From the IMG/VR virus record IMGVR_UViG_3300037963_003719, positions 44,335 to 108,334 of that record: a DNA stretch of 64,000 nucleotides. One strand, written 5' to 3'. Position 1 is the stretch's first letter. Each line of letters opens with the position of its first letter. The notes under the pieces are model-generated. The model saw only the letters and a list, made by a program, of their open reading frames with translations, was not told the DNA's origin and did no database searches. Source of the stretch: a virus. Shown here piece by piece: positions 1 to 64,000 of the stretch. The position numbers were made by a program, and so were the translations under genes.

Positions 1-2
1 AG

Positions 3-470
3 AATGGAACAACAGTTGATAATAAACTGAAGGTTTATTCATATCTTATCAATCAGGACTTTATTACCTTTGATGCAGCAAATGGTAATATGGGAATCGG
101 AACCACAAATCCAGACACCAATTATAAACTTGATGTTAATGGAGCACTTGCTGCAACTAGTAAGTCATTTGTAATCGACCACCCAACTAAAGAAGGTTAC
201 AAGTTACGCTATGGTTCACTTGAGGGTCCTGAGCATGGTGTTTATGTTCGTGGTAAGGCAAATGAAGTTATTGAACTTCCTGATTACTGGACTGAATTGG
301 TTCATGAGGACAGCATTACTGTTCAACTTACACCAATCGGTAATCACAACTCTTGGGTAGAAAAAATCGAAGACAATCGCGTATATATAGGTGGTGGGGA
401 CTGCTTCTACTTTGTACAAGCAGAACGCAAAGATGTAGACAAAATTGTAGTAGAATACCCAACTAAGTGA
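3..470 (+). CDS. Tail-fibre-like structural protein, C-terminal part
   Basis: The reading frame is open from the window edge, so the start lies upstream; at least 155 residues are visible. The segment reading SLEGPEHGVYVRG is a C-terminal signature I recognise from cyanophage fibre and structural proteins. It is followed by alternating hydrophobic and polar residues suited to beta strands. The TAA stop is followed 10 bases later by the next start. It heads a block of adhesin-like genes, so a virion-surface role is inferred. The receptor and the full length cannot be seen. Confidence 0.7.
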   Translation, partial: NGTTVDNKLKVYSYLINQDFITFDAANGNMGIGTTNPDTNYKLDVNGALAATSKSFVIDHPTKEGYKLRYGSLEGPEHGVYVRGKANEVIELPDYWTELVHEDSITVQLTPIGNHNSWVEKIEDNRVYIGGGDCFYFVQAERKDVDKIVVEYPTK

Positions 471-480
471 GGAACTAACT

Positions 481-708
481 ATGGAAAAACGTTTTAAATT
501 TACTGGACCAGATGGACAAATTGAATATGATATGGTAGAAACTGACGGCATGGAGGAAGAGATTCATGCCGAAAATATTAGAACACACCAGGCACATCCA
601 GATCATGCAGATGTTTGGGTAGAAACTGAAAATGGTGAGTGGGAATTAATTCCACCATTAACTGATCATAATTTTGAACAAGATCCTGGAGAAGAGGTAG
701 AGGAATAA
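481..708 (+). CDS. Small acidic hypothetical protein
   Basis: This 75-residue protein is very rich in Glu and Asp, with a WVETENGEWELIPPL stretch and an acidic tail. GAGGA lies 7 bases before the ATG. The stop directly abuts the ATG of the next LamG-like gene, so the two are translated together. No domain is recognised. Position suggests a small virion or fibre accessory protein, which is inference only. Confidence 0.65.
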   Translation: MEKRFKFTGPDGQIEYDMVETDGMEEEIHAENIRTHQAHPDHADVWVETENGEWELIPPLTDHNFEQDPGEEVEE

Positions 709-1422
709 ATGCCAATTGCTTGGGGACCAGGAGCAGCATCTGATGGACTAGTTCTATGCTTAGATGCTGCAAATCCTAGAAGTAATAAAGCACCAGGAAC
801 TGGGTGGTACAATGTTGGATCACTTGGTAAGTGGGATTTTGTTTCCAAAAGTCAAGGAAGTCCAACATTAGGAGTAAAGGGTGGTGCTCAGTGTATAGTA
901 TTTCCTAACGCAATTGGAACCAGATATCAATCGTCTCCTCCAGGATTTCAAAGTCCTGCAGCAACTATGACGATGGAAGCATGGATTTATCCAGAAGCAA
1001 ATGCTACTGGATCTACTGCATCTAGGATGAATATCTTTAGGGCAAATAGTGGTGGATCTCGTGCTTATATGTCATATAATGTGGGTAATAATAGATTAAG
1101 TAGTTATTGGTATAATTCTAGTCCTGCTGGTTATCATGAAACGGTTTCTTTCGCCCCAGGCAGAAATGTCTGGCAACATTTTGTTGCTGCTTGGGATGGG
1201 TCAACACTACGTCAGTATGTAAATTATGAAAACCAAGGCAGTGTTAGTACCAATTCAGCGTCCTCAACATTTGGAACTGAAATTCAAATTGGGTATGAAC
1301 CATGCTGTGGACAAAGACAATTTGTTGGTGGCATTGCAATGATTAGATTATATAATAGAGCATTATCAGATGCTGAAGTTTTTAATAATTTTAATTCAAC
1401 TAAGGGGAGGTTTGGATTCTAA
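709..1422 (+). CDS. LamG/concanavalin A-like adhesin 1
   Basis: The 237-residue protein has the layout of a LamG-type jelly roll. It begins with GLVLCLDAANPRS, has a central AWIYPEA-like strand and a NVWQHFVAAWDG strand, and ends ALSDAEVFNNFNSTKGRFGF. LamG domains in phage tail proteins often bind surface sugars, so a host-recognition role is likely but not shown. Its last base overlaps the ATG of a paralogue with the same ending. The GGGAGG ribosome-binding site for that next gene lies inside the codons of the conserved KGRFG tail. Confidence 0.75.
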   Translation: MPIAWGPGAASDGLVLCLDAANPRSNKAPGTGWYNVGSLGKWDFVSKSQGSPTLGVKGGAQCIVFPNAIGTRYQSSPPGFQSPAATMTMEAWIYPEANATGSTASRMNIFRANSGGSRAYMSYNVGNNRLSSYWYNSSPAGYHETVSFAPGRNVWQHFVAAWDGSTLRQYVNYENQGSVSTNSASSTFGTEIQIGYEPCCGQRQFVGGIAMIRLYNRALSDAEVFNNFNSTKGRFGF

Positions 1423-2195
1423 TGTCATCTCATTCTGGTCCCTATATACAAAATGATGGATGCATCTTACATTTAGATGCAGGAAATCCTGCATCATATC
1501 CAGGTAGTGGTAATTCTTGGATTAATATGTCAAGAGATACTGTTGCAGATCCAACACCAGCATCTGGATTTAATGCCCAGTGTCAATGGAATTCTAACGG
1601 GTATTTTCAAATCAATAGCAATATTGATAACCCTCAAGCAAACGCAATTCAAACAAGTACTAATAACTCTCACATATATCATTCCGTACCGAGTCAGTAC
1701 AGAATGAATAATACTACGCAAAAAAGATCTTACGAAGCATGGTTTAGAGTAACAAGTTTATCAGATACTAGAAATGGTCCAGTGTTTAGAACCATGACTG
1801 GTACTGGATGTTCTTATGGATGTAATGGTGGTATTGAAATTATTAGTGGAAAAATTAAAGGGGTTCATTATAATACTACTGACGGTTATCGTTTAGATGG
1901 AAATGTTAATGTTGTAGAAAATACATGGTATCATTGTGTGATGACATTTAATCCAGATGAAAATCCAAACAAAAGAGTATATATTAATGGAGAGTTGGAT
2001 GCAACTTTTCAGACAGTTGGATGGGCATATGGATCTGGTGCTGTTTACTATGAGATTGGATTTAATCGAAAATCCAATTCACCAAAAACATTCTGCGGTG
2101 ATATTGCTGTTGTAAAGTGGTATATGGATAAAGCATTAACAGCAGATGAAGTATATGAAAACTGGTCAGCACTTAAAGGGAGGTTTGGTTACTAA
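1422..2195 (+). CDS. LamG/concanavalin A-like adhesin 2
   Basis: This 257-residue protein is a paralogue of the preceding gene. It shows CILHLDAGNPASYPG near the N-terminus, a YEAWFRV strand, a NTWYHCVMTFNPDE strand and the ending ALTADEVYENWSALKGRFGY. The fold is probably a beta sandwich that binds carbohydrate. It overlaps its neighbours by one base on each side (TAATG). The middle is diverged from the first copy, as expected of surface-exposed adhesins. Confidence 0.75.
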   Translation: MSSHSGPYIQNDGCILHLDAGNPASYPGSGNSWINMSRDTVADPTPASGFNAQCQWNSNGYFQINSNIDNPQANAIQTSTNNSHIYHSVPSQYRMNNTTQKRSYEAWFRVTSLSDTRNGPVFRTMTGTGCSYGCNGGIEIISGKIKGVHYNTTDGYRLDGNVNVVENTWYHCVMTFNPDENPNKRVYINGELDATFQTVGWAYGSGAVYYEIGFNRKSNSPKTFCGDIAVVKWYMDKALTADEVYENWSALKGRFGY

Positions 2196-3133
2196 TGTCA
2201 ACAATAATTGGAAGACAAGACATCGGTTTATTCGATAATGGTTCCTTTGAAAGTGGAACTGTAGCTAATTTTGGTGGTGCTGGAGGATATATCTCAACAG
2301 ATGATCCTAAAAGAGGAAAGTATCATTGGGAATCAAAATCTAGATCTAGTGCTAACTTTAGTCAATATGTAGAAGTTGACGTTGCTAAAAAATATTTGAT
2401 GTCAATCTCATGTAAGACACTTGAGAGAAGCACTAGTAATTTATTGGGAAGACATTATATTGGATTTACTTGTTACGATCAATTCAAACAGTTTATTAGA
2501 TTAGAGCACTGTGGAGGTGTAGGTAATACAACTCTGTCTAGAGATTTAAATCCTGGTGATAGTAAAATGTACATAACCAGTTCTAGTGGTTGGTACACAG
2601 GAGCAGACGTAACAAATTACAGAAATTATTTTAGAAACATTGGATTATATCCACCCACCCATCCTTTGTATAGTGCCCCCCATAGATATACTAGGGTTGG
2701 AACTAGAGGTGGTGCAGTAGGTAATTCCAGAATTGAATATAGAGCAGCAGTTCAAACTAATCAAGGTGATTGGGAATTGACTTTATGCAATTCTGCTGAT
2801 ACCCCAACCACTTGGACTTACAATGAACCTTATCCAACTCCTGCAGGAACTCCTGTACATAGAGGAGTAGCAGGTGGTACATATAACTATGCATTTGGTA
2901 GAAGGCAATATACTGATTCTAATTGGACAACTTACCAATTAACGGTAGAAGGACCAGAAAGAAGAAATAGTAGTAGATATTTTAGATATGATACCAAATA
3001 TGTAAGGTTCATGGTTCTCTGGAATTATGCTTTAGCTTCTGGAGGTGGATCTATGCCATATCCAAGAGGTGCTTTGGATGATATTATTTTACTGGAACAA
3101 AATCCAGAAAGAAATTATAACTTTGTTTACTAA
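2195..3133 (+). CDS. Virion adhesin-like protein, beta-rich, unknown family
   Basis: The 312-residue protein is rich in Gly, Tyr, Arg and Asn. It begins like a carbohydrate-binding module (IGLFDNGSFESGTVANFGG, then YHWESKS, then a YVEVDVAKKYLMSIS strand). That pattern suits a galactose-binding-like sandwich, but no family is certain. It is coupled by TAATG overlap to the LamG gene before it and lies ahead of the large fibre gene, so it is likely part of the same host-recognition apparatus. Confidence 0.6.
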   Translation: MSTIIGRQDIGLFDNGSFESGTVANFGGAGGYISTDDPKRGKYHWESKSRSSANFSQYVEVDVAKKYLMSISCKTLERSTSNLLGRHYIGFTCYDQFKQFIRLEHCGGVGNTTLSRDLNPGDSKMYITSSSGWYTGADVTNYRNYFRNIGLYPPTHPLYSAPHRYTRVGTRGGAVGNSRIEYRAAVQTNQGDWELTLCNSADTPTTWTYNEPYPTPAGTPVHRGVAGGTYNYAFGRRQYTDSNWTTYQLTVEGPERRNSSRYFRYDTKYVRFMVLWNYALASGGGSMPYPRGALDDIILLEQNPERNYNFVY

Positions 3134-3139
3134 TAAATA
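3132..3139 (+). promoter_or_regulatory. T4-type late promoter candidate
   Basis: AATAAATA overlaps the TAA stop of the preceding gene (3131-3133) and lies 25 bases before the 853-residue fibre gene. Confidence 0.5.
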
Positions 3140-3163
3140 CTTTTAGGAAAAAGACGCTTTAAG

Positions 3164-5725
3164 ATGGCAAATTCAGATAAGAATATTTTAATAACTCCTA
3201 ATAGGAATCAGGCATCTGAACCTGAGATTGCTTTTGCTGGATTTGACAATCAACCTATTAATCTGAGGGTTTTAAATAATAATACTATATCATTTCAAAG
3301 CAGTGCTGGTCAATTATTTTCGGTAAGTTCAAACTTAACTGAAGGCACAATTTTTAGTGCTTCTGATGTTTCAGGTATTCCTGGTATTAGTTTAGATGCT
3401 GATGGTATTGTTCAGTTAGCACCTTTTAGTGGTAAAGTTGCTGTTGGATTTCCAACTCCTAAAGCAACATTAGAAGTTGCAGGTAAAGACCAAGCACCTG
3501 GTAGTGCTGCTAATACAGATACCCCAGAACCAACATTTAGAGTTACTAGGTATGATGGTGGTGATGCACGTTATTGCGTTGACTTCGGTACATATCAAGG
3601 TGGTGGATATTCTTGGGTAAGAGCAACTACTAGAAACAATTTACAGGCAGCACATAACCTTGCACTGCAACCAATTGATACTACAACTGCATCAGTATCA
3701 ATTGGTCAAGCAACTGCAGATTCTAATACTAGGTTACACGTAAAAACTTACGGCAATGGTGCTAGTGCAGTTACTGCTAAGTTTGATAGTGGTACTGAGT
3801 TTGATGCTACCTCTTCTATTATGATTAGAAATAGATGTAGTTCTTATGGAAGAACTCGTATCTACATGTATGGAAGAACTCAACAAAGTAACTCTTCTTT
3901 CTCTAATCCAAGAAACGAAATTCTTTGGTATAGAAGTTATTCAGGAACCGCTGGCAGTCCAGGTACGGATACCTTTGCATTTAGAGACGGTGTTGAATTA
4001 ACCAATAATGTTAGATTTATTGGCAACTCTAGTAATAGAGTTAACTTTGCTATTAACCAGAGTAATAAAATTTATATTGGTAACGTTAACAACACTCTTC
4101 CAAATTTCACTAATGGTGGGGAGAATTGGGGTGGTATTGATGGATCATATCAATCAAGATCTCAACTACTTGTTCTTAGAGGACATTTTGCCGATGGTAT
4201 GTGGGCACCAGGAGTCCTGACAAACTTCTGTACATCTAGAAGTTGGAATACAGGTAGTGGCAGTTCAACAGGTCACTATGAAGGTAATTTTGGACGAAAT
4301 GGTGCTGATAGTGAGCAGTCAAGACAATGGTTTGATACTCCAGGTCATGGTAGAGGTATTGTTTGGAGATGCCTGAATAATGACTCTGGATCCAACTCTG
4401 ACGGTGGTTGGAACAAATACATGTATGGCGTTAACCCAGAGAAAGCATACAGATCTATTGTTTGGGTTAGAAGAAATAGTAGTGTTACCAGTGGTACATT
4501 CTATCATGGTTGTGATAATGGTACTACATCATATCTAAGTGGTAACAATGCAAACAACCCTTACTTCAACTGTTGGGGAATTGGTAACCTCGCTCAAGGT
4601 GTGTGGTATCTATCTGTTGGATATATTCACGCATATAGTGACAACTCTACTCAAACCTGGGGTGGTATTTACGATTCTAGAACTGGTAGAAAAACTAGAA
4701 ATTATAGTTCTGCAAACGGTAACTGTAACTCCGAGTACAAGTGGAGAGGTACAGGAACTTATAGACAGAGACAGAGAGTTTATCTTTACTATTCCACAAA
4801 CTCTGGTGCTGATCTGGAATTCTGGGGTCCAAGATTTGAAGAAGTCAATGGTGAAGAACCATCAATTGGAGCACTGCTTGGCATTAATTTGGTAAGACCT
4901 GAATATATGCAAGGTATTCGTATCCAAGGTGTTAATAATGGAACTGCAACTTTCTCAAGACAAAACCTTGAGGGTAATGGAATTGGAAGTACTGACGGAG
5001 TTGTTTATGTAAGAGACGGATCTAATTCTGACTGGGGATATATTTCTGATAAGCAAAGTTCTGGATATGGAATGTATATCCGAGTAGGTTCTAATGCACC
5101 ATATGCTCTTGGTGTTCTTGCTAATAACTTAGGTGATTGGAGATTTAGAGTTCATGGAAATGGACGAATTTACTCTGACCAGTCAACTTCAATTTCAACA
5201 GGTGCTGACTATGCTGAATTGTTTGAGTGGCAGGATGGTAACCCAGATAAAGAAGATAGAGTTGGTCGTACAGTATCTCTTGTTAATGATCAAATTAAAT
5301 TTACAGAAACTGGAGAAACTCCTATTGGTGTAATTTCTGCTAACCCTGCAGTTGTTGGTGATACTAGAGATTTCTATTGGGCAGGTAAGTATCAAACTGA
5401 TCAATGGGGTAGACAGATTATGAATCAAGTACCTGCGTGGAGATGGAAGGGAGATGACGATGATAAAATTCATGAATATCGCAAGGATGAAGTTCCTGAA
5501 GATATTGTCGTACCAGAAGATGCAGAGAGCACTACTTTAGGATACCCTATTCTCAATCCAGATTTTGATACAAGTACAGAATATGTACCTAGAGATGAAA
5601 GATCAGAATGGGGATGTGTTGGACTTGTTGGTAAACTTAGAATTAAAAAAGGTGAAATTGTTGGAGATCGTTGGTTGAAGATGAGAGATATTAATGATGA
5701 TGTTGAGGAGTGGTTGGTAAGATAA
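3164..5725 (+). CDS. Large tail fibre with C-terminal Peptidase_G2-like chaperone domain
   Basis: The protein has 853 residues. The first two thirds are beta-rich and full of Asn, Gly, Ser and Thr, typical of trimeric fibres. From about residue 678 there is GADYAELFEW, then DRVGRTVSL, PIGVISANP and a run around WAGKYQTDQWG. This matches the intramolecular chaperone and self-cleaving domain of phi29 neck appendage gp12 (Peptidase_G2), which assists trimer folding and then releases itself. Cleavage here is inferred from family knowledge. The ATG follows a late promoter and has only a weak ribosome-binding site. Confidence 0.75.
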   Translation: MANSDKNILITPNRNQASEPEIAFAGFDNQPINLRVLNNNTISFQSSAGQLFSVSSNLTEGTIFSASDVSGIPGISLDADGIVQLAPFSGKVAVGFPTPKATLEVAGKDQAPGSAANTDTPEPTFRVTRYDGGDARYCVDFGTYQGGGYSWVRATTRNNLQAAHNLALQPIDTTTASVSIGQATADSNTRLHVKTYGNGASAVTAKFDSGTEFDATSSIMIRNRCSSYGRTRIYMYGRTQQSNSSFSNPRNEILWYRSYSGTAGSPGTDTFAFRDGVELTNNVRFIGNSSNRVNFAINQSNKIYIGNVNNTLPNFTNGGENWGGIDGSYQSRSQLLVLRGHFADGMWAPGVLTNFCTSRSWNTGSGSSTGHYEGNFGRNGADSEQSRQWFDTPGHGRGIVWRCLNNDSGSNSDGGWNKYMYGVNPEKAYRSIVWVRRNSSVTSGTFYHGCDNGTTSYLSGNNANNPYFNCWGIGNLAQGVWYLSVGYIHAYSDNSTQTWGGIYDSRTGRKTRNYSSANGNCNSEYKWRGTGTYRQRQRVYLYYSTNSGADLEFWGPRFEEVNGEEPSIGALLGINLVRPEYMQGIRIQGVNNGTATFSRQNLEGNGIGSTDGVVYVRDGSNSDWGYISDKQSSGYGMYIRVGSNAPYALGVLANNLGDWRFRVHGNGRIYSDQSTSISTGADYAELFEWQDGNPDKEDRVGRTVSLVNDQIKFTETGETPIGVISANPAVVGDTRDFYWAGKYQTDQWGRQIMNQVPAWRWKGDDDDKIHEYRKDEVPEDIVVPEDAESTTLGYPILNPDFDTSTEYVPRDERSEWGCVGLVGKLRIKKGEIVGDRWLKMRDINDDVEEWLVR

Positions 5726-5735
5726 CCGACCCCCC

Positions 5736-5764
5736 TTGACAATATAAATAATTACGTCTATAAT
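5736..5764 (+). promoter_or_regulatory. Consensus sigma70 promoter with overlapping late motif
   Basis: TTGACA (5736-5741), a 17-base spacer and TATAAT (5759-5764) form a perfect bacterial promoter. Inside the spacer, TATAAATA (5743-5750) is a perfect T4-type late box. The next ATG is at 5782. Confidence 0.85.
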
Positions 5765-5781
5765 TTACATTGAGTTGAACT

Positions 5782-6075
5782 ATGTCCATGTCTATTGAAG
5801 AAATGATTGAAAGCTTCAAAGAACAACAAAAAGAAGTTGTTGAAGAAGTTCGCAATCTTGAAAACAAAATTAACGGTAAGAAGGAAGATTACTTTAAACT
5901 GCAAGGTGCTATCGAAGCATTGACTATTCAGTTGAATCCTTCTGCTGGACAACCACCTGCTGGACCTGAGGATCAAACAGGTCAACCTGCAGCACAACCA
6001 CCTGGCATGGAGATGCCCGATAATATTACGGACATTCCTGGAATTGATGTGATTCCAGCTGCTCCCCAAGGATGA
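5782..6075 (+). CDS. Hypothetical coiled-coil protein with Pro/Gln-rich tail
   Basis: The protein has 97 residues. Residues 1-50 are heptad-rich and charged (EEMIESFKEQQKEVVEEVRN), predicting a coiled coil. The rest is rich in Pro, Gly, Gln and Ala and ends IPAAPQG. The upstream promoter suggests both early and late expression. It overlaps the following oxygenase gene by 4 bases (ATGA). Function unknown. Confidence 0.7.
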   Translation: MSMSIEEMIESFKEQQKEVVEEVRNLENKINGKKEDYFKLQGAIEALTIQLNPSAGQPPAGPEDQTGQPAAQPPGMEMPDNITDIPGIDVIPAAPQG

Positions 6076-6641
6076 GTTTAAACTACATTAGAGAATACTC
6101 AATGACCTCCACTGAAATATGTGATGAAATCATTGAGTTATTCAAAAAACATGATAGAGCAGGAAATACTAGACCAGGAGAAATTTCCAGAGGAGTAGAT
6201 AAAAATACTAAAGATAGCACAGATTTAGTTCTTGGTGCTATCTTTGATAAAGATCCATATGCTAATGCACTAGCAAATAGGTATATGGAGGTAGTTAAAA
6301 AATGCACAATGGAATATTGTGATCATTATAGATTACCAATGAAAGGAGTAAATCCTAAAACTACTCCCCAAATACAATACTATAAACCAAAAGGTGGATA
6401 TAAAGAATATCATGCAGACGCTACCTTTATGGGAAATTCTTCTAGGTGTTTAGTTTACATAACATATTTAAATGATGTTCCTAATGGTGGAACTACATTT
6501 AGAGATTGGAAATATACTACCAGATCACAAAAAGGGAACACTGTAATATTTCCAGCGTTTTTCACTCACGTCCACAAAGGTCAAATATCTAAAAAACACG
6601 AAAAGTATATCATCACTGGATGGTTACATTATACGGATTAG
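6072..6641 (+). CDS. 2OG-Fe(II) oxygenase, prolyl 4-hydroxylase-like
   Basis: The 189-residue protein carries the jelly-roll iron site: HAD (His-x-Asp) at about residues 116-118, a second His in FFTHVHKG, and a basic residue in KYIITGWLHY that would bind 2-oxoglutarate. The PNGGTTFRDW and KGNTVIFPA strands are typical of viral prolyl 4-hydroxylase-like enzymes. The substrate is unknown. Translation is coupled (ATGA) to the upstream coiled-coil gene, which ends in a Pro-rich tail; that this tail is the substrate is only a guess. The stop codon begins a terminator. Confidence 0.85.
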   Translation: MSLNYIREYSMTSTEICDEIIELFKKHDRAGNTRPGEISRGVDKNTKDSTDLVLGAIFDKDPYANALANRYMEVVKKCTMEYCDHYRLPMKGVNPKTTPQIQYYKPKGGYKEYHADATFMGNSSRCLVYITYLNDVPNGGTTFRDWKYTTRSQKGNTVIFPAFFTHVHKGQISKKHEKYIITGWLHYTD

Positions 6642-6673
6642 TCCTCTGCTAAATAAAGTAGAGGACTATTTTT
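6639..6673 (+). terminator. Terminator with late-promoter motif in its loop
   Basis: TAGTCCTCT (6639-6647) pairs with AGAGGACTA (6660-6668) in a perfect 9-bp stem, followed by TTTTT. The 12-base loop contains CTAAATA (6649-6655), a late-promoter-like box, 29 bases before the gene 13 start. The stop codon of the upstream gene is the first three bases of the stem. Confidence 0.8.
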
Positions 6674-6683
6674 ATGCGTATAC

Positions 6684-7487
6684 ATGGCGCAACCTACAAG
6701 TAAAGCAGAATTGAAAGAATATTGCCTGAGGCGATTAGGTAGACCTATTCTGGAAATTAACGTTGATGATGATCAAATTGATGATTTAATTGATGATGCC
6801 ATTCAGATGTTCAATGAGCGTCACTATAATGGCACTGAGAAAATGTTCCTAAAACATCAGTTTACTGCTGATGATAAAACACGTTTTACAGGAAGTGATG
6901 AAACCCTTTCTGTTGGATCTACAGATTGGTTAGCAAGAAATAATTACATTCCTATTCCTCCTCATATTACTGGAATCAATAAAGTATTTGGTATTAAGGG
7001 TAGTAATATTAGAAGTAATCTATTTGGACTAGAGTATCAACTGTTTCTTAATGATCTATATCAATTTGGATCTGTTGATATTTTAAGTTACTATATGGTT
7101 AAGTCATATCTAGAAACACTAGATATGGTGTTAAACAACGGAAGTTTTATTCCTTTTAGATTTAATCAACGTCAGGATCGTCTATACATTGATACTGATA
7201 CTGATTTTGTAGAAGAGGGTGCATTTGTTATTATCGACTGTTGGAGAGTTTTAGATCCCACGGACTACACTCAAGTATATAATGATCCATTTTTAAAGAG
7301 ATATACAACTGCTTTAATTAAAAGGCAATGGGGACAGAACTTAATTAAGTTCCAAGGTGCTCAACTTCCAGGTGGTATCACTTTAAATGGAAGACAAATT
7401 TATGATGATGCAGTTGCTGAGATCCAAGCGATTGAGGCAGAGATGGCATCTACATATGAAATCCCACCACTGGACATGATCGGATAA
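6684..7487 (+). CDS. 13: Neck protein gp13
   Basis: The 267-residue protein begins AQPTSKAELKEYCLRRLGRP, followed by a VDDDQIDDLIDDAIQMFNE helix. This N-terminus is characteristic of T4 gp13 in cyanomyoviruses. gp13 and gp14 form the neck that closes the filled head and joins it to the tail. It is somewhat shorter than T4 gp13 (309). It opens the late cluster 13-14-15-16-17, with 1 base between its stop and gene 14. Confidence 0.92.
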   Translation: MAQPTSKAELKEYCLRRLGRPILEINVDDDQIDDLIDDAIQMFNERHYNGTEKMFLKHQFTADDKTRFTGSDETLSVGSTDWLARNNYIPIPPHITGINKVFGIKGSNIRSNLFGLEYQLFLNDLYQFGSVDILSYYMVKSYLETLDMVLNNGSFIPFRFNQRQDRLYIDTDTDFVEEGAFVIIDCWRVLDPTDYTQVYNDPFLKRYTTALIKRQWGQNLIKFQGAQLPGGITLNGRQIYDDAVAEIQAIEAEMASTYEIPPLDMIG

Positions 7488-7488
7488 G

Positions 7489-8373
7489 ATGGCAAAAAAC
7501 ACTTACTTCACTCATGGTACTAGAGAGGAGCAGATGCTCCAGCAATCCCTGGTGGATGAGTTTATTAATATGTTTGGAATTACCACTTCGTATATTCCAA
7601 GAAGATTAATTTTAAAAGATGATATTTTAAATGAAGAGGTTATCTCTGAATTTACTGATTCATTTACTATGGAAGCATATCTTGAAAACTTTGAAGGATT
7701 CCAAGGTGCTGGAGATATTCTTACTAAGTTTGGAATTAGATCAACTGATGAAATTACTCTTGTAATTTCTAGGCAAGCATATGATGATTTTATTTCATTA
7801 CCAATGCAATTAGTTGATAATGTTCAACTACCACAAAGACCTGCCGAGGGAGATTTAATTTATTTTCCCCTATCAGATAACTTATTTGAAATTAAATTTG
7901 TAGAACATGAGGCACCATTCTATCAGTTCGGTAAACTTTTTACTTACAAACTGAAGTGTGAGTTGTTTGAATATACTAATGAAACTACAGGTGAAGGTAT
8001 CTTTGATACTCAACGTGATGAAGGATTTATTGTCAAGTACTACTATGAGCAGGCAACTCTTTCTGGTCAACCAGAAGTTGGTGAGAAAGTAACAGGGTCT
8101 GCTACTGGTCTAACTGCATTTATTAATCTTTGGAATCCTCAAGAAAAATATGTTGAACTTAGAGCACCAACAGGTAGCACTGACCATGGAGAGTTTCAGG
8201 TTGGAGAAACCCTTACAGGATCTAATAGTGGATTCTCTATAAATATTTCTAACTTCGATGAACTTGACATGAAGGATAATTATGCTGACAATATTGATTT
8301 TGAAACCGTTGGAGACGGTATTCTTGACTTTACAGAAATCAACCCATTTGGAGAATTTGGAAATAGGAGTTAA
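7489..8373 (+). CDS. 14: Neck protein gp14
   Basis: The 294-residue protein opens AKNTYFTHGTREEQMLQQSL, which identifies cyanophage gp14 (T4: 256). It forms the head-completion neck with gp13. Around residues 190-255 it carries two QATLSGQPEVGEKVTG / FQVGETLTGSNSG-like strands, a small repeated beta motif common in phage structural proteins. It is spaced tightly between genes 13 and 15. Confidence 0.9.
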   Translation: MAKNTYFTHGTREEQMLQQSLVDEFINMFGITTSYIPRRLILKDDILNEEVISEFTDSFTMEAYLENFEGFQGAGDILTKFGIRSTDEITLVISRQAYDDFISLPMQLVDNVQLPQRPAEGDLIYFPLSDNLFEIKFVEHEAPFYQFGKLFTYKLKCELFEYTNETTGEGIFDTQRDEGFIVKYYYEQATLSGQPEVGEKVTGSATGLTAFINLWNPQEKYVELRAPTGSTDHGEFQVGETLTGSNSGFSINISNFDELDMKDNYADNIDFETVGDGILDFTEINPFGEFGNRS

Positions 8374-8375
8374 TT

Positions 8376-9182
8376 ATGCTAGGAACATATAATTATAATC
8401 AGATTCTTAGAAAGTGTGTTGTTGGATTTGGCACACTTTTTAATAACCTGGAAATTCGTAAATTTAATGAGGACGGATCAGTTTACCAAAGAATGAAAGT
8501 TCCTTTGGCATATGGTCCTAGTCAAAAGTTTTTAGCTCGTATTGAGCAACAACCAGAACTTGGTCGCCCTAATGCGATCACTCTACCACGACTGTCTTTT
8601 GAGATGACAGGCATGGAGTATGATCCATCTAGGAAACAAAGTCCAACACAGTATTGTCTCACTAATGAGAACGCTGAAGGATTAAGAAAAACATTTATTC
8701 CTGTTCCATATAATCTTGAATTTGAATTGAATGTTCTTAGTAAAACACAAGATGATTGTTTACAAATTGTAGAACAAATTTTACCTTTCTTCCAACCATC
8801 ATTTAATTTATCAATTAAACTTGTTGAAGAAGCAAACATCATTAGAGACATTCCTATTATATTAAATTCTATGTCATTCAACGATGACTATGAAGGGAAC
8901 TTTGAAACAAGAAGAGCACTTGTATATACTATGAGGTTTACTGTAAAGACATACATTTACGGTCCCACTACAGATACAGGTCTTATCAAAAAAGCAATTA
9001 CCAAAGAGTACGGTAAGGTTGACCTTACTGCACCTGGAAGATATCGTAAGTATGAAGTTACTGCGAAAGCAAAAGTTGATAAGAACAACGACAACGTTGT
9101 TGATGCCATCGATGATTCATTACTTGTTTCTGGAGATGATTTTGGATTCAACGAAACTAGTTCTTACTTTGAAGACCTATGA
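8376..9182 (+). CDS. 15: Tail completion and sheath stabiliser gp15
   Basis: The 268-residue protein matches T4 gp15 in length (272) and N-terminus (GTYNYNQILRKCVVGFGTLF). gp15 caps the finished tail and joins it to the neck. It overlaps gene 16 by 4 bases (ATGA). Position between 14 and 16 is as in other cyanomyoviruses. Confidence 0.92.
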   Translation: MLGTYNYNQILRKCVVGFGTLFNNLEIRKFNEDGSVYQRMKVPLAYGPSQKFLARIEQQPELGRPNAITLPRLSFEMTGMEYDPSRKQSPTQYCLTNENAEGLRKTFIPVPYNLEFELNVLSKTQDDCLQIVEQILPFFQPSFNLSIKLVEEANIIRDIPIILNSMSFNDDYEGNFETRRALVYTMRFTVKTYIYGPTTDTGLIKKAITKEYGKVDLTAPGRYRKYEVTAKAKVDKNNDNVVDAIDDSLLVSGDDFGFNETSSYFEDL

Positions 9183-9607
9183 GTGAAAATTACGAAGGAA
9201 TCGAAGACGCATTAAATGTAGAAGCAGAAATTGTTCCTGCAACACCAGCGCCAAAACCAAAGAAAAGAACAGAACGTATTATTGACATCGATAAAGACGT
9301 TCAAAAAGATTATGACTATACTAGGGGTCAACTCTATGATGTCATTGAGAAGGGTCAGGAGGCGCTCTCAGGTGCCTTAGACGTGGCAAACAATACAGAC
9401 CACCCTAGAGCATATGAAGTCGCTGGTCAATTAGTTAAGAGTGTTTCTGACGCTGCTGAAAAACTTATCGATCTTCAAAAGAAAATGCAGGATCTTGAAG
9501 AAGGTCCAAAGTCAAAACAAAAAGTCACCAACAATAATGCTTTGTTTGTTGGGTCAACTGCAGAGTTGTCCAAACTTATTAAGCAAGGTCTTTTAGATAA
9601 TAAATAA
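9179..9607 (+). CDS. 16: Small terminase subunit gp16
   Basis: The 142-residue protein (T4: 164) has an acidic N-terminus, a Pro/Lys linker (TPAPKPKKR) and a helical YDYTRGQLYDVIEKGQEALS region, the oligomerising core of T4-type small terminases. It recognises or regulates DNA for the gp17 motor during packaging. In this phage four small genes separate it from gene 17. Confidence 0.88.
   Translation: MSENYEGIEDALNVEAEIVPATPAPKPKKRTERIIDIDKDVQKDYDYTRGQLYDVIEKGQEALSGALDVANNTDHPRAYEVAGQLVKSVSDAAEKLIDLQKKMQDLEEGPKSKQKVTNNNALFVGSTAELSKLIKQGLLDNK
9599..9606 (+). promoter_or_regulatory. Late promoter candidate
   Basis: AATAAATA overlaps the gene 16 stop codon (TAA 9605-9607), 20 bases before the ATG at 9626. 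Confidence 0.55.
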
Positions 9608-9625
9608 ACATAAAGCTTTATCCCG

Positions 9626-9904
9626 ATGGTATACACAATTAAGTCCAGTGCTGTGGCACTGTCAGACACACCAAGTACAGTAAGTAGTGCTAACAGGGTT
9701 TTACTTCAAAACACTGGAACTTCTGCTGCAGTAGTTACTATTAAAAGTGATGATACTTTTCAATCTGGTAGTGCAGCAGTTCAAGGAACTGTGTATGTCC
9801 AGGCGGGTTCTGATCTTGTAATTAAAAAAGATAGATTGTTCACTCTTGAAGTTGCAAATGGTGTTACTACTTTATATGCAACTTCGGTAGGAGTAGAAGG
9901 ATGA
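9626..9904 (+). CDS. Small beta-rich hypothetical protein
   Basis: The 92-residue protein has short alternating strands (NRVLLQNTG, AAVVTIKSD, TVYVQAGSDLVI, TLYATSVGV), suggesting a compact beta sandwich of the kind found in virion decoration proteins. It is driven by its own late box and overlaps the next gene by 4 bases. No family is recognised. Confidence 0.7.
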   Translation: MVYTIKSSAVALSDTPSTVSSANRVLLQNTGTSAAVVTIKSDDTFQSGSAAVQGTVYVQAGSDLVIKKDRLFTLEVANGVTTLYATSVGVEG

Positions 9905-10182
9905 AAACTTTTAAAGAATTTTGTACACAACTTGACGAGGCAGCATGGACGAAAAAATCAGGACAGAACAAAGAAGGTGGACTCAACGAGAAGGGCAGGA
10001 AGTCCTACGAGAGGGAGAACCCTGGCAGCGACTTGAAAGCACCGACCAAGAAGAAGGGCAATCCCAGAAGAAAATCCTTCTGTGCTCGGATGCGTGGAAT
10101 GAAGAAAAAACTTACAAGTAAAAAAACTGCAAGAGATCCAGATAGCAGGATCAATAAATCATTACGGAAGTGGGACTGTTAA
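9901..10182 (+). CDS. Basic protein conserved in marine phages
   Basis: The 93-residue protein is strongly basic. It contains the motif KSGQNKEGGLNEKGRKSYER, then SDLKAP, PRRKSFCARM and an RINKSLRKWDC ending. I recognise this pattern from many marine phages (a DUF family of unknown function). The basic charge and position among terminase genes suggest nucleic-acid binding, which is inference. Confidence 0.75.
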   Translation: MKTFKEFCTQLDEAAWTKKSGQNKEGGLNEKGRKSYERENPGSDLKAPTKKKGNPRRKSFCARMRGMKKKLTSKKTARDPDSRINKSLRKWDC

Positions 10183-10185
10183 TTT

Positions 10186-10341
10186 ATGGCGTTGACATCA
10201 ACTGAAAAACTTAAGATATGCGAAGGGTGTGAATTTTATAAAAAGTCAACAAAACAATGTAGATTATGTGGATGTTTCATGCCATTGAAAACACTTTTTC
10301 CTGGTATGAGTTGTCCTGATTCACCCCCGAAATGGCAATGA
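10186..10341 (+). CDS. Mini zinc-ribbon protein, copy 1
   Basis: ATG GCG TTG ACA opens a 51-residue frame ending in TGA. It contains CEGC and CRLCGC, then FMPLKT and SCPDSPPKW, a compact four-cysteine zinc ribbon. The next gene is a clear paralogue (CRSC, CRVCGC, FMPLK, PCPEKKW), which supports real coding. It overlaps that gene by 10 bases in another frame. Function unknown. Confidence 0.75.
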   Translation: MALTSTEKLKICEGCEFYKKSTKQCRLCGCFMPLKTLFPGMSCPDSPPKWQ

Positions 10342-10535
10342 ATCTGAAAGATTATTTAAGTAGGTCAAAACCTAAAAAGAAAGTAGAGTTTACACCACCA
10401 AATAAAAAATTAGAGATCTGTAGATCATGTGATAAATTTATTCGTGCTACTCAGATGTGTAGAGTGTGTGGTTGTTTTATGCCATTAAAGGTAGTAACTC
10501 CTTTACCATGTCCTGAAAAGAAATGGATTTATTAA
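10332..10535 (+). CDS. Mini zinc-ribbon protein, copy 2
   Basis: This 67-residue protein has a basic N-terminal extension (LKDYLSRSKPKKKVEF) and then the same zinc ribbon as the gene before it: CRSC, CRVCGC, FMPLK and PCPEKKW. A second in-frame ATG at 10338 could also serve. It ends one base before gene 17. A DNA- or terminase-binding role is possible from position only. Confidence 0.75.
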   Translation: MAMNLKDYLSRSKPKKKVEFTPPNKKLEICRSCDKFIRATQMCRVCGCFMPLKVVTPLPCPEKKWIY

Positions 10536-10536
10536 T

Positions 10537-12231
10537 ATGACTAAATTAAAACAAAGCGAAATCTATCTTGGCAACCCTAATCTAAAGAAAGTTGGTGTAC
10601 AAATCAACTTTACACCTGATCAGATTAAGGAGTATTTAAAATGCAAAAAAGATCCTGTCTACTTTGCTAAAACCTATTGTAAGATTGTATCTCTTGATGA
10701 GGGTCTAGTCCCTTTCAATCTATATGATTTCCAGGAAGACATGGTTCGCCGCTTCCATGAAAACAGATTTAATATTGCAAAGTTGCCACGACAGACGGGT
10801 AAATCAACCACTGTTGTGGCATATTTGATGCACTATGCGTTGTTCAATGACAACGTTAACATTGGTATCCTAGCAAACAAAGCACCAACTGCAAGAGAAC
10901 TGCTAGGAAGGTTACAACTTGCATATGAGAACTTGCCTGAATGGTTGCAGCAGGGTATCATTGCATGGAACAAAGGATCTATGGAGCTTGAGAATGGCAG
11001 TAAAATTTTGGCATCTTCTACATCTGCAAGTGCTGTCCGAGGTATGTCGTTTAACATCATCTTCCTCGATGAATTTGCGTTCATTCCAAACCATATTGCA
11101 GAGCAATTCTTTTCCTCTGTTTATCCTACTATTTCTTCTGGTAAAAGCACAAAAGTCATAATCATCTCCACTCCAAATGGAATGAACATGTTCTACAAGT
11201 TATGGCATGATGCTGAACTTGGTAGAAACGAATATGTTACAACTGAAGTTCACTGGTCTCAAGTTCCTGGAAGGGATGAGAACTGGAAAGAACAAACGAT
11301 TGCCAACACATCTCTACGTCAGTTCACACAAGAGTTTGAGTGTGAGTTCTTAGGATCTGTTGACACACTAATCTCTGCTGCAAAGTTGAGATCCATGTCA
11401 TATGATGAACCACTTCATGCCAGCAAAGGATTAAAGATATACGAGAACCCCATTCCAGAACATGAGTATCTCATGACGGTTGACGTTTCACGTGGAACCA
11501 ATAATGATTACTCTGCATTTATTCTGTATGATATTACAACTGTACCATATAAAGTTGTAGGTGTTTACAGAAACAATGAGATTAAACCTATGTTGTTCCC
11601 AAACATAATTAATCAAGTTGCTCTTAATTATAATAAAGCATTTATCCTTGTCGAAGTAAATGATATTGGAGATCAGGTAGCATCAATCTTGCAGTATGAT
11701 CTTGAGAATGAAAACCTTCTCATGTGTGCAATGAGAGGTCGTGCTGGGCAATTAGTTGGTCAAGGATTTTCTGGATCTAAAACTCAATTAGGAGTTAAGA
11801 CAAGCACAACAGTTAAGAAAATTGGTTGCTCTAACTTAAAGCAATTGATTGAAGCAGATAAATTACTTGTCAATGATTATGATATTATCTCAGAACTAAC
11901 TACCTTTATTCAAAAGAAACAATCGTTTGAGGCAGAGGAAGGTTGTAACGATGACCTTGCAATGTGTCTGGTTATCTTTGCATGGTTAGTTGCACAAGAT
12001 TACTTTAAAGAAATGACGGACAATGATGTTCGTAAAAGGTTATATGAAGAACAGAAAAATCAAATTGATCAAGATATGGCACCATTTGGTTTTATTGACG
12101 ATGGTCTAACCGACTATGAATCAGTTGATACTGAAGGTAATGTTTGGTATATTGCTGAAGATGGGACTGGTAAATTTTCAGATAGTGCTAGTGAATATGG
12201 AGAACTTAATTATATGTGGGAGTATAGATAA
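10537..12231 (+). CDS. 17: Large terminase subunit gp17
   Basis: The 564-residue protein is the packaging motor and headful nuclease. The Walker A-like motif RQTGKST is at about residues 87-93, and the Walker B motif IIFLDEFAF lies near residue 170, followed by a coupling motif in IISTPNG. The C-terminal RNase H-like nuclease starts near MTVDVSRGTNNDYS, with the first catalytic Asp, then VEVNDIG, and ends near DDLAMCL. T4 gp17 has 610 residues. Its stop overlaps the next ATG by one base. Confidence 0.95.
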   Translation: MTKLKQSEIYLGNPNLKKVGVQINFTPDQIKEYLKCKKDPVYFAKTYCKIVSLDEGLVPFNLYDFQEDMVRRFHENRFNIAKLPRQTGKSTTVVAYLMHYALFNDNVNIGILANKAPTARELLGRLQLAYENLPEWLQQGIIAWNKGSMELENGSKILASSTSASAVRGMSFNIIFLDEFAFIPNHIAEQFFSSVYPTISSGKSTKVIIISTPNGMNMFYKLWHDAELGRNEYVTTEVHWSQVPGRDENWKEQTIANTSLRQFTQEFECEFLGSVDTLISAAKLRSMSYDEPLHASKGLKIYENPIPEHEYLMTVDVSRGTNNDYSAFILYDITTVPYKVVGVYRNNEIKPMLFPNIINQVALNYNKAFILVEVNDIGDQVASILQYDLENENLLMCAMRGRAGQLVGQGFSGSKTQLGVKTSTTVKKIGCSNLKQLIEADKLLVNDYDIISELTTFIQKKQSFEAEEGCNDDLAMCLVIFAWLVAQDYFKEMTDNDVRKRLYEEQKNQIDQDMAPFGFIDDGLTDYESVDTEGNVWYIAEDGTGKFSDSASEYGELNYMWEYR

Positions 12232-12461
12232 TGGAATTTGAAGATGAGTTTGATTTAAGTCATCTTCTTTTTAATGAAAGAATATGTCGAACGTGTAAAG
12301 AAAAGAAAGATCTACTTACTGATTTTTATCTAATACGTAAAAATAGTAAGGGATTACCCTCTGCATATTCTTACGAGTGTAAACGATGTACAAAATTGAG
12401 GGTAGCAAATACTAGAAGAAACAAATATGATGTAGGAAATTGGAACTATCCTGACTGGTAG
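12231..12461 (+). CDS. Small Cys4 zinc-finger protein, HNH-like N-terminus
   Basis: The 76-residue protein has CRTCKEKK and, 30 residues on, YECKRCTK, forming two CxxC knuckles around an FY..RKNS segment. That arrangement is typical of zinc-binding N-termini of phage HNH nucleases, but no HNH catalytic motif follows. It is either a stand-alone zinc protein or a truncated nuclease. Its start overlaps the gene 17 stop. Confidence 0.65.
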   Translation: MEFEDEFDLSHLLFNERICRTCKEKKDLLTDFYLIRKNSKGLPSAYSYECKRCTKLRVANTRRNKYDVGNWNYPDW

Positions 12462-12502
12462 AGTGTTCATGCACTGTTTCCCCTCTGAAAAGAGTCAAAA
12501 TC

Positions 12503-12509
12503 ATAAATA
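12503..12509 (+). promoter_or_regulatory. Late promoter for the sheath gene
   Basis: ATAAATA in the 84-base gap before gene 18. AGGAG lies just before the ATG at 12546. Confidence 0.65.
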
Positions 12510-12545
12510 TTTTTAGAAAATATGACACATTCTTAGGAGATAAAC

Positions 12546-15290
12546 ATGGCGATTTTACGCTCACCTGGGGTTGTCGTTAGGGAGAAAGACCTAACCAACG
12601 GCAGAGCGGATATTACTAACGCAAATCTTGCTGGTTTTTCCGCACCATTTTTAAAAGGTCCTATTGGAGAAGCAGTAACTATCTCCAACGAAAACGAATT
12701 AATCCAAACTTTTGGAGAACCATCAACAGCAAACGCTGACTATTGGTTATCTGGAACTAACTTCCTCAACTACGGAGGACAACTTTCAGTAGTCAGAACT
12801 GACTCTGATGACCTCTTTAACTCAGTCGCTAGAGTCGGTAACTCACTGAGTGCAATTACCGTTACGAACCCTACAACAAACGGTAAGTATGTAAGTGCTC
12901 CTGCTGTTACTTTCGTTGGTGGTGGCGGTTCTAATGCTGAGGCAACTGCACTGATCGATGCTAATGGTAAAGTAACCTCAATCAATATCACAAATACTGG
13001 TAGTGGATTTACTTCTGCTCCAACTGTTGAAATTGCTCCTGTAGGTACAACTGCTCTTGCAACCGCTGCTCAAGGAACAACTGCTACAGCAACTGCTGCT
13101 GCAGGTAACTTGAATTCTGGTGCATTGACTGGTACAGCAACAATCACCCTTGCAGGTTCTGGATATTCTTCCGCTCCTAATATCACCGTATCAGGTGGTG
13201 GTGGCGCTGGTGGAACTGGAATTGCTACCGTAGTTAACGGTCAGATTACATCTGTTGCACTTTCTGGTGGTTCAGGTTATACCTCAGCACCAACTCTTGA
13301 TATTGAAGATCCAACTGGTGTTGTTGTTACTATCACTTCTTCTGGTACTAACTACGATCCTACTGGAACATATAACGTTAACGTTTCTGGTGGTTCTACT
13401 GTTGGTGGTGCTACTTTCTCTGGTACTTTGGTTGTAAACCAGAGTGGAGAGGTTACTGGAGTAAACGTTGCTAGTAATGCAGATTTCGGTAACTACTCTA
13501 GTTTTTCTGGTGTAACACCAGTCATCCCTGCTGCTGGTACAACTGCCCTGGCAACTGCAACCATTGCTGCAGATCCAATTAAGATTTCTAGAAATGAGGT
13601 TTATGAAGCATCTTATTCTGGTAATACTAGTGGTTGGTTATATGCTTCTAGATCTGCTGGTTCATGGGGTAATTCTTTAAGAGTTTGTACTGTTGACCGT
13701 GGTCCTCAGCAATCACTTTATCTGACAACTAATCCTACAGCACCTGCTGCAGGTACTTTCGTTACCTCAGGTATTAAAAAAGGTAAGGTCATTGACACTT
13801 CCAATGGCACTGACGGAAATCTGATCGTTCACGTTGTTATCGTTGATAGCACAAATAACGATTCATACGTTTCTTGGCCACAATCAAATCAGAAGTTTGC
13901 TGATTCTGATGCAGTCACCATGGGTGGTGTATCATATACACTCAAATCATCTTCTGGTGTTGATGACGGTGGTGAGTGGTATTTAAAGAAAGAACTGTAT
14001 GAAGGTTCTGGTGTTCTGTGGAACTCAATCGCCGCAAGACCAGGAAGTAGTGACGACTCCATTGAATTCTTCGGAAGCATTTATGGTTATGATAGCATTC
14101 ACGTTGCAATCGTCGATGAAGATGGTCTGATCTCAGGTGCAAAGAATTCAATTCTTGAAGCTTGGACTTACATGTCTAAAGCAAACAATGCTAGAGGTCC
14201 ACAAGGTGGTTCTAATTACTACAAGAAAGTTATTTCTTCTGGTAGTCAGTATGTTTATGTTGGCGACACTGCATTTGAATATCAAGAAAAAACTGCAGCA
14301 TTTGAACCAGTTGGCGCTAAGTCAAACTCACTGACAGGTGGTGCAAACTATAACCTCCTTGCTAGTGGAGAGTTCGATTGTTCAGTATCAGAAATTACTG
14401 CAGGTTATTCAATCTTCACTGATACTGACAACACTTCCCTTGACTACATCATCATGGGTCCTGGAATGTATAATGAGGCAGACACTCTGCAAAAACTCAG
14501 TTTCATTTCTGGTATCGCTGCTGCAAGAAAAGATTGTATTGCTTTTGGTTCCCCACACAAAGGAGCTATTATTTCCTCTAGTGGAACCGCTCTTTCTAAT
14601 AACGATATTGTTAGAAACATTAAGGCGTTCTACAATGCTGTAGGAAGTAGTTCTTATCTGGTTCTTGATGGAAACTACAAGTACGTCTATGATCGTTGGA
14701 ACGATGTATATCGTTACATTCCTTGCAACACTGACGTTGCTGGTCTGGTAGCAGACACCGCAATTAGAAACGAACCATGGTTCTCACCTGCTGGTTTCTC
14801 CAGAGGTGGTATCCGTAACCTGGCAAAACTTGCTTGGAACCCAGGCAAATCAGATAGAGATGAACTCTATGCAAATAGAATTAATCCTATCGCAACATTC
14901 CCTGGTCAAGGTGCAGTTCTCTTCGGAGACAAGACCGCACTCTCTAACCCATCTGCTTTTGACAGAATCAACGTTCGTAAGTTGTTCCTGGTTGTTGAGA
15001 GGGCAATTGAGCAAGCAGCGAAAGCACAACTCTTTGAGATTAACGACGAGACCACAAGAAACGTTTTCAGGTCTATTGTTGAACCATTCCTTCGTGATGT
15101 TCAAGCAAGAAGAGGAATCACCGATTTCTTAGTTGTCTGTGATGACACGAATAACACTCCTGCTGTTGTTGATAACAATGAGTTTATGGCAGAAATTTAT
15201 ATCCAACCTGCCCGTTCGATTAACTTCGTAACCTTGACGTTTACTGCGACGAGAACTGGTATCTCCTTCGACGAGATTATCGGTAGATGA
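12546..15290 (+). CDS. 18: Tail sheath protein gp18 with repeat insertion
   Basis: The 914-residue contractile sheath protein starts AILRSPGVVVREKDLTNGRA, and its C-terminal core contains IKAFYNAVGSSSYLVLDGN and FLRDVQARRGITDF, both typical of T4 gp18. T4 gp18 has 659 residues. The excess lies mainly at about residues 100-350, a run of degenerate repeats built on GSGYTSAPT and NGQITSV units. These probably fold as surface beta domains on the sheath exterior, away from the contractile core. Confidence 0.93.
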   Translation: MAILRSPGVVVREKDLTNGRADITNANLAGFSAPFLKGPIGEAVTISNENELIQTFGEPSTANADYWLSGTNFLNYGGQLSVVRTDSDDLFNSVARVGNSLSAITVTNPTTNGKYVSAPAVTFVGGGGSNAEATALIDANGKVTSINITNTGSGFTSAPTVEIAPVGTTALATAAQGTTATATAAAGNLNSGALTGTATITLAGSGYSSAPNITVSGGGGAGGTGIATVVNGQITSVALSGGSGYTSAPTLDIEDPTGVVVTITSSGTNYDPTGTYNVNVSGGSTVGGATFSGTLVVNQSGEVTGVNVASNADFGNYSSFSGVTPVIPAAGTTALATATIAADPIKISRNEVYEASYSGNTSGWLYASRSAGSWGNSLRVCTVDRGPQQSLYLTTNPTAPAAGTFVTSGIKKGKVIDTSNGTDGNLIVHVVIVDSTNNDSYVSWPQSNQKFADSDAVTMGGVSYTLKSSSGVDDGGEWYLKKELYEGSGVLWNSIAARPGSSDDSIEFFGSIYGYDSIHVAIVDEDGLISGAKNSILEAWTYMSKANNARGPQGGSNYYKKVISSGSQYVYVGDTAFEYQEKTAAFEPVGAKSNSLTGGANYNLLASGEFDCSVSEITAGYSIFTDTDNTSLDYIIMGPGMYNEADTLQKLSFISGIAAARKDCIAFGSPHKGAIISSSGTALSNNDIVRNIKAFYNAVGSSSYLVLDGNYKYVYDRWNDVYRYIPCNTDVAGLVADTAIRNEPWFSPAGFSRGGIRNLAKLAWNPGKSDRDELYANRINPIATFPGQGAVLFGDKTALSNPSAFDRINVRKLFLVVERAIEQAAKAQLFEINDETTRNVFRSIVEPFLRDVQARRGITDFLVVCDDTNNTPAVVDNNEFMAEIYIQPARSINFVTLTFTATRTGISFDEIIGR

Positions 15291-15300
15291 TCATTAGATA

Positions 15301-15307
15301 ATAAATA
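15301..15307 (+). promoter_or_regulatory. Late promoter for the tail tube gene
   Basis: ATAAATA is followed by GGGAGA as ribosome-binding site and the gene 19 ATG at 15329. Confidence 0.65.
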
Positions 15308-15328
15308 AATTTACGGGAGACACAACCA

Positions 15329-15994
15329 ATGGCAAACATTAACCAGTTCAAATCTAGATTACAGGGCGGCGTTCGCCCTAATCTATTCCAAGTAGATATC
15401 ACATTCCCTGAGGCATCTTTTGATCTTGGAAGTATTAAAAACCCTTCAGGTTTAACTGAGGCAGGTAGATTCCTCTGCAGATCTGCACAGATTCCTGCAG
15501 CAAACCAAGGACTTATTGAAGTACCTTTCAGAGGTCGCTTCCTTAAGATTCCTGGTGACAGAACCTTTGAACCTTGGACTGCTACTTTCTACAACACCAC
15601 AGATTTCGATCTGAGAGCAGCATTTGAGCAGTGGATCAACATCGGTAACAAAACTGATGAAGCACTGGGAACTTATAACTTCGGTTCTGAAGGTTCCTTC
15701 GCTCAGTATTTCCAGGACATCACAATTAGACAACTGGACAAAAACCCAGAATCTAAGGGAAATGTAACAAAAGGCGGTGGTGTAAATAAAGTACTTAGAG
15801 AGTACAAACTTGTAGGTGCTTGGCCAACTTCTGTTGGTGCAATTAACCTTGCATATGACAGCAACGATCAGATTGAAGAATTTGACGTTGAGTTCCAATA
15901 TCAGTATCTTGATGCTGGTGAGAAGAACTTCCAAGTCGGTAATGGTGAATTCACCAAACTGAGAAACGTAGGTTCTACCACAAGTGCAGGTTAA
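15329..15994 (+). CDS. 19: Tail tube protein gp19
   Basis: The 221-residue protein starts ANINQFKSRLQGGVRPNLFQ and has an FLCRSAQIPAANQGLIEVPF strand and a typical DVEFQYQY C-terminal strand, all hallmarks of T4-like tail tube subunits (T4: 163). Stacked hexamers form the inner tube inside the gp18 sheath. Gene order 18-19-20 is conserved. Confidence 0.95.
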   Translation: MANINQFKSRLQGGVRPNLFQVDITFPEASFDLGSIKNPSGLTEAGRFLCRSAQIPAANQGLIEVPFRGRFLKIPGDRTFEPWTATFYNTTDFDLRAAFEQWINIGNKTDEALGTYNFGSEGSFAQYFQDITIRQLDKNPESKGNVTKGGGVNKVLREYKLVGAWPTSVGAINLAYDSNDQIEEFDVEFQYQYLDAGEKNFQVGNGEFTKLRNVGSTTSAG

Positions 15995-16002
15995 TTAAAG
16001 TG

Positions 16003-16032
16003 ATAAATAGAGTAACGGTCCAGTTACTCTAT
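16003..16032 (+). promoter_or_regulatory. Late promoter fused to a perfect hairpin before gene 20
   Basis: ATAAATA (16003-16009) runs into a 10-bp perfect stem: ATAGAGTAAC (16007-16016), loop of 6, GTTACTCTAT (16023-16032). The ATG of gene 20 is only 7 bases beyond. No long T-run follows, so this may act as a 5' leader hairpin as well as a weak terminator. Confidence 0.7.
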
Positions 16033-16039
16033 ATTTGGA

Positions 16040-17650
16040 ATGGCGCAATTATTTGGATTTTCAATTAAAGATGAAGATCTCAAGAAGGGGGCGAAGGCAG
16101 CTACGTCCCCTGTTCCACCTACAGACAATGACGCTAGTTCGACCATCACTCCTTACGGGGGATGGTTTGGTCATTATGTAGATCTTGATGATACTAAAAA
16201 ACGTGACGAGATTAATCTCATCCGTCGTTATAGAGAAATGGCACTTGCTCCAGAAGTGGACAGTGCGATTGAAGATGTAACAAACGAAGCGATTGTAACT
16301 GATAAGGATGACAGTCCAGTAGAATTAGAACTGTCTAACTTAGAAGTATCAGAATCGATCAAGAACCGAATGAGAGAAGAGTTTGATCATATCAAACGTC
16401 TTCTTGATTTTGATAAATCTGCACATCAAATCTTCAGACGTTGGTACGTTGATGGTAGATTATTTTATCATAAAGTTATCGATCTAGAAGATCCTTCAAA
16501 GGGTCTATTAGAACTCCGTTATATTGATCCTCTTAAAATTAAGAAGGTGCGTCTGGTAGAAAAACCAGCAGTAGACGCAGATCAATTTAACAAATACGAC
16601 TACGGTAAAGTCACAGAATTTTTTGTTTACAATGCTAAAGGTGTAAACAATACCAACCAAGGAATTAAAATTGCAAGGGATGCTATTACATACGTAGCAT
16701 CTGGTATTGTAGACCAGGGTAGAAATATGACCCTGAGTTATTTGCACAAAGCAATCAAGTATCTTAATCAATTAAGAATGCTTGAGGACAGCATTGTTAT
16801 CTACAGATTATCAAGAGCACCCGAGCGTAGAATTTTCTACATCGATGTTGGTAATCTTCCTAAAATTAAAGCGGAACAATACCTGCGTGATGTAATGTCA
16901 CGCTACAGAAATAAGATGGTATATGACTCCAGTACTGGAGAAATCCGTGATGACAAAAAGCATATGAGTATGCTTGAGGACTTCTGGTTGCCTCGTCGTG
17001 AAGGTGGTCGTGGTACAGAAATTACCACACTGCCTGGTGGACAAAACCTTGGTGAACTGACTGACATTAAGTATTTCCAAACACAACTTTATAAAGCACT
17101 TAATGTTCCTGCTTCTAGATTGGAAAGTGATAAGTCATTTGATTTAGGTAAATCTGAAGAGATCAACAGAGACGAAATTAAATTTACAAAGTTTGTAGGT
17201 CGTCTCCGTAAAAAGTTCTCTGACCTTCTTCATGACCTTCTTAAAACACAACTGATCCTTAAAGGTGTAATCACAGTTGAAGATTGGGAAGACATGAAAG
17301 AGCACATTCAGTATGATTACCTTTATGATAATCAATTTGCTGAACTTGCTAATCTCGAATTACTTGAGAAGAAAATGGAAGTCCTTGACAAAGTAGACCT
17401 CTATGTTGGCAAGTATTTCTCACAAGATTATGTAATGCGTCAACTCCTGCACTTCACTGAGCAAGAGATTGAGGAAATGCAGAATCAAATAAATACAGAA
17501 ATCAAAGCAGGTCAAGTCATTGATCCGCTTGATACGATTGATCAAGAGAAGCAAACTGCTGAAATTGATATGGAAACTAAGCAAGTTTCTTTAGACAATC
17601 TTAAAAATCCCCCTGAACCTAAAACGTCAGGATCCCAAAACACTAAATAA
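16040..17650 (+). CDS. 20: Portal protein gp20
   Basis: The 536-residue protein (T4: 524) contains the regions used as cyanomyovirus markers: YGGWFGHYVDLDDTKK, VDSAIEDVTNEAIV and FWLPRREGGRGTEITTLPGG. Twelve copies form the DNA channel at the head vertex that binds terminase and neck. The start lies 7 bases after a leader hairpin. Its TAA stop sits in a CTAAATAA late-box-like sequence at 17643-17650. Confidence 0.96.
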   Translation: MAQLFGFSIKDEDLKKGAKAATSPVPPTDNDASSTITPYGGWFGHYVDLDDTKKRDEINLIRRYREMALAPEVDSAIEDVTNEAIVTDKDDSPVELELSNLEVSESIKNRMREEFDHIKRLLDFDKSAHQIFRRWYVDGRLFYHKVIDLEDPSKGLLELRYIDPLKIKKVRLVEKPAVDADQFNKYDYGKVTEFFVYNAKGVNNTNQGIKIARDAITYVASGIVDQGRNMTLSYLHKAIKYLNQLRMLEDSIVIYRLSRAPERRIFYIDVGNLPKIKAEQYLRDVMSRYRNKMVYDSSTGEIRDDKKHMSMLEDFWLPRREGGRGTEITTLPGGQNLGELTDIKYFQTQLYKALNVPASRLESDKSFDLGKSEEINRDEIKFTKFVGRLRKKFSDLLHDLLKTQLILKGVITVEDWEDMKEHIQYDYLYDNQFAELANLELLEKKMEVLDKVDLYVGKYFSQDYVMRQLLHFTEQEIEEMQNQINTEIKAGQVIDPLDTIDQEKQTAEIDMETKQVSLDNLKNPPEPKTSGSQNTK

Positions 17651-17664
17651 TACCGAGGTTAATT

Positions 17665-17862
17665 ATGGAACCTACTAAAATCGTGGATATGATCATGAAG
17701 GATCAACTTGCTGATGCTTCTGATGCTGTGAAAGATATGATTATGAACAAGGCGGCGCAGATCTTAACTCTTGAAAAAGAAAAGGTCGGGCAAAGCATGT
17801 TCGCCCATCTAGAAAACGAACCCGAACAGACCGAAGATGAAACTGATCACGGAACAGATTGA
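17665..17862 (+). CDS. Small prohead core-like protein (gp67/gp68 position)
   Basis: The 65-residue protein is helical and charged with a very acidic tail (EPEQTEDETDHGTD). It sits exactly where T4 has core genes 67 and 68, between portal and protease. It overlaps gene 21 by 26 bases. A scaffold-core role is inferred from position and composition, not sequence identity. Confidence 0.6.
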   Translation: MEPTKIVDMIMKDQLADASDAVKDMIMNKAAQILTLEKEKVGQSMFAHLENEPEQTEDETDHGTD

Positions 17863-18481
17863 AGCTGTAGAATTTCTTGTTGAAGAAAGTGGTTCAAAAA
17901 AGAATCACTTTATCGAAGGGGTATTTCTTCAAGCGGATATTAAAAATAGAAATGGTAGAGTGTATGAGATGAACGTTCTTGAAAAAGAAGTTGGTCGTTA
18001 TACCGAATCTTATATTTCTAAAGATCGTGCTCTTGGAGAACTCGGTCATCCTGAGGGACCTACCGTTAATTTAGATAGAGTGTCACATAAAATTGTATCA
18101 CTTCAAAAAGAAGGACATAATTTTATCGGCAAAGCAAAAATCCTTGATACCCCTATGGGCAAGATTGCTAAAAATCTAATTGATGAAGGTGTTAAATTGG
18201 GTGTCTCATCACGTGGTGTTGGATCAATTTCTGAAAGAAATGGTGCATCATATGTCCGTGATGACTTCATGCTCGCTACTGCTGCAGATATTGTAGCAGA
18301 TCCATCTGCTCCTGATGCTTTTGTAGAAGGAATTATGGAAGGAAAAGAGTGGGTATGGAACAATGGCATTCTTACAGAACGTCATATTCAATCCATTAAG
18401 AACGGAATTGATGCTGCAACTTTGCATAATCTACAAGAGCGCAAGGTTTCCGCGTTTGCCGAGTTCTTAAAGGGATTATAA
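17837..18481 (+). CDS. 21: Prohead core protease gp21
   Basis: The 214-residue protein (T4: 212) starts KLITEQIEAVEFLVEESGSK. Catalytic residues of this serine protease family fit the His in LGELGHPEG and the Ser in LGVSSRGVGS. It degrades the scaffold and trims gp23 during head maturation. The gene 23 product has an LSE/A site that fits its preference for cutting after (I/L)-x-Glu. Confidence 0.93.
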   Translation: MKLITEQIEAVEFLVEESGSKKNHFIEGVFLQADIKNRNGRVYEMNVLEKEVGRYTESYISKDRALGELGHPEGPTVNLDRVSHKIVSLQKEGHNFIGKAKILDTPMGKIAKNLIDEGVKLGVSSRGVGSISERNGASYVRDDFMLATAADIVADPSAPDAFVEGIMEGKEWVWNNGILTERHIQSIKNGIDAATLHNLQERKVSAFAEFLKGL

Positions 18482-18483
18482 TT

Positions 18484-18491
18484 TATAAATA
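18484..18491 (+). promoter_or_regulatory. Consensus late promoter for gene 22
   Basis: Perfect TATAAATA two bases after the gene 21 stop, with AAGGAG near 18521 and the ATG at 18532. It probably also drives gene 23, which has no late box of its own. Confidence 0.75.
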
Positions 18492-18531
18492 AAACATAGA
18501 ATCTAACAGATTATATTAAGGAGAATAGCAC

Positions 18532-19575
18532 ATGTCAGCATCAGTTGACCAACAATTTGAAACCTTCGTAGAAGAAACTCTTGAGGAAAAAGCGCCAACT
18601 GATGGTGCCAAGGGTGCAGACCCTATGGTTGCTGCAACTATTCCTGGTCCCCAAGATACTGCGAAGGACAACCTTGGTGGTCCTACCAACCAGAACTACA
18701 AGCAAGACAACGATTCATCTAAGATTGCCAACAAAGGTACATCGAAGGTTAGCGACGTTAACACTAAGTCCGCTAAACCAGGCGATGCTGCTCCTGGCAA
18801 ACTGAAGGAAGAAGAGGAGTCAACTGAAGAAGTAGTTTCCGAAACAACCGAAGTTACCGAAGAAGAGTTCAGCGTAGAAGAAGATGTTAACGCACTTCTG
18901 ACTGGCGAAGAACTTTCCGAAGAATTTAAAGAGAAGACAAAAACAATCTTTGAAGCTGCAGTTAAGTCAAAACTTGCTGAAGAAACTAAGAAGATTGAAG
19001 AGTCATTTGAGGTACGTCTTACTGAGCAAGTTGACACCGTTAAAACGGAACTTGCTGAGAAGATGGACAAGTTCCTCACCTATGTTGCCGAAGAGTGGAA
19101 GAAAGAGAATGAACTCGAACTCCACAACGGCATTAAACTTGAGATGATGCAGTCCTTCATGGACGGCATGAAAAATCTTTTTGAAGAAAATTATGTACAA
19201 CTCCCTGAAGAAAAATATGATGTTATGCAAGAGATGACAGACAAACTTGATGAAATGGAAGCAAAGCTCAATGAGCAAATTGAAACAAACATGTCACTCA
19301 ACGGTAAGGTTAACTCTTTTGTTAAAGAGTCAATTGTAACCGAAGTTTCCAAAGGTCTCGCAGATACCCAAGCAGAGAAGTTCTCTTCACTCGCTGAAGG
19401 TGTTGAATTTGAGTCCGAGGAGTCCTTCAAAGAAAAACTAGAAACTATTAAGGAATCTTATTTCCCTAAAGCAAAGGTTGAACTGAAGGAAGACATTGCA
19501 ACTGATGAAGTTGCGTCCCCTGTAGAGGGTTCGATGTCTGCGTATGTAAACGCAATCTCCCGCTACGGGAAATAA
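18532..19575 (+). CDS. 22: Prohead scaffold core gp22
   Basis: The 347-residue protein is extremely rich in Glu, Lys and Thr. It has a disordered N-terminal third and long heptad stretches (KEKTKTIFEAAVKSKLAEE and others), as expected for the T4 scaffold core (269 residues). It is digested by gp21 after capsid assembly. The start has a good AAGGAG ribosome-binding site. Genes 22 and 23 are separated by 39 bases. Confidence 0.85.
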   Translation: MSASVDQQFETFVEETLEEKAPTDGAKGADPMVAATIPGPQDTAKDNLGGPTNQNYKQDNDSSKIANKGTSKVSDVNTKSAKPGDAAPGKLKEEEESTEEVVSETTEVTEEEFSVEEDVNALLTGEELSEEFKEKTKTIFEAAVKSKLAEETKKIEESFEVRLTEQVDTVKTELAEKMDKFLTYVAEEWKKENELELHNGIKLEMMQSFMDGMKNLFEENYVQLPEEKYDVMQEMTDKLDEMEAKLNEQIETNMSLNGKVNSFVKESIVTEVSKGLADTQAEKFSSLAEGVEFESEESFKEKLETIKESYFPKAKVELKEDIATDEVASPVEGSMSAYVNAISRYGK

Positions 19576-19614
19576 TTATTAATCCACTTACTACTATCCA
19601 ATAAGGAGAAACAA

Positions 19615-21075
19615 ATGTTAGGTTTATCCCAACAACTCCAGGAGAAGTGGGCACCTGTTCTTGAGCATGGTGATCTTCCAAAGATTGAAGATAACTACAA
19701 GAAAGCTGTCACTTCCATCCTGCTTGAAAACCAAGAGCGTGTAATTCGTGAAGAGCGTCAGATCCTGTCTGAAGCAATCCCAACGATGAGCACTGGTTCA
19801 AACGCCGCTGCTGGTGCAGGTTCAGGCAATGCTGGTTTCAGTTCTGATGCTGCTGCTGGTGGTCCTGTTGCTGGTTTCGACCCAGTTCTGATCTCACTGA
19901 TCAGACGTGCAATGCCAAACCTGGTCGCTTATGACCTCGCTGGCGTTCAACCAATGTCTGGTCCTACTGGACTGATCTTCGCAATGCGTGCTCGCTACGA
20001 TGGTCCTGCGACCACCAATGCTGAGACCTTCTACAACGAAGTCAATCCTAACCAATCTGGTACACAGGGTGCTAACGATGTCTCTGGTGCTGCTGATGCA
20101 CTGACTGGCAACAACCCTGCTGTTCTTAACGACGGTTTCACTGGTTCTAACGAAGCAACCGCTCAAGGTTACTATGGTGCTCCTGGCGCTATGGGCACTG
20201 AAGATTCTGAAGGACTTGACAGCGACGGTTCCGCCCCTGACTTCCGTCAGATGGGTTTCTCAATCGAGAAGATTTCGGTCACCGCCAAGTCACGTGCTCT
20301 GAAAGCTGATTACAGCATCGAACTCGCACAAGACCTGCGTGCTATTCACGGTCTTGATGCTGAGTCGGAACTGGCAAACATCCTCTCTAGCGAGATCCTT
20401 GCTGAGATCAACAGAGAAGTTGTCAGAACCATCTATAAGTCCGCTAAGCGTGGTGCTCAGCATGACACCGCTACCGCTGGTACTTTTGACCTCGATGTTG
20501 ACTCCAACGGTCGTTGGTCAGTTGAGAAGTTCAAAGGACTTCTGTTCCAAATCGAGCGTGATGCGAACGCAATCGCACGCGAAACTCGTAGAGGGAAGGG
20601 CAACATGATCATGTGCTCTGCTGACGTTGCATCCGCACTTGCAATGGCAGGCGTACTTGATTATGCTCCTGCTCTGGAAGGCAACAACCGCCTTGCAGTT
20701 GACGAAACTGGTAACACCTTCGCTGGTGTTCTGAATGGTCGCTATCGCGTCTATATCGATCCTTATGCAACTATCACCCGTGGTGGTTCTGCTGCATCTG
20801 GTAACTCTGCTAACCAGTACTACGTCATCGGTTATAAGGGTACTTCACCTTATGACGCTGGTCTGTTCTACTGCCCATATGTACCTCTCCAGATGGTACG
20901 TAGCGTCGGTCAGGATGACTTCCAGCCACGTATCGGGTTCAAGACCCGTTATGGCATGGTCCTCAACCCATTCGCAAAAGGCGAAGCAGCACTGTCCGAC
21001 AGCAACCCACTTGCTGCTGGCAACCTGTCAACCAACGCTTACTACAGAAGAGTTTCTGTTGCAAACCTCATGTGA
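19615..21075 (+). CDS. 23: Major capsid protein gp23
   Basis: The 486-residue protein has an N-terminal region ending at L51-S52-E53/A54, a likely gp21 cleavage site. The HK97-fold core includes FDPVLISLIRRAMPNLVAYD, ALKADYSIELAQDLRA and YCPYVPLQMVRSVG. AAGGAGAAACAA precedes the ATG. Codon use here is richer in C-ending codons than in neighbouring genes, consistent with very high expression. A strong terminator follows 20 bases after the stop. Confidence 0.97.
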   Translation: MLGLSQQLQEKWAPVLEHGDLPKIEDNYKKAVTSILLENQERVIREERQILSEAIPTMSTGSNAAAGAGSGNAGFSSDAAAGGPVAGFDPVLISLIRRAMPNLVAYDLAGVQPMSGPTGLIFAMRARYDGPATTNAETFYNEVNPNQSGTQGANDVSGAADALTGNNPAVLNDGFTGSNEATAQGYYGAPGAMGTEDSEGLDSDGSAPDFRQMGFSIEKISVTAKSRALKADYSIELAQDLRAIHGLDAESELANILSSEILAEINREVVRTIYKSAKRGAQHDTATAGTFDLDVDSNGRWSVEKFKGLLFQIERDANAIARETRRGKGNMIMCSADVASALAMAGVLDYAPALEGNNRLAVDETGNTFAGVLNGRYRVYIDPYATITRGGSAASGNSANQYYVIGYKGTSPYDAGLFYCPYVPLQMVRSVGQDDFQPRIGFKTRYGMVLNPFAKGEAALSDSNPLAAGNLSTNAYYRRVSVANLM

Positions 21076-21095
21076 TTCTTGCATCACATCATATC

Positions 21096-21122
21096 AAGGA
21101 CTCCTTCGGGGGTCCTTTTTTT
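21096..21122 (+). terminator. Strong terminator after the capsid gene
   Basis: AAGGACTCC (21096-21104), TTCG tetraloop, GGGGTCCTT (21109-21117) with one G-T pair, then a T-run. From its end to 21290 I see only AT-rich sequence and a 33-residue frame at 21224 without further support. Confidence 0.9.
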
Positions 21123-21290
21123 ATGCCTTGTAATAATAAGAAAATTTAAGTTATTATACAACTTTGTAAAAAAGCAATAAATGTACACTACGATACATAA
21201 AGTTGCATAGATACTACAGAATTATGAGAGGTGTAAAAATGAACCCTAATCTCTTTTTATATCATGACCAAGTTCTAGTGGAGAAGAGAG

Positions 21291-21464
21291 ATGCACAATC
21301 TATTATCAAGGTCCCAGTTCGATGAATGGAGACATCTAGAACAAACTATAGACGAACTAGAATCCGAACACCAAAAGATCAATGATTACTACGAGTGTAT
21401 AATCGAATGCGATATTCATAATCAAAACGAATGTAAAAAGATCTGTAGAAGATTACTAGATTAA
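21291..21464 (+). CDS. Small hypothetical protein, helical, Cys-containing
   Basis: A frame of 57 residues starts at an ATG 2 bases after GGAGAAGAG and lies between two terminators. The product is helical (FDEWRHLEQTIDELESEHQK) with Cys residues in YYECIIECDIHNQNECKKIC. The ribosome-binding site and flanking terminators argue for a real single-gene unit. Function unknown. Confidence 0.6.
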   Translation: MHNLLSRSQFDEWRHLEQTIDELESEHQKINDYYECIIECDIHNQNECKKICRRLLD

Positions 21465-21470
21465 CAACGC

Positions 21471-21493
21471 AGACCCTTCGGGGTCTTTTTTTT
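21471..21493 (+). terminator. Terminator with TTCG loop
   Basis: AGACCC (21471-21476), TTCG, GGGTCT (21481-21486), then a run of eight T. Confidence 0.9.
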
Positions 21494-21496
21494 GCC

Positions 21497-21504
21497 TATA
21501 AATA
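21497..21504 (+). promoter_or_regulatory. Consensus late promoter for gene 3
   Basis: Perfect TATAAATA four bases after the terminator T-run; GAAGGA and the ATG at 21526 follow. Confidence 0.8.
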
Positions 21505-21525
21505 AAAGTGTGAAGGACTCTACTC

Positions 21526-22068
21526 ATGACACTCTGTAACGAAAACTTTCTATCACCAGCAGGTTTTAGATTAGACATCCCAGGTTTTGAAAGCGTTGGT
21601 TTTCAATGCTCCAATGTGAACGTACCTGGAATTAGTATGAATGGTCCTGTAGCAGCAACTCCCTATAATGATTTTCAGTTAGGTGGTGACAAGTTAAACT
21701 ATCAAGAACTTCAACTTACTTTCTTGATCGATGAAAATTGCACTAACTATTCTTTAATTCATAATTGGATGGTTGGTATTACGTACCCACAAAAAGCAGA
21801 TCAGTGGGGTGACTTTGTAGAAGAGATGAGAGATAAGGACTTTCAAAACGAAAGGTTTATCGAACAACTTGATTTGTATGTAAACATCCTAAACAGCAAT
21901 TTTAACACAGCATTTAAATTACATTTTTATGATGCGTTTCCTGTAAGTTTGAATACATTAGAATTTAGTACAGACCAAGCAGATATTCAATATATGAAAG
22001 CACAGGTGACATTTAAGTACACCTACTTTAAACTTACTGATAACAATGACAAAGATTTGACTTTATGA
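21526..22068 (+). CDS. 3: Probable tail completion protein gp3
   Basis: The 180-residue protein (T4 gp3: 176) has a tail-tube-like fold pattern: an N-terminal SPAGFRLDIPGFESVGFQCS segment and a final QVTFKYTYFKL strand. In cyanomyoviruses gene 3 lies between 23 and uvsY, as here. gp3 terminates tube and sheath polymerisation. The name rests on synteny, length and fold pattern. It has its own late promoter and overlaps uvsY by 4 bases. Confidence 0.78.
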   Translation: MTLCNENFLSPAGFRLDIPGFESVGFQCSNVNVPGISMNGPVAATPYNDFQLGGDKLNYQELQLTFLIDENCTNYSLIHNWMVGITYPQKADQWGDFVEEMRDKDFQNERFIEQLDLYVNILNSNFNTAFKLHFYDAFPVSLNTLEFSTDQADIQYMKAQVTFKYTYFKLTDNNDKDLTL

Positions 22069-22478
22069 GTTTACATCAACAATTGATCGATGAGTGGCAC
22101 AAGGATTGTGTCATGGATGATGACTTGTTTGAAGAGGCAAGAAGGATTCCAGTTTTACATGCTAAATGGTTAGACAAGTACTTAAGAGTACAATTATTAC
22201 GTAAAGAAAAAGAATACGATTTCAACTGTCTGTATAGACAGAAGTATAGTTTCTACATGGGCAGAGAAGAAACTGCTCCTGATGAGAAAATTATTAAGAC
22301 AGAAGTGCCCATCTATATCAAGGGAGATCCTGATATAATTAAGGCACAGGCAACGATGGACCTCTATGAAAAATTAGAGGATGCTCTAAAACAGGTTCTA
22401 AATAATATTAACAATCGTTCATTCCAAATTAAGAATGCAATTGATTGGTTAAGATATTCGCGAGGAATAGATGAGTGA
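22065..22478 (+). CDS. uvsY: Recombination mediator UvsY
   Basis: At 137 residues it has the same length as T4 UvsY. The helical protein contains a basic LRVQLLRKEKEYD segment and a KQVLNNINNRSFQIKNAIDW C-terminal helix. It loads UvsX on single-stranded DNA covered by gp32. The gene overlaps uvsW by 8 bases, as expected of a linked recombination unit. Confidence 0.9.
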   Translation: MSLHQQLIDEWHKDCVMDDDLFEEARRIPVLHAKWLDKYLRVQLLRKEKEYDFNCLYRQKYSFYMGREETAPDEKIIKTEVPIYIKGDPDIIKAQATMDLYEKLEDALKQVLNNINNRSFQIKNAIDWLRYSRGIDE

Positions 22479-23937
22479 CGTTATTATCCGAAAGAAGAAT
22501 GAAGTTTATCTGCAATTAAAAACACCACCACATATTTCATACGAATTATCTGACCACTTCACATTTGAAGTTGAGGGTGCAAAGTTCATGCCTGCATACA
22601 GGCAGAAATATTGGGACGGTAAAATTAGGTTATTCTCTCCAGGCACTGGTGAAATCTATGCTGGATTGAGAGAATATGTTGAGCAGTTTTGTCAAGAGCG
22701 AGGATATGCTTATGACTATGCAGACAATGAATACTTCGGTATGCCTGATGCTGAGGATGAATTAGTATCCTATGATGGTGTCAAATCATTTACAAAGAAA
22801 TTTTCTGCACTCAAAGCAAGAGATTACCAATACAAAGGAATCTATGAAGCATTGAGAAAGAGACGGAAACTGATCGTGTCACCTACGGGATCAGGAAAAT
22901 CTTTTATGATTTATTCTATTGTTCGTTTCTTACAGGAAACAGGACAAAAGATTATTATTGTAGTTCCAACCACATCTCTTGTAGAGCAGATGTATAAAGA
23001 TTTTTGGTCTTATGGGTGGGACGTAGAAGAACATTGTCATAAAGTATATGCTGGTCATGAGAAAGTATCTCCTAAACCAGTAACTATTACTACATGGCAA
23101 TCTGTATATAAGCAACATCGTAAATACTTTGAGTGCTTTAGTGCTGTCATTGGTGACGAGGCACATTTGTTTAAAGCAAAATCTTTGACAGATATTTTAA
23201 CCAAACTACATCATGCAAAATATCGTGTTGGATTTACAGGAACACTAGACGGGAGCAAGACAAACAAACTTGTTCTTGAAGGTTTGTTCGGTCCTCACGA
23301 AAAGATTACAAACACAAATGAACTAATTAAACAAGGACATTTGTCTAGATTAAAAATTAAGATTATTTCTTTAAGACATCATCATGTCAAATTTGACAGT
23401 TACCATGAAGAGATTGATTACTTGGTCTCTCACCCTAGAAGAAATAACTTTATTAAAAATCTTGCATTAGATCTTGGTGGTAACTCTCTGGTATTGTTCA
23501 ATTATGTTGAACGTCATGGTGAACCACTTTTTGATCTGATAAATAATAGCGTAAAGGATGGTAGAAAAGTATTCTTTGTACATGGTGGTGTTGATGTAAA
23601 GGACCGAGAAGAGATCCGAGCAATCACTGAGCAGGAGTCCAATGCAATCATCATCGCGAGTTACGGTACTTTTTCCACAGGTATTAATATCAAAAATCTT
23701 CACAACATTATTTTTGCTAGTCCATCTAAATCAAGAGTAAGAAACCTACAATCTATTGGTAGGGTCTTGAGAAAAGGAGAAAACAAAAATACCGCCGTGT
23801 TGTATGATATTGCAGACGATACCTCTAAAGATTCTAATAATCCAAATTATACGTTAAGACATTTGTTTGAGCGAGTTAAAATTTATAATCAAGAAAATTT
23901 TGACTATGAGATAATCAACGTAAAATTAAAACAGTAA
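22471..23937 (+). CDS. uvsW: Recombination and repair helicase UvsW
   Basis: The 488-residue superfamily 2 helicase has motif I VSPTGSGKSFM, motif II DEAH (GDEAHLFKA), motif III FTGT and motif VI QSIGRVLRKGE. It starts with a DNA-binding N-terminal domain (MPAYRQKYWDGKIRLF). T4 UvsW (587) remodels branched DNA and ends origin-dependent replication by unwinding R-loops. Confidence 0.95.
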   Translation: MSDVIIRKKNEVYLQLKTPPHISYELSDHFTFEVEGAKFMPAYRQKYWDGKIRLFSPGTGEIYAGLREYVEQFCQERGYAYDYADNEYFGMPDAEDELVSYDGVKSFTKKFSALKARDYQYKGIYEALRKRRKLIVSPTGSGKSFMIYSIVRFLQETGQKIIIVVPTTSLVEQMYKDFWSYGWDVEEHCHKVYAGHEKVSPKPVTITTWQSVYKQHRKYFECFSAVIGDEAHLFKAKSLTDILTKLHHAKYRVGFTGTLDGSKTNKLVLEGLFGPHEKITNTNELIKQGHLSRLKIKIISLRHHHVKFDSYHEEIDYLVSHPRRNNFIKNLALDLGGNSLVLFNYVERHGEPLFDLINNSVKDGRKVFFVHGGVDVKDREEIRAITEQESNAIIIASYGTFSTGINIKNLHNIIFASPSKSRVRNLQSIGRVLRKGENKNTAVLYDIADDTSKDSNNPNYTLRHLFERVKIYNQENFDYEIINVKLKQ

Positions 23938-23939
23938 GT

Positions 23940-24386
23940 ATGGAAGCATTTTTCGCAAACATCAAATTAAAAACAGGTGAAGAAATACTTTGTATTGTAA
24001 AAGAGGCAGATCCTGAAAAGGACTACCTTCTAGTTTCACATCCAATTGAAGTTGAGGAGATCGAGATCCCTGGTGCGTTTCATGGTCTAAAGATTAAGAA
24101 CTGGATGAAACTCTCACACCAAACTGAATTCTATATTGAGGGTGAGGAACTAGTTACAGTTAAAGAAATTAAAGGATTCCCAGTCGAGTTTTATAAAGAG
24201 AGTTTAATTAAACTTGCTAATCAAGAAGAAGAGAAACTACGCTCTAAAACAAAAAGTAAATTAAAGAGAAGAAAAAAAGGGCGCGTTCCTTTGTCTGAAG
24301 ATATGGGTCTCATATCCTCTATTGATGATGCAAGAGAACTACTAGAGAGTATTTTTCTATTGGATAGTGATCCAAAGGAATCTTAA
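23940..24386 (+). CDS. Possible Sm-like small protein 1 with basic tail
   Basis: The 148-residue protein begins ANIKLKTGEEILCIVKEAD and continues YLLVSHPIEVE, then KNWMKLS. This is the same KL.(S/T)GE.(I/V) pattern as three small proteins at 40.5-42.2 kb. The strand-turn-strand layout resembles Sm/LSm beta barrels. A Lys/Arg block (KTKSKLKRRKKGR) near residue 110 suggests nucleic-acid binding. The ATG is 2 bases after the uvsW stop. The Sm assignment is by eye. Confidence 0.6.
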   Translation: MEAFFANIKLKTGEEILCIVKEADPEKDYLLVSHPIEVEEIEIPGAFHGLKIKNWMKLSHQTEFYIEGEELVTVKEIKGFPVEFYKESLIKLANQEEEKLRSKTKSKLKRRKKGRVPLSEDMGLISSIDDARELLESIFLLDSDPKES

Positions 24387-24458
24387 GTATCTAATACCTT
24401 TAAGCTCTAGAGGGTCTTCTGAACTCTGACCGAGTTATTATACACAGATACGGGGTAC

Positions 24459-24487
24459 TTGTCAAGCTCTTGAATCTGTGCTATGAT
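24459..24487 (+). promoter_or_regulatory. Sigma70 promoter for gene 55
   Basis: TTGTCA (24459-24464), 17 bases, TATGAT (24482-24487). It lies inside the longest open frame for gene 55 and therefore rules out the upstream start. Confidence 0.8.
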
Positions 24488-24511
24488 ATTGTGAGAAGAC
24501 CAACATACTAC

Positions 24512-24976
24512 ATGGCAAAATCTAAAGAGCACTACGTAAACAACAAGGACTTCTTACACGCTATTATTCAGTATAAGAATAGAGTGGAGAAGGCAAAAGA
24601 AACTGGCGCTGTCAAACCACCAGTGGGTGAATACATTGGAGGGTGCTTTCTAAAGATCGCACAGCACTTATCCTACAAACCAAACTTTGTCAACTACATG
24701 TTTAAGGATGACATGATTGGCGATGGTATTGAGAACTGTATTACCTACATCGACAACTTTGATCCAGCAAAGTCCAGTAATCCGTTTGCGTATTTTACAC
24801 AAATCATTTACTATGCATTCCTACGTAGGATTCAGAAAGAGAAGAAGCAGGTAGATATTAAAAACAAAATGATTGAGAAGTCAGGATACAGTGAAGTATT
24901 TACTGGCGATGAGTATGGATGTGAAGCATCATACGAACAGATTAAAAATTCTCTGGAACAGAAGATGAGGTATTGA
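24512..24976 (+). CDS. 55: Late sigma factor gp55
   Basis: The 154-residue protein is a minimal sigma factor that directs host RNA polymerase to TATAAATA promoters, with the clamp as coactivator. It contains YIDNFDPAKSSNPFAYFTQ followed by IIYYAFLRRIQKEKKQ, corresponding to sigma region 2 including the -10 binding helix. The frame is open further upstream, but a sigma70 promoter lies there, so the ATG at 24512 is chosen. The stop TGA shares its A with the gene 47 start. Confidence 0.93.
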   Translation: MAKSKEHYVNNKDFLHAIIQYKNRVEKAKETGAVKPPVGEYIGGCFLKIAQHLSYKPNFVNYMFKDDMIGDGIENCITYIDNFDPAKSSNPFAYFTQIIYYAFLRRIQKEKKQVDIKNKMIEKSGYSEVFTGDEYGCEASYEQIKNSLEQKMRY

Positions 24977-26016
24977 TGAAAGTCGCTATTATTACAGACC
25001 AGCACTTTGGTATGAGAAAAGGTAGTCAGATCTTTCATGACTACATGAAGAAGTTCTATGATGAAGTGTTCTTTCCATTCTTGGATAAGAACAAAATTAC
25101 TACGGTGCTAGATCTGGGTGATACCTTTGACAATAGAAAGTCAATTGATTTTTGGTCACTAGATTGGGCAAAGAAAAATTACTACGACAACCTGGCACAG
25201 AGAGGAATTAAAGTTTATACCGTAGTTGGTAATCACACTGCCTACTATAAAAATACACTTGGTATCAATGCAATTAATTTGCTGCTACAAGAGTATGATA
25301 ATGTTCAGTTGATTGAAAGACCCGAAACAATTAATGTAGGTGGTCTTGATATCTGTTTCGTTCCCTGGATTTGCGTCGATAATGAAACTGAAACTTATCA
25401 AGAGATTGCTAATACGTCAGCAAACATTTGCATGGGACACCTTGAACTGTCTGGGTTTGAGGCACACCAAGGATACTACATGGATCATGGTATGAGTCGT
25501 GATGTTTTCTCTAAATTTAAGAAAGTGTTCTCTGGACACTTCCATCACAGGTCACACTCTGATAACATTTACTATCTGGGTAATCCTTATCAGATGTATT
25601 GGAATGATTTTGGTGATGTTAGAGGTTTCCATCTGTTCGATACCCAAACTACAAAACTAAAATTTATTGCAAATCCTTTCAAGATGTTTGAAAAGATTTA
25701 CTATAATGACTCTGCAGAAAACCCAGACGAGATTGACACTAATCAGTATAAAGAAAAGTTCGTAAAATTGATTGTTGAAAAAAGAACTAACTACTATGCA
25801 TATGACAATTTAATTGAACGTCTTTATCAAGTTGGTGTACATGATCTAAAAATTATCGATAACACTAACGAGGAAATAAATCCTTCTGGTGATATTGAAA
25901 TTGAAGGTACTCTTTCTTTCCTAGAAAGATATGTTGAGGAGATTGACTATGAAGACAAAGACACATTAAAATCTATTATTGGATCCATTTATACAGAGTC
26001 GCTTCAAATTGAGTAA
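24976..26016 (+). CDS. 47: Recombination nuclease subunit gp47 (Mre11-like)
   Basis: The 346-residue protein (T4: 339) shows metallophosphoesterase motifs in order: DQHFG, DLGDTFDNRK, VGNHTAYY, a MGHLELSG segment and SGHFHHRS. With gp46 it processes double-strand ends for recombination-dependent replication. An in-frame TTG 3 bases earlier is ignored in favour of ATG. It overlaps the next gene by one base. Confidence 0.95.
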   Translation: MKVAIITDQHFGMRKGSQIFHDYMKKFYDEVFFPFLDKNKITTVLDLGDTFDNRKSIDFWSLDWAKKNYYDNLAQRGIKVYTVVGNHTAYYKNTLGINAINLLLQEYDNVQLIERPETINVGGLDICFVPWICVDNETETYQEIANTSANICMGHLELSGFEAHQGYYMDHGMSRDVFSKFKKVFSGHFHHRSHSDNIYYLGNPYQMYWNDFGDVRGFHLFDTQTTKLKFIANPFKMFEKIYYNDSAENPDEIDTNQYKEKFVKLIVEKRTNYYAYDNLIERLYQVGVHDLKIIDNTNEEINPSGDIEIEGTLSFLERYVEEIDYEDKDTLKSIIGSIYTESLQIE

Positions 26017-26279
26017 TGTACATTCTAGCAATAAAAGGAAAAGAAACAGAAGGTGCCTATGCCCCCTCGGTGGATAGTGGTCAAATACTTTACCTGTTTC
26101 TAGATGCAGAGGATGCTGAACGGCATTCTGAATTGCTTGCTGCTGATGACTATCCTGAGATGTCAGTAGTTGAAGTTGATGACGACGTTGCTATCCATAT
26201 CTGTGAAGAGAATGGATACTCTTATTGTATTGTAACCCCTGAAGACATTATTATTCCGCCTAAAGAATCTGATGATTGA
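26016..26279 (+). CDS. Hypothetical protein, DUF3110-like, between 47 and 46
   Basis: The 87-residue acidic protein starts MYILAIKGKETEGAYAP and has an FLDAEDAERHSELLAADDYP segment. The pattern resembles DUF3110, a small family known from cyanobacteria; this match is from memory. It overlaps genes 47 and 46 by 1 and 8 bases, so it is translated with them. Function unknown. Confidence 0.7.
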   Translation: MYILAIKGKETEGAYAPSVDSGQILYLFLDAEDAERHSELLAADDYPEMSVVEVDDDVAIHICEENGYSYCIVTPEDIIIPPKESDD

Positions 26280-28005
26280 GTTTAAAAGTATTAAATGGAA
26301 AAATTTCCTGAGCACAGGAAACAACTTTACTGAGGTAAATCTTAATAATCATAACAAAACATTAATCGTTGGAGAAAACGGAGCGGGCAAGAGTACTATT
26401 CTTGACGCTCTTTGTTTTGGTTTGTTTAATAAACCTTTCCGAAAGATTAATAAACCACAATTAGTTAACTCTATCAACCTTGCTGACTGTAGGGTGGAGA
26501 TCAATTTTACTATTGGCAGCATTGATTGGAAAATTAATCGCGGCATGAAACCAACAGTATTTGAGATCTTCAAGAATGGTGTGAAATTAGACCAGAGTGC
26601 TTCTGCTGCAGATCAACAGAAATGGTTTGAGCAAAATGTTTTAAAACTAAACTTTAAATCATTTACACAAATTGTTGTTCTAGGATCATCTACCTTTGTT
26701 CCTTTCATGCAACTACCTGCTGCAGGGCGTAGAGAAGTCATTGAGGACATTCTTGATATTAGAATCTTTTCTACAATGAACACAGTTCTAAAAGATAGAG
26801 TCAAAGAAAATAAAGAAGCAGTGTCTGAGATTGACTATGCTATCTCTATTCTAAAGGAAAAGGTTGATGTTCAGAAACGTTTTATTGAAGATCTTAAGAA
26901 ACAAGGACAAGACAATGTAGTTCTTTGGGAAGAAGAGATTACTAAAATGGAACGGGAGATGGAATCTAATCGTCTTGAATGTGAACGCTACATGCGGGAT
27001 CTTGATACGATGACAAAACAAATGAATGACTATCCTAATCCTCAAGAAGAACTTGATAAGTTGAATGAATTTCACATCAAGTTTAGATCTAAGATCAAGG
27101 ACATGGAAAGTTCAATTAAGTTTTTGACTTCTAATGATGTTTGTCCTACATGTAATCAGGACATTACTGATGACTTTAAGAATCAGAACATTACCAGTGG
27201 CAAAGAAAAGATTAACAAACTTCAATCTGCCCTAGAAGATATTGATGGTAAAGAGAAAGTTTTAAATGACTCTCTGCATCAACGTAATAAAATTCAAAAA
27301 GAAATTACTCAGATTCAAAATAAAATCAAAAATTGTTTTTCCACACTCAATTGGAAACAGAAAAAGGTAACGGAAACTCAAGAAAAAATTGAATCTCTCA
27401 AGAACAACACTGACAATGTTGATAGAGAACGTGAGAACATGAAAACCCTGATCTCTCAAGGTAAGGGTCAAGAACTTCAACGTCGTCAGATTGCTAAACG
27501 ATCTACAGAGTTGAAGATCATTGCTGATATTCTTAAAGATGGTGGTGTCAAGAGTACAATCATTAGGAAGTATCTTCCTGTGATGAACACTCTCATCAAT
27601 AAGAATCTTCAGGAACTTGAGTTCTACGTCAATTTCAATCTTGATGATACGTTCAACGAAACTATTAAATCACGATTTAGAGATGAGTTTTCTTATGCAT
27701 CATTCTCTGAGGGTGAGAAGATGAGAATTGACCTAGCACTTCTGTTTACCTGGAGAGAAGTTGCTAAACTTAAGAACTCTGTCAACACAAACATCCTTAT
27801 CTTAGATGAAATTTTTGATAGTTCTTTAGATGGAAATGGTACAGCGGACTTCATAAATATCCTCAGGACTGTTACTGATGGTAACAATGTGTTCGTTATC
27901 TCACACAAAGAGGACATGCTTCACGATAAGTTTGATAATGTGATACAGTTCAAGAAGGTCAAGAACTTCTCCAAACCATTTCAGACCAATGGCACAACTC
28001 CCTAA
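26272..28005 (+). CDS. 46: Recombination nuclease subunit gp46 (Rad50/SbcC-like)
   Basis: The 577-residue ABC ATPase (T4: 560) has Walker A GENGAGKST near residue 38, long coiled coils around a CPTCNQD zinc hook (about residue 292), the signature FSEGEKMRIDLAL and Walker B ILILDEIFDSSLD. It forms the SMC-like partner of gp47. Confidence 0.95.
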   Translation: MIEFKSIKWKNFLSTGNNFTEVNLNNHNKTLIVGENGAGKSTILDALCFGLFNKPFRKINKPQLVNSINLADCRVEINFTIGSIDWKINRGMKPTVFEIFKNGVKLDQSASAADQQKWFEQNVLKLNFKSFTQIVVLGSSTFVPFMQLPAAGRREVIEDILDIRIFSTMNTVLKDRVKENKEAVSEIDYAISILKEKVDVQKRFIEDLKKQGQDNVVLWEEEITKMEREMESNRLECERYMRDLDTMTKQMNDYPNPQEELDKLNEFHIKFRSKIKDMESSIKFLTSNDVCPTCNQDITDDFKNQNITSGKEKINKLQSALEDIDGKEKVLNDSLHQRNKIQKEITQIQNKIKNCFSTLNWKQKKVTETQEKIESLKNNTDNVDRERENMKTLISQGKGQELQRRQIAKRSTELKIIADILKDGGVKSTIIRKYLPVMNTLINKNLQELEFYVNFNLDDTFNETIKSRFRDEFSYASFSEGEKMRIDLALLFTWREVAKLKNSVNTNILILDEIFDSSLDGNGTADFINILRTVTDGNNVFVISHKEDMLHDKFDNVIQFKKVKNFSKPFQTNGTTP

Positions 28006-28168
28006 CTGGCAACACCACTCTAAAAAGGACAAGCATGGTAAGGGAACTTGCAAAGGAAGAATCCGTGCAAGTAAACAATCCCTTAGACACTTGAAAAACT
28101 GTCACAAGACCTCCCATAAAGGGGGGTCTTTTTTTGTACAATGTATTCAGTTACATGAGGTCCCATGA
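27989..28168 (+). CDS. Possible small basic protein reading through a terminator
   Basis: A 59-residue frame starts inside the end of gene 46 and stops by ATGA overlap with the cobT-like gene. Its first 44 residues are basic (HHSKKDKHGKG, GRIRASKQSLRHLKN). The rest is encoded by a terminator hairpin and T-run (SFFV). Coupling at both ends favours a gene; the terminator argues against. Confidence 0.35.
   Translation: MAQLPNWQHHSKKDKHGKGTCKGRIRASKQSLRHLKNCHKTSHKGGSFFVQCIQLHEVP
28107..28135 (+). terminator. Terminator after gene 46
   Basis: AGACCTCCC (28107-28115), loop ATAAA, GGGGGGTCT (28121-28129) with one G-T pair, then seven T. Confidence 0.88.
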
Positions 28169-30306
28169 AGTTTGAAATCAAAGAAACTCTTGCCAAACTT
28201 CTGGCAACTGAGAATCTGATCGTTGAGCACCGCAAGGTTAGCACTGCATCTTTTGATGTAGATCGTCGTGTCTTGACACTCCCCATGTGGGAAAGAGCAC
28301 AACCTATTGTCTATGATCTGTTGGTTGGTCATGAAGTTGGTCATGCACTCTACACTCCTAATGTAGATTGGAAGAAAGATAAGTATGCAAAAGTTCCCAT
28401 GGGATTCGTCAACGTTGTTGAGGATGCTCGTATTGAAAAATTGATGAAGCGTCGTTATGCTGGTTTGAGCAAGACATTCTATAAAGGTTATCAGTCACTT
28501 CACAGAGATGACTTTTTCTCACTTGAGGATGAGGATATGGATGCAATGGCATTTATTGATCGTCTCAATCTTTACTATAAGATTGGTGCCTACCATATGA
28601 TTTCGTTCTCTGATGAAGAGCAGATCTTTGTTAATCGTGCTGGCAAGATTGAGACATGGGAGGAAGTTCTTGATCTGAGTTATGATATTTTTGAGTACCT
28701 TAAGAGTAAGCAAGAGGAAGTTCCTCAAGCAAAAACTAATCTTGATGAGTTTAAGAATGGGCAAGCAGATGAAGAACAAAGCGTTGAGGTGGAGGTAGAA
28801 CCATCTGATGATATTAACAAGGGTCCTGTAGACGATTCTGAGGGGGTCTCAGAGCATGATGAAGAGGAAGAGGAAAAGACCGAAACTTCTGGAACTTCTG
28901 GTGGTCAAACCAATGAGTTTGAATCTTCTACTGATACTGCTTTCCAAGAGAATCAAGAACAACTTATTGACAGGCATTCTTATGAAACTGCATATCTTAC
29001 GATCCCTGAAAAGATCGATCTAGATCGTATTATCCTGAAGTGTGATTCTCTTCAAGAATATATCTCTGAGTTTTATGATCAAGATCGATTCTGTGGTGAC
29101 TCATACAACGCTCGTATTCTTGAGTCAGTTCGTCAAGAGTATTCCAAGTACAAGAAACATGCATCCAAAGGTGTCAACTATCTTGTTAAAGAATTTGAAA
29201 TGAAGAAATCTGCAAATGCATATTCACGTGCTGCAGTTTCTAAAACTGGTGTTCTCGACTGCTCTAAACTTCATACCTATAAATTCAATGAGGATATATT
29301 CAAAAAAGTAACTGTATTGCCTGATGGTAAAAATCACGGTCTAGTATTCATTCTTGATTGGTCTGGATCTATGGGTAATGTTATTCATGATACTGTTAAG
29401 CAACTTCTGAACCTTGTGTGGTTCTGTAAGAAAGTCAACATTCCTTTTGAGGTTTATGCCTTCACTTATGAGTTCCCAGTACGTGACATTGACTTTGATG
29501 AAGATCAAAATTTGAAAGAACTCCAAGAGCAAAAGTGTAATGATCTGTATCTGCACAAATCTTTCCGACTCTTGAATCTCCTTTCTCATACTCGGTCATC
29601 GTCTGAGTTTGATCGTGATTGCTTGAACCTGTGGCGTCTGTCCAACTTCACTCGTTACTACGGCAGTGAGTTGATCCCTAGTGGATTGTCTCTTTCTGGC
29701 ACTCCTCTTAATGAAACCATTGTTACCCTACATCACATCCTTCCTCAGTTCATTAGAGAAACTGGTGTTCAAAAAGTCAACACAGTATTTCTAACTGATG
29801 GTGAGTCGAACGGTATTGGTCGTATTGTGAAAATGGATGAGAGGTATTATCCTGAGGGACGCTTTGGTAAGATCTCTGTCAACACTAATTGTCAACTTCG
29901 TGATCTGAAGAAAGGTCGTACCTATAAAGCGTTTAACGAACATCAATGGGAAACTAGTGGTACGAACATTCTGCTGACTAATCTGAAAGATAACTTCCCT
30001 TCTGTTAACTTTATTTCTTATCGAGTTGTAGAGTCCCGTGATGTCAGCAATGTTCACTGGTATTACAATGGGTATTATTCTGAAATCGACAAAAAGAAGT
30101 GGGCAAAGGAAAGGTCTGCTATCTTAAATACTACAGGTTATGATGCCATGTATGCCATTGCTTCAACAGCGTTGAATCAATCTGATGATTTCCAAGTTGC
30201 AGATGAAGCGACTGTTGCTCAAATTAGAGCAGCATTTAAGAAATCACTCAAGTCCAAGGCAGCGAACAAAAAGATTTTGTCTTCGTTCGCTACGATGGTC
30301 GCTTGA
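28165..30306 (+). CDS. cobT: CobT-like VWA protein with HExxH motif
   Basis: The 713-residue protein is the one usually labelled CobT in cyanophages. The N-terminal part has HEVGH at residues 56-60 and VVEDARIE at about 84-91, the layout of a zinc metallopeptidase-like site. A long acidic, disordered linker follows (about 190-260). The C-terminal part is a von Willebrand A domain with the MIDAS motif DWSGSMG near residue 397 and a later FLTDGESNG strand. Its partner is the MoxR-type ATPase encoded next. A true cobaltochelatase role is doubtful because no chelatase large subunit is nearby. Confidence 0.8.
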   Translation: MKFEIKETLAKLLATENLIVEHRKVSTASFDVDRRVLTLPMWERAQPIVYDLLVGHEVGHALYTPNVDWKKDKYAKVPMGFVNVVEDARIEKLMKRRYAGLSKTFYKGYQSLHRDDFFSLEDEDMDAMAFIDRLNLYYKIGAYHMISFSDEEQIFVNRAGKIETWEEVLDLSYDIFEYLKSKQEEVPQAKTNLDEFKNGQADEEQSVEVEVEPSDDINKGPVDDSEGVSEHDEEEEEKTETSGTSGGQTNEFESSTDTAFQENQEQLIDRHSYETAYLTIPEKIDLDRIILKCDSLQEYISEFYDQDRFCGDSYNARILESVRQEYSKYKKHASKGVNYLVKEFEMKKSANAYSRAAVSKTGVLDCSKLHTYKFNEDIFKKVTVLPDGKNHGLVFILDWSGSMGNVIHDTVKQLLNLVWFCKKVNIPFEVYAFTYEFPVRDIDFDEDQNLKELQEQKCNDLYLHKSFRLLNLLSHTRSSSEFDRDCLNLWRLSNFTRYYGSELIPSGLSLSGTPLNETIVTLHHILPQFIRETGVQKVNTVFLTDGESNGIGRIVKMDERYYPEGRFGKISVNTNCQLRDLKKGRTYKAFNEHQWETSGTNILLTNLKDNFPSVNFISYRVVESRDVSNVHWYYNGYYSEIDKKKWAKERSAILNTTGYDAMYAIASTALNQSDDFQVADEATVAQIRAAFKKSLKSKAANKKILSSFATMVA

Positions 30307-30323
30307 TAAACTGTCACACTGAT

Positions 30324-30342
30324 GGGTGATTACACATCACCC
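30324..30342 (+). promoter_or_regulatory. Hairpin between cobT and cobS
   Basis: GGGTGAT, loop TACAC, ATCACCC form a perfect 7-bp stem without a T-run. It may be a processing or attenuation element within the cobT-cobS transcript. Confidence 0.5.
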
Positions 30343-30379
30343 TACCGCTATACTAACTTTGTAATTGATTCACATCGCA

Positions 30380-31480
30380 ATGCCTCGTATGTCTAACCTC
30401 AACGTAAACGAAGTCACTCATTACCTGACTGAAACCTATGGTAGTCAGATCAACACCGAGGCAGTTCTCGCAGCTGCTGATGTGTTTGATGTCTCTTATC
30501 CCACAATTTGCAAACGTCTTGAAATGTACAAAACTGGTCGTGGCAAGTGGGACCTGACTGTCCAAGAAAAATTCGAGCAGACCTATCAAGCACCTAGTGC
30601 TATGCCTGCTGTAGAGCAAAACCTTATTCCACAGACCGATGATTCCTTCGTCAAGTTCGGCAATTATAGCGACATTCGCAAGATTATCCAATCGAAAGTG
30701 TTTTATCCGACGTTCATTACAGGTCTTTCTGGCAACGGTAAAACGTTCTCTGTCGAACAAGCGTGTGCTCAACTCGGACGAGAACTCATCCGTGTAAACA
30801 TTACTATCGAAACCGATGAAGATGATCTTATTGGCGGTTTCCGCCTTGTTGATGGCAGCACCGTCTGGCACAATGGCCCAGTCGTGGAAGCACTCGAACG
30901 AGGTGCTATCCTGCTCCTTGACGAAATCGACCTTGCCTCTAATAAAATTCTCTGTCTCCAGTCAATTCTTGAAGGGAAAGGAGTATTCCTTAAAAAGATC
31001 GGCAAACGGGTTGACCCTGCAAGTGGATTCAACATCTTCGCCACAGCAAACACTAAAGGTAAAGGTTCAGACGACGGACGATTCATTGGAACTAACGTGC
31101 TCAACGAAGCATTCCTAGAGCGTTTCCCTGTTACCTTTGAGCAAGAGTATCCTTCTGCTTCTATCGAGAAGAAGATTCTCTCTGCCTCCTGTGATGATGA
31201 GAACTTTGTTTCTCACTTGGTTGACTGGGCAGGCATCATCCGTAAGACATTCTATGATGGTGGCATTGATGAGTTGATCTCAACTCGTCGTCTTGTTCAC
31301 ATCATTCGTGCTTACACCATTTTCTCTGATAAAGCAAAGGCAATCAAGGTCTGCCTGAATCGCTTTGACGATGAAACAAAACAATCTTTCCTTGAACTCT
31401 ATGATAAAGTCGATGCAGACATCCAACTTGAAGAATCTATGGAACCAGTACAAGAAGGTTCTATGGGAAACATTTCCTGA
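30380..31480 (+). CDS. cobS: CobS-like AAA+ ATPase (MoxR family)
   Basis: The 366-residue protein has a helical N-terminus (VNEVTHYLTETYGSQI), Walker A GLSGNGKT, Walker B ILLLDEIDLAS and sensor 1 FNIFATANT, with an arginine-finger region near EAFLERFPVTF. The frame opens earlier with non-ATG codons, so the ATG at 30380 is taken. Such ATPases remodel VWA partners, and the upstream cobT product is the obvious one. The 3' end overlaps pebS. Confidence 0.88.
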   Translation: MPRMSNLNVNEVTHYLTETYGSQINTEAVLAAADVFDVSYPTICKRLEMYKTGRGKWDLTVQEKFEQTYQAPSAMPAVEQNLIPQTDDSFVKFGNYSDIRKIIQSKVFYPTFITGLSGNGKTFSVEQACAQLGRELIRVNITIETDEDDLIGGFRLVDGSTVWHNGPVVEALERGAILLLDEIDLASNKILCLQSILEGKGVFLKKIGKRVDPASGFNIFATANTKGKGSDDGRFIGTNVLNEAFLERFPVTFEQEYPSASIEKKILSASCDDENFVSHLVDWAGIIRKTFYDGGIDELISTRRLVHIIRAYTIFSDKAKAIKVCLNRFDDETKQSFLELYDKVDADIQLEESMEPVQEGSMGNIS

Positions 31481-32051
31481 TCTTCAATTAGCAGATACCT
31501 GGGCACAGTGGTCTAACAAAGATGCTAACCTCTGTGCCAGTATCTACAAAAACCCCTACATCATCAAGTCCAGAGAAGTTGAGATATGGGATAAGAAATC
31601 CTCTATCTACAACAACATCATCTACCCAAAGACAGGAGCAAACCTACCTTGCTTTGGAATGGACTTGATGGGATTTTTTGAAAAGAAAGTCATTTTAGTA
31701 TTTGACTTCCAACATCCTGTAGAGAATCATTTGTTCTCAGTTCCTGGGTTGCCGAAAGCAGAAGGAACATTTAGATTCTTTGAACCAGGCAATCACTTCT
31801 CTGAGAATGTGTATGTTAGGAAATGCACAATGTCAGAAGTTAACAATTACCTTGATGACTTCCGTGCCTATTTACAAGCATACAAATCTATGCTAGAATC
31901 AGAGAAACCTAATGGGTTTGAAACATCTACTTACGGCGACTTCGACAAATACATGAAGAAGTTAGATCCCGTGAGTGGTTATCTTGACAGCAAGTTTGGC
32001 AAAGAGAAATCTGAGTCACTTGTAAATGATTTTTTATTTTGCTATGACTAA
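31413..32051 (+). CDS. pebS: Phycoerythrobilin synthase-type bilin reductase PebS
   Basis: This ferredoxin-dependent bilin reductase would convert biliverdin to phycoerythrobilin in two steps. The segment YPKTGANLPCFGMDLMGF followed by VFDFQHP closely matches phage PebS as I recall it. The active-site Asp residues fit D84 (FGMD) and the Asp in KKLDPVSGY. From 31413 the protein has 212 residues. In-frame ATGs at 31401 and 31371 would overlap cobS more but bring the length nearer to known PebS. No Shine-Dalgarno decides. It overlaps the next gene by 8 bases. Confidence 0.88.
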   Translation: MQTSNLKNLWNQYKKVLWETFPDLQLADTWAQWSNKDANLCASIYKNPYIIKSREVEIWDKKSSIYNNIIYPKTGANLPCFGMDLMGFFEKKVILVFDFQHPVENHLFSVPGLPKAEGTFRFFEPGNHFSENVYVRKCTMSEVNNYLDDFRAYLQAYKSMLESEKPNGFETSTYGDFDKYMKKLDPVSGYLDSKFGKEKSESLVNDFLFCYD

Positions 32052-32400
32052 TTCCTGGTCCTTACTTTATGATGTCTTAAAAGAAATGGATGACATGACT
32101 AACCAAAACCCTAACAGATTTAAATACAGTGAAGAGAAGATCCTCAAAGAATTGAGTGATTACATCTCTGGTACTTACAACGCACATTACTCTGCTGGTA
32201 ATGACAAGATTCAAACTCTTGACTTGATTGATGCCTGTGGTGATGCTGAAGCATTCTGCAGATCTAACATCCTCAAGTATGCCTCTCGCTATGATAAGAA
32301 AGGTACAGCAAGACGTGACATCATCAAGATCATGCACTATGCTGTTCTTTTGATGCACTTCAGCGACAAGTCCACCGAACGTGAAACCTACAACCAGTGA
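32044..32400 (+). CDS. DUF3310-like protein
   Basis: The 118-residue protein has the YSAGNDKIQTLDLIDACGDA segment followed by FCRSNILKYASRYDKKG and a hydrophobic helix, the pattern of DUF3310 (SaV-like) proteins common in phages. They are sometimes called nucleotide-kinase-like, but the role is unproven. The ATG at 32044 is preferred over an earlier non-ATG start. Confidence 0.75.
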   Translation: MTNSWSLLYDVLKEMDDMTNQNPNRFKYSEEKILKELSDYISGTYNAHYSAGNDKIQTLDLIDACGDAEAFCRSNILKYASRYDKKGTARRDIIKIMHYAVLLMHFSDKSTERETYNQ

Positions 32401-32402
32401 CT

Positions 32403-33095
32403 ATGAAACTTTCTGACCGTACAAAATTCATCCTTAAGAATTTTTCTACGATTAACAACTCGATCTATATCAAACCAGGATCTAAGATCTCTACCATCTC
32501 GGTAACCAAGAATGTTTTTGCTAAGGCAGAAGTAAAGGAAGAGTTTCCTGAAGCATTCGCAATCTATGACCTTGGTCAGTTCATCAACGGTTGGGATCTC
32601 TTTGATCAATCACGTGATATTGATTTTGAATTCAACAACGAATCTTATCTTACAATCAAATCTGGACGAAGCAAACTCAAGTATTTTTTCTGTGATCCTG
32701 ATGTTCTGATTGTACCACCAAATAAAGAACTTGATCTTCCTGAAGTACAGTTCTCTTTCAAACTGACAACTGAAGTTCTTGAGTCGTTGCTTAAAGCATC
32801 TAGGGTTCTTCATCTACCTGATCTCTGCCTGGAGTCCAAAGGTGATGACGTATCTCTATCTGTCAAAGACAAAGACAACGAAACATCTAACACTGTTTCT
32901 CACCATGTAGGCAAGTCAGAAACCTCATTCTGTTTTAACTTTAAAATGGAAACCATCAAGATTATTCCTGGTGATTACAATGTTGATGTCTGCACCAGAG
33001 CAGCAAAGTTTACTAGGGTCATCACTGCAGGAGATCCCTTGAGTCATCTTGAATATTTTATTGCTCTTGAACCCGATTCTGAATACGGAGTTTGA
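32403..33095 (+). CDS. 45: Sliding clamp gp45
   Basis: The 230-residue protein (T4: 228) begins KLSDRTKFILKNFSTINNSI, aligning with the T4 gp45 N-terminus. That is why ATG 32403 is chosen over GTG 32397. The trimeric ring tethers DNA polymerase gp43 and also activates gp55-dependent late transcription. It opens the replication block 45-44-(insert)-62-regA. Confidence 0.93.
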   Translation: MKLSDRTKFILKNFSTINNSIYIKPGSKISTISVTKNVFAKAEVKEEFPEAFAIYDLGQFINGWDLFDQSRDIDFEFNNESYLTIKSGRSKLKYFFCDPDVLIVPPNKELDLPEVQFSFKLTTEVLESLLKASRVLHLPDLCLESKGDDVSLSVKDKDNETSNTVSHHVGKSETSFCFNFKMETIKIIPGDYNVDVCTRAAKFTRVITAGDPLSHLEYFIALEPDSEYGV

Positions 33096-33099
33096 TTAA

Positions 33100-34047
33100 A
33101 TGTCTCGTAATGAATTTCTCTGGGTCGAAAAATATCGACCTAAGAAGATTGATGATTGTATTCTTCCTGAAAGCACTAAGAATACATTCAATGAATTTTT
33201 AACCAGTGGGCAGATTCCTAATCTGCTTTTGTTTGGAACTGCTGGTATTGGTAAAACTACTGTTGCAAAAGCACTCTGTGAACAACTAGGTGCTGACTAT
33301 ATAATCATTAATGGATCCGACGAAGGACGTGCAATTGACACAATACGGAACAAGGTCAAAGATTTTGCTTCGACCCTCTCACTTTCTAGTGAATCCCAGC
33401 ACAAAGTCGTCATTGTTGACGAAGCTGACAACACAACCAGTGATGTACAACTCGCTCTACGGGCAAACATTGAGGCGTTTTATGGTAACTGTAGGTTTAT
33501 TTTCACCTGCAACTACAAAAACAAACTCATCGAACCCTTGCACTCCCGATGTGCAGTCGTCGATTTCTCCATCCCAGGAAAAGAAAAAAAGCAACTGGCA
33601 GGAACCTTCTTCGACCGTCTCAGGTTTATACTTGAGACAGAAGGTGTACAATATGATCCGAAAGTACTTCCACAAATAATCCTAAAGTTCTTCCCTGACT
33701 GGCGTCGTACACTCAATGAGTGTCAACGATATGCAGTTGGTGGAGTTATCGATAGTGGTATTCTTTCTAGTTTGTCTGATGTCAGGTTCAATGAACTGAC
33801 TAATGCATTGAAGGCAAAGAACTACACTACAGTTAAGAAATGGGTGTCTGGTAATCTGGACAATGAACCCTCTCATATTTTTAGGTCCATCTATGATAAT
33901 CTTTATCAGTGTCTGGAACCTAGGACTATTCCTCAGGCGGTATTGATTATTGGCAAGTATCAATACCAATCTGCATTTGTTGCAGATCAGGAAATCAATC
34001 TACTTGCTGCCCTTACTGAAATGATGGTGGAGTGTGAATTCAAATGA
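33100..34047 (+). CDS. 44: Clamp loader large subunit gp44
   Basis: The 315-residue AAA+ ATPase (T4: 319) has WVEKYRPKKIDDC at the N-terminus, Walker A GTAGIGKTT, Walker B VVIVDEADN and sensor 1 CRFIFTCNYKNK. The arginine-finger motif appears as HSRC. With gp62 it loads gp45. In most relatives gene 62 follows directly; here two genes intervene, the first by ATGA overlap. Confidence 0.95.
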   Translation: MSRNEFLWVEKYRPKKIDDCILPESTKNTFNEFLTSGQIPNLLLFGTAGIGKTTVAKALCEQLGADYIIINGSDEGRAIDTIRNKVKDFASTLSLSSESQHKVVIVDEADNTTSDVQLALRANIEAFYGNCRFIFTCNYKNKLIEPLHSRCAVVDFSIPGKEKKQLAGTFFDRLRFILETEGVQYDPKVLPQIILKFFPDWRRTLNECQRYAVGGVIDSGILSSLSDVRFNELTNALKAKNYTTVKKWVSGNLDNEPSHIFRSIYDNLYQCLEPRTIPQAVLIIGKYQYQSAFVADQEINLLAALTEMMVECEFK

Positions 34048-34616
34048 ACGTAAATGTTAAAAAGTTATTTAAGACATTTGATTATAGTCGTGCAGACATA
34101 TGGATGTCTCGACATAGTTTTAAAAATGAATCATCAGAAGATAACTTTGATAATGGCAGAGCATTAGAAGAAATTATTCAGTGGGCATCACACCATCTTC
34201 TTTCCAGGGATCCTGGTAAAAATGGATATGATCTTCTTGCTATTGATGATACTACCTTTGAATGTAAAAAGGTTAACTTGAATTCTAAGAAACCAAAGTT
34301 TGTTATCAAGAATGCTCATCCTAGTTCAAAGAAACCACCAAAAATAGTTCTTGCTGATTACTATGTTTTGGGTGATTACAAACAAAGAAAAATTTTGGTA
34401 ATTCCCAAAAACAAAGTCAAGGTAGTTGCCACTGTAAAAGATACTGAGAAGTCAGATTACCACGGATATTTCCAGTGGACTCATCAAGACATTGTTTGGA
34501 TCGGTAATCCTGATTTACATGCTGAGCAATCTTGGGCAAGTATTAAGGGACAGGTTAGGGACTTGCTTTATCATAACAGTTGTGATACCATTGAACCCTC
34601 TAAAGTTTTACTATGA
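34044..34616 (+). CDS. Unknown protein, possible PD-(D/E)xK nuclease, coupled to Dam
   Basis: No family is recognised in this 190-residue protein. The segment GYDLLAIDDTTFECKKV contains D63, E73 and K75 in the spacing of a PD-(D/E)xK nuclease core, after a helix with E42-E43. A strand-rich, Lys-rich second half follows. It is joined by ATGA overlaps to gene 44 upstream and to a DNA adenine methylase downstream. The pair could be a restriction-modification-like unit, which is inference from motif and context. Confidence 0.6.
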   Translation: MNVNVKKLFKTFDYSRADIWMSRHSFKNESSEDNFDNGRALEEIIQWASHHLLSRDPGKNGYDLLAIDDTTFECKKVNLNSKKPKFVIKNAHPSSKKPPKIVLADYYVLGDYKQRKILVIPKNKVKVVATVKDTEKSDYHGYFQWTHQDIVWIGNPDLHAEQSWASIKGQVRDLLYHNSCDTIEPSKVLL

Positions 34617-35458
34617 AGTTGAAAACCCCATTGAGGTATCCTGGTGGAAAATCCAGGGCAGTTAATTTCTTAGACAAGCATCTCCCACAATTTGACAAGT
34701 TCTATGAACCATTCCTAGGTGGTGGTTCTATGGCACTCCACGTGACTCAGACCCGTCCTAGGACAGAGGTGTGGGTCAATGATCTTTACTACCCTTTGTA
34801 TTGCTTCTGGTTGTCTCTTCAGCAACATGGCAAGCGTCTTACGCATGACCTTCGAGAACTGAAGACAGAACTAGGTGAAAGTTTAGATGCCCATCGTGAG
34901 GCATTTGAGAATTCTAAAGCAGCATTGGTAGGAACAGATGAATATCAGATTGGATTTAACTTCTATGTTGTGAACAAGTGTTCATTCAGTGGATTATCTG
35001 AATCATCTTCTTTTAGTAAGATGGCGTCACAGCAGAACTTTACCTTCAGGGGTATTGATAAACTTCCATACATTTCTGAACTGATTCAATTCTGGAGAAT
35101 TACTAATCAGGATTATTCTGAATTGCTTTATGGCACTGATGCATTTGTATTTCTAGATCCTCCTTATGATATCAAGGATAACCTGTATGGTAAAAAAGGA
35201 TCTATGCACAAAGGTTTTGATCATGAACTCTTTGCTGCACAATGTAATAACAGTCAACAAAAATGTATGATTACCTACAACTCTGATGCATTTGTTAAGG
35301 AAAGATTTCCTGAATGGACTGCACAAGAATGGGATCTTACATATACCATGAGATCTACAACAACTTACACACGTGACCAAAAGAAACGTAAAGAACTTCT
35401 TTTAACTAATTATGAGCAAGTACAACCATCCCTTGACGGATTACTTAAAGACGATTAA
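34613..35458 (+). CDS. dam: DNA adenine methylase, Dam/D12 class
   Basis: The 281-residue protein has motif I TPLRYPGGKSRAVNF with FYEPFLGGGSM, catalytic motif IV as DPPY (FLDPPYDIKD), and an ending typical of Dam enzymes with a KELLLTNY strand. It transfers methyl groups from S-adenosylmethionine to N6 of adenine. The target sequence cannot be read from the protein. It overlaps the next gene (62) by 47 bases. Confidence 0.93.
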   Translation: MKLKTPLRYPGGKSRAVNFLDKHLPQFDKFYEPFLGGGSMALHVTQTRPRTEVWVNDLYYPLYCFWLSLQQHGKRLTHDLRELKTELGESLDAHREAFENSKAALVGTDEYQIGFNFYVVNKCSFSGLSESSSFSKMASQQNFTFRGIDKLPYISELIQFWRITNQDYSELLYGTDAFVFLDPPYDIKDNLYGKKGSMHKGFDHELFAAQCNNSQQKCMITYNSDAFVKERFPEWTAQEWDLTYTMRSTTTYTRDQKKRKELLLTNYEQVQPSLDGLLKDD

Positions 35459-35810
35459 TGAAACCAAAAACAATTTGATGGATGGTGATGATCCAGGTTG
35501 GGAAAAAGAATACCCTTCCTGGGTCATCACTAAGTGTTTGTCACATCATTATGACACGGTGTTGCTTGCGAATGAGATGAATCTCAACTCGCAACTTCCT
35601 AGTAAACTTCAGTATGATTTTTATATAAATATCGTTAGGAAGAGAAAGCGTTTCTCGCCCTGGGATAAGAAAGTAAAACTAGATGATCTTGAGTGTGTCA
35701 AGGAGTACTACAATTATAGTACCGAGAAGGCACAAGCAACTCTAAAGATACTAAATAAAAAACAAATTGAGTTTATTAAATTGAAATTAAACCGTGGAGG
35801 AAAAGCATAA
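35412..35810 (+). CDS. 62: Clamp loader small subunit gp62
   Basis: The 132-residue protein matches the short gp62 of cyanophages (T4: 187): NHPLTDYLKTINETKNNLM, VITKCLSHHYDTVLLANEMN and a basic RKRKRFSPWDKK segment. It anchors the gp44 ring to the clamp. Its start lies inside the dam 3' end, a sign that dam was inserted upstream and the junction rebuilt. Its stop touches the regA start. Confidence 0.88.
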   Translation: MSKYNHPLTDYLKTINETKNNLMDGDDPGWEKEYPSWVITKCLSHHYDTVLLANEMNLNSQLPSKLQYDFYINIVRKRKRFSPWDKKVKLDDLECVKEYYNYSTEKAQATLKILNKKQIEFIKLKLNRGGKA

Positions 35811-36241
35811 TGTCTCAAGTTGCTGAGGTTCAGTGGACTCGTGAAAGTATGGTAGAGGTGAAACTTTCTCAACCAGATGACTTTCTCAAAGTAAGAGAGA
35901 CCCTTTCTAGAATTGGGGTTGCCTCTCGTAAAGAAAAGAAATTGTATCAATCTTGCCATATTCTTCATAAGCAAGGTAAGTATTACATTGTACATTTTAA
36001 AGAATTGTTTGCTCTTGATGGTAAGACAGCAAACCTGACTCAGAATGATGTTCAGCGTCGTAATAGAATCACTCAACTTCTTTCTGATTGGGGATTGATT
36101 TCTATTGTTAAGACAGAAGAGGTTCTTGATATTGCACCACTTAATCAAATCAAAGTTCTTTCTTATAAAGAGAAAGGCGAGTGGGAACTGGAATCAAAAT
36201 ATAACATCGGAAAAAAGAAAACTGCTCCAGCAGCATCATAA
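35810..36241 (+). CDS. regA: Translational repressor RegA
   Basis: The 143-residue RNA-binding protein (T4: 122) contains VEVKLSQPDDFLKVRETLSR and KLYQSCHILHKQGKYYIVHF, the conserved RegA core. In T4 it represses early mRNAs, including 45, 44 and 62, by covering their start sites. Position after 62 is conserved. Confidence 0.93.
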   Translation: MSQVAEVQWTRESMVEVKLSQPDDFLKVRETLSRIGVASRKEKKLYQSCHILHKQGKYYIVHFKELFALDGKTANLTQNDVQRRNRITQLLSDWGLISIVKTEEVLDIAPLNQIKVLSYKEKGEWELESKYNIGKKKTAPAAS

Positions 36242-36242
36242 C

Positions 36243-36274
36243 TATAAATAGAGGAGCCACACTCCTCTATTTTT
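36243..36274 (+). promoter_or_regulatory. Late promoter merged with terminator hairpin
   Basis: TATAAATA (36243-36250) overlaps the stem ATAGAGGAG (36248-36256), loop CCACA, CTCCTCTAT (36262-36270), followed by Ts up to the ATG at 36275. It can end the regA transcript and start a late one. Confidence 0.75.
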
Positions 36275-36574
36275 ATGTCTGAAAATAAATCAGACGTGAC
36301 TATTGAAGAGAAGGTACAAGATGAAGATAAAAGTGAAGTTCTTGGTAATCTGGTGAAAGTTGTAGTCCTTATCTGGTCTGCTTCCCTTCTCACGTTTAGT
36401 TACGTTCGACTTCCCAACGGTCAAAAGATTTTAGATTTTGACCCCACGTTCATCGCATCTGTGTTTTCTGGATCGCTAGCTGCATTTGGTTTGAGTCCCG
36501 CAAAAAATGGTAGTGCTCCAAAGAAAGCGCCGTCAATCGGTAAAAAGGAGGAACAAAATGCAAAAGGTAATTAA
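36275..36574 (+). CDS. Membrane protein, one or two segments
   Basis: The 99-residue protein has an acidic N-terminus, a hydrophobic stretch near residues 25-42 (VVVLIWSASLLTF) and a second weaker one near 58-75 (FIASVFSGSLAAFG), then a basic tail. It has the size of a holin-type protein, but no family is recognised. No Shine-Dalgarno is present because a terminator hairpin abuts the ATG. Confidence 0.65.
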   Translation: MSENKSDVTIEEKVQDEDKSEVLGNLVKVVVLIWSASLLTFSYVRLPNGQKILDFDPTFIASVFSGSLAAFGLSPAKNGSAPKKAPSIGKKEEQNAKGN

Positions 36575-36782
36575 TGCCTTAGCAGTCCTATCATTCTTAG
36601 GCACTGCATCAATCATCGGCGGAGGTACGTATGTGTACCTACAAAAAGATTCAATCATTGAATCTATTAAAGAACAAGTAACCAAACACGCCACTGAAGC
36701 AATTACAGGTGCTCTTCCTGGTATGGTCGATAGTGCCATGCCTGAGTTACCTGCAGCAACAGGACCCGCTATGCCATTCTAA
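36558..36782 (+). CDS. Small membrane-anchored protein
   Basis: The 74-residue protein follows AAGGAGG with good spacing, which selects the ATG at 36558 over an upstream frame extension. Residues 4-27 form a signal anchor (VINALAVLSFLGTASIIGGG), followed by a helix and a Pro/Ala-rich end. It overlaps the preceding gene by 17 bases. Function unknown. Confidence 0.7.
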   Translation: MQKVINALAVLSFLGTASIIGGGTYVYLQKDSIIESIKEQVTKHATEAITGALPGMVDSAMPELPAATGPAMPF

Positions 36783-36784
36783 CC

Positions 36785-37357
36785 ATGAATAAAATTAAGA
36801 TTGCCGCCATTTCTGTTGGCGGTTTATTTGCTGTAGCACATATTGGATTACTGGGTTATGTATTGAAACCGCAATCACGGGTTCAATCACCACCTGCTTT
36901 TAATATTCCCCATGGTCCTTACTCGTCTTATAAAATTCAGGCGGGTAAGGATGGTTATACTATTGAATTTCGTGCAGACGATCCAAAAGTTTTAGAGTCA
37001 ACTAAATCTCTCTATCTTGATAAAGATAAGAGAGGACTCTTTGGTGGTGGTTCTGAACTACGCCAAGAATATCGCACTGACCAGTTCACCCGTGAGGGTA
37101 CTAGAAACTTGGGAGGTGATGTAGGCGAGCAGGGAAAGCATGTAGCAGGAGTAAGCGCCGAGTGTTTAGTGGCGGACGCTGGAGCACGATCACAAGGTGC
37201 GATGGCAGGTAGTGCTATTGCTGCTGGAGTCGCCGTTCCTGCCGTTGCTAGCATCCCCTACGTGGGTTGGTTAGCAGGTGGTTGGGCACTGCTTCTAGGA
37301 CAGAAGATTGGATCCGAAGCAGGATCCCAAGTAGGATCTATATTTAATGATTGCTAA
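36785..37357 (+). CDS. Membrane-anchored hypothetical protein
   Basis: The 190-residue protein starts with a hydrophobic anchor (ISVGGLFAVAHIGLLGYVL). Its middle carries charged and Gly-rich sequence (RGLFGGGSELRQEYRT), and its Ala/Gly-rich C-terminus (residues 135-185) suits one or two membrane helices. It overlaps the next gene by one base. Probably envelope-located; function unknown. Confidence 0.7.
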   Translation: MNKIKIAAISVGGLFAVAHIGLLGYVLKPQSRVQSPPAFNIPHGPYSSYKIQAGKDGYTIEFRADDPKVLESTKSLYLDKDKRGLFGGGSELRQEYRTDQFTREGTRNLGGDVGEQGKHVAGVSAECLVADAGARSQGAMAGSAIAAGVAVPAVASIPYVGWLAGGWALLLGQKIGSEAGSQVGSIFNDC

Positions 37358-38175
37358 TGGATATTCCAATTATAACTTCTCCCAACATTGATATTCGGGA
37401 GATTGATGTTGCTAATATTGAAGTTCCTAATGTAGTTTCACCTACACAATACACTTCACCAACACCACTTCCCCCACCAGTGGTGTTGAATATTGGTTTG
37501 CCTGTAGTTGATATTCCTGGGTGCGTTGAAGCACACCAGACAAATAACTCTAAGAACAATGCAATTAAAGAAGAAGATCCCAAGGGCACTTATACAGTTT
37601 GTGACGCTGGCGTTCCCAGTTTTAATCCTATTAATTATGAACCTGAACAAATGATTATGACGTATCCTGCTGTTGTTCCAAAGAACAAGACAGATACACC
37701 AAAACCAGAAGTTCCTAAAACTGAAACTCCACCTCCCACCCCTCCTCAAAACGCTAAGGTAGAATGCCCAACCAAAGTTCAAAAGTTACAAGAACCTGTC
37801 GGTACATTAGTAGAGGGTTTCAGGAAGAAAGTCGTTAGATATGAACTCATTGATAAGACATGCGTACAAATTACAGAACCCGTCTCACTCCCAACACAGA
37901 TCGTTGCTGGACTTCCTAGTGGAGGTCAGGTCGTCCAGGTTGGCGGCGTTGCTGTCATTGCAACAACATCAGCACTCATAGCAAAACCGTTGGCAGACCT
38001 ACTATTGAAAGTGGTCAAACCAACGGTTAAGAAAGTTATTAAAAAGATTGCTACTATTCGGGGGAAGACGATTCCTGCTCAATCTGTAAAGGAGCGCCGA
38101 GATGATCAGCGTCAGAGGAGTGTTGCGATTCGTGCTCTTCGTTCTGTGTTCCCGAGGAGGAAGAAGAAGGGATAA
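37357..38175 (+). CDS. Pro-rich protein with C-terminal membrane segment and basic tail
   Basis: The 272-residue protein has an Ile/Pro/Asp-rich start (IPIITSPNIDIREIDV), a Pro-Glu-Lys-Thr linker, a hydrophobic segment around residues 185-215 (VVQVGGVAVIATTSALIA) and a very basic end (RRDDQRQR, FPRRKKKG). The ATG overlaps the previous stop. Its last 122 bases overlap the 3' end of the leftward gene on the other strand. Function unknown. Confidence 0.65.
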   Translation: MDIPIITSPNIDIREIDVANIEVPNVVSPTQYTSPTPLPPPVVLNIGLPVVDIPGCVEAHQTNNSKNNAIKEEDPKGTYTVCDAGVPSFNPINYEPEQMIMTYPAVVPKNKTDTPKPEVPKTETPPPTPPQNAKVECPTKVQKLQEPVGTLVEGFRKKVVRYELIDKTCVQITEPVSLPTQIVAGLPSGGQVVQVGGVAVIATTSALIAKPLADLLLKVVKPTVKKVIKKIATIRGKTIPAQSVKERRDDQRQRSVAIRALRSVFPRRKKKG

Positions 38176-39001
38176 CATGATAATGTGGATGTGTATGTCC
38201 TGGTGGATTGTTTACCACGACATCTGCACATACAGAATAATAAGGACTCCTAGGATGGAACTGAATTCCTTGCTTTAATAATTCTCCACAATTTTTTAAT
38301 CTTCCGATCTCAAAATCTAATCTCTTATTGGCAGTAAGTTGCTTCATCATTGCGATGTTAGCACTTGCTGCCTCTTTGCATTTTGCCTGTAATTCTTTAT
38401 CTAAAGGTTTACTCCATGTCATAGAGAAACCTACACCTAAGTTATAGTTATCTTTTTGTCCTGTTCTTACAGGAACTCTATAAAGAATCGAGCCAGGATT
38501 ATCAGGAGCACCATCTCCAATAGCATTCCCGTCATCATCGAAAGCACCAGTGTTATCCCTCATATCATATACGGGATCAAAATAATAAGGTTCGTAAGGT
38601 TTTGTAGCACTTGCACTTCCAGTTACATATGGAGTGAAATTCATAGTGGGTCCTTGACATTGGATGCCATTCCCATAAGTATTAGTAATATATGGACCCT
38701 GTAAAACCTGAATCGCCTGATTGGTCACCGAGCCAGATGAATTAGCGACTGGACTTGCTGTTGCACTTACACCACCCACATCCGCATGAGCAGGGGCAGT
38801 TACACTTACACTTAGTACAGATAGACATATTGTTTTTATTGCGAGAAAATACTTGTTGTGTCTGTTACGCTTTCTACGACTGTCTCTCTTTGGATAATCG
38901 TATGGTTCTGAAGTCCTGGTCCACTGTACGTCTCCGTAAACTGGAACGCTGCCCCAGGATTTGTTTGAACAAAGGATGGTTTGCTTGTCACTCCTGTCCA
39001 T
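38054..39001 (-). CDS. Secreted or membrane protein with disputed start
   Basis: A 315-residue frame runs from an ATG at 39001. A signal-peptide-like segment (FLAIKTICLSVLSVSVTAPAHA) lies only at residues 51-73, after a polar stretch that overlaps the upstream gene by 166 bases. No ATG, GTG or TTG occurs just before the signal segment. The mature part has a repeated-strand region, a Cys-containing helical region and a His/Ser/Glu-rich tail. It is either unusually extended, started at a rare codon, or made by frameshift from the upstream gene. Confidence 0.6.
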   Translation of the reverse strand: MDRSDKQTILCSNKSWGSVPVYGDVQWTRTSEPYDYPKRDSRRKRNRHNKYFLAIKTICLSVLSVSVTAPAHADVGGVSATASPVANSSGSVTNQAIQVLQGPYITNTYGNGIQCQGPTMNFTPYVTGSASATKPYEPYYFDPVYDMRDNTGAFDDDGNAIGDGAPDNPGSILYRVPVRTGQKDNYNLGVGFSMTWSKPLDKELQAKCKEAASANIAMMKQLTANKRLDFEIGRLKNCGELLKQGIQFHPRSPYYSVCADVVVNNPPGHTHPHYHVIPSSSSSGTQNEEHESQHSSDADHLGAPLQIEQESSSPE

Positions 39002-39273
39002 TTTGAATTCACTCCATTTATAGTTACATTGTTTGTACCTGTTCCAGGGGACAGGTTCCCACTTGCTGATACTCCTGAACCAGTTGCAGAGTATTGATAC
39101 CCTGTGCTATAGTCCATAGAGTTAATTGTTTCTGTTACTTTTGTTGTCGTCTCCGTGTGGCTCGACATCGATCCCTGTGTGAAGTTTGGGACCACGGGGA
39201 CCGCCTGGGCAGGAGCAAGTATGGCACTTGCACCCACCACAGTCACAGCAGACCAACGAATCATAGTATTCAT
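38836..39273 (-). CDS. Secreted protein with signal peptide
   Basis: The 145-residue protein begins MNTMIRWSAVTVVGASAI and has a signal peptide ending near APAQAVP. The mature part is rich in Ser, Thr, Gly and Asn. AAGGAG lies 7 bases before the ATG. A possible Phe codon slip site (TTTTC) occurs near its end, before the TAA. Related proteins are common in cyanomyoviruses; function unknown. Confidence 0.75.
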   Translation of the reverse strand: MNTMIRWSAVTVVGASAILAPAQAVPVVPNFTQGSMSSHTETTTKVTETINSMDYSTGYQYSATGSGVSASGNLSPGTGTNNVTINGVNSKWTGVTSKPSFVQTNPGAAFQFTETYSGPGLQNHTIIQRETVVESVTDTTSIFSQ

Positions 39274-39287
39274 CGTTAATCTCCTTA

Positions 39288-39785
39288 TCAGTCAATAACG
39301 GTAATCTCGCTTACGAATTGTCCTACAGCAGTTGTGCCAGCACCACCTGCGGTCACCGTAAGTACACCTGCACTAGTTACAGTACCTGCTAGATCTCCAG
39401 CAGAACCTGCATTGTAAGAAAGAACAGAACCGTAGTTAGGAACTTCTCCTACAGTGGGAGCACTGGTTGATACAGCATCAGCTTGAGTATAAGATTGACT
39501 GAAACTGAATGCTGATCCAGCAGTATCTTGAGTAGCAGTAATTGTGCCAGGATTATATACACCAGAGGTAATAGTACCAGCAGATACAGCACCAGCAGTT
39601 GATCCGTCCGTAGTATCGATATTTGATCCTGAGATACTGAACGAGGAACCGATCCTAGTTGCTTGAGTTCTTGCCGCATCAACAGTCAGTTGGACACTGG
39701 ATGCGTGTTTTGTAACAAGTCCGCCAGCATTTGCTGCTGAAGCGGTCATCAATAGCATACTAAAAGCAATGAATGCTTTTTTCAT
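39288..39785 (-). CDS. Secreted Ser/Thr/Gly-rich protein
   Basis: The 165-residue protein has a classic signal peptide (KKAFIAFSMLLMTASAANA) with an Ala-x-Ala cleavage site, then a low-complexity beta-rich mature chain with DTTDGSTAGAVSAG and an SFSFSQSYTQADAVS-like run. It is first in the leftward operon. A CTAAATAAAA late-like box lies about 30 bases upstream on the minus strand. Probably exported to the periplasm or the virion surface. Confidence 0.75.
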   Translation of the reverse strand: MKKAFIAFSMLLMTASAANAGGLVTKHASSVQLTVDAARTQATRIGSSFSISGSNIDTTDGSTAGAVSAGTITSGVYNPGTITATQDTAGSAFSFSQSYTQADAVSTSAPTVGEVPNYGSVLSYNAGSAGDLAGTVTSAGVLTVTAGGAGTTAVGQFVSEITVID

Positions 39786-39875
39786 TTGGATTTAGATATT
39801 CAACGCTAATTTTATTTAGACATAAATACATGTGCGATCTTTCGTGCGGTCGCTCTACAAGTCGGAACACCTCAT

Positions 39876-39911
39876 ATAGTGGTACGGTTGTCACCCTACC
39901 ACTATTTTTTT
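39876..39911 (+). terminator. Rightward terminator with no annotated gene before it
   Basis: ATAGTGGTA (39876-39884), 12-base loop, TACCACTAT (39897-39905), then a T-run. The nearest upstream genes all point left, so this may end a small RNA from 39786-39875. Confidence 0.75.
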
Positions 39912-39919
39912 GTTTGTTG

Positions 39920-39926
39920 ATAAATA
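39920..39926 (+). promoter_or_regulatory. Late promoter candidate for hsp20
   Basis: ATAAATA 56 bases before the hsp20 ATG; AAAAGGAG just before the ATG is a strong ribosome-binding site. Confidence 0.5.
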
Positions 39927-39981
39927 TAACGGTTGCCTTCGGGGACCACAAAACAAAACTCGCTTATAAAAGGAGCATAAA

Positions 39982-40428
39982 ATGACAGGACTTAGAAAGT
40001 TCGGCACCAAAGATTTGGGTGCCATTGTAGACGCTGTAGAAAGATACAGTGTAGGTGTAGATGATTTATTTTATCGACTACATTCGTATGGTGCATCAAC
40101 ACCACAGAATTCATATCCCCCTTACAATCTAGTAAAGGATTCAGAAACTAAGTGGAGGATTGAACTAGCACTTGCTGGATGGTCTAGGGAGGACATTGAA
40201 GTTAGCACTGAAACCAATGTCTTGATCGTCAAGTCCAAGTCCGCAAAAGATAAAGGGGAGGGTGAGTATTTGCACCGTGGAGTTGCTACCCGTACTTTTG
40301 CGAGAGGCATCAACTTAGCTGACGACGTTGAGGTTGGCGAAGTTACATTTGAGAATGGTCTGTTGATTATTGAACTGAATAGAATTGTTCCTGATCATCA
40401 GAAGAGGAAGGTTTATGATATTAAATAA
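39982..40428 (+). CDS. hsp20: Small heat-shock protein Hsp20
   Basis: The 148-residue alpha-crystallin-domain chaperone shows KWRIELALAGWSREDIEVST, the VLIVKSKS strand, GVATRTFARGINLADDVEV and the final ENGLLIIELNR. These match phage Hsp20 proteins conserved in nearly all T4-like cyanophages. It likely keeps proteins soluble during infection or assembly. Confidence 0.95.
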   Translation: MTGLRKFGTKDLGAIVDAVERYSVGVDDLFYRLHSYGASTPQNSYPPYNLVKDSETKWRIELALAGWSREDIEVSTETNVLIVKSKSAKDKGEGEYLHRGVATRTFARGINLADDVEVGEVTFENGLLIIELNRIVPDHQKRKVYDIK

Positions 40429-40434
40429 ATAATT

Positions 40435-40471
40435 AAAGGGTCTTGACAAATTGTTGAGACCCTTTTATAAT
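40435..40471 (+). promoter_or_regulatory. Terminator and sigma70 promoter sharing the same bases
   Basis: AAAGGGTCT (40435-40443) pairs with AGACCCTTT (40457-40465), followed by TTTATAAT. TTGACA (40443-40448) starts at the last stem base, and TATAAT (40466-40471) follows after 17 bases. The same DNA thus ends the hsp20 transcript and starts the next. Confidence 0.85.
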
Positions 40472-40492
40472 ACAAGTTCATAGATGATTATT

Positions 40493-40873
40493 ATGTCAAT
40501 CAAAGTTGTTAAGTTAAAATCTGGAGAGGACCTAGTTGCTGAAGTTTCTGAAATCCAGCATAAAGATACTGGAGTCAGGCAAGCATTTGTTCTTACCAAA
40601 CCCTACACAATTACAATTGAGAAAATGTTTGTAGAGGGAACTGAAGAAAGGAATCAACAATACACTGGTAGAATTCTTTTAGAAAAGTGGCAACCATTAA
40701 CTCACGATGAAGAAATTGCAATCATTCCAGATTGGGTAGTATCTATCGTAGAACCAATTATGTCAGTTCTTGAGGCATATGGACAAACTCTAAAACCAGC
40801 GGAAGAAGCAAAGGGAACGTTCGGTGCTGATGTTAATACAGAACCTAATATAGAAATTGTTGATAATAAATAA
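40493..40873 (+). CDS. Possible Sm-like small protein 2
   Basis: The 126-residue protein begins SIKVVKLKSGEDLVAEVSEI, then AFVLTKPYTITIEKM and LEKWQPLTHDEEIAIIPDWV. The two-strand start and later strands resemble Sm barrels; the family is repeated at 41599, 41930 and 23940. The ATG at 40493 is preferred, though 40484 is also in frame; both lie just after the promoter, giving a very short leader. Confidence 0.65.
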   Translation: MSIKVVKLKSGEDLVAEVSEIQHKDTGVRQAFVLTKPYTITIEKMFVEGTEERNQQYTGRILLEKWQPLTHDEEIAIIPDWVVSIVEPIMSVLEAYGQTLKPAEEAKGTFGADVNTEPNIEIVDNK

Positions 40874-40894
40874 TAAGAAAGTGACAACTGAACA

Positions 40895-41602
40895 GTGAAA
40901 TCTTTCCAAGACCTCAGGTTAACCCTGATGTACAACAACAAATTGAATATTAAGTTTTGGGATAATGGTGTTCTAAGACAAGAAGTGAGAGATAAACTTT
41001 TACAGATTGGAACTAAGTGGGCAGAGTTTGCAAAGATTCCGTCTACTGCAGTTAAAGATATGATTTTAGTTGGTGGTAACGCTAACTATAATTACACCAG
41101 ATTCTCTGACCTTGATCTTCATTTAGTTGTAGACAAAGATCAAATTGCTGATTGTCCAGATCTTTTGGATGATTATCTAAGAGATAAGAAAAAGTTATGG
41201 GCATTAGTCCATGACATTAAAATTTATTCTCATCCTGTAGAGTTATATGCTCAGGACGAGAATGACCCATTGCCTGCTAACCAGGGCGTTTACTCCATCA
41301 CCCAAGATAAATGGTTGATGCAACCTAACCGAGTCAAGGTTGATCTTGCAGACCCCTTGCTTCTTAGAAAGGTTCGTGATATGATGGAGAAGATTGACGA
41401 CCTCATCGAAAACGAAGCAGATGATACTGGTGTTCTTAAAAAACTCCAGAAACAAATTCGTAACATGAGAGCGTCTGCCATTCAACAAGGTGGAGAGTTT
41501 GCACTTGAGAACTTAGTGTTCAAAGAGTTACGCAATCGTGGATACCTTGATAAACTTTCAAACCACATTAGACATTTAGAAGACACAAATTTATCGCTAT
41601 GA
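40895..41602 (+). CDS. Nucleotidyltransferase-fold protein
   Basis: The 235-residue protein has the pol-beta-type nucleotidyltransferase signature GGNANYNYTRFSDLDLHLVV (residues 60-79): a GG pair followed by SDLDL with two catalytic Asp. A VELYA strand follows that could give the third carboxylate. The C-terminal half is helical. The start is GTG; an ATG at 40928 is the alternative. It lies between Sm-like genes and overlaps the second by 4 bases. The substrate is unknown (nucleotide, tRNA end or protein). Confidence 0.75.
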   Translation: MKSFQDLRLTLMYNNKLNIKFWDNGVLRQEVRDKLLQIGTKWAEFAKIPSTAVKDMILVGGNANYNYTRFSDLDLHLVVDKDQIADCPDLLDDYLRDKKKLWALVHDIKIYSHPVELYAQDENDPLPANQGVYSITQDKWLMQPNRVKVDLADPLLLRKVRDMMEKIDDLIENEADDTGVLKKLQKQIRNMRASAIQQGGEFALENLVFKELRNRGYLDKLSNHIRHLEDTNLSL

Positions 41603-41958
41603 CTGTAAAAGTTATTTTATTGAAATCTGGTGAGGATGTAATTTCTGACGCAAAAGAAATTCTCAATAAAAGTGAAGATGGAATTATTGCATATCATCTT
41701 TCCAATCCATATGCCATGCAACTGACTACTACTGAATCTGATGAGATTGTGGTAGAAGGTGAAGCACCAAAAACAAAATTCCAAGTTGCTTATTCACATT
41801 GGGCACCTCTTTCAAAGCAAAGGGAATTTATTATTCCTGCAGATTGGGTTGTGACTATCTACGATCCTCACGACAATATCCTTAAGGACTATTGTGCAAA
41901 ACATGAAATCAAAACTGAGGAGGAATCCAATGGAGATCAAACTGATCCTGCTTCGTAA
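41599..41958 (+). CDS. Possible Sm-like small protein 3
   Basis: The 119-residue protein begins TVKVILLKSGEDVISDAKEI, then AYHLSNPYAMQL and YSHWAPLSKQREFIIPADWVV. It matches the protein at 40493 along most of its length, so the two are duplicates flanking the nucleotidyltransferase gene. It overlaps the next copy by 29 bases. Confidence 0.68.
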   Translation: MTVKVILLKSGEDVISDAKEILNKSEDGIIAYHLSNPYAMQLTTTESDEIVVEGEAPKTKFQVAYSHWAPLSKQREFIIPADWVVTIYDPHDNILKDYCAKHEIKTEEESNGDQTDPAS

Positions 41959-42187
41959 TGGTACGTATCTAATTTCTCAAATTTCTGAGATGGAGATGGA
42001 ACCATCTGCTTTCCTGGCAGACCCCATGGAAATTGTTGATGGTGAACTCAGGCAGTTCCCTAGGTATTCAAACCAAAGGAATGTCTTGCTTTATTCGGAA
42101 TCTCTTGCTACACTAGCAACACCCGATCCTGAGATCCTCTCCGAGTACCAAGCGAACCTACCCCCTGATGATGAAGTTCTACAGTAA
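41930..42187 (+). CDS. Possible Sm-like small protein 4, short
   Basis: The 85-residue protein begins EIKLILLRNGTYLISQISEM, then AFLADPMEIV. It is the shortest and most diverged member. GAGGAGG 6 bases upstream fixes the ATG at 41930. It overlaps the DNA polymerase start by 20 bases, suggesting translational coupling to gene 43. Confidence 0.65.
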   Translation: MEIKLILLRNGTYLISQISEMEMEPSAFLADPMEIVDGELRQFPRYSNQRNVLLYSESLATLATPDPEILSEYQANLPPDDEVLQ

Positions 42188-44660
42188 TGTTTTTTTGACT
42201 GGAGATAAAATTCTCTATATTGGATACGAAGATGGTCAACGTGTCCAGTATGAGCAGAGTTTTTCTCCAGTTCTTTTTGCTCAGTGTAATAAGAAAACAG
42301 AATACAAAACTCTTGAGGGCAGTTATGCTCATAAACTAGAGTTTAATTCTGTTAAGGATGCCAGACAATTTATTGATGAGTACAAACAGGTAGAGAACTT
42401 TAAGATCTACGGTAATGACAGATTTCTCTATCAGTATATTAGTACTGAGTTTCCTGAAGAACGTATTGAATATGACACTACACAATTAAAGGTCTACACA
42501 ATTGATATTGAGACCACTTCTGAGAATGGTTTTCCTAATGTTGGGGAAACTGCAGAAGAGATTCTTTGTCTTACCATCAAAGATTTTACCAGTAAGAAAC
42601 TAATCGTATGGGGAACACGTGAGTATCAACATTCACGTGATGATGTTGAGTATCGTGTCTTCTGGAAAGAAGAAGATATGCTCAAAGATTTTCTAGCATG
42701 GTGGGCACAAAACACACCTGATATCCTTACTGGTTGGAATGTAAAACTGTTCGACGTACCATACATTTGTCGTCGAGTAGAACGTATACTTTCTTCCAAG
42801 TATATGAAGTCCCTTTCTCCATGGAATAAAGTATATGAAAAAGAAGTTGAAATCAAAGGACGTAATCAGTTTGTTTACGATATCATTGGTGTCAGTGTTC
42901 TTGACTATCTTGATCTTTATCAGAAGTTTACATATACTAATCAAGAGTCCTATCGACTGGATCATATTGCCAGTGTGGAACTAGGTCAAAAGAAACTAGA
43001 TCACTCTGAGTTTGAAACCTTCAAAGATTTCTATACTCAAGATTGGCAAAAGTTTGTAACTTATAACATCCATGACGTGGAACTGGTTGACCGTCTTGAA
43101 GATAAGATGAAATTGATTGATCTCGCTGTCAATCTTGCCTATGATGCTAAGGTCAATTTTGAAGATGTCTACTACCAGGTACGTATGTGGGATAGCATCA
43201 TCTATAATTATCTTACACCTAAAGGTATTGTTGTACCCCCTAACGAAAGAAATGACAAAGATGCAAAGTACGCTGGTGCGTATGTTAAAGAACCTGTTCC
43301 AGGACTTTATGAGTGGGTGGTTAGTTTTGACCTCAACTCCCTATACCCTCACCTCATTATGCAGTACAACATCTCGCCAGAAACGCTACTACCTACGAGA
43401 CACCCGTCAGCAACGGTAGATAGAGTTCTGGAACAAGAGATCACCATTGATGGTGAGTATTGTGTATGTGCCAACGGGGCACAGTATAGAAAAGATGTTC
43501 GTGGTTTTCTTCCAGAACTTATGGAGAAGATCTATAACGAACGTAAGATCTATAAGAAAAAGATGCTCCAAGCAAAACAAGAAAATGAAAAGAATCCTAG
43601 TCCACAATTGGTCAAGGACATTTCAAAATTCAATAACATCCAGATGGCACGTAAGATTCAACTTAACAGTGCTTATGGTGCTATTGGGAATCAGTATTTC
43701 AGGTATTACAAGCTTGCCAACGCAGAGGCGATCACACTTTCTGGTCAGGTCTCCATCCGTTGGATTGAGAACAAGATGAATGCCTACCTAAATAACCTGT
43801 TAAAAACGGAGGATGTAGATTATGTCATCGCATCTGACACTGACTCAATCTATCTTAATCTTGGACCTCTCGTTACTAAATTTTTTAGTAATCGTATTGG
43901 CGATAAAGCAGCAATTGTCTCTATACTTAATAAGGTCTGCCAAGAAAAACTGGAACCTTTTATTGAATGTTCATATAAGGAACTTGCGGATTACGTTTCG
44001 GCATATGATCAAAAAATGATTATGAAACGTGAGAACATCGCTGACAAAGGTATTTGGACTGCCAAGAAGCGATACATTCTCAACGTGTGGGACAGCGAAG
44101 GTGTTCGCTATGCAGAACCAAAACTCAAGATGATGGGTATTGAGGCAGTTAAATCTTCTACACCTGCACCGTGTAGAAATAAAATTAAAGAAGCACTCAA
44201 TATTATCATGACTCAAACTGAAGAAGATGTCATACGATTCATTGACAAATTTAAAGAAGAGTTCTTTAGTATGCCACCAGAGGACATTGCATTCCCTCGT
44301 AGCGTCAACGGGTTGACAAAATGGTCAGATCCTGTTACGCTATACAAGAAAAGTTGTCCCATTCACGTGAGGGGAGCATTGCTCTACAATTTTCAATTGA
44401 AGAAGCGTAAACTGACTTATAAGTATCCTTTGATTCAAGAAGGAGAAAAGATTAAGTTCTGTTACTTACAAAAACCAAACACTGTTGGAGAGAATGTAAT
44501 CTCATTCATCTCTAACTTCCCTACAGAAATCGACATTCATAAGAACGTCGATTACAAATTGCAGTTTGAAAAATCATTCCTATACCCACTCAAGATTATT
44601 CTTGATGCTATTGGATGGAAAACTGAAAAAGAAGTTAACCTGGAGTTTTTATTCGGATGA
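42168..44660 (+). CDS. 43: DNA polymerase gp43
   Basis: The 830-residue family B polymerase (T4: 898) carries exonuclease motifs DIETTS, NVKLFDVPYI and YNIHDVELVD. Its polymerase motifs are A (DLNSLYPHL), B (KIQLNSAYGAIGN) and C (SDTDSIY). Two ATGs in tandem (42168, 42171) could start it. It replicates the phage genome with gp45, 44/62, 41 and 61. Confidence 0.97.
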   Translation: MMKFYSNVFLTGDKILYIGYEDGQRVQYEQSFSPVLFAQCNKKTEYKTLEGSYAHKLEFNSVKDARQFIDEYKQVENFKIYGNDRFLYQYISTEFPEERIEYDTTQLKVYTIDIETTSENGFPNVGETAEEILCLTIKDFTSKKLIVWGTREYQHSRDDVEYRVFWKEEDMLKDFLAWWAQNTPDILTGWNVKLFDVPYICRRVERILSSKYMKSLSPWNKVYEKEVEIKGRNQFVYDIIGVSVLDYLDLYQKFTYTNQESYRLDHIASVELGQKKLDHSEFETFKDFYTQDWQKFVTYNIHDVELVDRLEDKMKLIDLAVNLAYDAKVNFEDVYYQVRMWDSIIYNYLTPKGIVVPPNERNDKDAKYAGAYVKEPVPGLYEWVVSFDLNSLYPHLIMQYNISPETLLPTRHPSATVDRVLEQEITIDGEYCVCANGAQYRKDVRGFLPELMEKIYNERKIYKKKMLQAKQENEKNPSPQLVKDISKFNNIQMARKIQLNSAYGAIGNQYFRYYKLANAEAITLSGQVSIRWIENKMNAYLNNLLKTEDVDYVIASDTDSIYLNLGPLVTKFFSNRIGDKAAIVSILNKVCQEKLEPFIECSYKELADYVSAYDQKMIMKRENIADKGIWTAKKRYILNVWDSEGVRYAEPKLKMMGIEAVKSSTPAPCRNKIKEALNIIMTQTEEDVIRFIDKFKEEFFSMPPEDIAFPRSVNGLTKWSDPVTLYKKSCPIHVRGALLYNFQLKKRKLTYKYPLIQEGEKIKFCYLQKPNTVGENVISFISNFPTEIDIHKNVDYKLQFEKSFLYPLKIILDAIGWKTEKEVNLEFLFG

Positions 44661-45679
44661 GTATTTTTGACACACTTGCTAAAGAAGCAAAAAATGATTA
44701 TGCCAAACTTGTATCTGATGGTATTATTACTGGTGACCAACAAACTTTTATTGGTACTGGATCTTACATCCTCAACGCTATGTTGAGTGGGAGTGTCCAT
44801 GGTGGCATTCCTGATAATCGTGTAACTGCTATTGCTGGTGAACAAGCAACTGGTAAAACATTCTATGCAATTGCAATCGCTAAAAACTTTCTTGATACTA
44901 ATCCTGATGGTGCAGTTTTCTATTTTGATAGTGAAGCTGCCGCTACAGCGGATCTTTTCAAGGACCGTGGACTCGACTCAAATCGAGTATGGCATTTCCC
45001 AGTAGATACTATTGAAGAGTTTCGTACTCAAATCATTCGTATCTTAGACAATCTGCTTAAGACAGATGAATCAGAACGTAAACCTTTGTTGATTGTTCTT
45101 GACTCACTTGGTATGCTTGCATCTGCAAAAGAACTTACGGATGCTCTAGATGATAAACAAGTTCGTGACATGACTAAATCACAAGTTCTCAAGTCAGTGT
45201 TCAGAATTATCACTAGTAAACTGGGCAAACTAAAAGTTCCTATGGTTGTTACTAACCACACATACAAGACGATGAATCCTTATGGTGAGGCATCGGATAT
45301 GGGTGGTGGTAGTGGACTTAAGTATGCTGCTTCTACAATCATGTATCTTACCAAATCAAAAGAGAAAGATGGAACTGATGTTGTAGGTAGTATTATTAAA
45401 GTCAAGGCAAACAAATCTCGTTTCACAAAGGAGAATTCACAAGTTGCAACACGACTTTATTACGACGCACGTGGTCTGGACAAATATTACGGACTACTGG
45501 AATTGGGTGAGAAATACGGAGTATTCACCCGTAAGGGGAATCGTGTCGTCGTCGGTGAATCTTCTGTTTATCCTTCTGCTATTCTCAAGGATCCTGAGAA
45601 GTATTTCACCGAAGAAATAATGGAGAAACTTGATTGGGCAGCATCACAAGAATTTAAATATGGATCTGAAACGACTTGA
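44657..45679 (+). CDS. uvsX: UvsX RecA-like recombinase
   Basis: The 340-residue strand-exchange ATPase (T4: 391) has Walker A GEQATGKTF, YFDSEAAATADLF, Walker B LLIVLDSLG and the DNA-binding loop region MGGGSGLKYAAS. It works with UvsY (22065) and gp41 in recombination-primed replication. It overlaps gene 43 by 4 bases and the next gene by 20. Confidence 0.96.
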   Translation: MSIFDTLAKEAKNDYAKLVSDGIITGDQQTFIGTGSYILNAMLSGSVHGGIPDNRVTAIAGEQATGKTFYAIAIAKNFLDTNPDGAVFYFDSEAAATADLFKDRGLDSNRVWHFPVDTIEEFRTQIIRILDNLLKTDESERKPLLIVLDSLGMLASAKELTDALDDKQVRDMTKSQVLKSVFRIITSKLGKLKVPMVVTNHTYKTMNPYGEASDMGGGSGLKYAASTIMYLTKSKEKDGTDVVGSIIKVKANKSRFTKENSQVATRLYYDARGLDKYYGLLELGEKYGVFTRKGNRVVVGESSVYPSAILKDPEKYFTEEIMEKLDWAASQEFKYGSETT

Positions 45680-46199
45680 TGATTACATTAAGGTTTACGA
45701 TAACGTAATACCTAGTGCTATATGCCAAGAGATTATTAGACACTACAAGAACTCTAATGCAGAGTTTGTAAATAATAATCTCCGACCTAAATTTCATCAC
45801 CTGACACTAGCACCAGATATGTCTAAGGATCTTTTAGAGATGGTTAGACCATACTTGGTAACGTATGCTAACAGTACAGGGTTGACAGAATGGATACCTA
45901 AGCAGTATGCTGTTGAGGACTTTCGAGTAAAGAGGTACAGGAAAGGCACAGACGATCAGTTTGCTCCTCACGTTGACGTAGGAGATCATGCAAGTGCTAG
46001 ACGTTTTTTAGCATTTTTCATGTATCTCAATACAGTTGGCGAAGGTGGAGAAACTGAGTTTGTTAGTATTAACAAACGAGTAAAACCAAAACAGGGTCGC
46101 CTGTTGATATTCCCACCATTATGGACTTTTCCACACCAAGGAAAACCTGTAGTGAGTGGTGACAAATACATTCTAGGTTCGTATTTACATTACACATGA
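45660..46199 (+). CDS. 2OG-Fe(II) oxygenase, prolyl 4-hydroxylase-like
   Basis: The 179-residue protein has the iron-binding HVD in FAPHVDVGDH, the distal His in WTFPHQGKPV and a basic residue in KYILGSYLHYT. GEGGETEF and KQGRLLIFPP are typical strands of this family. It is a second such enzyme besides the one at 6072, only distantly alike. It sits inside the replication block between uvsX and 41; substrate unknown. ATG 45660 is chosen over an upstream non-ATG start. Confidence 0.88.
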   Translation: MDLKRLDDYIKVYDNVIPSAICQEIIRHYKNSNAEFVNNNLRPKFHHLTLAPDMSKDLLEMVRPYLVTYANSTGLTEWIPKQYAVEDFRVKRYRKGTDDQFAPHVDVGDHASARRFLAFFMYLNTVGEGGETEFVSINKRVKPKQGRLLIFPPLWTFPHQGKPVVSGDKYILGSYLHYT

Positions 46200-47560
46200 A
46201 TTCACTTGAGTTTACAATTCTAAGGAACTTGGTTACTAACGATGAGTATCGTCGTCAAGTATATCCATACTTAAAAACGGAATACTTTGAGAGTGACTAT
46301 AACACAGTGTTGTTTACTCTAATCTCTGAATTTATTTCTAAGTATGAGAAGTGTCCTACAAAAGAATCTCTTGAGGTAGATCTTTATAATAAAAAGAATA
46401 TCTCTGATGAGACCTTTACCAATGTCATGACACTCATAGGAGAACTAGATCCTGATGGTTGTGATTATAAATGGTTAATAGATTCAACAGAAGAGTGGTG
46501 TCGTAATCGTGCAATCTATCTTTCTCTACTTGAGAGTATTCAGATTGCAGATGGTAACGATAAAGAAAAGGATATGGGTGCTATCCCTGCTATCCTTTCT
46601 GAAGCAATCGCTGTTTCTTTTGACAACAAAATTGGTCATGATTACCTAGATGATTATCAGGAACGATTTGAATTCTACAATCGTGTAGAGAACAAGATTC
46701 CTTTTGATCTGACAATGCTTAACAAGATTACTAAAGGTGGTCTTACAAGTAAGTCATTGACTGTTGCATTGGCAGGAACTGGTGTTGGTAAATCTTTGTT
46801 CATGTGTCATGTTGCAGCAGCAGCATTACTACAAGGCAAAAATGTTTTGTACATCACTTGTGAAATGTCAGAAGAAAAGATTGCAGAACGTATTGACGCT
46901 AACTTACTAAACGTTCCTATCCAAGACCTTGCTGGATTACCAGAACAGTTGTATCAGAACAAGGTTACTAATCTGATGAAGAAGACAAATGGTAAACTTA
47001 TCATTAAGGAGTATCCTACTGCATCTGCCCATGTGGGACATTTTAGGTCTCTTCTTAATGATCTTTCTCTTAAGAGAAGTTTTAGACCCGATCTTATCTT
47101 TGTGGATTACCTTAATATTTGCACTTCACAGAGATTCAAAGCATCGTTTGTCAACTCATATACCTTGGTTAAAGGTATTGCAGAAGAACTTCGTGGTCTC
47201 GCTGTGGAGTACAGTGTGCCAATCGTATCTGCTACTCAAACCACTCGTAGCGGTTACGGCAGCACTGATGTTGACCTTACTGACACTTCTGAATCCTTTG
47301 GTCTCCCTGCTACTGCTGATCTTATGTTTGCCCTTATTAGCACTGAAGAGTCGGAGCAGTTGGGACAGATACTGGTAAAACAATTAAAGAATAGATACAA
47401 CGATATCACGGTTAATAAAAGGTTCGCCGTGGGTATTGACAGATCGAAGATGAGGTTGTATGATTGTGAGCAATCTGCTCAGGACAACTTCCTCGACGCA
47501 GGTGATGACAATGATGAACCACCCACTAACAAAAACAAATTTGGAGGATTTTCCTTTTGA
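46196..47560 (+). CDS. 41: Replicative helicase gp41
   Basis: The 454-residue DnaB-type helicase (T4: 475) has Walker A LAGTGVGKS, ITCEMSEEKIAERID, Walker B LIFVDYLN and SATQTTRSG motifs, ending with an acidic Asp/Asn-rich tail. It unwinds the fork and activates primase gp61. The stop shares bases with the mazG TTG start. Confidence 0.95.
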   Translation: MNSLEFTILRNLVTNDEYRRQVYPYLKTEYFESDYNTVLFTLISEFISKYEKCPTKESLEVDLYNKKNISDETFTNVMTLIGELDPDGCDYKWLIDSTEEWCRNRAIYLSLLESIQIADGNDKEKDMGAIPAILSEAIAVSFDNKIGHDYLDDYQERFEFYNRVENKIPFDLTMLNKITKGGLTSKSLTVALAGTGVGKSLFMCHVAAAALLQGKNVLYITCEMSEEKIAERIDANLLNVPIQDLAGLPEQLYQNKVTNLMKKTNGKLIIKEYPTASAHVGHFRSLLNDLSLKRSFRPDLIFVDYLNICTSQRFKASFVNSYTLVKGIAEELRGLAVEYSVPIVSATQTTRSGYGSTDVDLTDTSESFGLPATADLMFALISTEESEQLGQILVKQLKNRYNDITVNKRFAVGIDRSKMRLYDCEQSAQDNFLDAGDDNDEPPTNKNKFGGFSF

Positions 47561-47967
47561 CTAGGCACATTGATTTTAATCGGTATGAACAGTTTGTTTC
47601 AGCAGTTACTTCAGAAGCTTCTACAAACTTTGTTGATTTCGCTGACCGTATTGGTGATCTTGATCGACAAGGTGCCAATATTGAGAGATTGCTTACTTCT
47701 GGTGTTGGAATTAATGCTGAGGGCGGTGAGTTCCTTGAGATCATTAAGAAAATGGTGTTCCAAGGAAAACCGTGGAACGAAGATAATCGTGAGCATCTTA
47801 TTATTGAGTTGGGTGATATCATGTGGTACGTTGCTCAGGCATGTATGGCACTTGAAGTATCATTCGACGATGTAATTGCCACCAATGTTAAGAAACTGGA
47901 GAAGCGTTATCCTGAAGGAACGTTTGATGTTTACTTCTCCGAGAATCGTAAGGCAGGCGATCGGTAA
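47557..47967 (+). CDS. mazG: MazG nucleotide pyrophosphohydrolase
   Basis: The 136-residue protein has the MazG metal-binding helices: AEGGEFLEIIKKM and IIELGDIMWYVAQA, with acidic residues in E..E and E..D spacing, and FQGKPWNEDN between them. It hydrolyses nucleoside triphosphates. The start is a TTG overlapping the gene 41 stop (TTGA), with GGAGG 9 bases upstream. Confidence 0.9.
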   Translation: MTRHIDFNRYEQFVSAVTSEASTNFVDFADRIGDLDRQGANIERLLTSGVGINAEGGEFLEIIKKMVFQGKPWNEDNREHLIIELGDIMWYVAQACMALEVSFDDVIATNVKKLEKRYPEGTFDVYFSENRKAGDR

Positions 47968-47973
47968 TACTTT

Positions 47974-47981
47974 AATAAATA
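47974..47981 (+). promoter_or_regulatory. Late promoter candidate
   Basis: AATAAATA 14 bases before the ATG at 47995. Confidence 0.5.
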
Positions 47982-47994
47982 CTTGCAAAAACCC

Positions 47995-48738
47995 ATGCGA
48001 GTAATTAAGCAAGGCACGGTAGTTGATAGTAATGAGAATGCTGCCTATAGTTTCTTCTCTAGAAATAAAGAGAGATTCAATGACATCATTCTTTCTTCTA
48101 CTGGTAAGAAAATATCACTACCAGGAGTTAAAGAGATATTGTTTGTAGGTGGAGAAACTTCAAGTGGTGCAGGTTCAGTATCTAAAACAGATATTAGAAT
48201 CGTTCACTCTGAAGGCACCTACAATATTTCTTTAAAGAAAAGAAGTTTTGCTGCCTGGCAATCTGTTGACACCCTTGCAGGAGATCGTATTTCAGAAAAG
48301 ATCCTTGGTTATCTTATGGATGATCTTAATGGATTGGGAGGTAATAGAACATTTGATATAATCTCTTACACTGATGGTGGTAAAATTAAGTATAAGATTG
48401 TTAAAAAGAGAACTGATTCTACAACTAAGATTGCTTTTAAATGTAGTAGGACAGATGCAAGCACTGTTATATTTGGCACTGATATTATGGGTAAAGGATC
48501 TGTAGTTACTGCTGAATTTCCAGGAGCATGTTTATTGAAAGAAGATGTTCTTACAATTAGATGTGCTAGCATAATCGAAACCATGTCAGATGTTAAGTCA
48601 GATCTATATCCTTACTTTTCAATCAAAAGTTCTTTCTCATCAAAAACTAGAAACACTCATAGATTTCCTGGATTGCGAGCACAAGCAGTGCCTAAAAAAG
48701 AATTGAAAGGTTCTGTAGAGTTTTTACCAGAATTATAA
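47995..48738 (+). CDS. Unknown protein with nuclease-like SLKK signature
   Basis: The 247-residue protein has SKTDIRIV (D66) and, 13 residues later, YNISLKKRSFAAW (S79-L80-K81). That is the D...(E/S)xK pattern of some restriction-type nucleases, in which Ser replaces Glu. A C-terminal strand-rich region follows. No family is certain. It follows a late box; whether it is virion-borne is unknown. ATG 47995 replaces an upstream TTG. Confidence 0.6.
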   Translation: MRVIKQGTVVDSNENAAYSFFSRNKERFNDIILSSTGKKISLPGVKEILFVGGETSSGAGSVSKTDIRIVHSEGTYNISLKKRSFAAWQSVDTLAGDRISEKILGYLMDDLNGLGGNRTFDIISYTDGGKIKYKIVKKRTDSTTKIAFKCSRTDASTVIFGTDIMGKGSVVTAEFPGACLLKEDVLTIRCASIIETMSDVKSDLYPYFSIKSSFSSKTRNTHRFPGLRAQAVPKKELKGSVEFLPEL

Positions 48739-48741
48739 ATA
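48734..48741 (+). promoter_or_regulatory. Late promoter overlapping a stop codon
   Basis: TATAAATA contains the TAA stop (48736-48738) of the preceding gene and lies 26 bases before the next ATG. Confidence 0.7.
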
Positions 48742-48767
48742 ACTTGTACGAACAGTGAACCTATTTG

Positions 48768-50096
48768 ATGGAATTTAGTAACTTCAATAAACAAGCAAAA
48801 CAGACCTCGTATAGACATGGAAATCTATACGAGGTTGGTTCGTATGTGCAGAATTCAGATGGTGATGTGGGAAAAGTACACAGACGTGGACCAAATTATG
48901 TAATTGCTTTATCTGATGATGGTGATATGTTTAGAGCATGGGTAAGTGACATCAAAGAATATAAACAATGGAATGCTTCTGGTGCTACTGCTGACCATCG
49001 ATTGGTAGGAACTGATGCTAATCGTAAATTCTTGGAGAAAATGACTCCTGGACATGACTACGATATGTGGAAAAAACCTGCTGAAGTCAATAGACGTATA
49101 AATAAAACTAAACCGATTAAAGAAGAGACGATGACTGCTAATGTAAGATTGTCTGCGTGGATGCTGGGTTTATCTCTGGCAGAGCAGCAGGAAATTGCAT
49201 CTAAAATGGACAGAATCATCCTTGATGGTGATGTAATTGAAGGAATTTTGGAATCATTCAATACAGAAAGGACACAAGATCTTGCTGCTGAGTATGCAAG
49301 TATTGTTTCTGGTGAAGACCTTTCAGAAGGACTGAAGCAAGCACGTAAGAACGTTGGTGCTTCTAAGTGCTGGGATGGTTATAAGGCACAAGGAACTAAA
49401 ATGAAAGGTGGTAAGTCAGTTCCTAACTGTGTGAAGGAAGAGGAAGAAGAACTGGAAGAAGGTAAGAAAGGTCTCTATGCAAATATTCACGCTAAGAGAA
49501 AGCGTGGTGAGAAGATGCGTAGTAAGGGTGATGAAGGTGCTCCTACTGATAAAGCATTCAGAGATTCTGAGAAGACCGCTAAGGAAGAAGTCGAGTATGT
49601 AGAAGAGAAGAAGAAACTTGATCCTGTCGGCAAAGAAGATGGTGATGTCGATAATGATGGTGACAAGGACGCATCTGATGCTTATCTGATGAAGAGACGT
49701 GGTGCTGTCTCTGCTGCTATTAAGGCAAAGAAAGGAACTAAAAAAGAAGGTTTCTCTGATTGGAGAACTGAACTCATTGAGAAAGATGTTAAGGGTGTAG
49801 AAGTTAATCCTTCTATTAATGATGCAACTGACCCAATGGGTGTATATGATAAGAACAAGAAACTGAAAGGTGCTAATAAAAATGGAGAGGTTAAGTCAGT
49901 GAAAAAAGAAGAAGCAGAGTGTGGTTGTGACAAAGATGATGATGGTTCTGAAAAGGCACTCGCTAAGAAAGCAACCAAAGTCAAGCGTGTTAAGTATCAA
50001 GATGGTGTAACTGAAGGTTATACTTATGAGAGTATCCAAGATGTCAATGAGTCACTCAGAGCAAACATCGAGGAATTAAAAGCACTCTATCTTTGA
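48768..50096 (+). CDS. Lys/Glu-rich late protein with Ca-binding-like loop
   Basis: The 442-residue protein starts with a compact domain (GSYVQNSDGDVGKVHRRG, an SH3/KOW-like strand pattern). A long charged region follows. DGDVDNDGDKDASDAY near residue 295 resembles an EF-hand or dockerin calcium loop and is followed by LMKRR. CGCDKDDDGSE appears further on. The late promoter and abundance of charge fit a structural protein. Homologues are common in cyanophages; function unknown. ATG 48768 is preferred to TTG 48765. Confidence 0.65.
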   Translation: MEFSNFNKQAKQTSYRHGNLYEVGSYVQNSDGDVGKVHRRGPNYVIALSDDGDMFRAWVSDIKEYKQWNASGATADHRLVGTDANRKFLEKMTPGHDYDMWKKPAEVNRRINKTKPIKEETMTANVRLSAWMLGLSLAEQQEIASKMDRIILDGDVIEGILESFNTERTQDLAAEYASIVSGEDLSEGLKQARKNVGASKCWDGYKAQGTKMKGGKSVPNCVKEEEEELEEGKKGLYANIHAKRKRGEKMRSKGDEGAPTDKAFRDSEKTAKEEVEYVEEKKKLDPVGKEDGDVDNDGDKDASDAYLMKRRGAVSAAIKAKKGTKKEGFSDWRTELIEKDVKGVEVNPSINDATDPMGVYDKNKKLKGANKNGEVKSVKKEEAECGCDKDDDGSEKALAKKATKVKRVKYQDGVTEGYTYESIQDVNESLRANIEELKALYL

Positions 50097-50124
50097 TATA
50101 TAAGATAACCCTTATTTTTTAATC

Positions 50125-50328
50125 ATGGTAAAACTATTACTTCCACTTGCAATCAAAGTAATTGATGCTGCGGTCGATGCAATCCCAGAAAACATGGATG
50201 AAATCATCAAAAGATTTCTGATTGGACTTGCAAAAAAGGCAGTATCTAGAACTGATAATACTGTAGATGATCAACTAGTAGCAGCACTAGAAGCGGCACT
50301 CTTTCCTCCAGCATCCGAGGAAGGTTGA
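50125..50328 (+). CDS. Small hypothetical amphipathic protein
   Basis: The 67-residue protein is a pair of amphipathic helices (KLLLPLAIKVIDAAVDAIP, then EIIKRFLIGLAKKAV). It might associate with membrane or virion. A terminator follows directly, so it ends the transcript. No family is recognised. Confidence 0.65.
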   Translation: MVKLLLPLAIKVIDAAVDAIPENMDEIIKRFLIGLAKKAVSRTDNTVDDQLVAALEAALFPPASEEG

Positions 50329-50334
50329 TCCTGA

Positions 50335-50364
50335 GGAGGGGTAACCCTCCTTTTTTTATAAATA
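50335..50364 (+). terminator. Terminator with adjoining late promoter
   Basis: GGAGGG (50335-50340), loop GTAA, CCCTCC (50345-50350), seven T; the last T begins TATAAATA (50357-50364), which drives the next gene. Confidence 0.88.
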
Positions 50365-50406
50365 TCTCTATAACGCAATCAACACGTATATTAGGAGTTT
50401 TTAACA

Positions 50407-50979
50407 ATGCCTCTCTGGGGAAAAACCGAATCGGACGAATCAAAACCAAAGTGGTTGGACCGTGTTAATAAGAATGGACTTGCTGAAGATTGCTTTGCAA
50501 CTGAGCAAGGATGGGTCCTTCGCCATTACAAAGGTACTGACAAGAACACTGCACGTTATTGGGATGAACTCCTGGTAGCAATTGGCGGTCTTGCTGGTGG
50601 CACTTCTGCAACAACTCTCCTCGGTGAGGCAGATGTTACTGCTGTATTCTTTGAGCAGGAAGCACTTTCACAAGGCGACACTGGAACCGTCGTTGTTATC
50701 TACAACGAGCAAGTTGATGTAACTGCTGGTGCAACCCTTGCTGTTACTGGTTCTGTAACTGGTGCTGTCACTGCAACTTATGCACGTGGAACTGGATCAA
50801 ACCGTCTTGAGTTTGACTTCACCGTTCCTTCACAAGCAGAAGTTCTTTCTATCGCTGATCAAACTATCAGTGGTACTATTGAAGACAAAGGTACTTCAGT
50901 TGCTTCTGAAAAAGCATTTGCTGGTAAAACAATTGGTGCTGGCGGATCTGGTACTGACCTAACTCTCACTATCTCGTAA
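50407..50979 (+). CDS. Virion structural protein, Ig-like
   Basis: The 190-residue protein has an N-terminal PLWGKTESDESKPKWLDRVN segment typical of a conserved cyanophage structural protein. A beta-sandwich half follows (EQVDVTAGATLAVTGSVTG, NRLEFDFTVP, ISGTIEDKG), like a bacterial Ig domain. AGGAG and a consensus late promoter precede it. It may decorate the capsid; that is inference. Confidence 0.7.
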   Translation: MPLWGKTESDESKPKWLDRVNKNGLAEDCFATEQGWVLRHYKGTDKNTARYWDELLVAIGGLAGGTSATTLLGEADVTAVFFEQEALSQGDTGTVVVIYNEQVDVTAGATLAVTGSVTGAVTATYARGTGSNRLEFDFTVPSQAEVLSIADQTISGTIEDKGTSVASEKAFAGKTIGAGGSGTDLTLTIS

Positions 50980-50985
50980 TAATGT

Positions 50986-51351
50986 ATGAAGTTTACTGAA
51001 TTGAATGAGGACAACTACCTCTTTTTTGCTATTAAATATTATGATAATCCTCAAGCAGTAACGAAAGAGGACTTTTATGATGACCTTAAACGATTTAAGT
51101 ATCTGAAAAGGTTGCTCAAAACTTACATTAAGACGGGCAACCTTAAACTTCATTTGATTTTAAATCATATGATTATCATTTACAATGTTTTTGGTGAGGC
51201 AGCAACACCGCTGCTGTTCTATAAAATTTCAAATGAATATTGGTCTATTATGAAAAGTTTTATGGTTTATCTAAATAGATATCCCATATGCAATACCCTT
51301 GACCATATAGAACTGGATAAATATTGTATAGAGCAATTGCAACAACTATGA
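50986..51351 (+). CDS. Conserved hypothetical helical protein
   Basis: The 121-residue protein is helical with many Tyr, Leu and Lys (NYLFFAIKYYDNPQ, FKYLKRLLKTYIKTG, HLILNHMIIIYNVFG). Similar proteins occur in many T4-like cyanophages at this place. It overlaps the next gene by 4 bases. Function unknown. Confidence 0.7.
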   Translation: MKFTELNEDNYLFFAIKYYDNPQAVTKEDFYDDLKRFKYLKRLLKTYIKTGNLKLHLILNHMIIIYNVFGEAATPLLFYKISNEYWSIMKSFMVYLNRYPICNTLDHIELDKYCIEQLQQL

Positions 51352-51965
51352 AGGTGTTCACTTTAAAAATGAATGGTAGGGTATACACTGAAGAAGTGCC
51401 TACGATGAGTGCATCTAGTGGTGCAATCGCTGGTCTTCCACCTGACGAACCACCTGTTAGGAAAAGGAAACGCAAATTTAAAACTGATATTTTTCAAAGG
51501 ATTAGAAACGCTCGCTTAAAAGAACAAACCATGGAAGATCAAAACATCATCTCTGAAGCAGATAACTCAAACACTGAGGTATCTTCTGCCATGCGTATGA
51601 TTCAAACCAAACGCAAACTTCAGAAGAAGCAAGAACGTGAAAAGCGTGCTGCAAATCGTAAGCAAGAAATTCAGGCATTGTCCAAAGCAAAGGCAAAGGA
51701 CTACCAGAAGAAAGCTGGCGAGCGTACAAAGAATATTTCTAAAGACATTAACAAGGCAGCAGCGTCAAAAGATATGAAAAAAGAAGCATTCGATTGGCAA
51801 CATGCCTTTACAGAACTGAATGAGCAGTTCGCTACCCTGTCACAAGAACAGCAAGAGAAGTTCTTGAAGACCTGGTTGCAGATGTCTGAAGAGACACAAG
51901 ATAAATTTACAACCTTAATTTCTGAGAACTTTGAGAGAGCGTCTAGATTTGTTGAGACCCTGTAA
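51348..51965 (+). CDS. Lys/Gln-rich coiled-coil protein
   Basis: The 205-residue protein has a short start (KVFTLKMNGRVYTEEVP), a basic RKRKRKFK block and a long Lys/Gln/Arg helix (RKLQKKQEREKRAANRKQE), ending with an EQQEKFLKTWLQMSEE helix. The ATG at 51348 overlaps the previous stop (ATGA). Nucleic-acid or scaffold binding is possible; function unknown. Confidence 0.65.
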   Translation: MKVFTLKMNGRVYTEEVPTMSASSGAIAGLPPDEPPVRKRKRKFKTDIFQRIRNARLKEQTMEDQNIISEADNSNTEVSSAMRMIQTKRKLQKKQEREKRAANRKQEIQALSKAKAKDYQKKAGERTKNISKDINKAAASKDMKKEAFDWQHAFTELNEQFATLSQEQQEKFLKTWLQMSEETQDKFTTLISENFERASRFVETL

Positions 51966-52396
51966 TGGCGTTTGGGTTTGGAAAATTAGCAGTATTAGAA
52001 TCTAAACTCAGTATATACGAGGATCTCTCTAAAGAGATGCTTGACAAACTTGAGAAAGCAGTTGGAACAATTTCTGAGAACAGCAATAAGATTGCTGTAA
52101 TCTTGGAGCGTCATGAAAATAGATTAGATGAGAGCGAGCGTTCTGATCAATTGATTCTAAGTATGCTTCAGGAAATAAAAGATAACCAGAGAAAAGATAT
52201 TGATATCATACACGACAGGGTATCGCAATTACAAAAGAAAGTAGATATGAATGCTAAGTTTGTAATTGGTGCTGGTGCCGTCTTGGCAACCATTGTGGCA
52301 GTGTTACAAGTGGTCCCTCCAGTAATAAAGGTGTTGACACCTCAGGCAAATGCTGGTAGTATGATTGAAATGCCTGATCCACATGCTTTATCTTGA
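51965..52396 (+). CDS. Coiled-coil protein with C-terminal membrane segment
   Basis: The 143-residue protein has a heptad-rich helix (KEMLDKLEKAVGTISENSNK through RVSQLQKKVDMNAK) and then one hydrophobic segment at about 98-122 (FVIGAGAVLATIVAVLQVV). This domain order occurs in phage holin-like and membrane-associated proteins, so a membrane role near lysis is possible. It overlaps gene 61 by 14 bases. Confidence 0.65.
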   Translation: MAFGFGKLAVLESKLSIYEDLSKEMLDKLEKAVGTISENSNKIAVILERHENRLDESERSDQLILSMLQEIKDNQRKDIDIIHDRVSQLQKKVDMNAKFVIGAGAVLATIVAVLQVVPPVIKVLTPQANAGSMIEMPDPHALS

Positions 52397-53366
52397 TACC
52401 AAATACATATCTCTGGTATCTGGTCGATTAGAAAAGTTTAAAAAACAAAATACCACCTATAACTTTAGGTGCCCCTATTGCGGTGATTCTCAAAAGAACA
52501 AGAATCGTGCAAGGGGGTATTTCTTTCAGAAGAAGGGTTCATACATCTACAAGTGTCACAACTGTGGCGTGGGTAGAACTTTGTCAAACTTTTTAAAAGA
52601 TCATGATCAGGGATTATACAAAGAATATGTTTTAGAATCCTACAGGGAAGGTGCCACTGGTAAAGGTACGAAGATCCCATTGCCAGAATTTAAGTTCGAG
52701 AAACCAAGTTTTAAAAAGAACATATTCTCAGATCTGGAAAAAGTGTCAGATCTAAATAAATCACATGTCGCTCGACGTTTCCTTGAAGCACGTAAATTAC
52801 CACCTGAATTATTTTACTTCTGTCCAAAATTTAAGACATGGACAAACAAACATAAACAGGTATTCAAGGACACAAGATACGATGAATCCAGAATTATCAT
52901 CCCCTTGAGGGATAAAGATGGGACCTTTGGTTACCAGGGTAGATCTATCTATCCACAATCTCAAATTCGATACATCACAGTAGTTCTCGATGAGAACAAA
53001 ACAAAACTTTATGGATTGGACAAGGTAAACGAAAATGAAACGGTATACATCACAGAAGGACCATTCGACAGTCATTTCCTTAGGAACGCTATTGCTATGT
53101 GTGGTAGCGATGTTAACGACAGCAATGTACCTTATACAGATCGGGTCTGGGTCTTCGACAACGAACCCAGATCGAGACAGATTGTTGATAAGATTACATC
53201 AGCGATTAAGAACGGAGACAAGGTAGTAATTTTCCCTGGCAACATCAAAGAAAAAGATCTGAACGACATGACACTTGCTGGACATGACGTTCAAAGTATG
53301 GTAGAATCGAACACCTACCAAGGACTACAAGCAACCCTTAAACTAACATCCTGGAAAAAAGTATGA
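52383..53366 (+). CDS. 61: DNA primase gp61
   Basis: The 327-residue primase (T4: 342) has an N-terminal zinc finger (CPYCGDSQKNKNRARG, then CHNCG), a TOPRIM Glu in YITEGPFDSHF and an FDNEPRS acidic motif. It primes lagging-strand synthesis with gp41. ATG 52383 is chosen because it gives a T4-like N-terminus. It overlaps nrdA by 4 bases. Confidence 0.92.
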   Translation: MLYLDTKYISLVSGRLEKFKKQNTTYNFRCPYCGDSQKNKNRARGYFFQKKGSYIYKCHNCGVGRTLSNFLKDHDQGLYKEYVLESYREGATGKGTKIPLPEFKFEKPSFKKNIFSDLEKVSDLNKSHVARRFLEARKLPPELFYFCPKFKTWTNKHKQVFKDTRYDESRIIIPLRDKDGTFGYQGRSIYPQSQIRYITVVLDENKTKLYGLDKVNENETVYITEGPFDSHFLRNAIAMCGSDVNDSNVPYTDRVWVFDNEPRSRQIVDKITSAIKNGDKVVIFPGNIKEKDLNDMTLAGHDVQSMVESNTYQGLQATLKLTSWKKV

Positions 53367-55663
53367 GCAACGGACTAAAGGTAAAGAAAAGAGACGGTCG
53401 TGTTGAAAGTATCGACCTAGAAAAAATGCATGTGATGGTAGATGCAGCATGTGAAGGACTCTCAGGTGTGTCTGCATCCCAAGTGGAAATCCAATCGGGT
53501 ATTCAGTTTTATGATGGAATCTCGACAGAAGAAATCCAGGAAATTTTGATTCGCAGTGCTAGTGATTTGATTGATGAAGAGCATCCAAACTATCAGTTTG
53601 TTGCTGCTCGTCTTCTTTTGTATGGACTTCGTAAGCAAATCAATGGTCTTTGTTATGACCACCCTACACTTCATGCTCAGATCGTCAGATGTGTTGAGTG
53701 GGGAGTATATGATGACGAAGTGTTAAATAATTATACTGAAGAAGAAATTAATACTATTGGTGAATGGATTGATCACGATCGTGATTATCTGTTTACATAT
53801 GCAGGTCTTCGTCAGGTGGTAGATAAGTACCTAGTCCAGGATCGTAGTAGTGGAGAGGTATATGAAACACCTCAGTTTATGTACATGATGATTGCTGTAA
53901 CGATCTTTGCACGGTATCCAAAGGAATTCAGGTTATCTTACATTAGAAAATACTACAATGCAATCTCCAAACACCGAATCAACATTCCCACACCTATCAT
54001 GGCGGGAGTGCGAACTCCACTTCGACAATTTGCTAGCTGTGTTCTTGTTGATATTGATGACACCCTCGATTCTATCTTTAGCAGTGATATGGCAATTGGC
54101 AAATACGTTGCACAAAGGGCGGGAATCGGTATCAACGCAGGCAGAATCCGTGGTGTCAACGCTAAGATCAGAGGCGGAGAAGTTCAACACACAGGTGTTG
54201 TCCCGTTCCTCAAAAAGTTTGAAGCAACTGTCAGATGCTGTACTCAAAATGGCATCCGTGGTGGATCAGCAACTGTCCACTTCCCAATCTGGCACCAAGA
54301 AATAGAGGACATTATTGTCCTGAAAAATAATAAAGGAACCGAGGATAACCGTGTCAGAAAACTTGACTACTCAATCCAACTCAGCAAAATCTTCTACGAA
54401 AGATTCATCCAAAATGGAGACATCTCACTATTCAGTCCTCACGATGTCCCAGGTCTTTACGATGCTTTTGGGACTGACCGTTTTGACAGCATGTATATTC
54501 GTTATGAACGAGATGAGAATGTTCCAAGAAAAACTGTCGGTGCTCAAGAACTCATTCTGGCACTTCTAAAAGAGAGAGCAGAGACAGGTCGTGTTTATAT
54601 TATGAACATTGATCACTGTAACTCTCACTCTTCCTTCAAGGACAAGGTGAATATGAGTAACCTGTGTCAGGAGATCACTCTACCTACCGATCCCATCAAA
54701 CATATTGATGATGATGGTGGAGAGATTGCTCTTTGCATCCTGTCTGCAATCAATGTAGGCAAAATTAAAAACCTTGATGAGATGGAAGAACTTTGTGATC
54801 TTTCTGTTCGTGGTTTGGAGGAACTAATTGACTATCAGGGATACCCTGTAGCGGCAGCAGAACGTGCTACAAGGGCACGTAGATCTCTTGGGGTAGGGTT
54901 TATTGGTCTTGCTCACTATTTGGCAAAACTTGGTCACAAATATGATGACCCTGCAGCGTTGTATGCAGTGCATGAATTGACTGAAGCATTCCAATTCTAT
55001 CTCCTCAAGTCATCAAATGACCTTGCTAAAGAGAAAGGACAGTGTGAAGCATTCTATCGTACTAAATATGCAGATGGTACTTTGCCAATTGATACATATA
55101 AGGCAGACGTTGACGAACTTGTAGCACCAAAGTACAACTATGACTGGGATTCTCTTAGGGATGATATCATCAGATACGGACTCAGGCACAGCACTCTGTC
55201 CGCACAAATGCCTTCGGAGAGCAGTTCCGTTGTGTCAAATGCCACAAATGGAATTGAACCACCTAGAGCATACTTGTCCATTAAGAAGAGCAAGAAAGGA
55301 CCACTCAAGCAGATTGTCCCACAGTATAACTCTCTTAAAAATAACTACACTTTGCTTTGGGACATGCCTGACAATTCTGGTTACATTAATGTTGTTGCTG
55401 TCATTCAAAAGTTCTTCGACCAAGCAATCTCTGGAAACTGGAGTTACAATCCAGAAAACTATCCAGACAACGAAGTCCCAATGAAAGTGATTGCACAAGA
55501 TCTTTTGACTACGTACAAGTACGGTTGGAAGACATCTTATTATCAGAACACATACGATCAAAAAGGAGACGATTTGCTAGACGAAAAGAAAGAAGCACTA
55601 GAAAACATGTTAGCATCACTAGAAAACACCGAGGAGGACGACTGTGAATCTTGTAAAATCTGA
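53363..55663 (+). CDS. nrdA: Ribonucleotide reductase large subunit NrdA
   Basis: The 766-residue class Ia alpha subunit (T4: 754) has an ATP-cone-like start (KVKKRDGRVESIDLEKMHV), active-site Cys in FASCVLVD, the NLCQE radical Cys/Glu site, a tyrosine-pair C-terminal region and the redox tail CESCKI. It makes deoxynucleotides with NrdB for phage replication. Confidence 0.96.
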   Translation: MSNGLKVKKRDGRVESIDLEKMHVMVDAACEGLSGVSASQVEIQSGIQFYDGISTEEIQEILIRSASDLIDEEHPNYQFVAARLLLYGLRKQINGLCYDHPTLHAQIVRCVEWGVYDDEVLNNYTEEEINTIGEWIDHDRDYLFTYAGLRQVVDKYLVQDRSSGEVYETPQFMYMMIAVTIFARYPKEFRLSYIRKYYNAISKHRINIPTPIMAGVRTPLRQFASCVLVDIDDTLDSIFSSDMAIGKYVAQRAGIGINAGRIRGVNAKIRGGEVQHTGVVPFLKKFEATVRCCTQNGIRGGSATVHFPIWHQEIEDIIVLKNNKGTEDNRVRKLDYSIQLSKIFYERFIQNGDISLFSPHDVPGLYDAFGTDRFDSMYIRYERDENVPRKTVGAQELILALLKERAETGRVYIMNIDHCNSHSSFKDKVNMSNLCQEITLPTDPIKHIDDDGGEIALCILSAINVGKIKNLDEMEELCDLSVRGLEELIDYQGYPVAAAERATRARRSLGVGFIGLAHYLAKLGHKYDDPAALYAVHELTEAFQFYLLKSSNDLAKEKGQCEAFYRTKYADGTLPIDTYKADVDELVAPKYNYDWDSLRDDIIRYGLRHSTLSAQMPSESSSVVSNATNGIEPPRAYLSIKKSKKGPLKQIVPQYNSLKNNYTLLWDMPDNSGYINVVAVIQKFFDQAISGNWSYNPENYPDNEVPMKVIAQDLLTTYKYGWKTSYYQNTYDQKGDDLLDEKKEALENMLASLENTEEDDCESCKI

Positions 55664-55679
55664 TAGAAAGATTGAAGGG

Positions 55680-56810
55680 ATGACCGTGTTTAACACGCAA
55701 AAGGTAGACAGGAAAAAACAACCGATGTTCTTCGGTAAACCTTTGGGAGTCCAGAGGTATGACAGTTTTAAGTATCCTGTTTTTGATAAACTAACTCAAC
55801 AACAACTTGGTTATTTCTGGAGACCTGAGGAGGTCTCCTTACAAAAAGATCGTAGTGACTATCAGACGTTACGCCCAGAACAGAAACACATTTTTACCAG
55901 CAATCTTAAATACCAGATCATGCTGGATTCTGTACAAGGGCGTGGTCCTGGGATGGCTTTTATCCCATACTGTTCATTACCTGAACTTGAATCTGCCATG
56001 ACCGTATGGGAGTTTATGGAGATGATCCATAGTCGCTCCTACACGTATGTGATTAAGAACGTATATTCAGATCCTGCTGAGGTATTTGATACGATTCTTG
56101 ATGATGAAAAGATTCTCTCACGTGCGACATCAGTCACAGAATCTTACGATGCATTCATAAATCATGCACATGAGTATGATAATGGTATGCTGTGGGAACT
56201 TGCTTCTGAAGGTCACTATGCTGGCACATATGATCGCACTGAACTCAAAAGAAAACTTTACAGGGCAATTGCCAATGTCAACATTCTTGAAGGAATTAGG
56301 TTCTATGTCTCCTTCGCTTGCTCGTTTGCGTTTGGTGAACTCAAACTTATGGAAGGATCCGCTAAAATTATCTCTCTCATCGCCAGAGACGAAAATCAGC
56401 ATCTTGTCCTTACTCAAAACATCCTCAACAAATGGCGTGATGGGGACGATCCTGAAATGCAGGAGATAGTAAAAGAAGAAGAACCTTATGTAAGACAGAT
56501 GTTTAAGCGTTGTGTCGAAGAAGAAAAGACATGGGCACAGTATCTGTTTAAAGACGGTTCTATGATTGGTCTCAACGACAAACTTCTATATAACTATGTC
56601 GAATGGATTGCAAACCGTCGTATGAAAGCGATTGGTTTGAAACCAGAGTATGATATTCCTGCTAAGAACAATCCCCTACCATGGACTGAACACTGGATCT
56701 CCTCCAAAGGACTCCAGGTTGCTCCACAAGAGACGGAAGTTGAGTCCTATGTGGTTGGTGGTCTTAAGCAAGATGTTAAAAAGAACACCTTTGCCGACTT
56801 CTCACTATGA
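55680..56810 (+). CDS. nrdB: Ribonucleotide reductase small subunit NrdB
   Basis: The 376-residue beta subunit has di-iron and radical residues in EMIHSRSYTYVIKN (Glu, His and Tyr) and further ligands in RDENQHL. The N-terminus TVFNTQKVDRKKQPMFFGKP aligns with known NrdB starts. A GTG at 55644 has a better Shine-Dalgarno (GAGGAGG) and would add 12 residues. The stop overlaps the next small gene (ATGA). Confidence 0.95.
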   Translation: MTVFNTQKVDRKKQPMFFGKPLGVQRYDSFKYPVFDKLTQQQLGYFWRPEEVSLQKDRSDYQTLRPEQKHIFTSNLKYQIMLDSVQGRGPGMAFIPYCSLPELESAMTVWEFMEMIHSRSYTYVIKNVYSDPAEVFDTILDDEKILSRATSVTESYDAFINHAHEYDNGMLWELASEGHYAGTYDRTELKRKLYRAIANVNILEGIRFYVSFACSFAFGELKLMEGSAKIISLIARDENQHLVLTQNILNKWRDGDDPEMQEIVKEEEPYVRQMFKRCVEEEKTWAQYLFKDGSMIGLNDKLLYNYVEWIANRRMKAIGLKPEYDIPAKNNPLPWTEHWISSKGLQVAPQETEVESYVVGGLKQDVKKNTFADFSL

Positions 56811-56956
56811 CCAAACCAGCACCATGGAAACTGAAAGCATTAGCAGATCCTAAACTTACAGATAAGCAATGGACCCTACTTAAGTTGGGTCCTTCTAATC
56901 TAGGACAAGCATTTATGCTTCAAGCACTTAAGTGGAAGTATTCTCGTTCTGACTGA
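56807..56956 (+). CDS. Small hypothetical protein after nrdB
   Basis: A 49-residue frame starts by ATGA overlap with the nrdB stop. The product TKPAPWKLKALADPKLTDKQ continues with WTLLKLGPSNLGQAF and a basic helical end. Coupling and codon use support a real gene. Function unknown. Confidence 0.65.
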   Translation: MTKPAPWKLKALADPKLTDKQWTLLKLGPSNLGQAFMLQALKWKYSRSD

Positions 56957-56982
56957 CTATATAAGTCAGTGATGACTTTTAT

Positions 56983-57432
56983 ATGTACGAAAACCCATGG
57001 TGGTACAATGGCGAAGTATTTGATTCGGATAGTATAAATGGATACTATGGGTTTGTTTACTTAATAACTAACACAGTTAATGGTAGAAAATACATAGGTC
57101 GAAAGTACTTCTGGTCTTTTAGAAAAAAGAAAGGTGAGAAGAGAAGAAGAAAGCAAGAATCTGATTGGAGAAAGTATTATGGTTCTTGCCCAGAATTAAA
57201 GGAAGACATCAAATTATTTGGTAAAGAAAAATTTACAAGAGAAATTTTAACTCTGCATACAACGTTGGGTAAAGTCAACTATGAAGAGACCCGACGATTA
57301 TTTGTCCACAACGTCTTAACGGAAAGCTTGACAGATGGCACCCCTGCCTTCTATAATAGCAATGTTCTAGGTCGTTACTACAGGAAAGATTATTTTGATT
57401 TTGGAACTCTTGATGGCACTGACGCCAACTGA
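56983..57432 (+). CDS. GIY-YIG endonuclease
   Basis: The 149-residue protein has FVYLITNTVNGRKYIGRKYF near residues 24-43, a GIY-YIG-type core with VYLI and YIG, followed by basic RKKKGEKRRRKQ and a WRKYYGSCPELKEDIKLFG helix. Such phage proteins include free-standing Seg-type endonucleases. It lies between nrdB and the lysis gene. Homing activity is not shown. Confidence 0.85.
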   Translation: MYENPWWYNGEVFDSDSINGYYGFVYLITNTVNGRKYIGRKYFWSFRKKKGEKRRRKQESDWRKYYGSCPELKEDIKLFGKEKFTREILTLHTTLGKVNYEETRRLFVHNVLTESLTDGTPAFYNSNVLGRYYRKDYFDFGTLDGTDAN

Positions 57433-57784
57433 CTATGATCATCTCGCAAGAACCGTTCAGGTTGAGGCGGCACCTAACACAATGGATGAGTACTGCGTTG
57501 CAGTATCTGTCCTAAACAGGGTAAAATCTCCACTATACCCTAACACTGTTGCTAATGTTGTATACTCTCCTGGACAGTATGAGGGATTTCGTTATTGGCG
57601 TCCTGTTGCAAAACAATCAGTCATTGATCGACTGAAAGATAATGATAAAATGCTTGAAGCATATAGTATTATCGGTGACAGGACTGATTTTAAAGGTCAA
57701 TCTATGCTTAGGTATCGTGTAGCATCACACGATCCAATGTGTCATAGTAGAGGAAACTTTTTCCACTACCATTGGCAAACTTGA
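57413..57784 (+). CDS. SleB-like cell-wall hydrolase
   Basis: The 123-residue protein has LARTVQVEAAPN (likely catalytic Glu), YCVAVSVLNRVKS, VVYSPGQYEGF and a final GNFFHYHW segment. This is the Hydrolase_2/SleB layout, enzymes that cut peptidoglycan. It is the best endolysin candidate here. ATG 57413 overlaps the upstream gene by 20 bases; the stop lies inside the next promoter's TTGACA. Confidence 0.82.
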   Translation: MALTPTDYDHLARTVQVEAAPNTMDEYCVAVSVLNRVKSPLYPNTVANVVYSPGQYEGFRYWRPVAKQSVIDRLKDNDKMLEAYSIIGDRTDFKGQSMLRYRVASHDPMCHSRGNFFHYHWQT

Positions 57785-57814
57785 CATCTAAACTAGGATA
57801 GTGTATACTATCCT
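57781..57814 (+). promoter_or_regulatory. Sigma70 promoter for tRNA genes, with palindrome
   Basis: TTGACA (57781-57786), 17 bases, TATACT (57804-57809). The -35 box contains the stop TGA of the SleB-like gene. GGATAGTGTATACTATCC (57797-57814) is a perfect 18-base palindrome covering the -10 box, a possible operator. Confidence 0.85.
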
Positions 57815-57818
57815 TTCT

Positions 57819-57895
<77 letters not shown>

Positions 57896-57967
57896 GGGTG
57901 AATAGCTCAGCGGTAGAGCATCTCCTTTACACGGAGGCGGTCGGGGGTTCGATCCCCTCTTCACCCA
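57896..57967 (+). tRNA. tRNA-Val (anticodon TAC)
   Basis: Acceptor GGGTGAA/TTCACCC, D-stem GCTC/GAGC, anticodon loop TTTACAC, T-loop TTCGATC. It directly abuts tRNA-Arg. CCA is not encoded. Confidence 0.95.
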
Positions 57968-57973
57968 TAAATA
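57967..57973 (+). promoter_or_regulatory. Late box touching the tRNA-Val end
   Basis: ATAAATA begins at the tRNA discriminator base, 29 bases before the ATG at 58003. Confidence 0.45.
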
Positions 57974-58002
57974 TACCAGTGATGCGATGAGGCACATGAG
58001 AA

Positions 58003-58251
58003 ATGTTAACAGCAAAATGCAAACTATGTAATGTAGAAATCACAAGTAATTCCAAAACACAATGCTGTGGGTGTTCCAATCAAATGGTAGTACATGAGAA
58101 CACCATCACTGCTAAAGATTTATCGATGGTCCTCCTGATCAATTCTGAAAATAGTATTAAGGAACACAGTGTTCTGACCAATCATGATTTAGAATATCAG
58201 GAGAACCGAAGGAAACGTAAGGTTCGCAAACTTGACTTTGAGGTAAGATGA
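58003..58251 (+). CDS. Small Cys-rich hypothetical protein
   Basis: The 82-residue protein starts [20 protein letters not shown] and has CKLC and CCGC pairs, consistent with a zinc finger, then a basic end ([11 protein letters not shown]). It overlaps the next gene by 4 bases. Function unknown. Confidence 0.7.
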
Positions 58252-58430
58252 CCACCAAACCAGAAAAAAGAAAAGATGCATTCTACATCTTCTATGAGAG
58301 TGTTCTGAAACCAGACCATCGTCTTAGAGAGGATGCCCATGACCAAGAATGTTACCATGAACTTATGGAGTGGCGTGGAGAAATTATTGCTTACCTTGAT
58401 AAACGTAAAAGCGAAGAGTTCTACTCTTGA
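58248..58430 (+). CDS. Small hypothetical protein
   Basis: The 60-residue protein is charged and helical (KDAFYIFYESVLKPDHRLRE, then YHELMEWRGEIIAYLDKRK). It is coupled by ATGA to the gene before. Its stop TGA is inside the -35 box of the tRNA-Pro promoter. Function unknown. Confidence 0.65.
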   Translation: MTTKPEKRKDAFYIFYESVLKPDHRLREDAHDQECYHELMEWRGEIIAYLDKRKSEEFYS

Positions 58431-58455
58431 CAAACCTGCCTGATGGTTGTATAAT
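58427..58455 (+). promoter_or_regulatory. Consensus sigma70 promoter for tRNA-Pro
   Basis: TTGACA (58427-58432), 17 bases, TATAAT (58450-58455). The TGA of the upstream gene lies within TTGACA. Confidence 0.9.
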
Positions 58456-58468
58456 TATCAGGTTACAA

Positions 58469-58540
58469 CGGGGTGTAGCGCAGAGGTAGCGCATCGCTTT
58501 TGGGAAGCGAGGGTCGCAGGTTCGATCCCTGCCACCCCGA
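58469..58540 (+). tRNA. tRNA-Pro (anticodon TGG)
   Basis: Acceptor CGGGGTG/CACCCCG, D-stem GCGC/GCGC, anticodon stem TCGCT/AGCGA with loop TTTGGGA, T-stem GCAGG/CCTGC. CCA is not encoded. Confidence 0.95.
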
Positions 58541-58584
58541 TTGGAGGGTCACTCCTCCACTATTGTAGTTAAATTGCAAAGGCA

Positions 58585-58812
58585 ATGTCTCGTTCTAAAT
58601 TTCATTCTAAATTCAAATCAGATCTCAATAAACTTACTGCAGCAGTCGAGGGTACACTAGCACTCGACGAGGACAATCCTAAACTTTATCAAAAACTTAT
58701 TCGTTTCTATGAAGATCAGGGTGTTCAACTGTATGATGATCCAGAAGATGATTACAACGTGATTATGGACAGCGTAGAGGCAGATCTTATTGAATCTGGA
58801 GTTTATGCGTAG
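58585..58812 (+). CDS. Small acidic hypothetical protein
   Basis: The 75-residue protein starts SRSKFHSKFKSDLNKLTAAV and continues with LYQKLIRFYEDQGVQLYDDP and an acidic end. It lies between tRNA-Pro and tRNA-Gly and probably shares the tRNA-Pro promoter. Function unknown. Confidence 0.65.
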   Translation: MSRSKFHSKFKSDLNKLTAAVEGTLALDEDNPKLYQKLIRFYEDQGVQLYDDPEDDYNVIMDSVEADLIESGVYA

Positions 58813-58826
58813 GTCTCGGACAGACA

Positions 58827-58891
58827 TAAAAAGTGCCCTGGTGGAGTCATCTTGACCCAACACCTCGGGATGGTGTAAAAAGCGCCCTGGT
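58827..58891 (+). repeat. Short direct repeat in a 174-base non-coding gap
   Basis: TAAAAAGTGCCCTGGT (58827-58842) recurs as TAAAAAGCGCCCTGGT (58876-58891), 49 bases apart with one mismatch. The gap 58813-58986 also holds hairpins around ACACC/GGTGT, GAAGG/CCTTC and CCTGCTT/AAGCAGG. No convincing gene is visible. Confidence 0.7.
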
Positions 58892-58986
58892 CGGTGAAGG
58901 ATCCCCCTTCAATCCCGAAAGTTTCCTGCTTCTTTCAAAAGCAGGTGGCGTGCATGTACCCATGGGGATTGACCTCCCCATTTTCT

Positions 58987-59057
58987 GCGGGATTAGTTTA
59001 GAGGCAAAACTAAAGGTTTCCAACCTTTCGTCATCGGTTCGATTCCGATATTCCGCT
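58987..59057 (+). tRNA. tRNA-Gly (anticodon TCC)
   Basis: Acceptor GCGGGAT/ATTCCGC with one G-T pair, D-stem GTTT/AAAC, anticodon stem AAAGG/CCTTT with loop TTTCCAA, T-stem ATCGG/CCGAT. It ends 15 bases before cpeT. Confidence 0.93.
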
Positions 59058-59072
59058 TTAGTTTTTATTACT

Positions 59073-59504
59073 ATGTTAAAAGAATTTTTACAATGGTTTG
59101 AAGGTGAATATGATAACTGGAATCAAGCATCCAGTCACCCTACTTCATTTGCTCATATCATTTTAAAACATGAAAAAGTTTCAAACAATACTTTTCATGT
59201 AACTCAAAGATATAGTCATGAAGAAAAACCATATAGAGATAAAATTATCCAGGTATGTAAGCACAGAGATATCATTGTCATAGAAAATGATCAATGTAAT
59301 CTATTGTTTGAAAAGAAGAACGGTGTTTATAGAGGTGGAACAGTACCTGGTTGTATATTTAAAGAAACTCTTCTTGTAAGTAGAGTGGAGTTAGGTCCCA
59401 GTCATTATGTTGTTATTGATGCTGGTCTTGACCCTGTTACTAAAGAACAAAAGTGGGGATCTGAGAATGGACCTTTTGTTTTTGATAAAAAGATAAATAA
59501 TTAA
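59073..59504 (+). CDS. cpeT: CpeT-like phycobiliprotein lyase
   Basis: The 143-residue protein starts LKEFLQWFEGEYDNWNQASS and has KPYRDKIIQV, LLFEKKNGVYRGGT and PGC motifs, the CpcT/CpeT pattern. Host CpeT attaches phycoerythrobilin to phycoerythrin; phage versions bind bilins. With pebS it forms the pigment part of this genome. The frame is open through tRNA-Gly upstream, so the ATG at 59073 after the tRNA is chosen. Confidence 0.88.
   Translation: MLKEFLQWFEGEYDNWNQASSHPTSFAHIILKHEKVSNNTFHVTQRYSHEEKPYRDKIIQVCKHRDIIVIENDQCNLLFEKKNGVYRGGTVPGCIFKETLLVSRVELGPSHYVVIDAGLDPVTKEQKWGSENGPFVFDKKINN
59493..59499 (+). promoter_or_regulatory. Late promoter candidate for the collar gene
   Basis: ATAAATA within the last codons of cpeT, 18 bases before the next ATG. 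Confidence 0.5.
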
Positions 59505-59517
59505 AAAGTTTATTACG

Positions 59518-60012
59518 ATGGCACTAAGGAAAATTGTAACTAATTCAATTAATGATGATGCCGTGACTGGGGATAAGTTGTCCAATGATATGTTGGGTGG
59601 CATTACCCCTGTTGGTGGTATTATCTTATGGTCTGGTGCTGTTGCATCTATTGGAACAGGATCTCTTGTTAATTGGGCATTGTGTGATGGTACAAATGGC
59701 ACTCCAAACCTGACGGATAAATTTGTTGTAGGTGCTGGTAGTGGATACGCTGTTAATGCAACAGGTGGTAGTGCTGATGCAATCGTTGTAACACACACTC
59801 ATAGTATTACTCAAACTGATCATGATCACAGTTACAATACTAATCTAGGTACTGGTGGTGGTCAAGGTTCAGGTGGTGCTGATACGGGATCTACAGGATC
59901 TACTACTGGTGGTGGTCAGGCAAACATCACTATTGATGATGCAGGTTCTTCTGGAACCAATGCAAACCTGCCACCATACTTCTCACTAGCATACATCATG
60001 CGAGTCAGTTGA
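59518..60012 (+). CDS. Tail-collar-like fibre protein
   Basis: The 164-residue protein starts ALRKIVTNSINDDAVTGDKL and has GGIILWSG, NWALCDGTNGTPNLTDKF, a VTHTHS run and LPPYFSLAYIMRVS. This matches phage tail-collar domains that form fibre tips. It is a late gene placed far from the other fibre genes. The stop lies in the next -35 box. Confidence 0.85.
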   Translation: MALRKIVTNSINDDAVTGDKLSNDMLGGITPVGGIILWSGAVASIGTGSLVNWALCDGTNGTPNLTDKFVVGAGSGYAVNATGGSADAIVVTHTHSITQTDHDHSYNTNLGTGGGQGSGGADTGSTGSTTGGGQANITIDDAGSSGTNANLPPYFSLAYIMRVS

Positions 60013-60055
60013 CAAACGCTAGGACACCTGCTATCATGCAAGTGTCCTTTTATTT
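60009..60055 (+). promoter_or_regulatory. Sigma70 promoter nested in a terminator
   Basis: TTGACA (60009-60014) includes the upstream stop TGA; TATCAT (60032-60037) follows after 17 bases and lies in the loop of the stem AGGACAC (60021-60027)/GTGTCCT (60042-60048), which is followed by Ts. Confidence 0.75.
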
Positions 60056-60060
60056 TTATC

Positions 60061-60327
60061 ATGGTATTTCCAGACGAGTATCAGAAACAACGTCGAGACC
60101 GTATGGGAGACGCTATTGGTGACTACCTGACTGATGAGGAATGTAGTTCTAGGCAAGTGTATGAAGAAATGCTTGCTGAGATACAATCGTGGGTAGATTA
60201 TCATCGTAAGTTCTTGACTAAGGCAGAGCACCTTAGGGATCTTATGATGGGTATGCGTCCTGTAGATTTTGACACTCCACACAAACCTCAAACTCTATAT
60301 GAGGAGATCCTCAATCAAAAGGGTTGA
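60061..60327 (+). CDS. Hypothetical helical protein
   Basis: The 88-residue protein starts VFPDEYQKQRRDRMGDAIGD and has EEMLAEIQSWVDYHRKFLTK. A related form is common in cyanophages; function unknown. The stop TGA lies inside the next promoter's TTGACA. Confidence 0.7.
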   Translation: MVFPDEYQKQRRDRMGDAIGDYLTDEECSSRQVYEEMLAEIQSWVDYHRKFLTKAEHLRDLMMGMRPVDFDTPHKPQTLYEEILNQKG

Positions 60328-60352
60328 CAAAACTTTACATTTCATATATAAT
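60324..60352 (+). promoter_or_regulatory. Consensus sigma70 promoter for hli
   Basis: TTGACA (60324-60329), 17 bases, TATAAT (60347-60352). It contains the upstream stop codon. Confidence 0.9.
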
Positions 60353-60377
60353 TATGTTGTAAAACGTTACAAAGCAA

Positions 60378-60581
60378 ATGACCGTGACTACGAATGATCT
60401 TGGACAGCAGAATCTGTTTGCCAAGGAACCAAGGATGGTAGTAGAAAACTACAACCGTCAAGGTCTTGATTCACCTCAGCAGTATGCTGAGAAATACAAT
60501 GGACGTTGGGCAATGATGGGAATCATTTCTGGTTTCCTCTCCTACGCCATTACTGGTAAATTATTCTTTGGAATTTTCTAA
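60378..60581 (+). CDS. hli: High-light inducible protein, long form
   Basis: The 67-residue protein has the Hli motif EKYNGRWAMMGIISGFLSYA near its end, with Glu, Asn and Arg positioned to bind chlorophyll in the single membrane helix, then ITGKLFFGIF. Hli proteins protect photosystems from excess light. The N-terminal 38 residues are polar. A consensus early promoter drives it. Confidence 0.93.
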   Translation: MTVTTNDLGQQNLFAKEPRMVVENYNRQGLDSPQQYAEKYNGRWAMMGIISGFLSYAITGKLFFGIF

Positions 60582-60584
60582 TTA

Positions 60585-60821
60585 ATGAACATCTATGAAG
60601 CGTTTGACAAACTAGGTTGGGATCCAAAAGACGATATTGTTATCGAGATTGCAGGATCTTCGGTCTATGAAATCGAGGGTACAGGGACCAAGTGGTCTCC
60701 TGAAAAGGGTACTGTTAAATACAATAAGGACGCCTTTATCGTGATTAAAAACAAATCACGTGATCCTTTTGTTCCATCAAACCCTAACCCTGATTTAGTA
60801 CCAAACCATGCCAAATCCTAA
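60585..60821 (+). CDS. Small hypothetical protein
   Basis: The 78-residue protein starts NIYEAFDKLGWDPKDDIVIE and has short strands and a Pro/Asn end (SNPNPDLVPNHAKS). It follows hli by 3 bases and overlaps the next small gene by 14. Function unknown. Confidence 0.65.
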   Translation: MNIYEAFDKLGWDPKDDIVIEIAGSSVYEIEGTGTKWSPEKGTVKYNKDAFIVIKNKSRDPFVPSNPNPDLVPNHAKS

Positions 60822-60957
60822 CGCCCTCTATGAGGACATGGAAAAGTTAAATGCCCTGTATGAAGAACTCTGCTGGGGGCACGATGATGAACTTCAGTTC
60901 ACTCATGAGAATGGCAGAGTCGTTATTAAAAACACCACTTTGGAGAACAAACAATGA
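60808..60957 (+). CDS. Small acidic hypothetical protein
   Basis: A 49-residue frame, PNPNALYEDMEKLNALYEEL then CWGHDDELQFTHENG and RVVIKNTTL. It overlaps the genes on both sides by 14 and 4 bases. Compact coupling supports coding. Confidence 0.65.
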   Translation: MPNPNALYEDMEKLNALYEELCWGHDDELQFTHENGRVVIKNTTLENKQ

Positions 60958-61076
60958 ACAACTTCGGTTTTACTGAAAAGGCAGAAATCCTTAACGCACG
61001 TTTAGCAATGATTGGATTCGTTGCAGCAGTAGGTGCATATGTAACTACTGGACAAATCATCCCAGGTCTCTGGTGA
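60954..61076 (+). CDS. hli: High-light inducible protein, short form
   Basis: A 40-residue frame with TEKAEILNARLAMIGFVAAV and the ending GQIIPGLW, an unmistakable minimal Hli helix with the ExxNxR chlorophyll-binding motif. It is coupled by ATGA to the preceding gene. It is easily missed because of its size. Confidence 0.92.
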   Translation: MNNFGFTEKAEILNARLAMIGFVAAVGAYVTTGQIIPGLW

Positions 61077-61141
61077 TGGGGTTTGTAGTAGCAGCAGTGC
61101 TGATACTCATTCCTATTGCTGCAGTGGCAAAGAGATCATGA
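61076..61141 (+). CDS. 21-residue membrane peptide
   Basis: ATG overlaps the hli stop (TGATG), and the product is GFVVAAVLILIPIAAVAKRS after the Met: one hydrophobic helix with a basic end. Its own stop overlaps the next ATG (ATGA). Such peptides resemble small photosystem subunits, but no family is identified. Confidence 0.5.
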   Translation: MGFVVAAVLILIPIAAVAKRS

Positions 61142-61278
61142 CTTATGACTGGACATTACTTCAGACATTACTCTTTATCATCACACCTTTCTTTGTGATG
61201 CTCGCTTTGAGCAGTGAGGATGATGAAGACGATGGTCCAGGTTCAGGCATGATGATGCCAGCAAGCAATCCTGTATAA
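61138..61278 (+). CDS. Small membrane protein with acidic tail
   Basis: The 46-residue product starts TYDWTLLQTLLFIITPFFVM, one membrane helix, followed by an acidic SSEDDEDDGPGSG tail. The ATG overlaps the upstream stop. Its stop TAA lies inside TATAAATA. Confidence 0.65.
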   Translation: MTYDWTLLQTLLFIITPFFVMLALSSEDDEDDGPGSGMMMPASNPV

Positions 61279-61281
61279 ATA
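61274..61281 (+). promoter_or_regulatory. Late promoter overlapping a stop codon
   Basis: TATAAATA containing TAA (61276-61278). The next terminator begins only 26 bases downstream. Confidence 0.65.
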
Positions 61282-61306
61282 AAATTGAATATCGTCGTCG
61301 CGACTA

Positions 61307-61343
61307 AAGGGACCTCTGCCACATAACAGAAGGTCCCTTTTTT
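61307..61343 (+). terminator. Terminator after the small membrane genes
   Basis: AAGGGACCT (61307-61315) pairs with AGGTCCCTT (61331-61339), with inner CTG/CAG pairing, then six T. Confidence 0.88.
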
Positions 61344-61348
61344 GTGAC

Positions 61349-61356
61349 TATAAATA
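61349..61356 (+). promoter_or_regulatory. Consensus late promoter
   Basis: TATAAATA five bases after the terminator T-run and 24 before the ATG at 61381. Confidence 0.75.
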
Positions 61357-61380
61357 ATTCCATGTCTTTTATTAATTACT

Positions 61381-61575
61381 ATGTCTGCTGATAACGAAAA
61401 CAATGTCCTCTGGAGAGTAACCAGAAAGAAGGACGGACGTACTGAGTATTTGATCTCTGCTCATAAATGGAATCTTGATCCTAGATTTGCAAAACTCTTC
61501 GACACACAGAGAGGAGCGAAAGCATTTATCAAAGAGAATGGTGTTAAAGGTTCTGTTAGGAGACACGAACTTTGA
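61381..61575 (+). CDS. Small basic hypothetical protein
   Basis: The 64-residue protein starts SADNENNVLWRVTRKKDGRT and continues LISAHKWNLDPRFAKLFDTQ with a basic end. It has its own late promoter. Function unknown. Confidence 0.65.
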   Translation: MSADNENNVLWRVTRKKDGRTEYLISAHKWNLDPRFAKLFDTQRGAKAFIKENGVKGSVRRHEL

Positions 61576-61576
61576 T

Positions 61577-61604
61577 TTGACACCACTGTATATTGTACTA
61601 TAAT
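61577..61604 (+). promoter_or_regulatory. Sigma70 promoter
   Basis: TTGACA (61577-61582), 16 bases, TATAAT (61599-61604). It rules out a start at 61607 for the next gene. Confidence 0.8.
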
Positions 61605-61636
61605 TAATGGTATACAATTTTATGATAGAGAACTCA

Positions 61637-61801
61637 ATGCCGAGAGGTAATGTAACTAAGAATGATCTTCTCGCAAAGGTCTATAGATTAAAGACAGCAT
61701 TGTATGATGGTCAGTACGAGTATCAAAATGGTGAATGGCATGATGGTGCTCACTATGCATTAAATAAAGTTCTAGACCTATTGAATGAATATGCAAGATA
61801 A
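61637..61801 (+). CDS. Small hypothetical protein
   Basis: The 54-residue protein starts MPRGNVTKNDLLAKVYRLKT and has NGEWHDGAHYALNKVLDLLN. ATG 61622 is an alternative start; both lie just after the promoter. It overlaps the next gene by 11 bases. Function unknown. Confidence 0.65.
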   Translation: MPRGNVTKNDLLAKVYRLKTALYDGQYEYQNGEWHDGAHYALNKVLDLLNEYAR

Positions 61802-61898
61802 CGAAGAACAAAAACAAGAACCCAATCGAATCTACGAAGCAACAGAAAAAGATTGGGAAGATTTCTGGTACAATGAGGACAAACCAAATGAAACCTGA
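61791..61898 (+). CDS. 35-residue acidic peptide
   Basis: Frame QDNEEQKQEPNRIYEATEKD followed by WEDFWYNEDKPNET. It overlaps both neighbours by 11 bases. Its Trp/Tyr-rich end is unusual for chance sequence; moderately likely to be coding. Confidence 0.5.
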   Translation: MQDNEEQKQEPNRIYEATEKDWEDFWYNEDKPNET

Positions 61899-62070
61899 AG
61901 AAATTAAACTAAGCACAACATCAAGACAATTTCATTACGAAACCATTTCTAGAGAACTTGAGGGGTGTAATGATGTAAAAGAATTAAAAGAAATTTGTCG
62001 TGCATGGATTAAATTGTATATGAAGCAGCAAGAGACCCTTACAATGATCGGCATCCCAGATGCAAAATGA
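61888..62070 (+). CDS. Small helical hypothetical protein
   Basis: The 60-residue protein KPEEIKLSTTSRQFHYETIS continues with CNDVKELKEICRAWIKLYMK. The two-helix layout resembles small conserved proteins of marine cyanobacteria (from memory). ATG 61888 has AGGA upstream; ATG 61873 is an alternative. Confidence 0.65.
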   Translation: MKPEEIKLSTTSRQFHYETISRELEGCNDVKELKEICRAWIKLYMKQQETLTMIGIPDAK

Positions 62071-62191
62071 TCGGAACTGCTTGGTCGCTTCACTAACTGT
62101 CCTATTCCTCCTCACACTGGGCACCATTGCGTTAGGATACGTTCATGGAGGGATGGACATCACCAAAGTTTACCACTCCATCAGGGGTTGA
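62060..62191 (+). CDS. Small membrane protein before psbA
   Basis: A 43-residue frame with one membrane helix (LVASLTVLFLLTLGTIALGY) and a short polar tail ending YHSIRG. It overlaps the previous gene, and its stop TGA lies inside the psbA promoter's TTGACA. Probable gene. Confidence 0.6.
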   Translation: MQNDRNCLVASLTVLFLLTLGTIALGYVHGGMDITKVYHSIRG

Positions 62192-62221
62192 CAAAAGTCA
62201 AATTCTCCTGTATTATAAATA
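62188..62221 (+). promoter_or_regulatory. Dual early and late promoter of psbA
   Basis: TTGACA (62188-62193), 17 bases, TATTAT (62211-62216), and overlapping TATAAATA (62214-62221). psbA can thus be read by host sigma70 and by gp55-modified polymerase. Confidence 0.85.
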
Positions 62222-62386
62222 CCTGAACGAGTTACGAAACGTAAAGTTTTTTGTTCGTCTTCACACACGCCTCACCAGGACTAAACAGCGTGTCTAAACA
62301 ACAGTCCTTCATACCCACACTGGAGGGTGGTGTGGGAATACTTTATCTGTCGCATCCCTAGCGATCTTTCTTACCCTTTTTCAAAA
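62222..62386 (+). promoter_or_regulatory. Long structured 5' leader of psbA
   Basis: A 165-base leader without a gene. It holds CCCACAC (62314-62320)/GTGTGGG (62330-62336) around a 9-base loop, and a pyrimidine-rich stretch before the ATG in place of a Shine-Dalgarno sequence. Conserved leader RNA motifs upstream of phage photosystem genes are known; a match was not tested. Confidence 0.6.
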
Positions 62387-63463
62387 ATGACAACTCTTTC
62401 AAGGCAACAATCACAATCCACCTGGGAGTCCTTCTGCCAGTGGGTTACCTCTACAAACAATCGTCTTTACGTCGGTTGGTTCGGTGTGCTGATGATCCCA
62501 ACTCTGTTGGCAGCAACCGTTTGCTTCATTACTGCGTTTGTCGCTGCTCCTCCTGTGGACATCGACGGCATTCGTGAACCAGTCGCTGGTTCTCTGATGT
62601 ACGGTAACAACATCATCTCTGGTGCTGTTGTGCCCTCTTCCAACGCAATTGGTCTTCACTTCTACCCCATTTGGGAAGCAGCATCTTTGGATGAATGGCT
62701 TTACAATGGTGGTCCTTACCAACTGGTCGTATTCCACTTTCTCATTGGCGTCTTTTGCTACATGGGTCGTGAGTGGGAACTGTCTTACCGTCTTGGTATG
62801 CGCCCTTGGATCTGTGTGGCATATTCCGCTCCTGTTGCTGCTGCCTCAGCAGTGTTCCTTGTTTATCCTTTTGGTCAAGGAAGTTTCTCAGATGGAATGC
62901 CTCTCGGAATCTCTGGTACATTTAACTACATGCTTGTCTTCCAAGCTGAGCACAACATCCTGATGCACCCCTTCCACATGCTGGGAGTTGCTGGTGTCTT
63001 TGGTGGTTCACTGTTCTCTGCAATGCATGGTTCACTGGTTACCTCTTCACTCGTTCGTGAAACGACTGAAACTGAGTCCCAGAACTACGGTTATAAGTTC
63101 GGTCAAGAAGAAGAGACCTACAACATCGTCGCCGCTCACGGTTACTTTGGTCGTCTCATCTTCCAATACGCTTCATTCAACAACTCACGTTCCCTGCACT
63201 TCTTCCTTGCTGCATGGCCTGTTGTTGGAATCTGGTTCACTGCACTGGGCGTAAGCACCATGGCATTCAACCTCAACGGTTTCAACTTCAACCAGTCCAT
63301 TGTCACTAACCAAGGTCAAGTCCTGAACACCTGGGCAGACGTACTCAACCGTGCTGGTCTGGGTATGGAAGTAATGCATGAGCGTAACGCTCACAACTTC
63401 CCACTCGATCTCGCCGCTGCTGAGTCAACTCCTGTTGCACTCCAAGCACCTGCTATCGGTTGA
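62387..63463 (+). CDS. psbA: Photosystem II D1 protein
   Basis: The 358-residue D1 starts [20 protein letters not shown] and then has [20 protein letters not shown]. It carries the QB- and manganese-binding helices ([50 protein letters not shown]) and the C-terminal processing region [12 protein letters not shown]. The frame is open 60 bases earlier, but family N-termini and the leader position fix ATG 62387. It replaces damaged host D1 so that photosynthesis continues during infection. No intron is present. Confidence 0.99.
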
Positions 63464-63484
63464 TACTAGTTACATAATCTAATT

Positions 63485-63506
63485 AAGGGGTCTACGGACC
63501 CCTTTT
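63485..63506 (+). terminator. Terminator after psbA
   Basis: AAGGGGTC (63485-63492), loop TACG, GACCCCTT (63497-63504), then Ts. Confidence 0.88.
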
Positions 63507-63534
63507 GTTTTCTCTTCATTTATTAAGTTTTATT

Positions 63535-63810
63535 ATGTCGGATCTAATTTATCTTTTGACCAAGCAGACGTTTGAAGTAACAGCAAATCATACCATTGCT
63601 GAGTTTCTAGCAGGGTATGTATTCGGTGCAGCATTAATTATTGGTGCTCCTGCTGTATTTCTCTTCATTGCTTTTATGTCTGCTCTCCAGAATACAAAGG
63701 GAAGACAAGTTGGATATAAAGATTATAGAGATTACGGTCCTTCAATATGTTATGAACCGAAATTAAAAATTGATCGAGGACCCGCTACAATTCAAATTTC
63801 AGGTAATTAA
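63535..63810 (+). CDS. Small membrane protein between psbA and psbD, PsbX-like
   Basis: The 91-residue protein has one strong membrane helix (residues 23-51, [20 protein letters not shown] and onward) after a polar FEVTANHT start, then [10 protein letters not shown] and a basic, Tyr-rich tail. The helix and following segment resemble photosystem II PsbX of marine cyanobacteria from memory, but the tail is longer. Position between psbA and psbD fits a photosystem role. The ATG at 63535 is preferred over an earlier frame extension. Confidence 0.65.
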
Positions 63811-63812
63811 AA

Positions 63813-64000
63813 ATGACAACAAGTACACTTAACATTCCACAGCGGGGGTGGTTTGATGTCCTGGACGACTGGCTTAAACGAGATCGCTTTGTCTTTGTGG
63901 GTTGGTCTGGACTATTACTTTTTCCCACTGCTTATCTTGCCATTGGTGGTTGGCTTACTGGGACAACTTTTGTTACGTCTTGGTACACCCATGGTCTTGC
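63813..64000 (+). CDS. psbD: Photosystem II D2 protein, N-terminal part
   Basis: The 62 visible residues start [20 protein letters not shown] and continue with [19 protein letters not shown], clearly D2. The gene runs off the window edge. It lies 2 bases after the PsbX-like gene, so the two are one transcript. D2 pairs with D1 in the photosystem II core. Confidence 0.97.

Follow-up and report, generated by a model that had tools for sequence, protein, structure and literature searches.

The clamp-loader operon of the marine cyanophage studied here contains, between gp44 and a DNA methylase gene, an open reading frame (ORF) for a 190-residue protein that is very probably a PD-(D/E)xK nuclease, judging from its conserved residues and a predicted structure. 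The site that it occupies is an exchange slot, which holds one of three diverged branches of the same protein family, holds other apparent nucleases or is empty. A freestanding, homing-type mobile nuclease is the explanation that we favour for this protein, with about even confidence, because of the conserved D...ExK residues, the fold resemblance, the presence of several nuclease families in the slot and the separate recombination of the gene. Apparent nucleases of several folds interchange here beside essential genes, and the slot offers a natural test bed for phage nucleases as drivers of gene exchange versus exchangeable restriction weapons.

The window analysed is a 64-kb stretch out of a 108-kb viral record, and its gene content is that of a T4-like cyanophage. 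The gene order is gp45, gp44, the 190-residue ORF, a D12-class methylase, gp62 and regA. On the plus strand, gp44 (33100-34047; clamp-loader large subunit, AAA+; phrog_168 4e-128, Gp44_lid), the 3' end of which bounds the exchange slot on the left, is followed by the putative PD-(D/E)xK endonuclease ORF (34044-34616), which has an ATGA overlap at each end. Next on this strand are the D12/alpha-class DNA methyltransferase (34613-35458; PF02086 2.4e-26, phrog_56 6e-81, DPPY motif), named 'dam' in cyanophage annotation, gp62 (35412-35810; clamp-loader small subunit; PF16790 2.5e-10, phrog_225 2e-46) and the translational repressor regA (35810-36241; PF01818 2.5e-45), which is the core neighbour on the right-hand side. 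Coordinates and profile matches bear out the first-pass annotation in placing the ORF and the methylase between gp44 and gp62 and in starting gene 62 inside dam, 47 bases within the methylase gene. Its description of all joints as ATGA holds for gp44/ORF and ORF/methylase, both 4-base overlaps, but not for the rest: gp62 and regA overlap by one base (TAATG), and gp45 and gp44 are separated by a short gap. An auxiliary metabolic gene for a ferredoxin-dependent bilin reductase (31365-32051; PF05996 1.5e-15) is located upstream of gp45.

Sequence comparison makes the 190-residue protein a member of a new, essentially uncharacterised cyanophage family. Two scans of viral contigs identified 15 IMG/VR loci carrying a gene of this family, in three branches with 59-100% identity, and at all 15 loci it lies in the same slot between gp44 and the methylase. 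The diverged branches Y and Z, with proteins of 172-189 residues, fill the slot in close relatives that do not have the window-type gene (X). Profile-to-profile comparison of X with a diverged branch gave 93.8% probability and E = 1.7e-7 with the motifs in register, and the diverged-branch profile recovers the window gene at E = 8e-7 as its sole match within the 108-kb record. The 190-residue ORF itself has no match among 50,697 phage records. A profile search of the same records found one relative only, SSM1_072 of cyanophage S-SM1 (43522-44034; hypothetical protein, T4-GC 1436), at E = 6e-17 and with all invariant residues kept. The S-SM1 protein is also the best Foldseek match among viral models (BFVD; E = 2.5e-8, TM 0.69/0.76), and SSM1_072 is presumably UniProt E3SI79, as the phage and the length of 170 residues indicate. 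It differs in its location, which is after a helicase gene and 85 kb from the gp44-methylase slot (the S-SM1 methylase is at 129339). Sequence searches of Pfam, PHROGs, PADLOC, NCBIfam and PDB returned nothing usable for the 190-residue protein, the match to phrog_14313 being weak (0.004-0.011). Bacterial and archaeal genomes, scanned twice, gave no relative, and none of the five further contigs matched by a DNA pattern for DPGKxGYDL was homologous. A putative nuclease family is now defined, with a single unannotated relative among the deposited phage records searched.

In an alignment of 23 sequences of 15-93% identity, only six residues do not vary (E42, G61, D63, E73, K75 and N90), and the addition of the S-SM1 relative leaves this set unchanged. 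The pattern D63...E73-C74-K75 had been singled out beforehand in the window protein, with loss of D63, E73 or K75 in homologues named as a reason to abandon it. All four residues are present; D63, E73 and K75 are invariant down to 15% identity, whereas C74 is variable. The chance of six random positions out of 190 including three named in advance is ~2e-5, in a calculation that ignores residue preferences. Together with the invariant glutamate E42 (codon 34167-34169, plus strand), the putative catalytic aspartate D63 (34230-34232, plus strand) and the ExK motif of E73-C74-K75 (34260-34268, plus strand) correspond to the PD-(D/E)xK triad and its preceding helix glutamate.

The first AlphaFold model, built from 8 close sequences, had a pLDDT of 50.8 and its Foldseek matches were meaningless. 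With the 23-sequence alignment the pLDDT is 77.8 and the pTM 0.75; E42 falls in the first core helix (residues 37-48) and ExK on a predicted strand (residues 71-76). The PD-(D/E)xK enzymes Eco15I, I-Ssp6803I, PvuII and NhoI appear at ranks 3-12 of the Foldseek search against the PDB (prob 0.54-0.96), although two unrelated folds rank above them, no PDB match is under 0.001 and the nuclease matches are weak (E about 1.5e-2, TM about 0.3-0.4). The better model hence resembles several nucleases, if weakly, where a missing nuclease core had been set as the outcome speaking against the idea. In an alignment of the family profile to PvuII, whose sequence was confirmed against PDB chains, D58/E68/K70 of PvuII are in register with D63/E73/K75 over 29 columns; the hhalign probability is only 5%, and the alignment score is higher than in 200 of 200 shuffles. 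The invariant triad together with the Foldseek matches makes assignment as a nuclease almost certain. That the protein is not a nuclease but an accessory protein whose D...ExK pattern arose by chance is highly improbable. In favour of this stand the poor first model and the failure to match any solved nuclease, or any nuclease family of Pfam, at the sequence level; against it, the residues that the family keeps down to 15% identity are those of PD-(D/E)xK enzymes, four such enzymes are matched by the better model and the PvuII residues align in register above all shuffles.

Genes 44 and 62 had been described as usually adjacent, which does not hold for cyanophages, where a methylase commonly lies between them. 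The window methylase matches 449 phage records, 429 of which cover at least 80% of the query, and a methylase is present at most of the gp44-gp62 junctions inspected, including those of P-RSM4, S-CAM3, S-P4, P-HM2, ACG-2014d, S-RIM12, ACG-2014a, S-RIM2, S-RIM32, S-MbCM6 and S-SM1; the junctions of S-CAM9 and ACG-2014f are without it. In the comparison of junctions among relatives that had been proposed, the methylase is common without the 190-residue ORF, the occupants of the slot vary, and the lineage-specific insert is the ORF, not the methylase. Junctions with a methylase usually hold other small genes in the slot. Occupants of the slot outside the family include a PDDEXK_5 protein (PF11645 9.8e-8), apparent nucleases of HNH-like, GIY-YIG-like and UPF0102-like type and, in P-RSM4, the repair endonuclease DenV; several of these are assigned only by weak matches or by eye. 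The slot of S-SM1 (L200:8734-9186) holds a 150-residue HNH-like protein annotated as hypothetical.

The nuclease gene recombines separately from the neighbouring methylase, which is an ordinary cyanophage gene with an inheritance of its own. Between the window and locus L005 the synonymous difference is 0.19 in the X gene, as against 0.46 in gp44, 0.63 in the methylase and 0.50 in gp62; movement of nuclease and methylase as one cassette was rejected on these distances. Sliding identity between the same two loci rises to 90-94% in the final ~200 bp of gp44; the high-identity tract continues into the nuclease gene and stops near the 3' end of the nuclease gene, before the methylase. Loci L006 and L011 are 99-100% identical in methylase, gp62 and regA and 85% in X, and the breakpoint falls within the 3' end of the X gene. 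The gp44 proteins are identical in L008 and L009, which carry X, and in L132, which carries a Z-type gene. Near-identical methylases are found behind diverged, mutually replacing nucleases, and at least 17 changes of occupant are required on the gp44 tree. This pattern agrees with published phage nuclease genes, which are found near essential genes and at the boundaries of genetic exchange (PMC10448857).

A homing-type nuclease would account for such an exchange as follows. During co-infection, the nuclease would make a site-specific break in a phage whose slot is empty or differently occupied, and repair of the break by way of the conserved sequences on either side, gp44 and the genes downstream, would copy the nuclease gene across, in a manner resembling intronless homing and marker exclusion in T4. 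DNA cleavage, a target site and cleavage-driven exchange are what we infer here, and passive recombination through the conserved neighbours, with no cleavage, could also be behind the exchange. The freestanding homing endonucleases Seg and Mob of T4 and F-CphI of cyanophages lie at core-gene junctions and are associated with localised exchange (PMC3037559, PMC6083498, PMC10448857). The present gene is similarly situated between core genes of a T4-like phage, but F-CphI has an Endo VII motif and not PD-(D/E)xK. A precedent for the PD-(D/E)xK fold in homing is I-Ssp6803I of cyanobacteria, likewise a small nuclease (Foldseek prob up to 0.87), which is however intron-encoded, whereas the 190-residue protein is freestanding; no sequence similarity between the two was found. 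PvuII has the D-x9-ExK spacing in common with our protein and is matched in Foldseek, although with a TM of about 0.3, and the 190-residue protein differs in having no fixed methylase partner. The N-terminal domain of NhoI and Eco15I gives Foldseek prob up to 0.96, but these are methylation-dependent restriction enzymes, and no sequence similarity to them was found.

The designation of the methylase as Dam-type is loose: the protein is closer to M.CbeI than to GATC Dam. The nearest solved structure is M.CbeI (7m6b; E = 4e-49, residues 3-268), compared with 3e-4 for DpnM (2dpm), and the window methylase has the full-length similarity and DPPY motif of an M.CbeI-like alpha-class enzyme, while its score of 91.3 bits with TIGR00571 (Dam) is below the cut-off of 114.85 for GATC Dam. 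M.CbeI of C. bescii is an alpha-class, DPPY-containing N4-cytosine methylase of GGCC and adjoins its cognate restriction gene CbeI; for the phage enzyme, GGCC/m4C activity is a prediction. GATC is near its normal frequency in the window (328 observed, 355 expected). AGCC/GGCT (9/141, observed/expected), GGCC (4/33) and AGCT (31/152) are depleted, so that RGCY, which comprises these sites, occurs 44 times against 326 expected. RGCY is the CviJI site of chlorella viruses. Among 94 loci with a methylase the median observed/expected ratio of RGCY is 0.22, as against 0.76 among 19 loci without one. For 50-kb stretches the ratio is 0.22-0.23 in S-SM1, 0.43 in P-HM2 and 0.43 in S-CAM3, all methylase-positive, versus 1.12 in S-CAM9 and 0.73 in ACG-2014f, both methylase-negative. 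When corrected for phylogeny, the relation between methylase and RGCY depletion points the same way but is not significant, with about 3 of 7 independent pairs in agreement and almost none opposite. These observations suggest a GGCC/RGCY-type specificity for the window methylase, and the 'dam' genes of cyanophages are probably not GATC methylases, a side result that touches hundreds of deposited annotations. CCGG is absent from the window (33 expected), and most of the cyanophages checked likewise have few or no CCGG sites, with the exception of ACG-2014f (46/46).

The first-pass annotation had proposed that the ORF and the methylase may be a nuclease and its protecting methylase or else a methyl-dependent regulator of replication. 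The nuclease half of the former reading stands, but a fixed pairing does not: the methylase occurs widely in phages that lack the nuclease, the separate recombination and the S-SM1 member 85 kb from the methylase leave a fixed restriction-modification cassette unsupported, and the linked joint inheritance of nuclease and methylase that marks type II restriction-modification is not seen. A looser arrangement is the main rival, though less likely than homing: a resident methylase, probably of RGCY/GGCC type, would protect the phage, and swappable nucleases of the same specificity would cut unmethylated DNA of hosts or rivals, the nuclease being swappable alone because the methylase would be present in each recipient beforehand. 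The methylase is indeed found in each of the 31 non-redundant carriers whose slot could be decided, and in S-SM1. Of 94 non-redundant loci with the methylase 31 are carriers, and of 19 without it none is (Fisher 0.0015, with rows that are not independent). A methylase-dependent nuclease would give the same association, and in the sample selected by gp44 only it is not significant (10/50 versus 0/17, p = 0.055); the counts moreover ignore phylogeny. At metagenomic loci with a complete slot, family members abut the 5' side of the methylase gene (gap mostly -4 to 14 bases) or are separated from it by a single 152-residue gene, and they adjoin it even where unrelated genes follow gp44 (L099, L101, L110, L114, L165). 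The PvuII-like core and the RGCY depletion of methylase-positive phages also fit swappable restriction nucleases; this depletion is however equally strong in methylase-positive phages without family nucleases, and the nuclease was therefore rejected as its cause; the distant position of the S-SM1 relative argues against a partnership with the methylase. That the slot as a whole is a modular weapon bay, with an RGCY-type resident methylase and nucleases from diverged or unrelated families exchanged like cartridges for use against host or competitor DNA, we regard as doubtful; if true, it would be a restriction-modification system with a mobile gene as its nuclease half.

A phage nuclease for host-DNA degradation, recombination or repair, unconnected with methylation or homing and expressed early from the replication operon, seems unlikely. 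The surrounding operon is indeed a DNA-replication operon, the P-RSM4 slot holds a repair enzyme and a helicase gene precedes the S-SM1 relative; the sporadic presence of the family and the speed with which diverged or unrelated genes take its place are, however, unlike a housekeeping function.

Other genes in and around the operon also vary. Six methylase-negative loci (S-CAM9, L022:4482-5633; L058; L060; L066; L092; L119) have a protein of 352-385 residues between gp44 and gp62, and that of S-CAM9 has a match to Druantia DruA (PF14236, 7.8e-10). A protein of 150-152 residues (L013:1604-2062; L159:1925-2377; also L082, L105, L113, L117, L126 and L127) separates nuclease and methylase in some phages, whereas other phages have it between gp45 and gp44; it too therefore moves. 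A relative of the window has, a short way downstream of the operon, an extra predicted DNA methylase that is of a different type (L016:5234-6115; assigned by eye, TSPPY). In S-CAM3, regA is directly followed by an annotated type II restriction enzyme gene and this by a second DNA methylase (L002:5818-7088), and these two genes are a candidate for a true restriction-modification pair.
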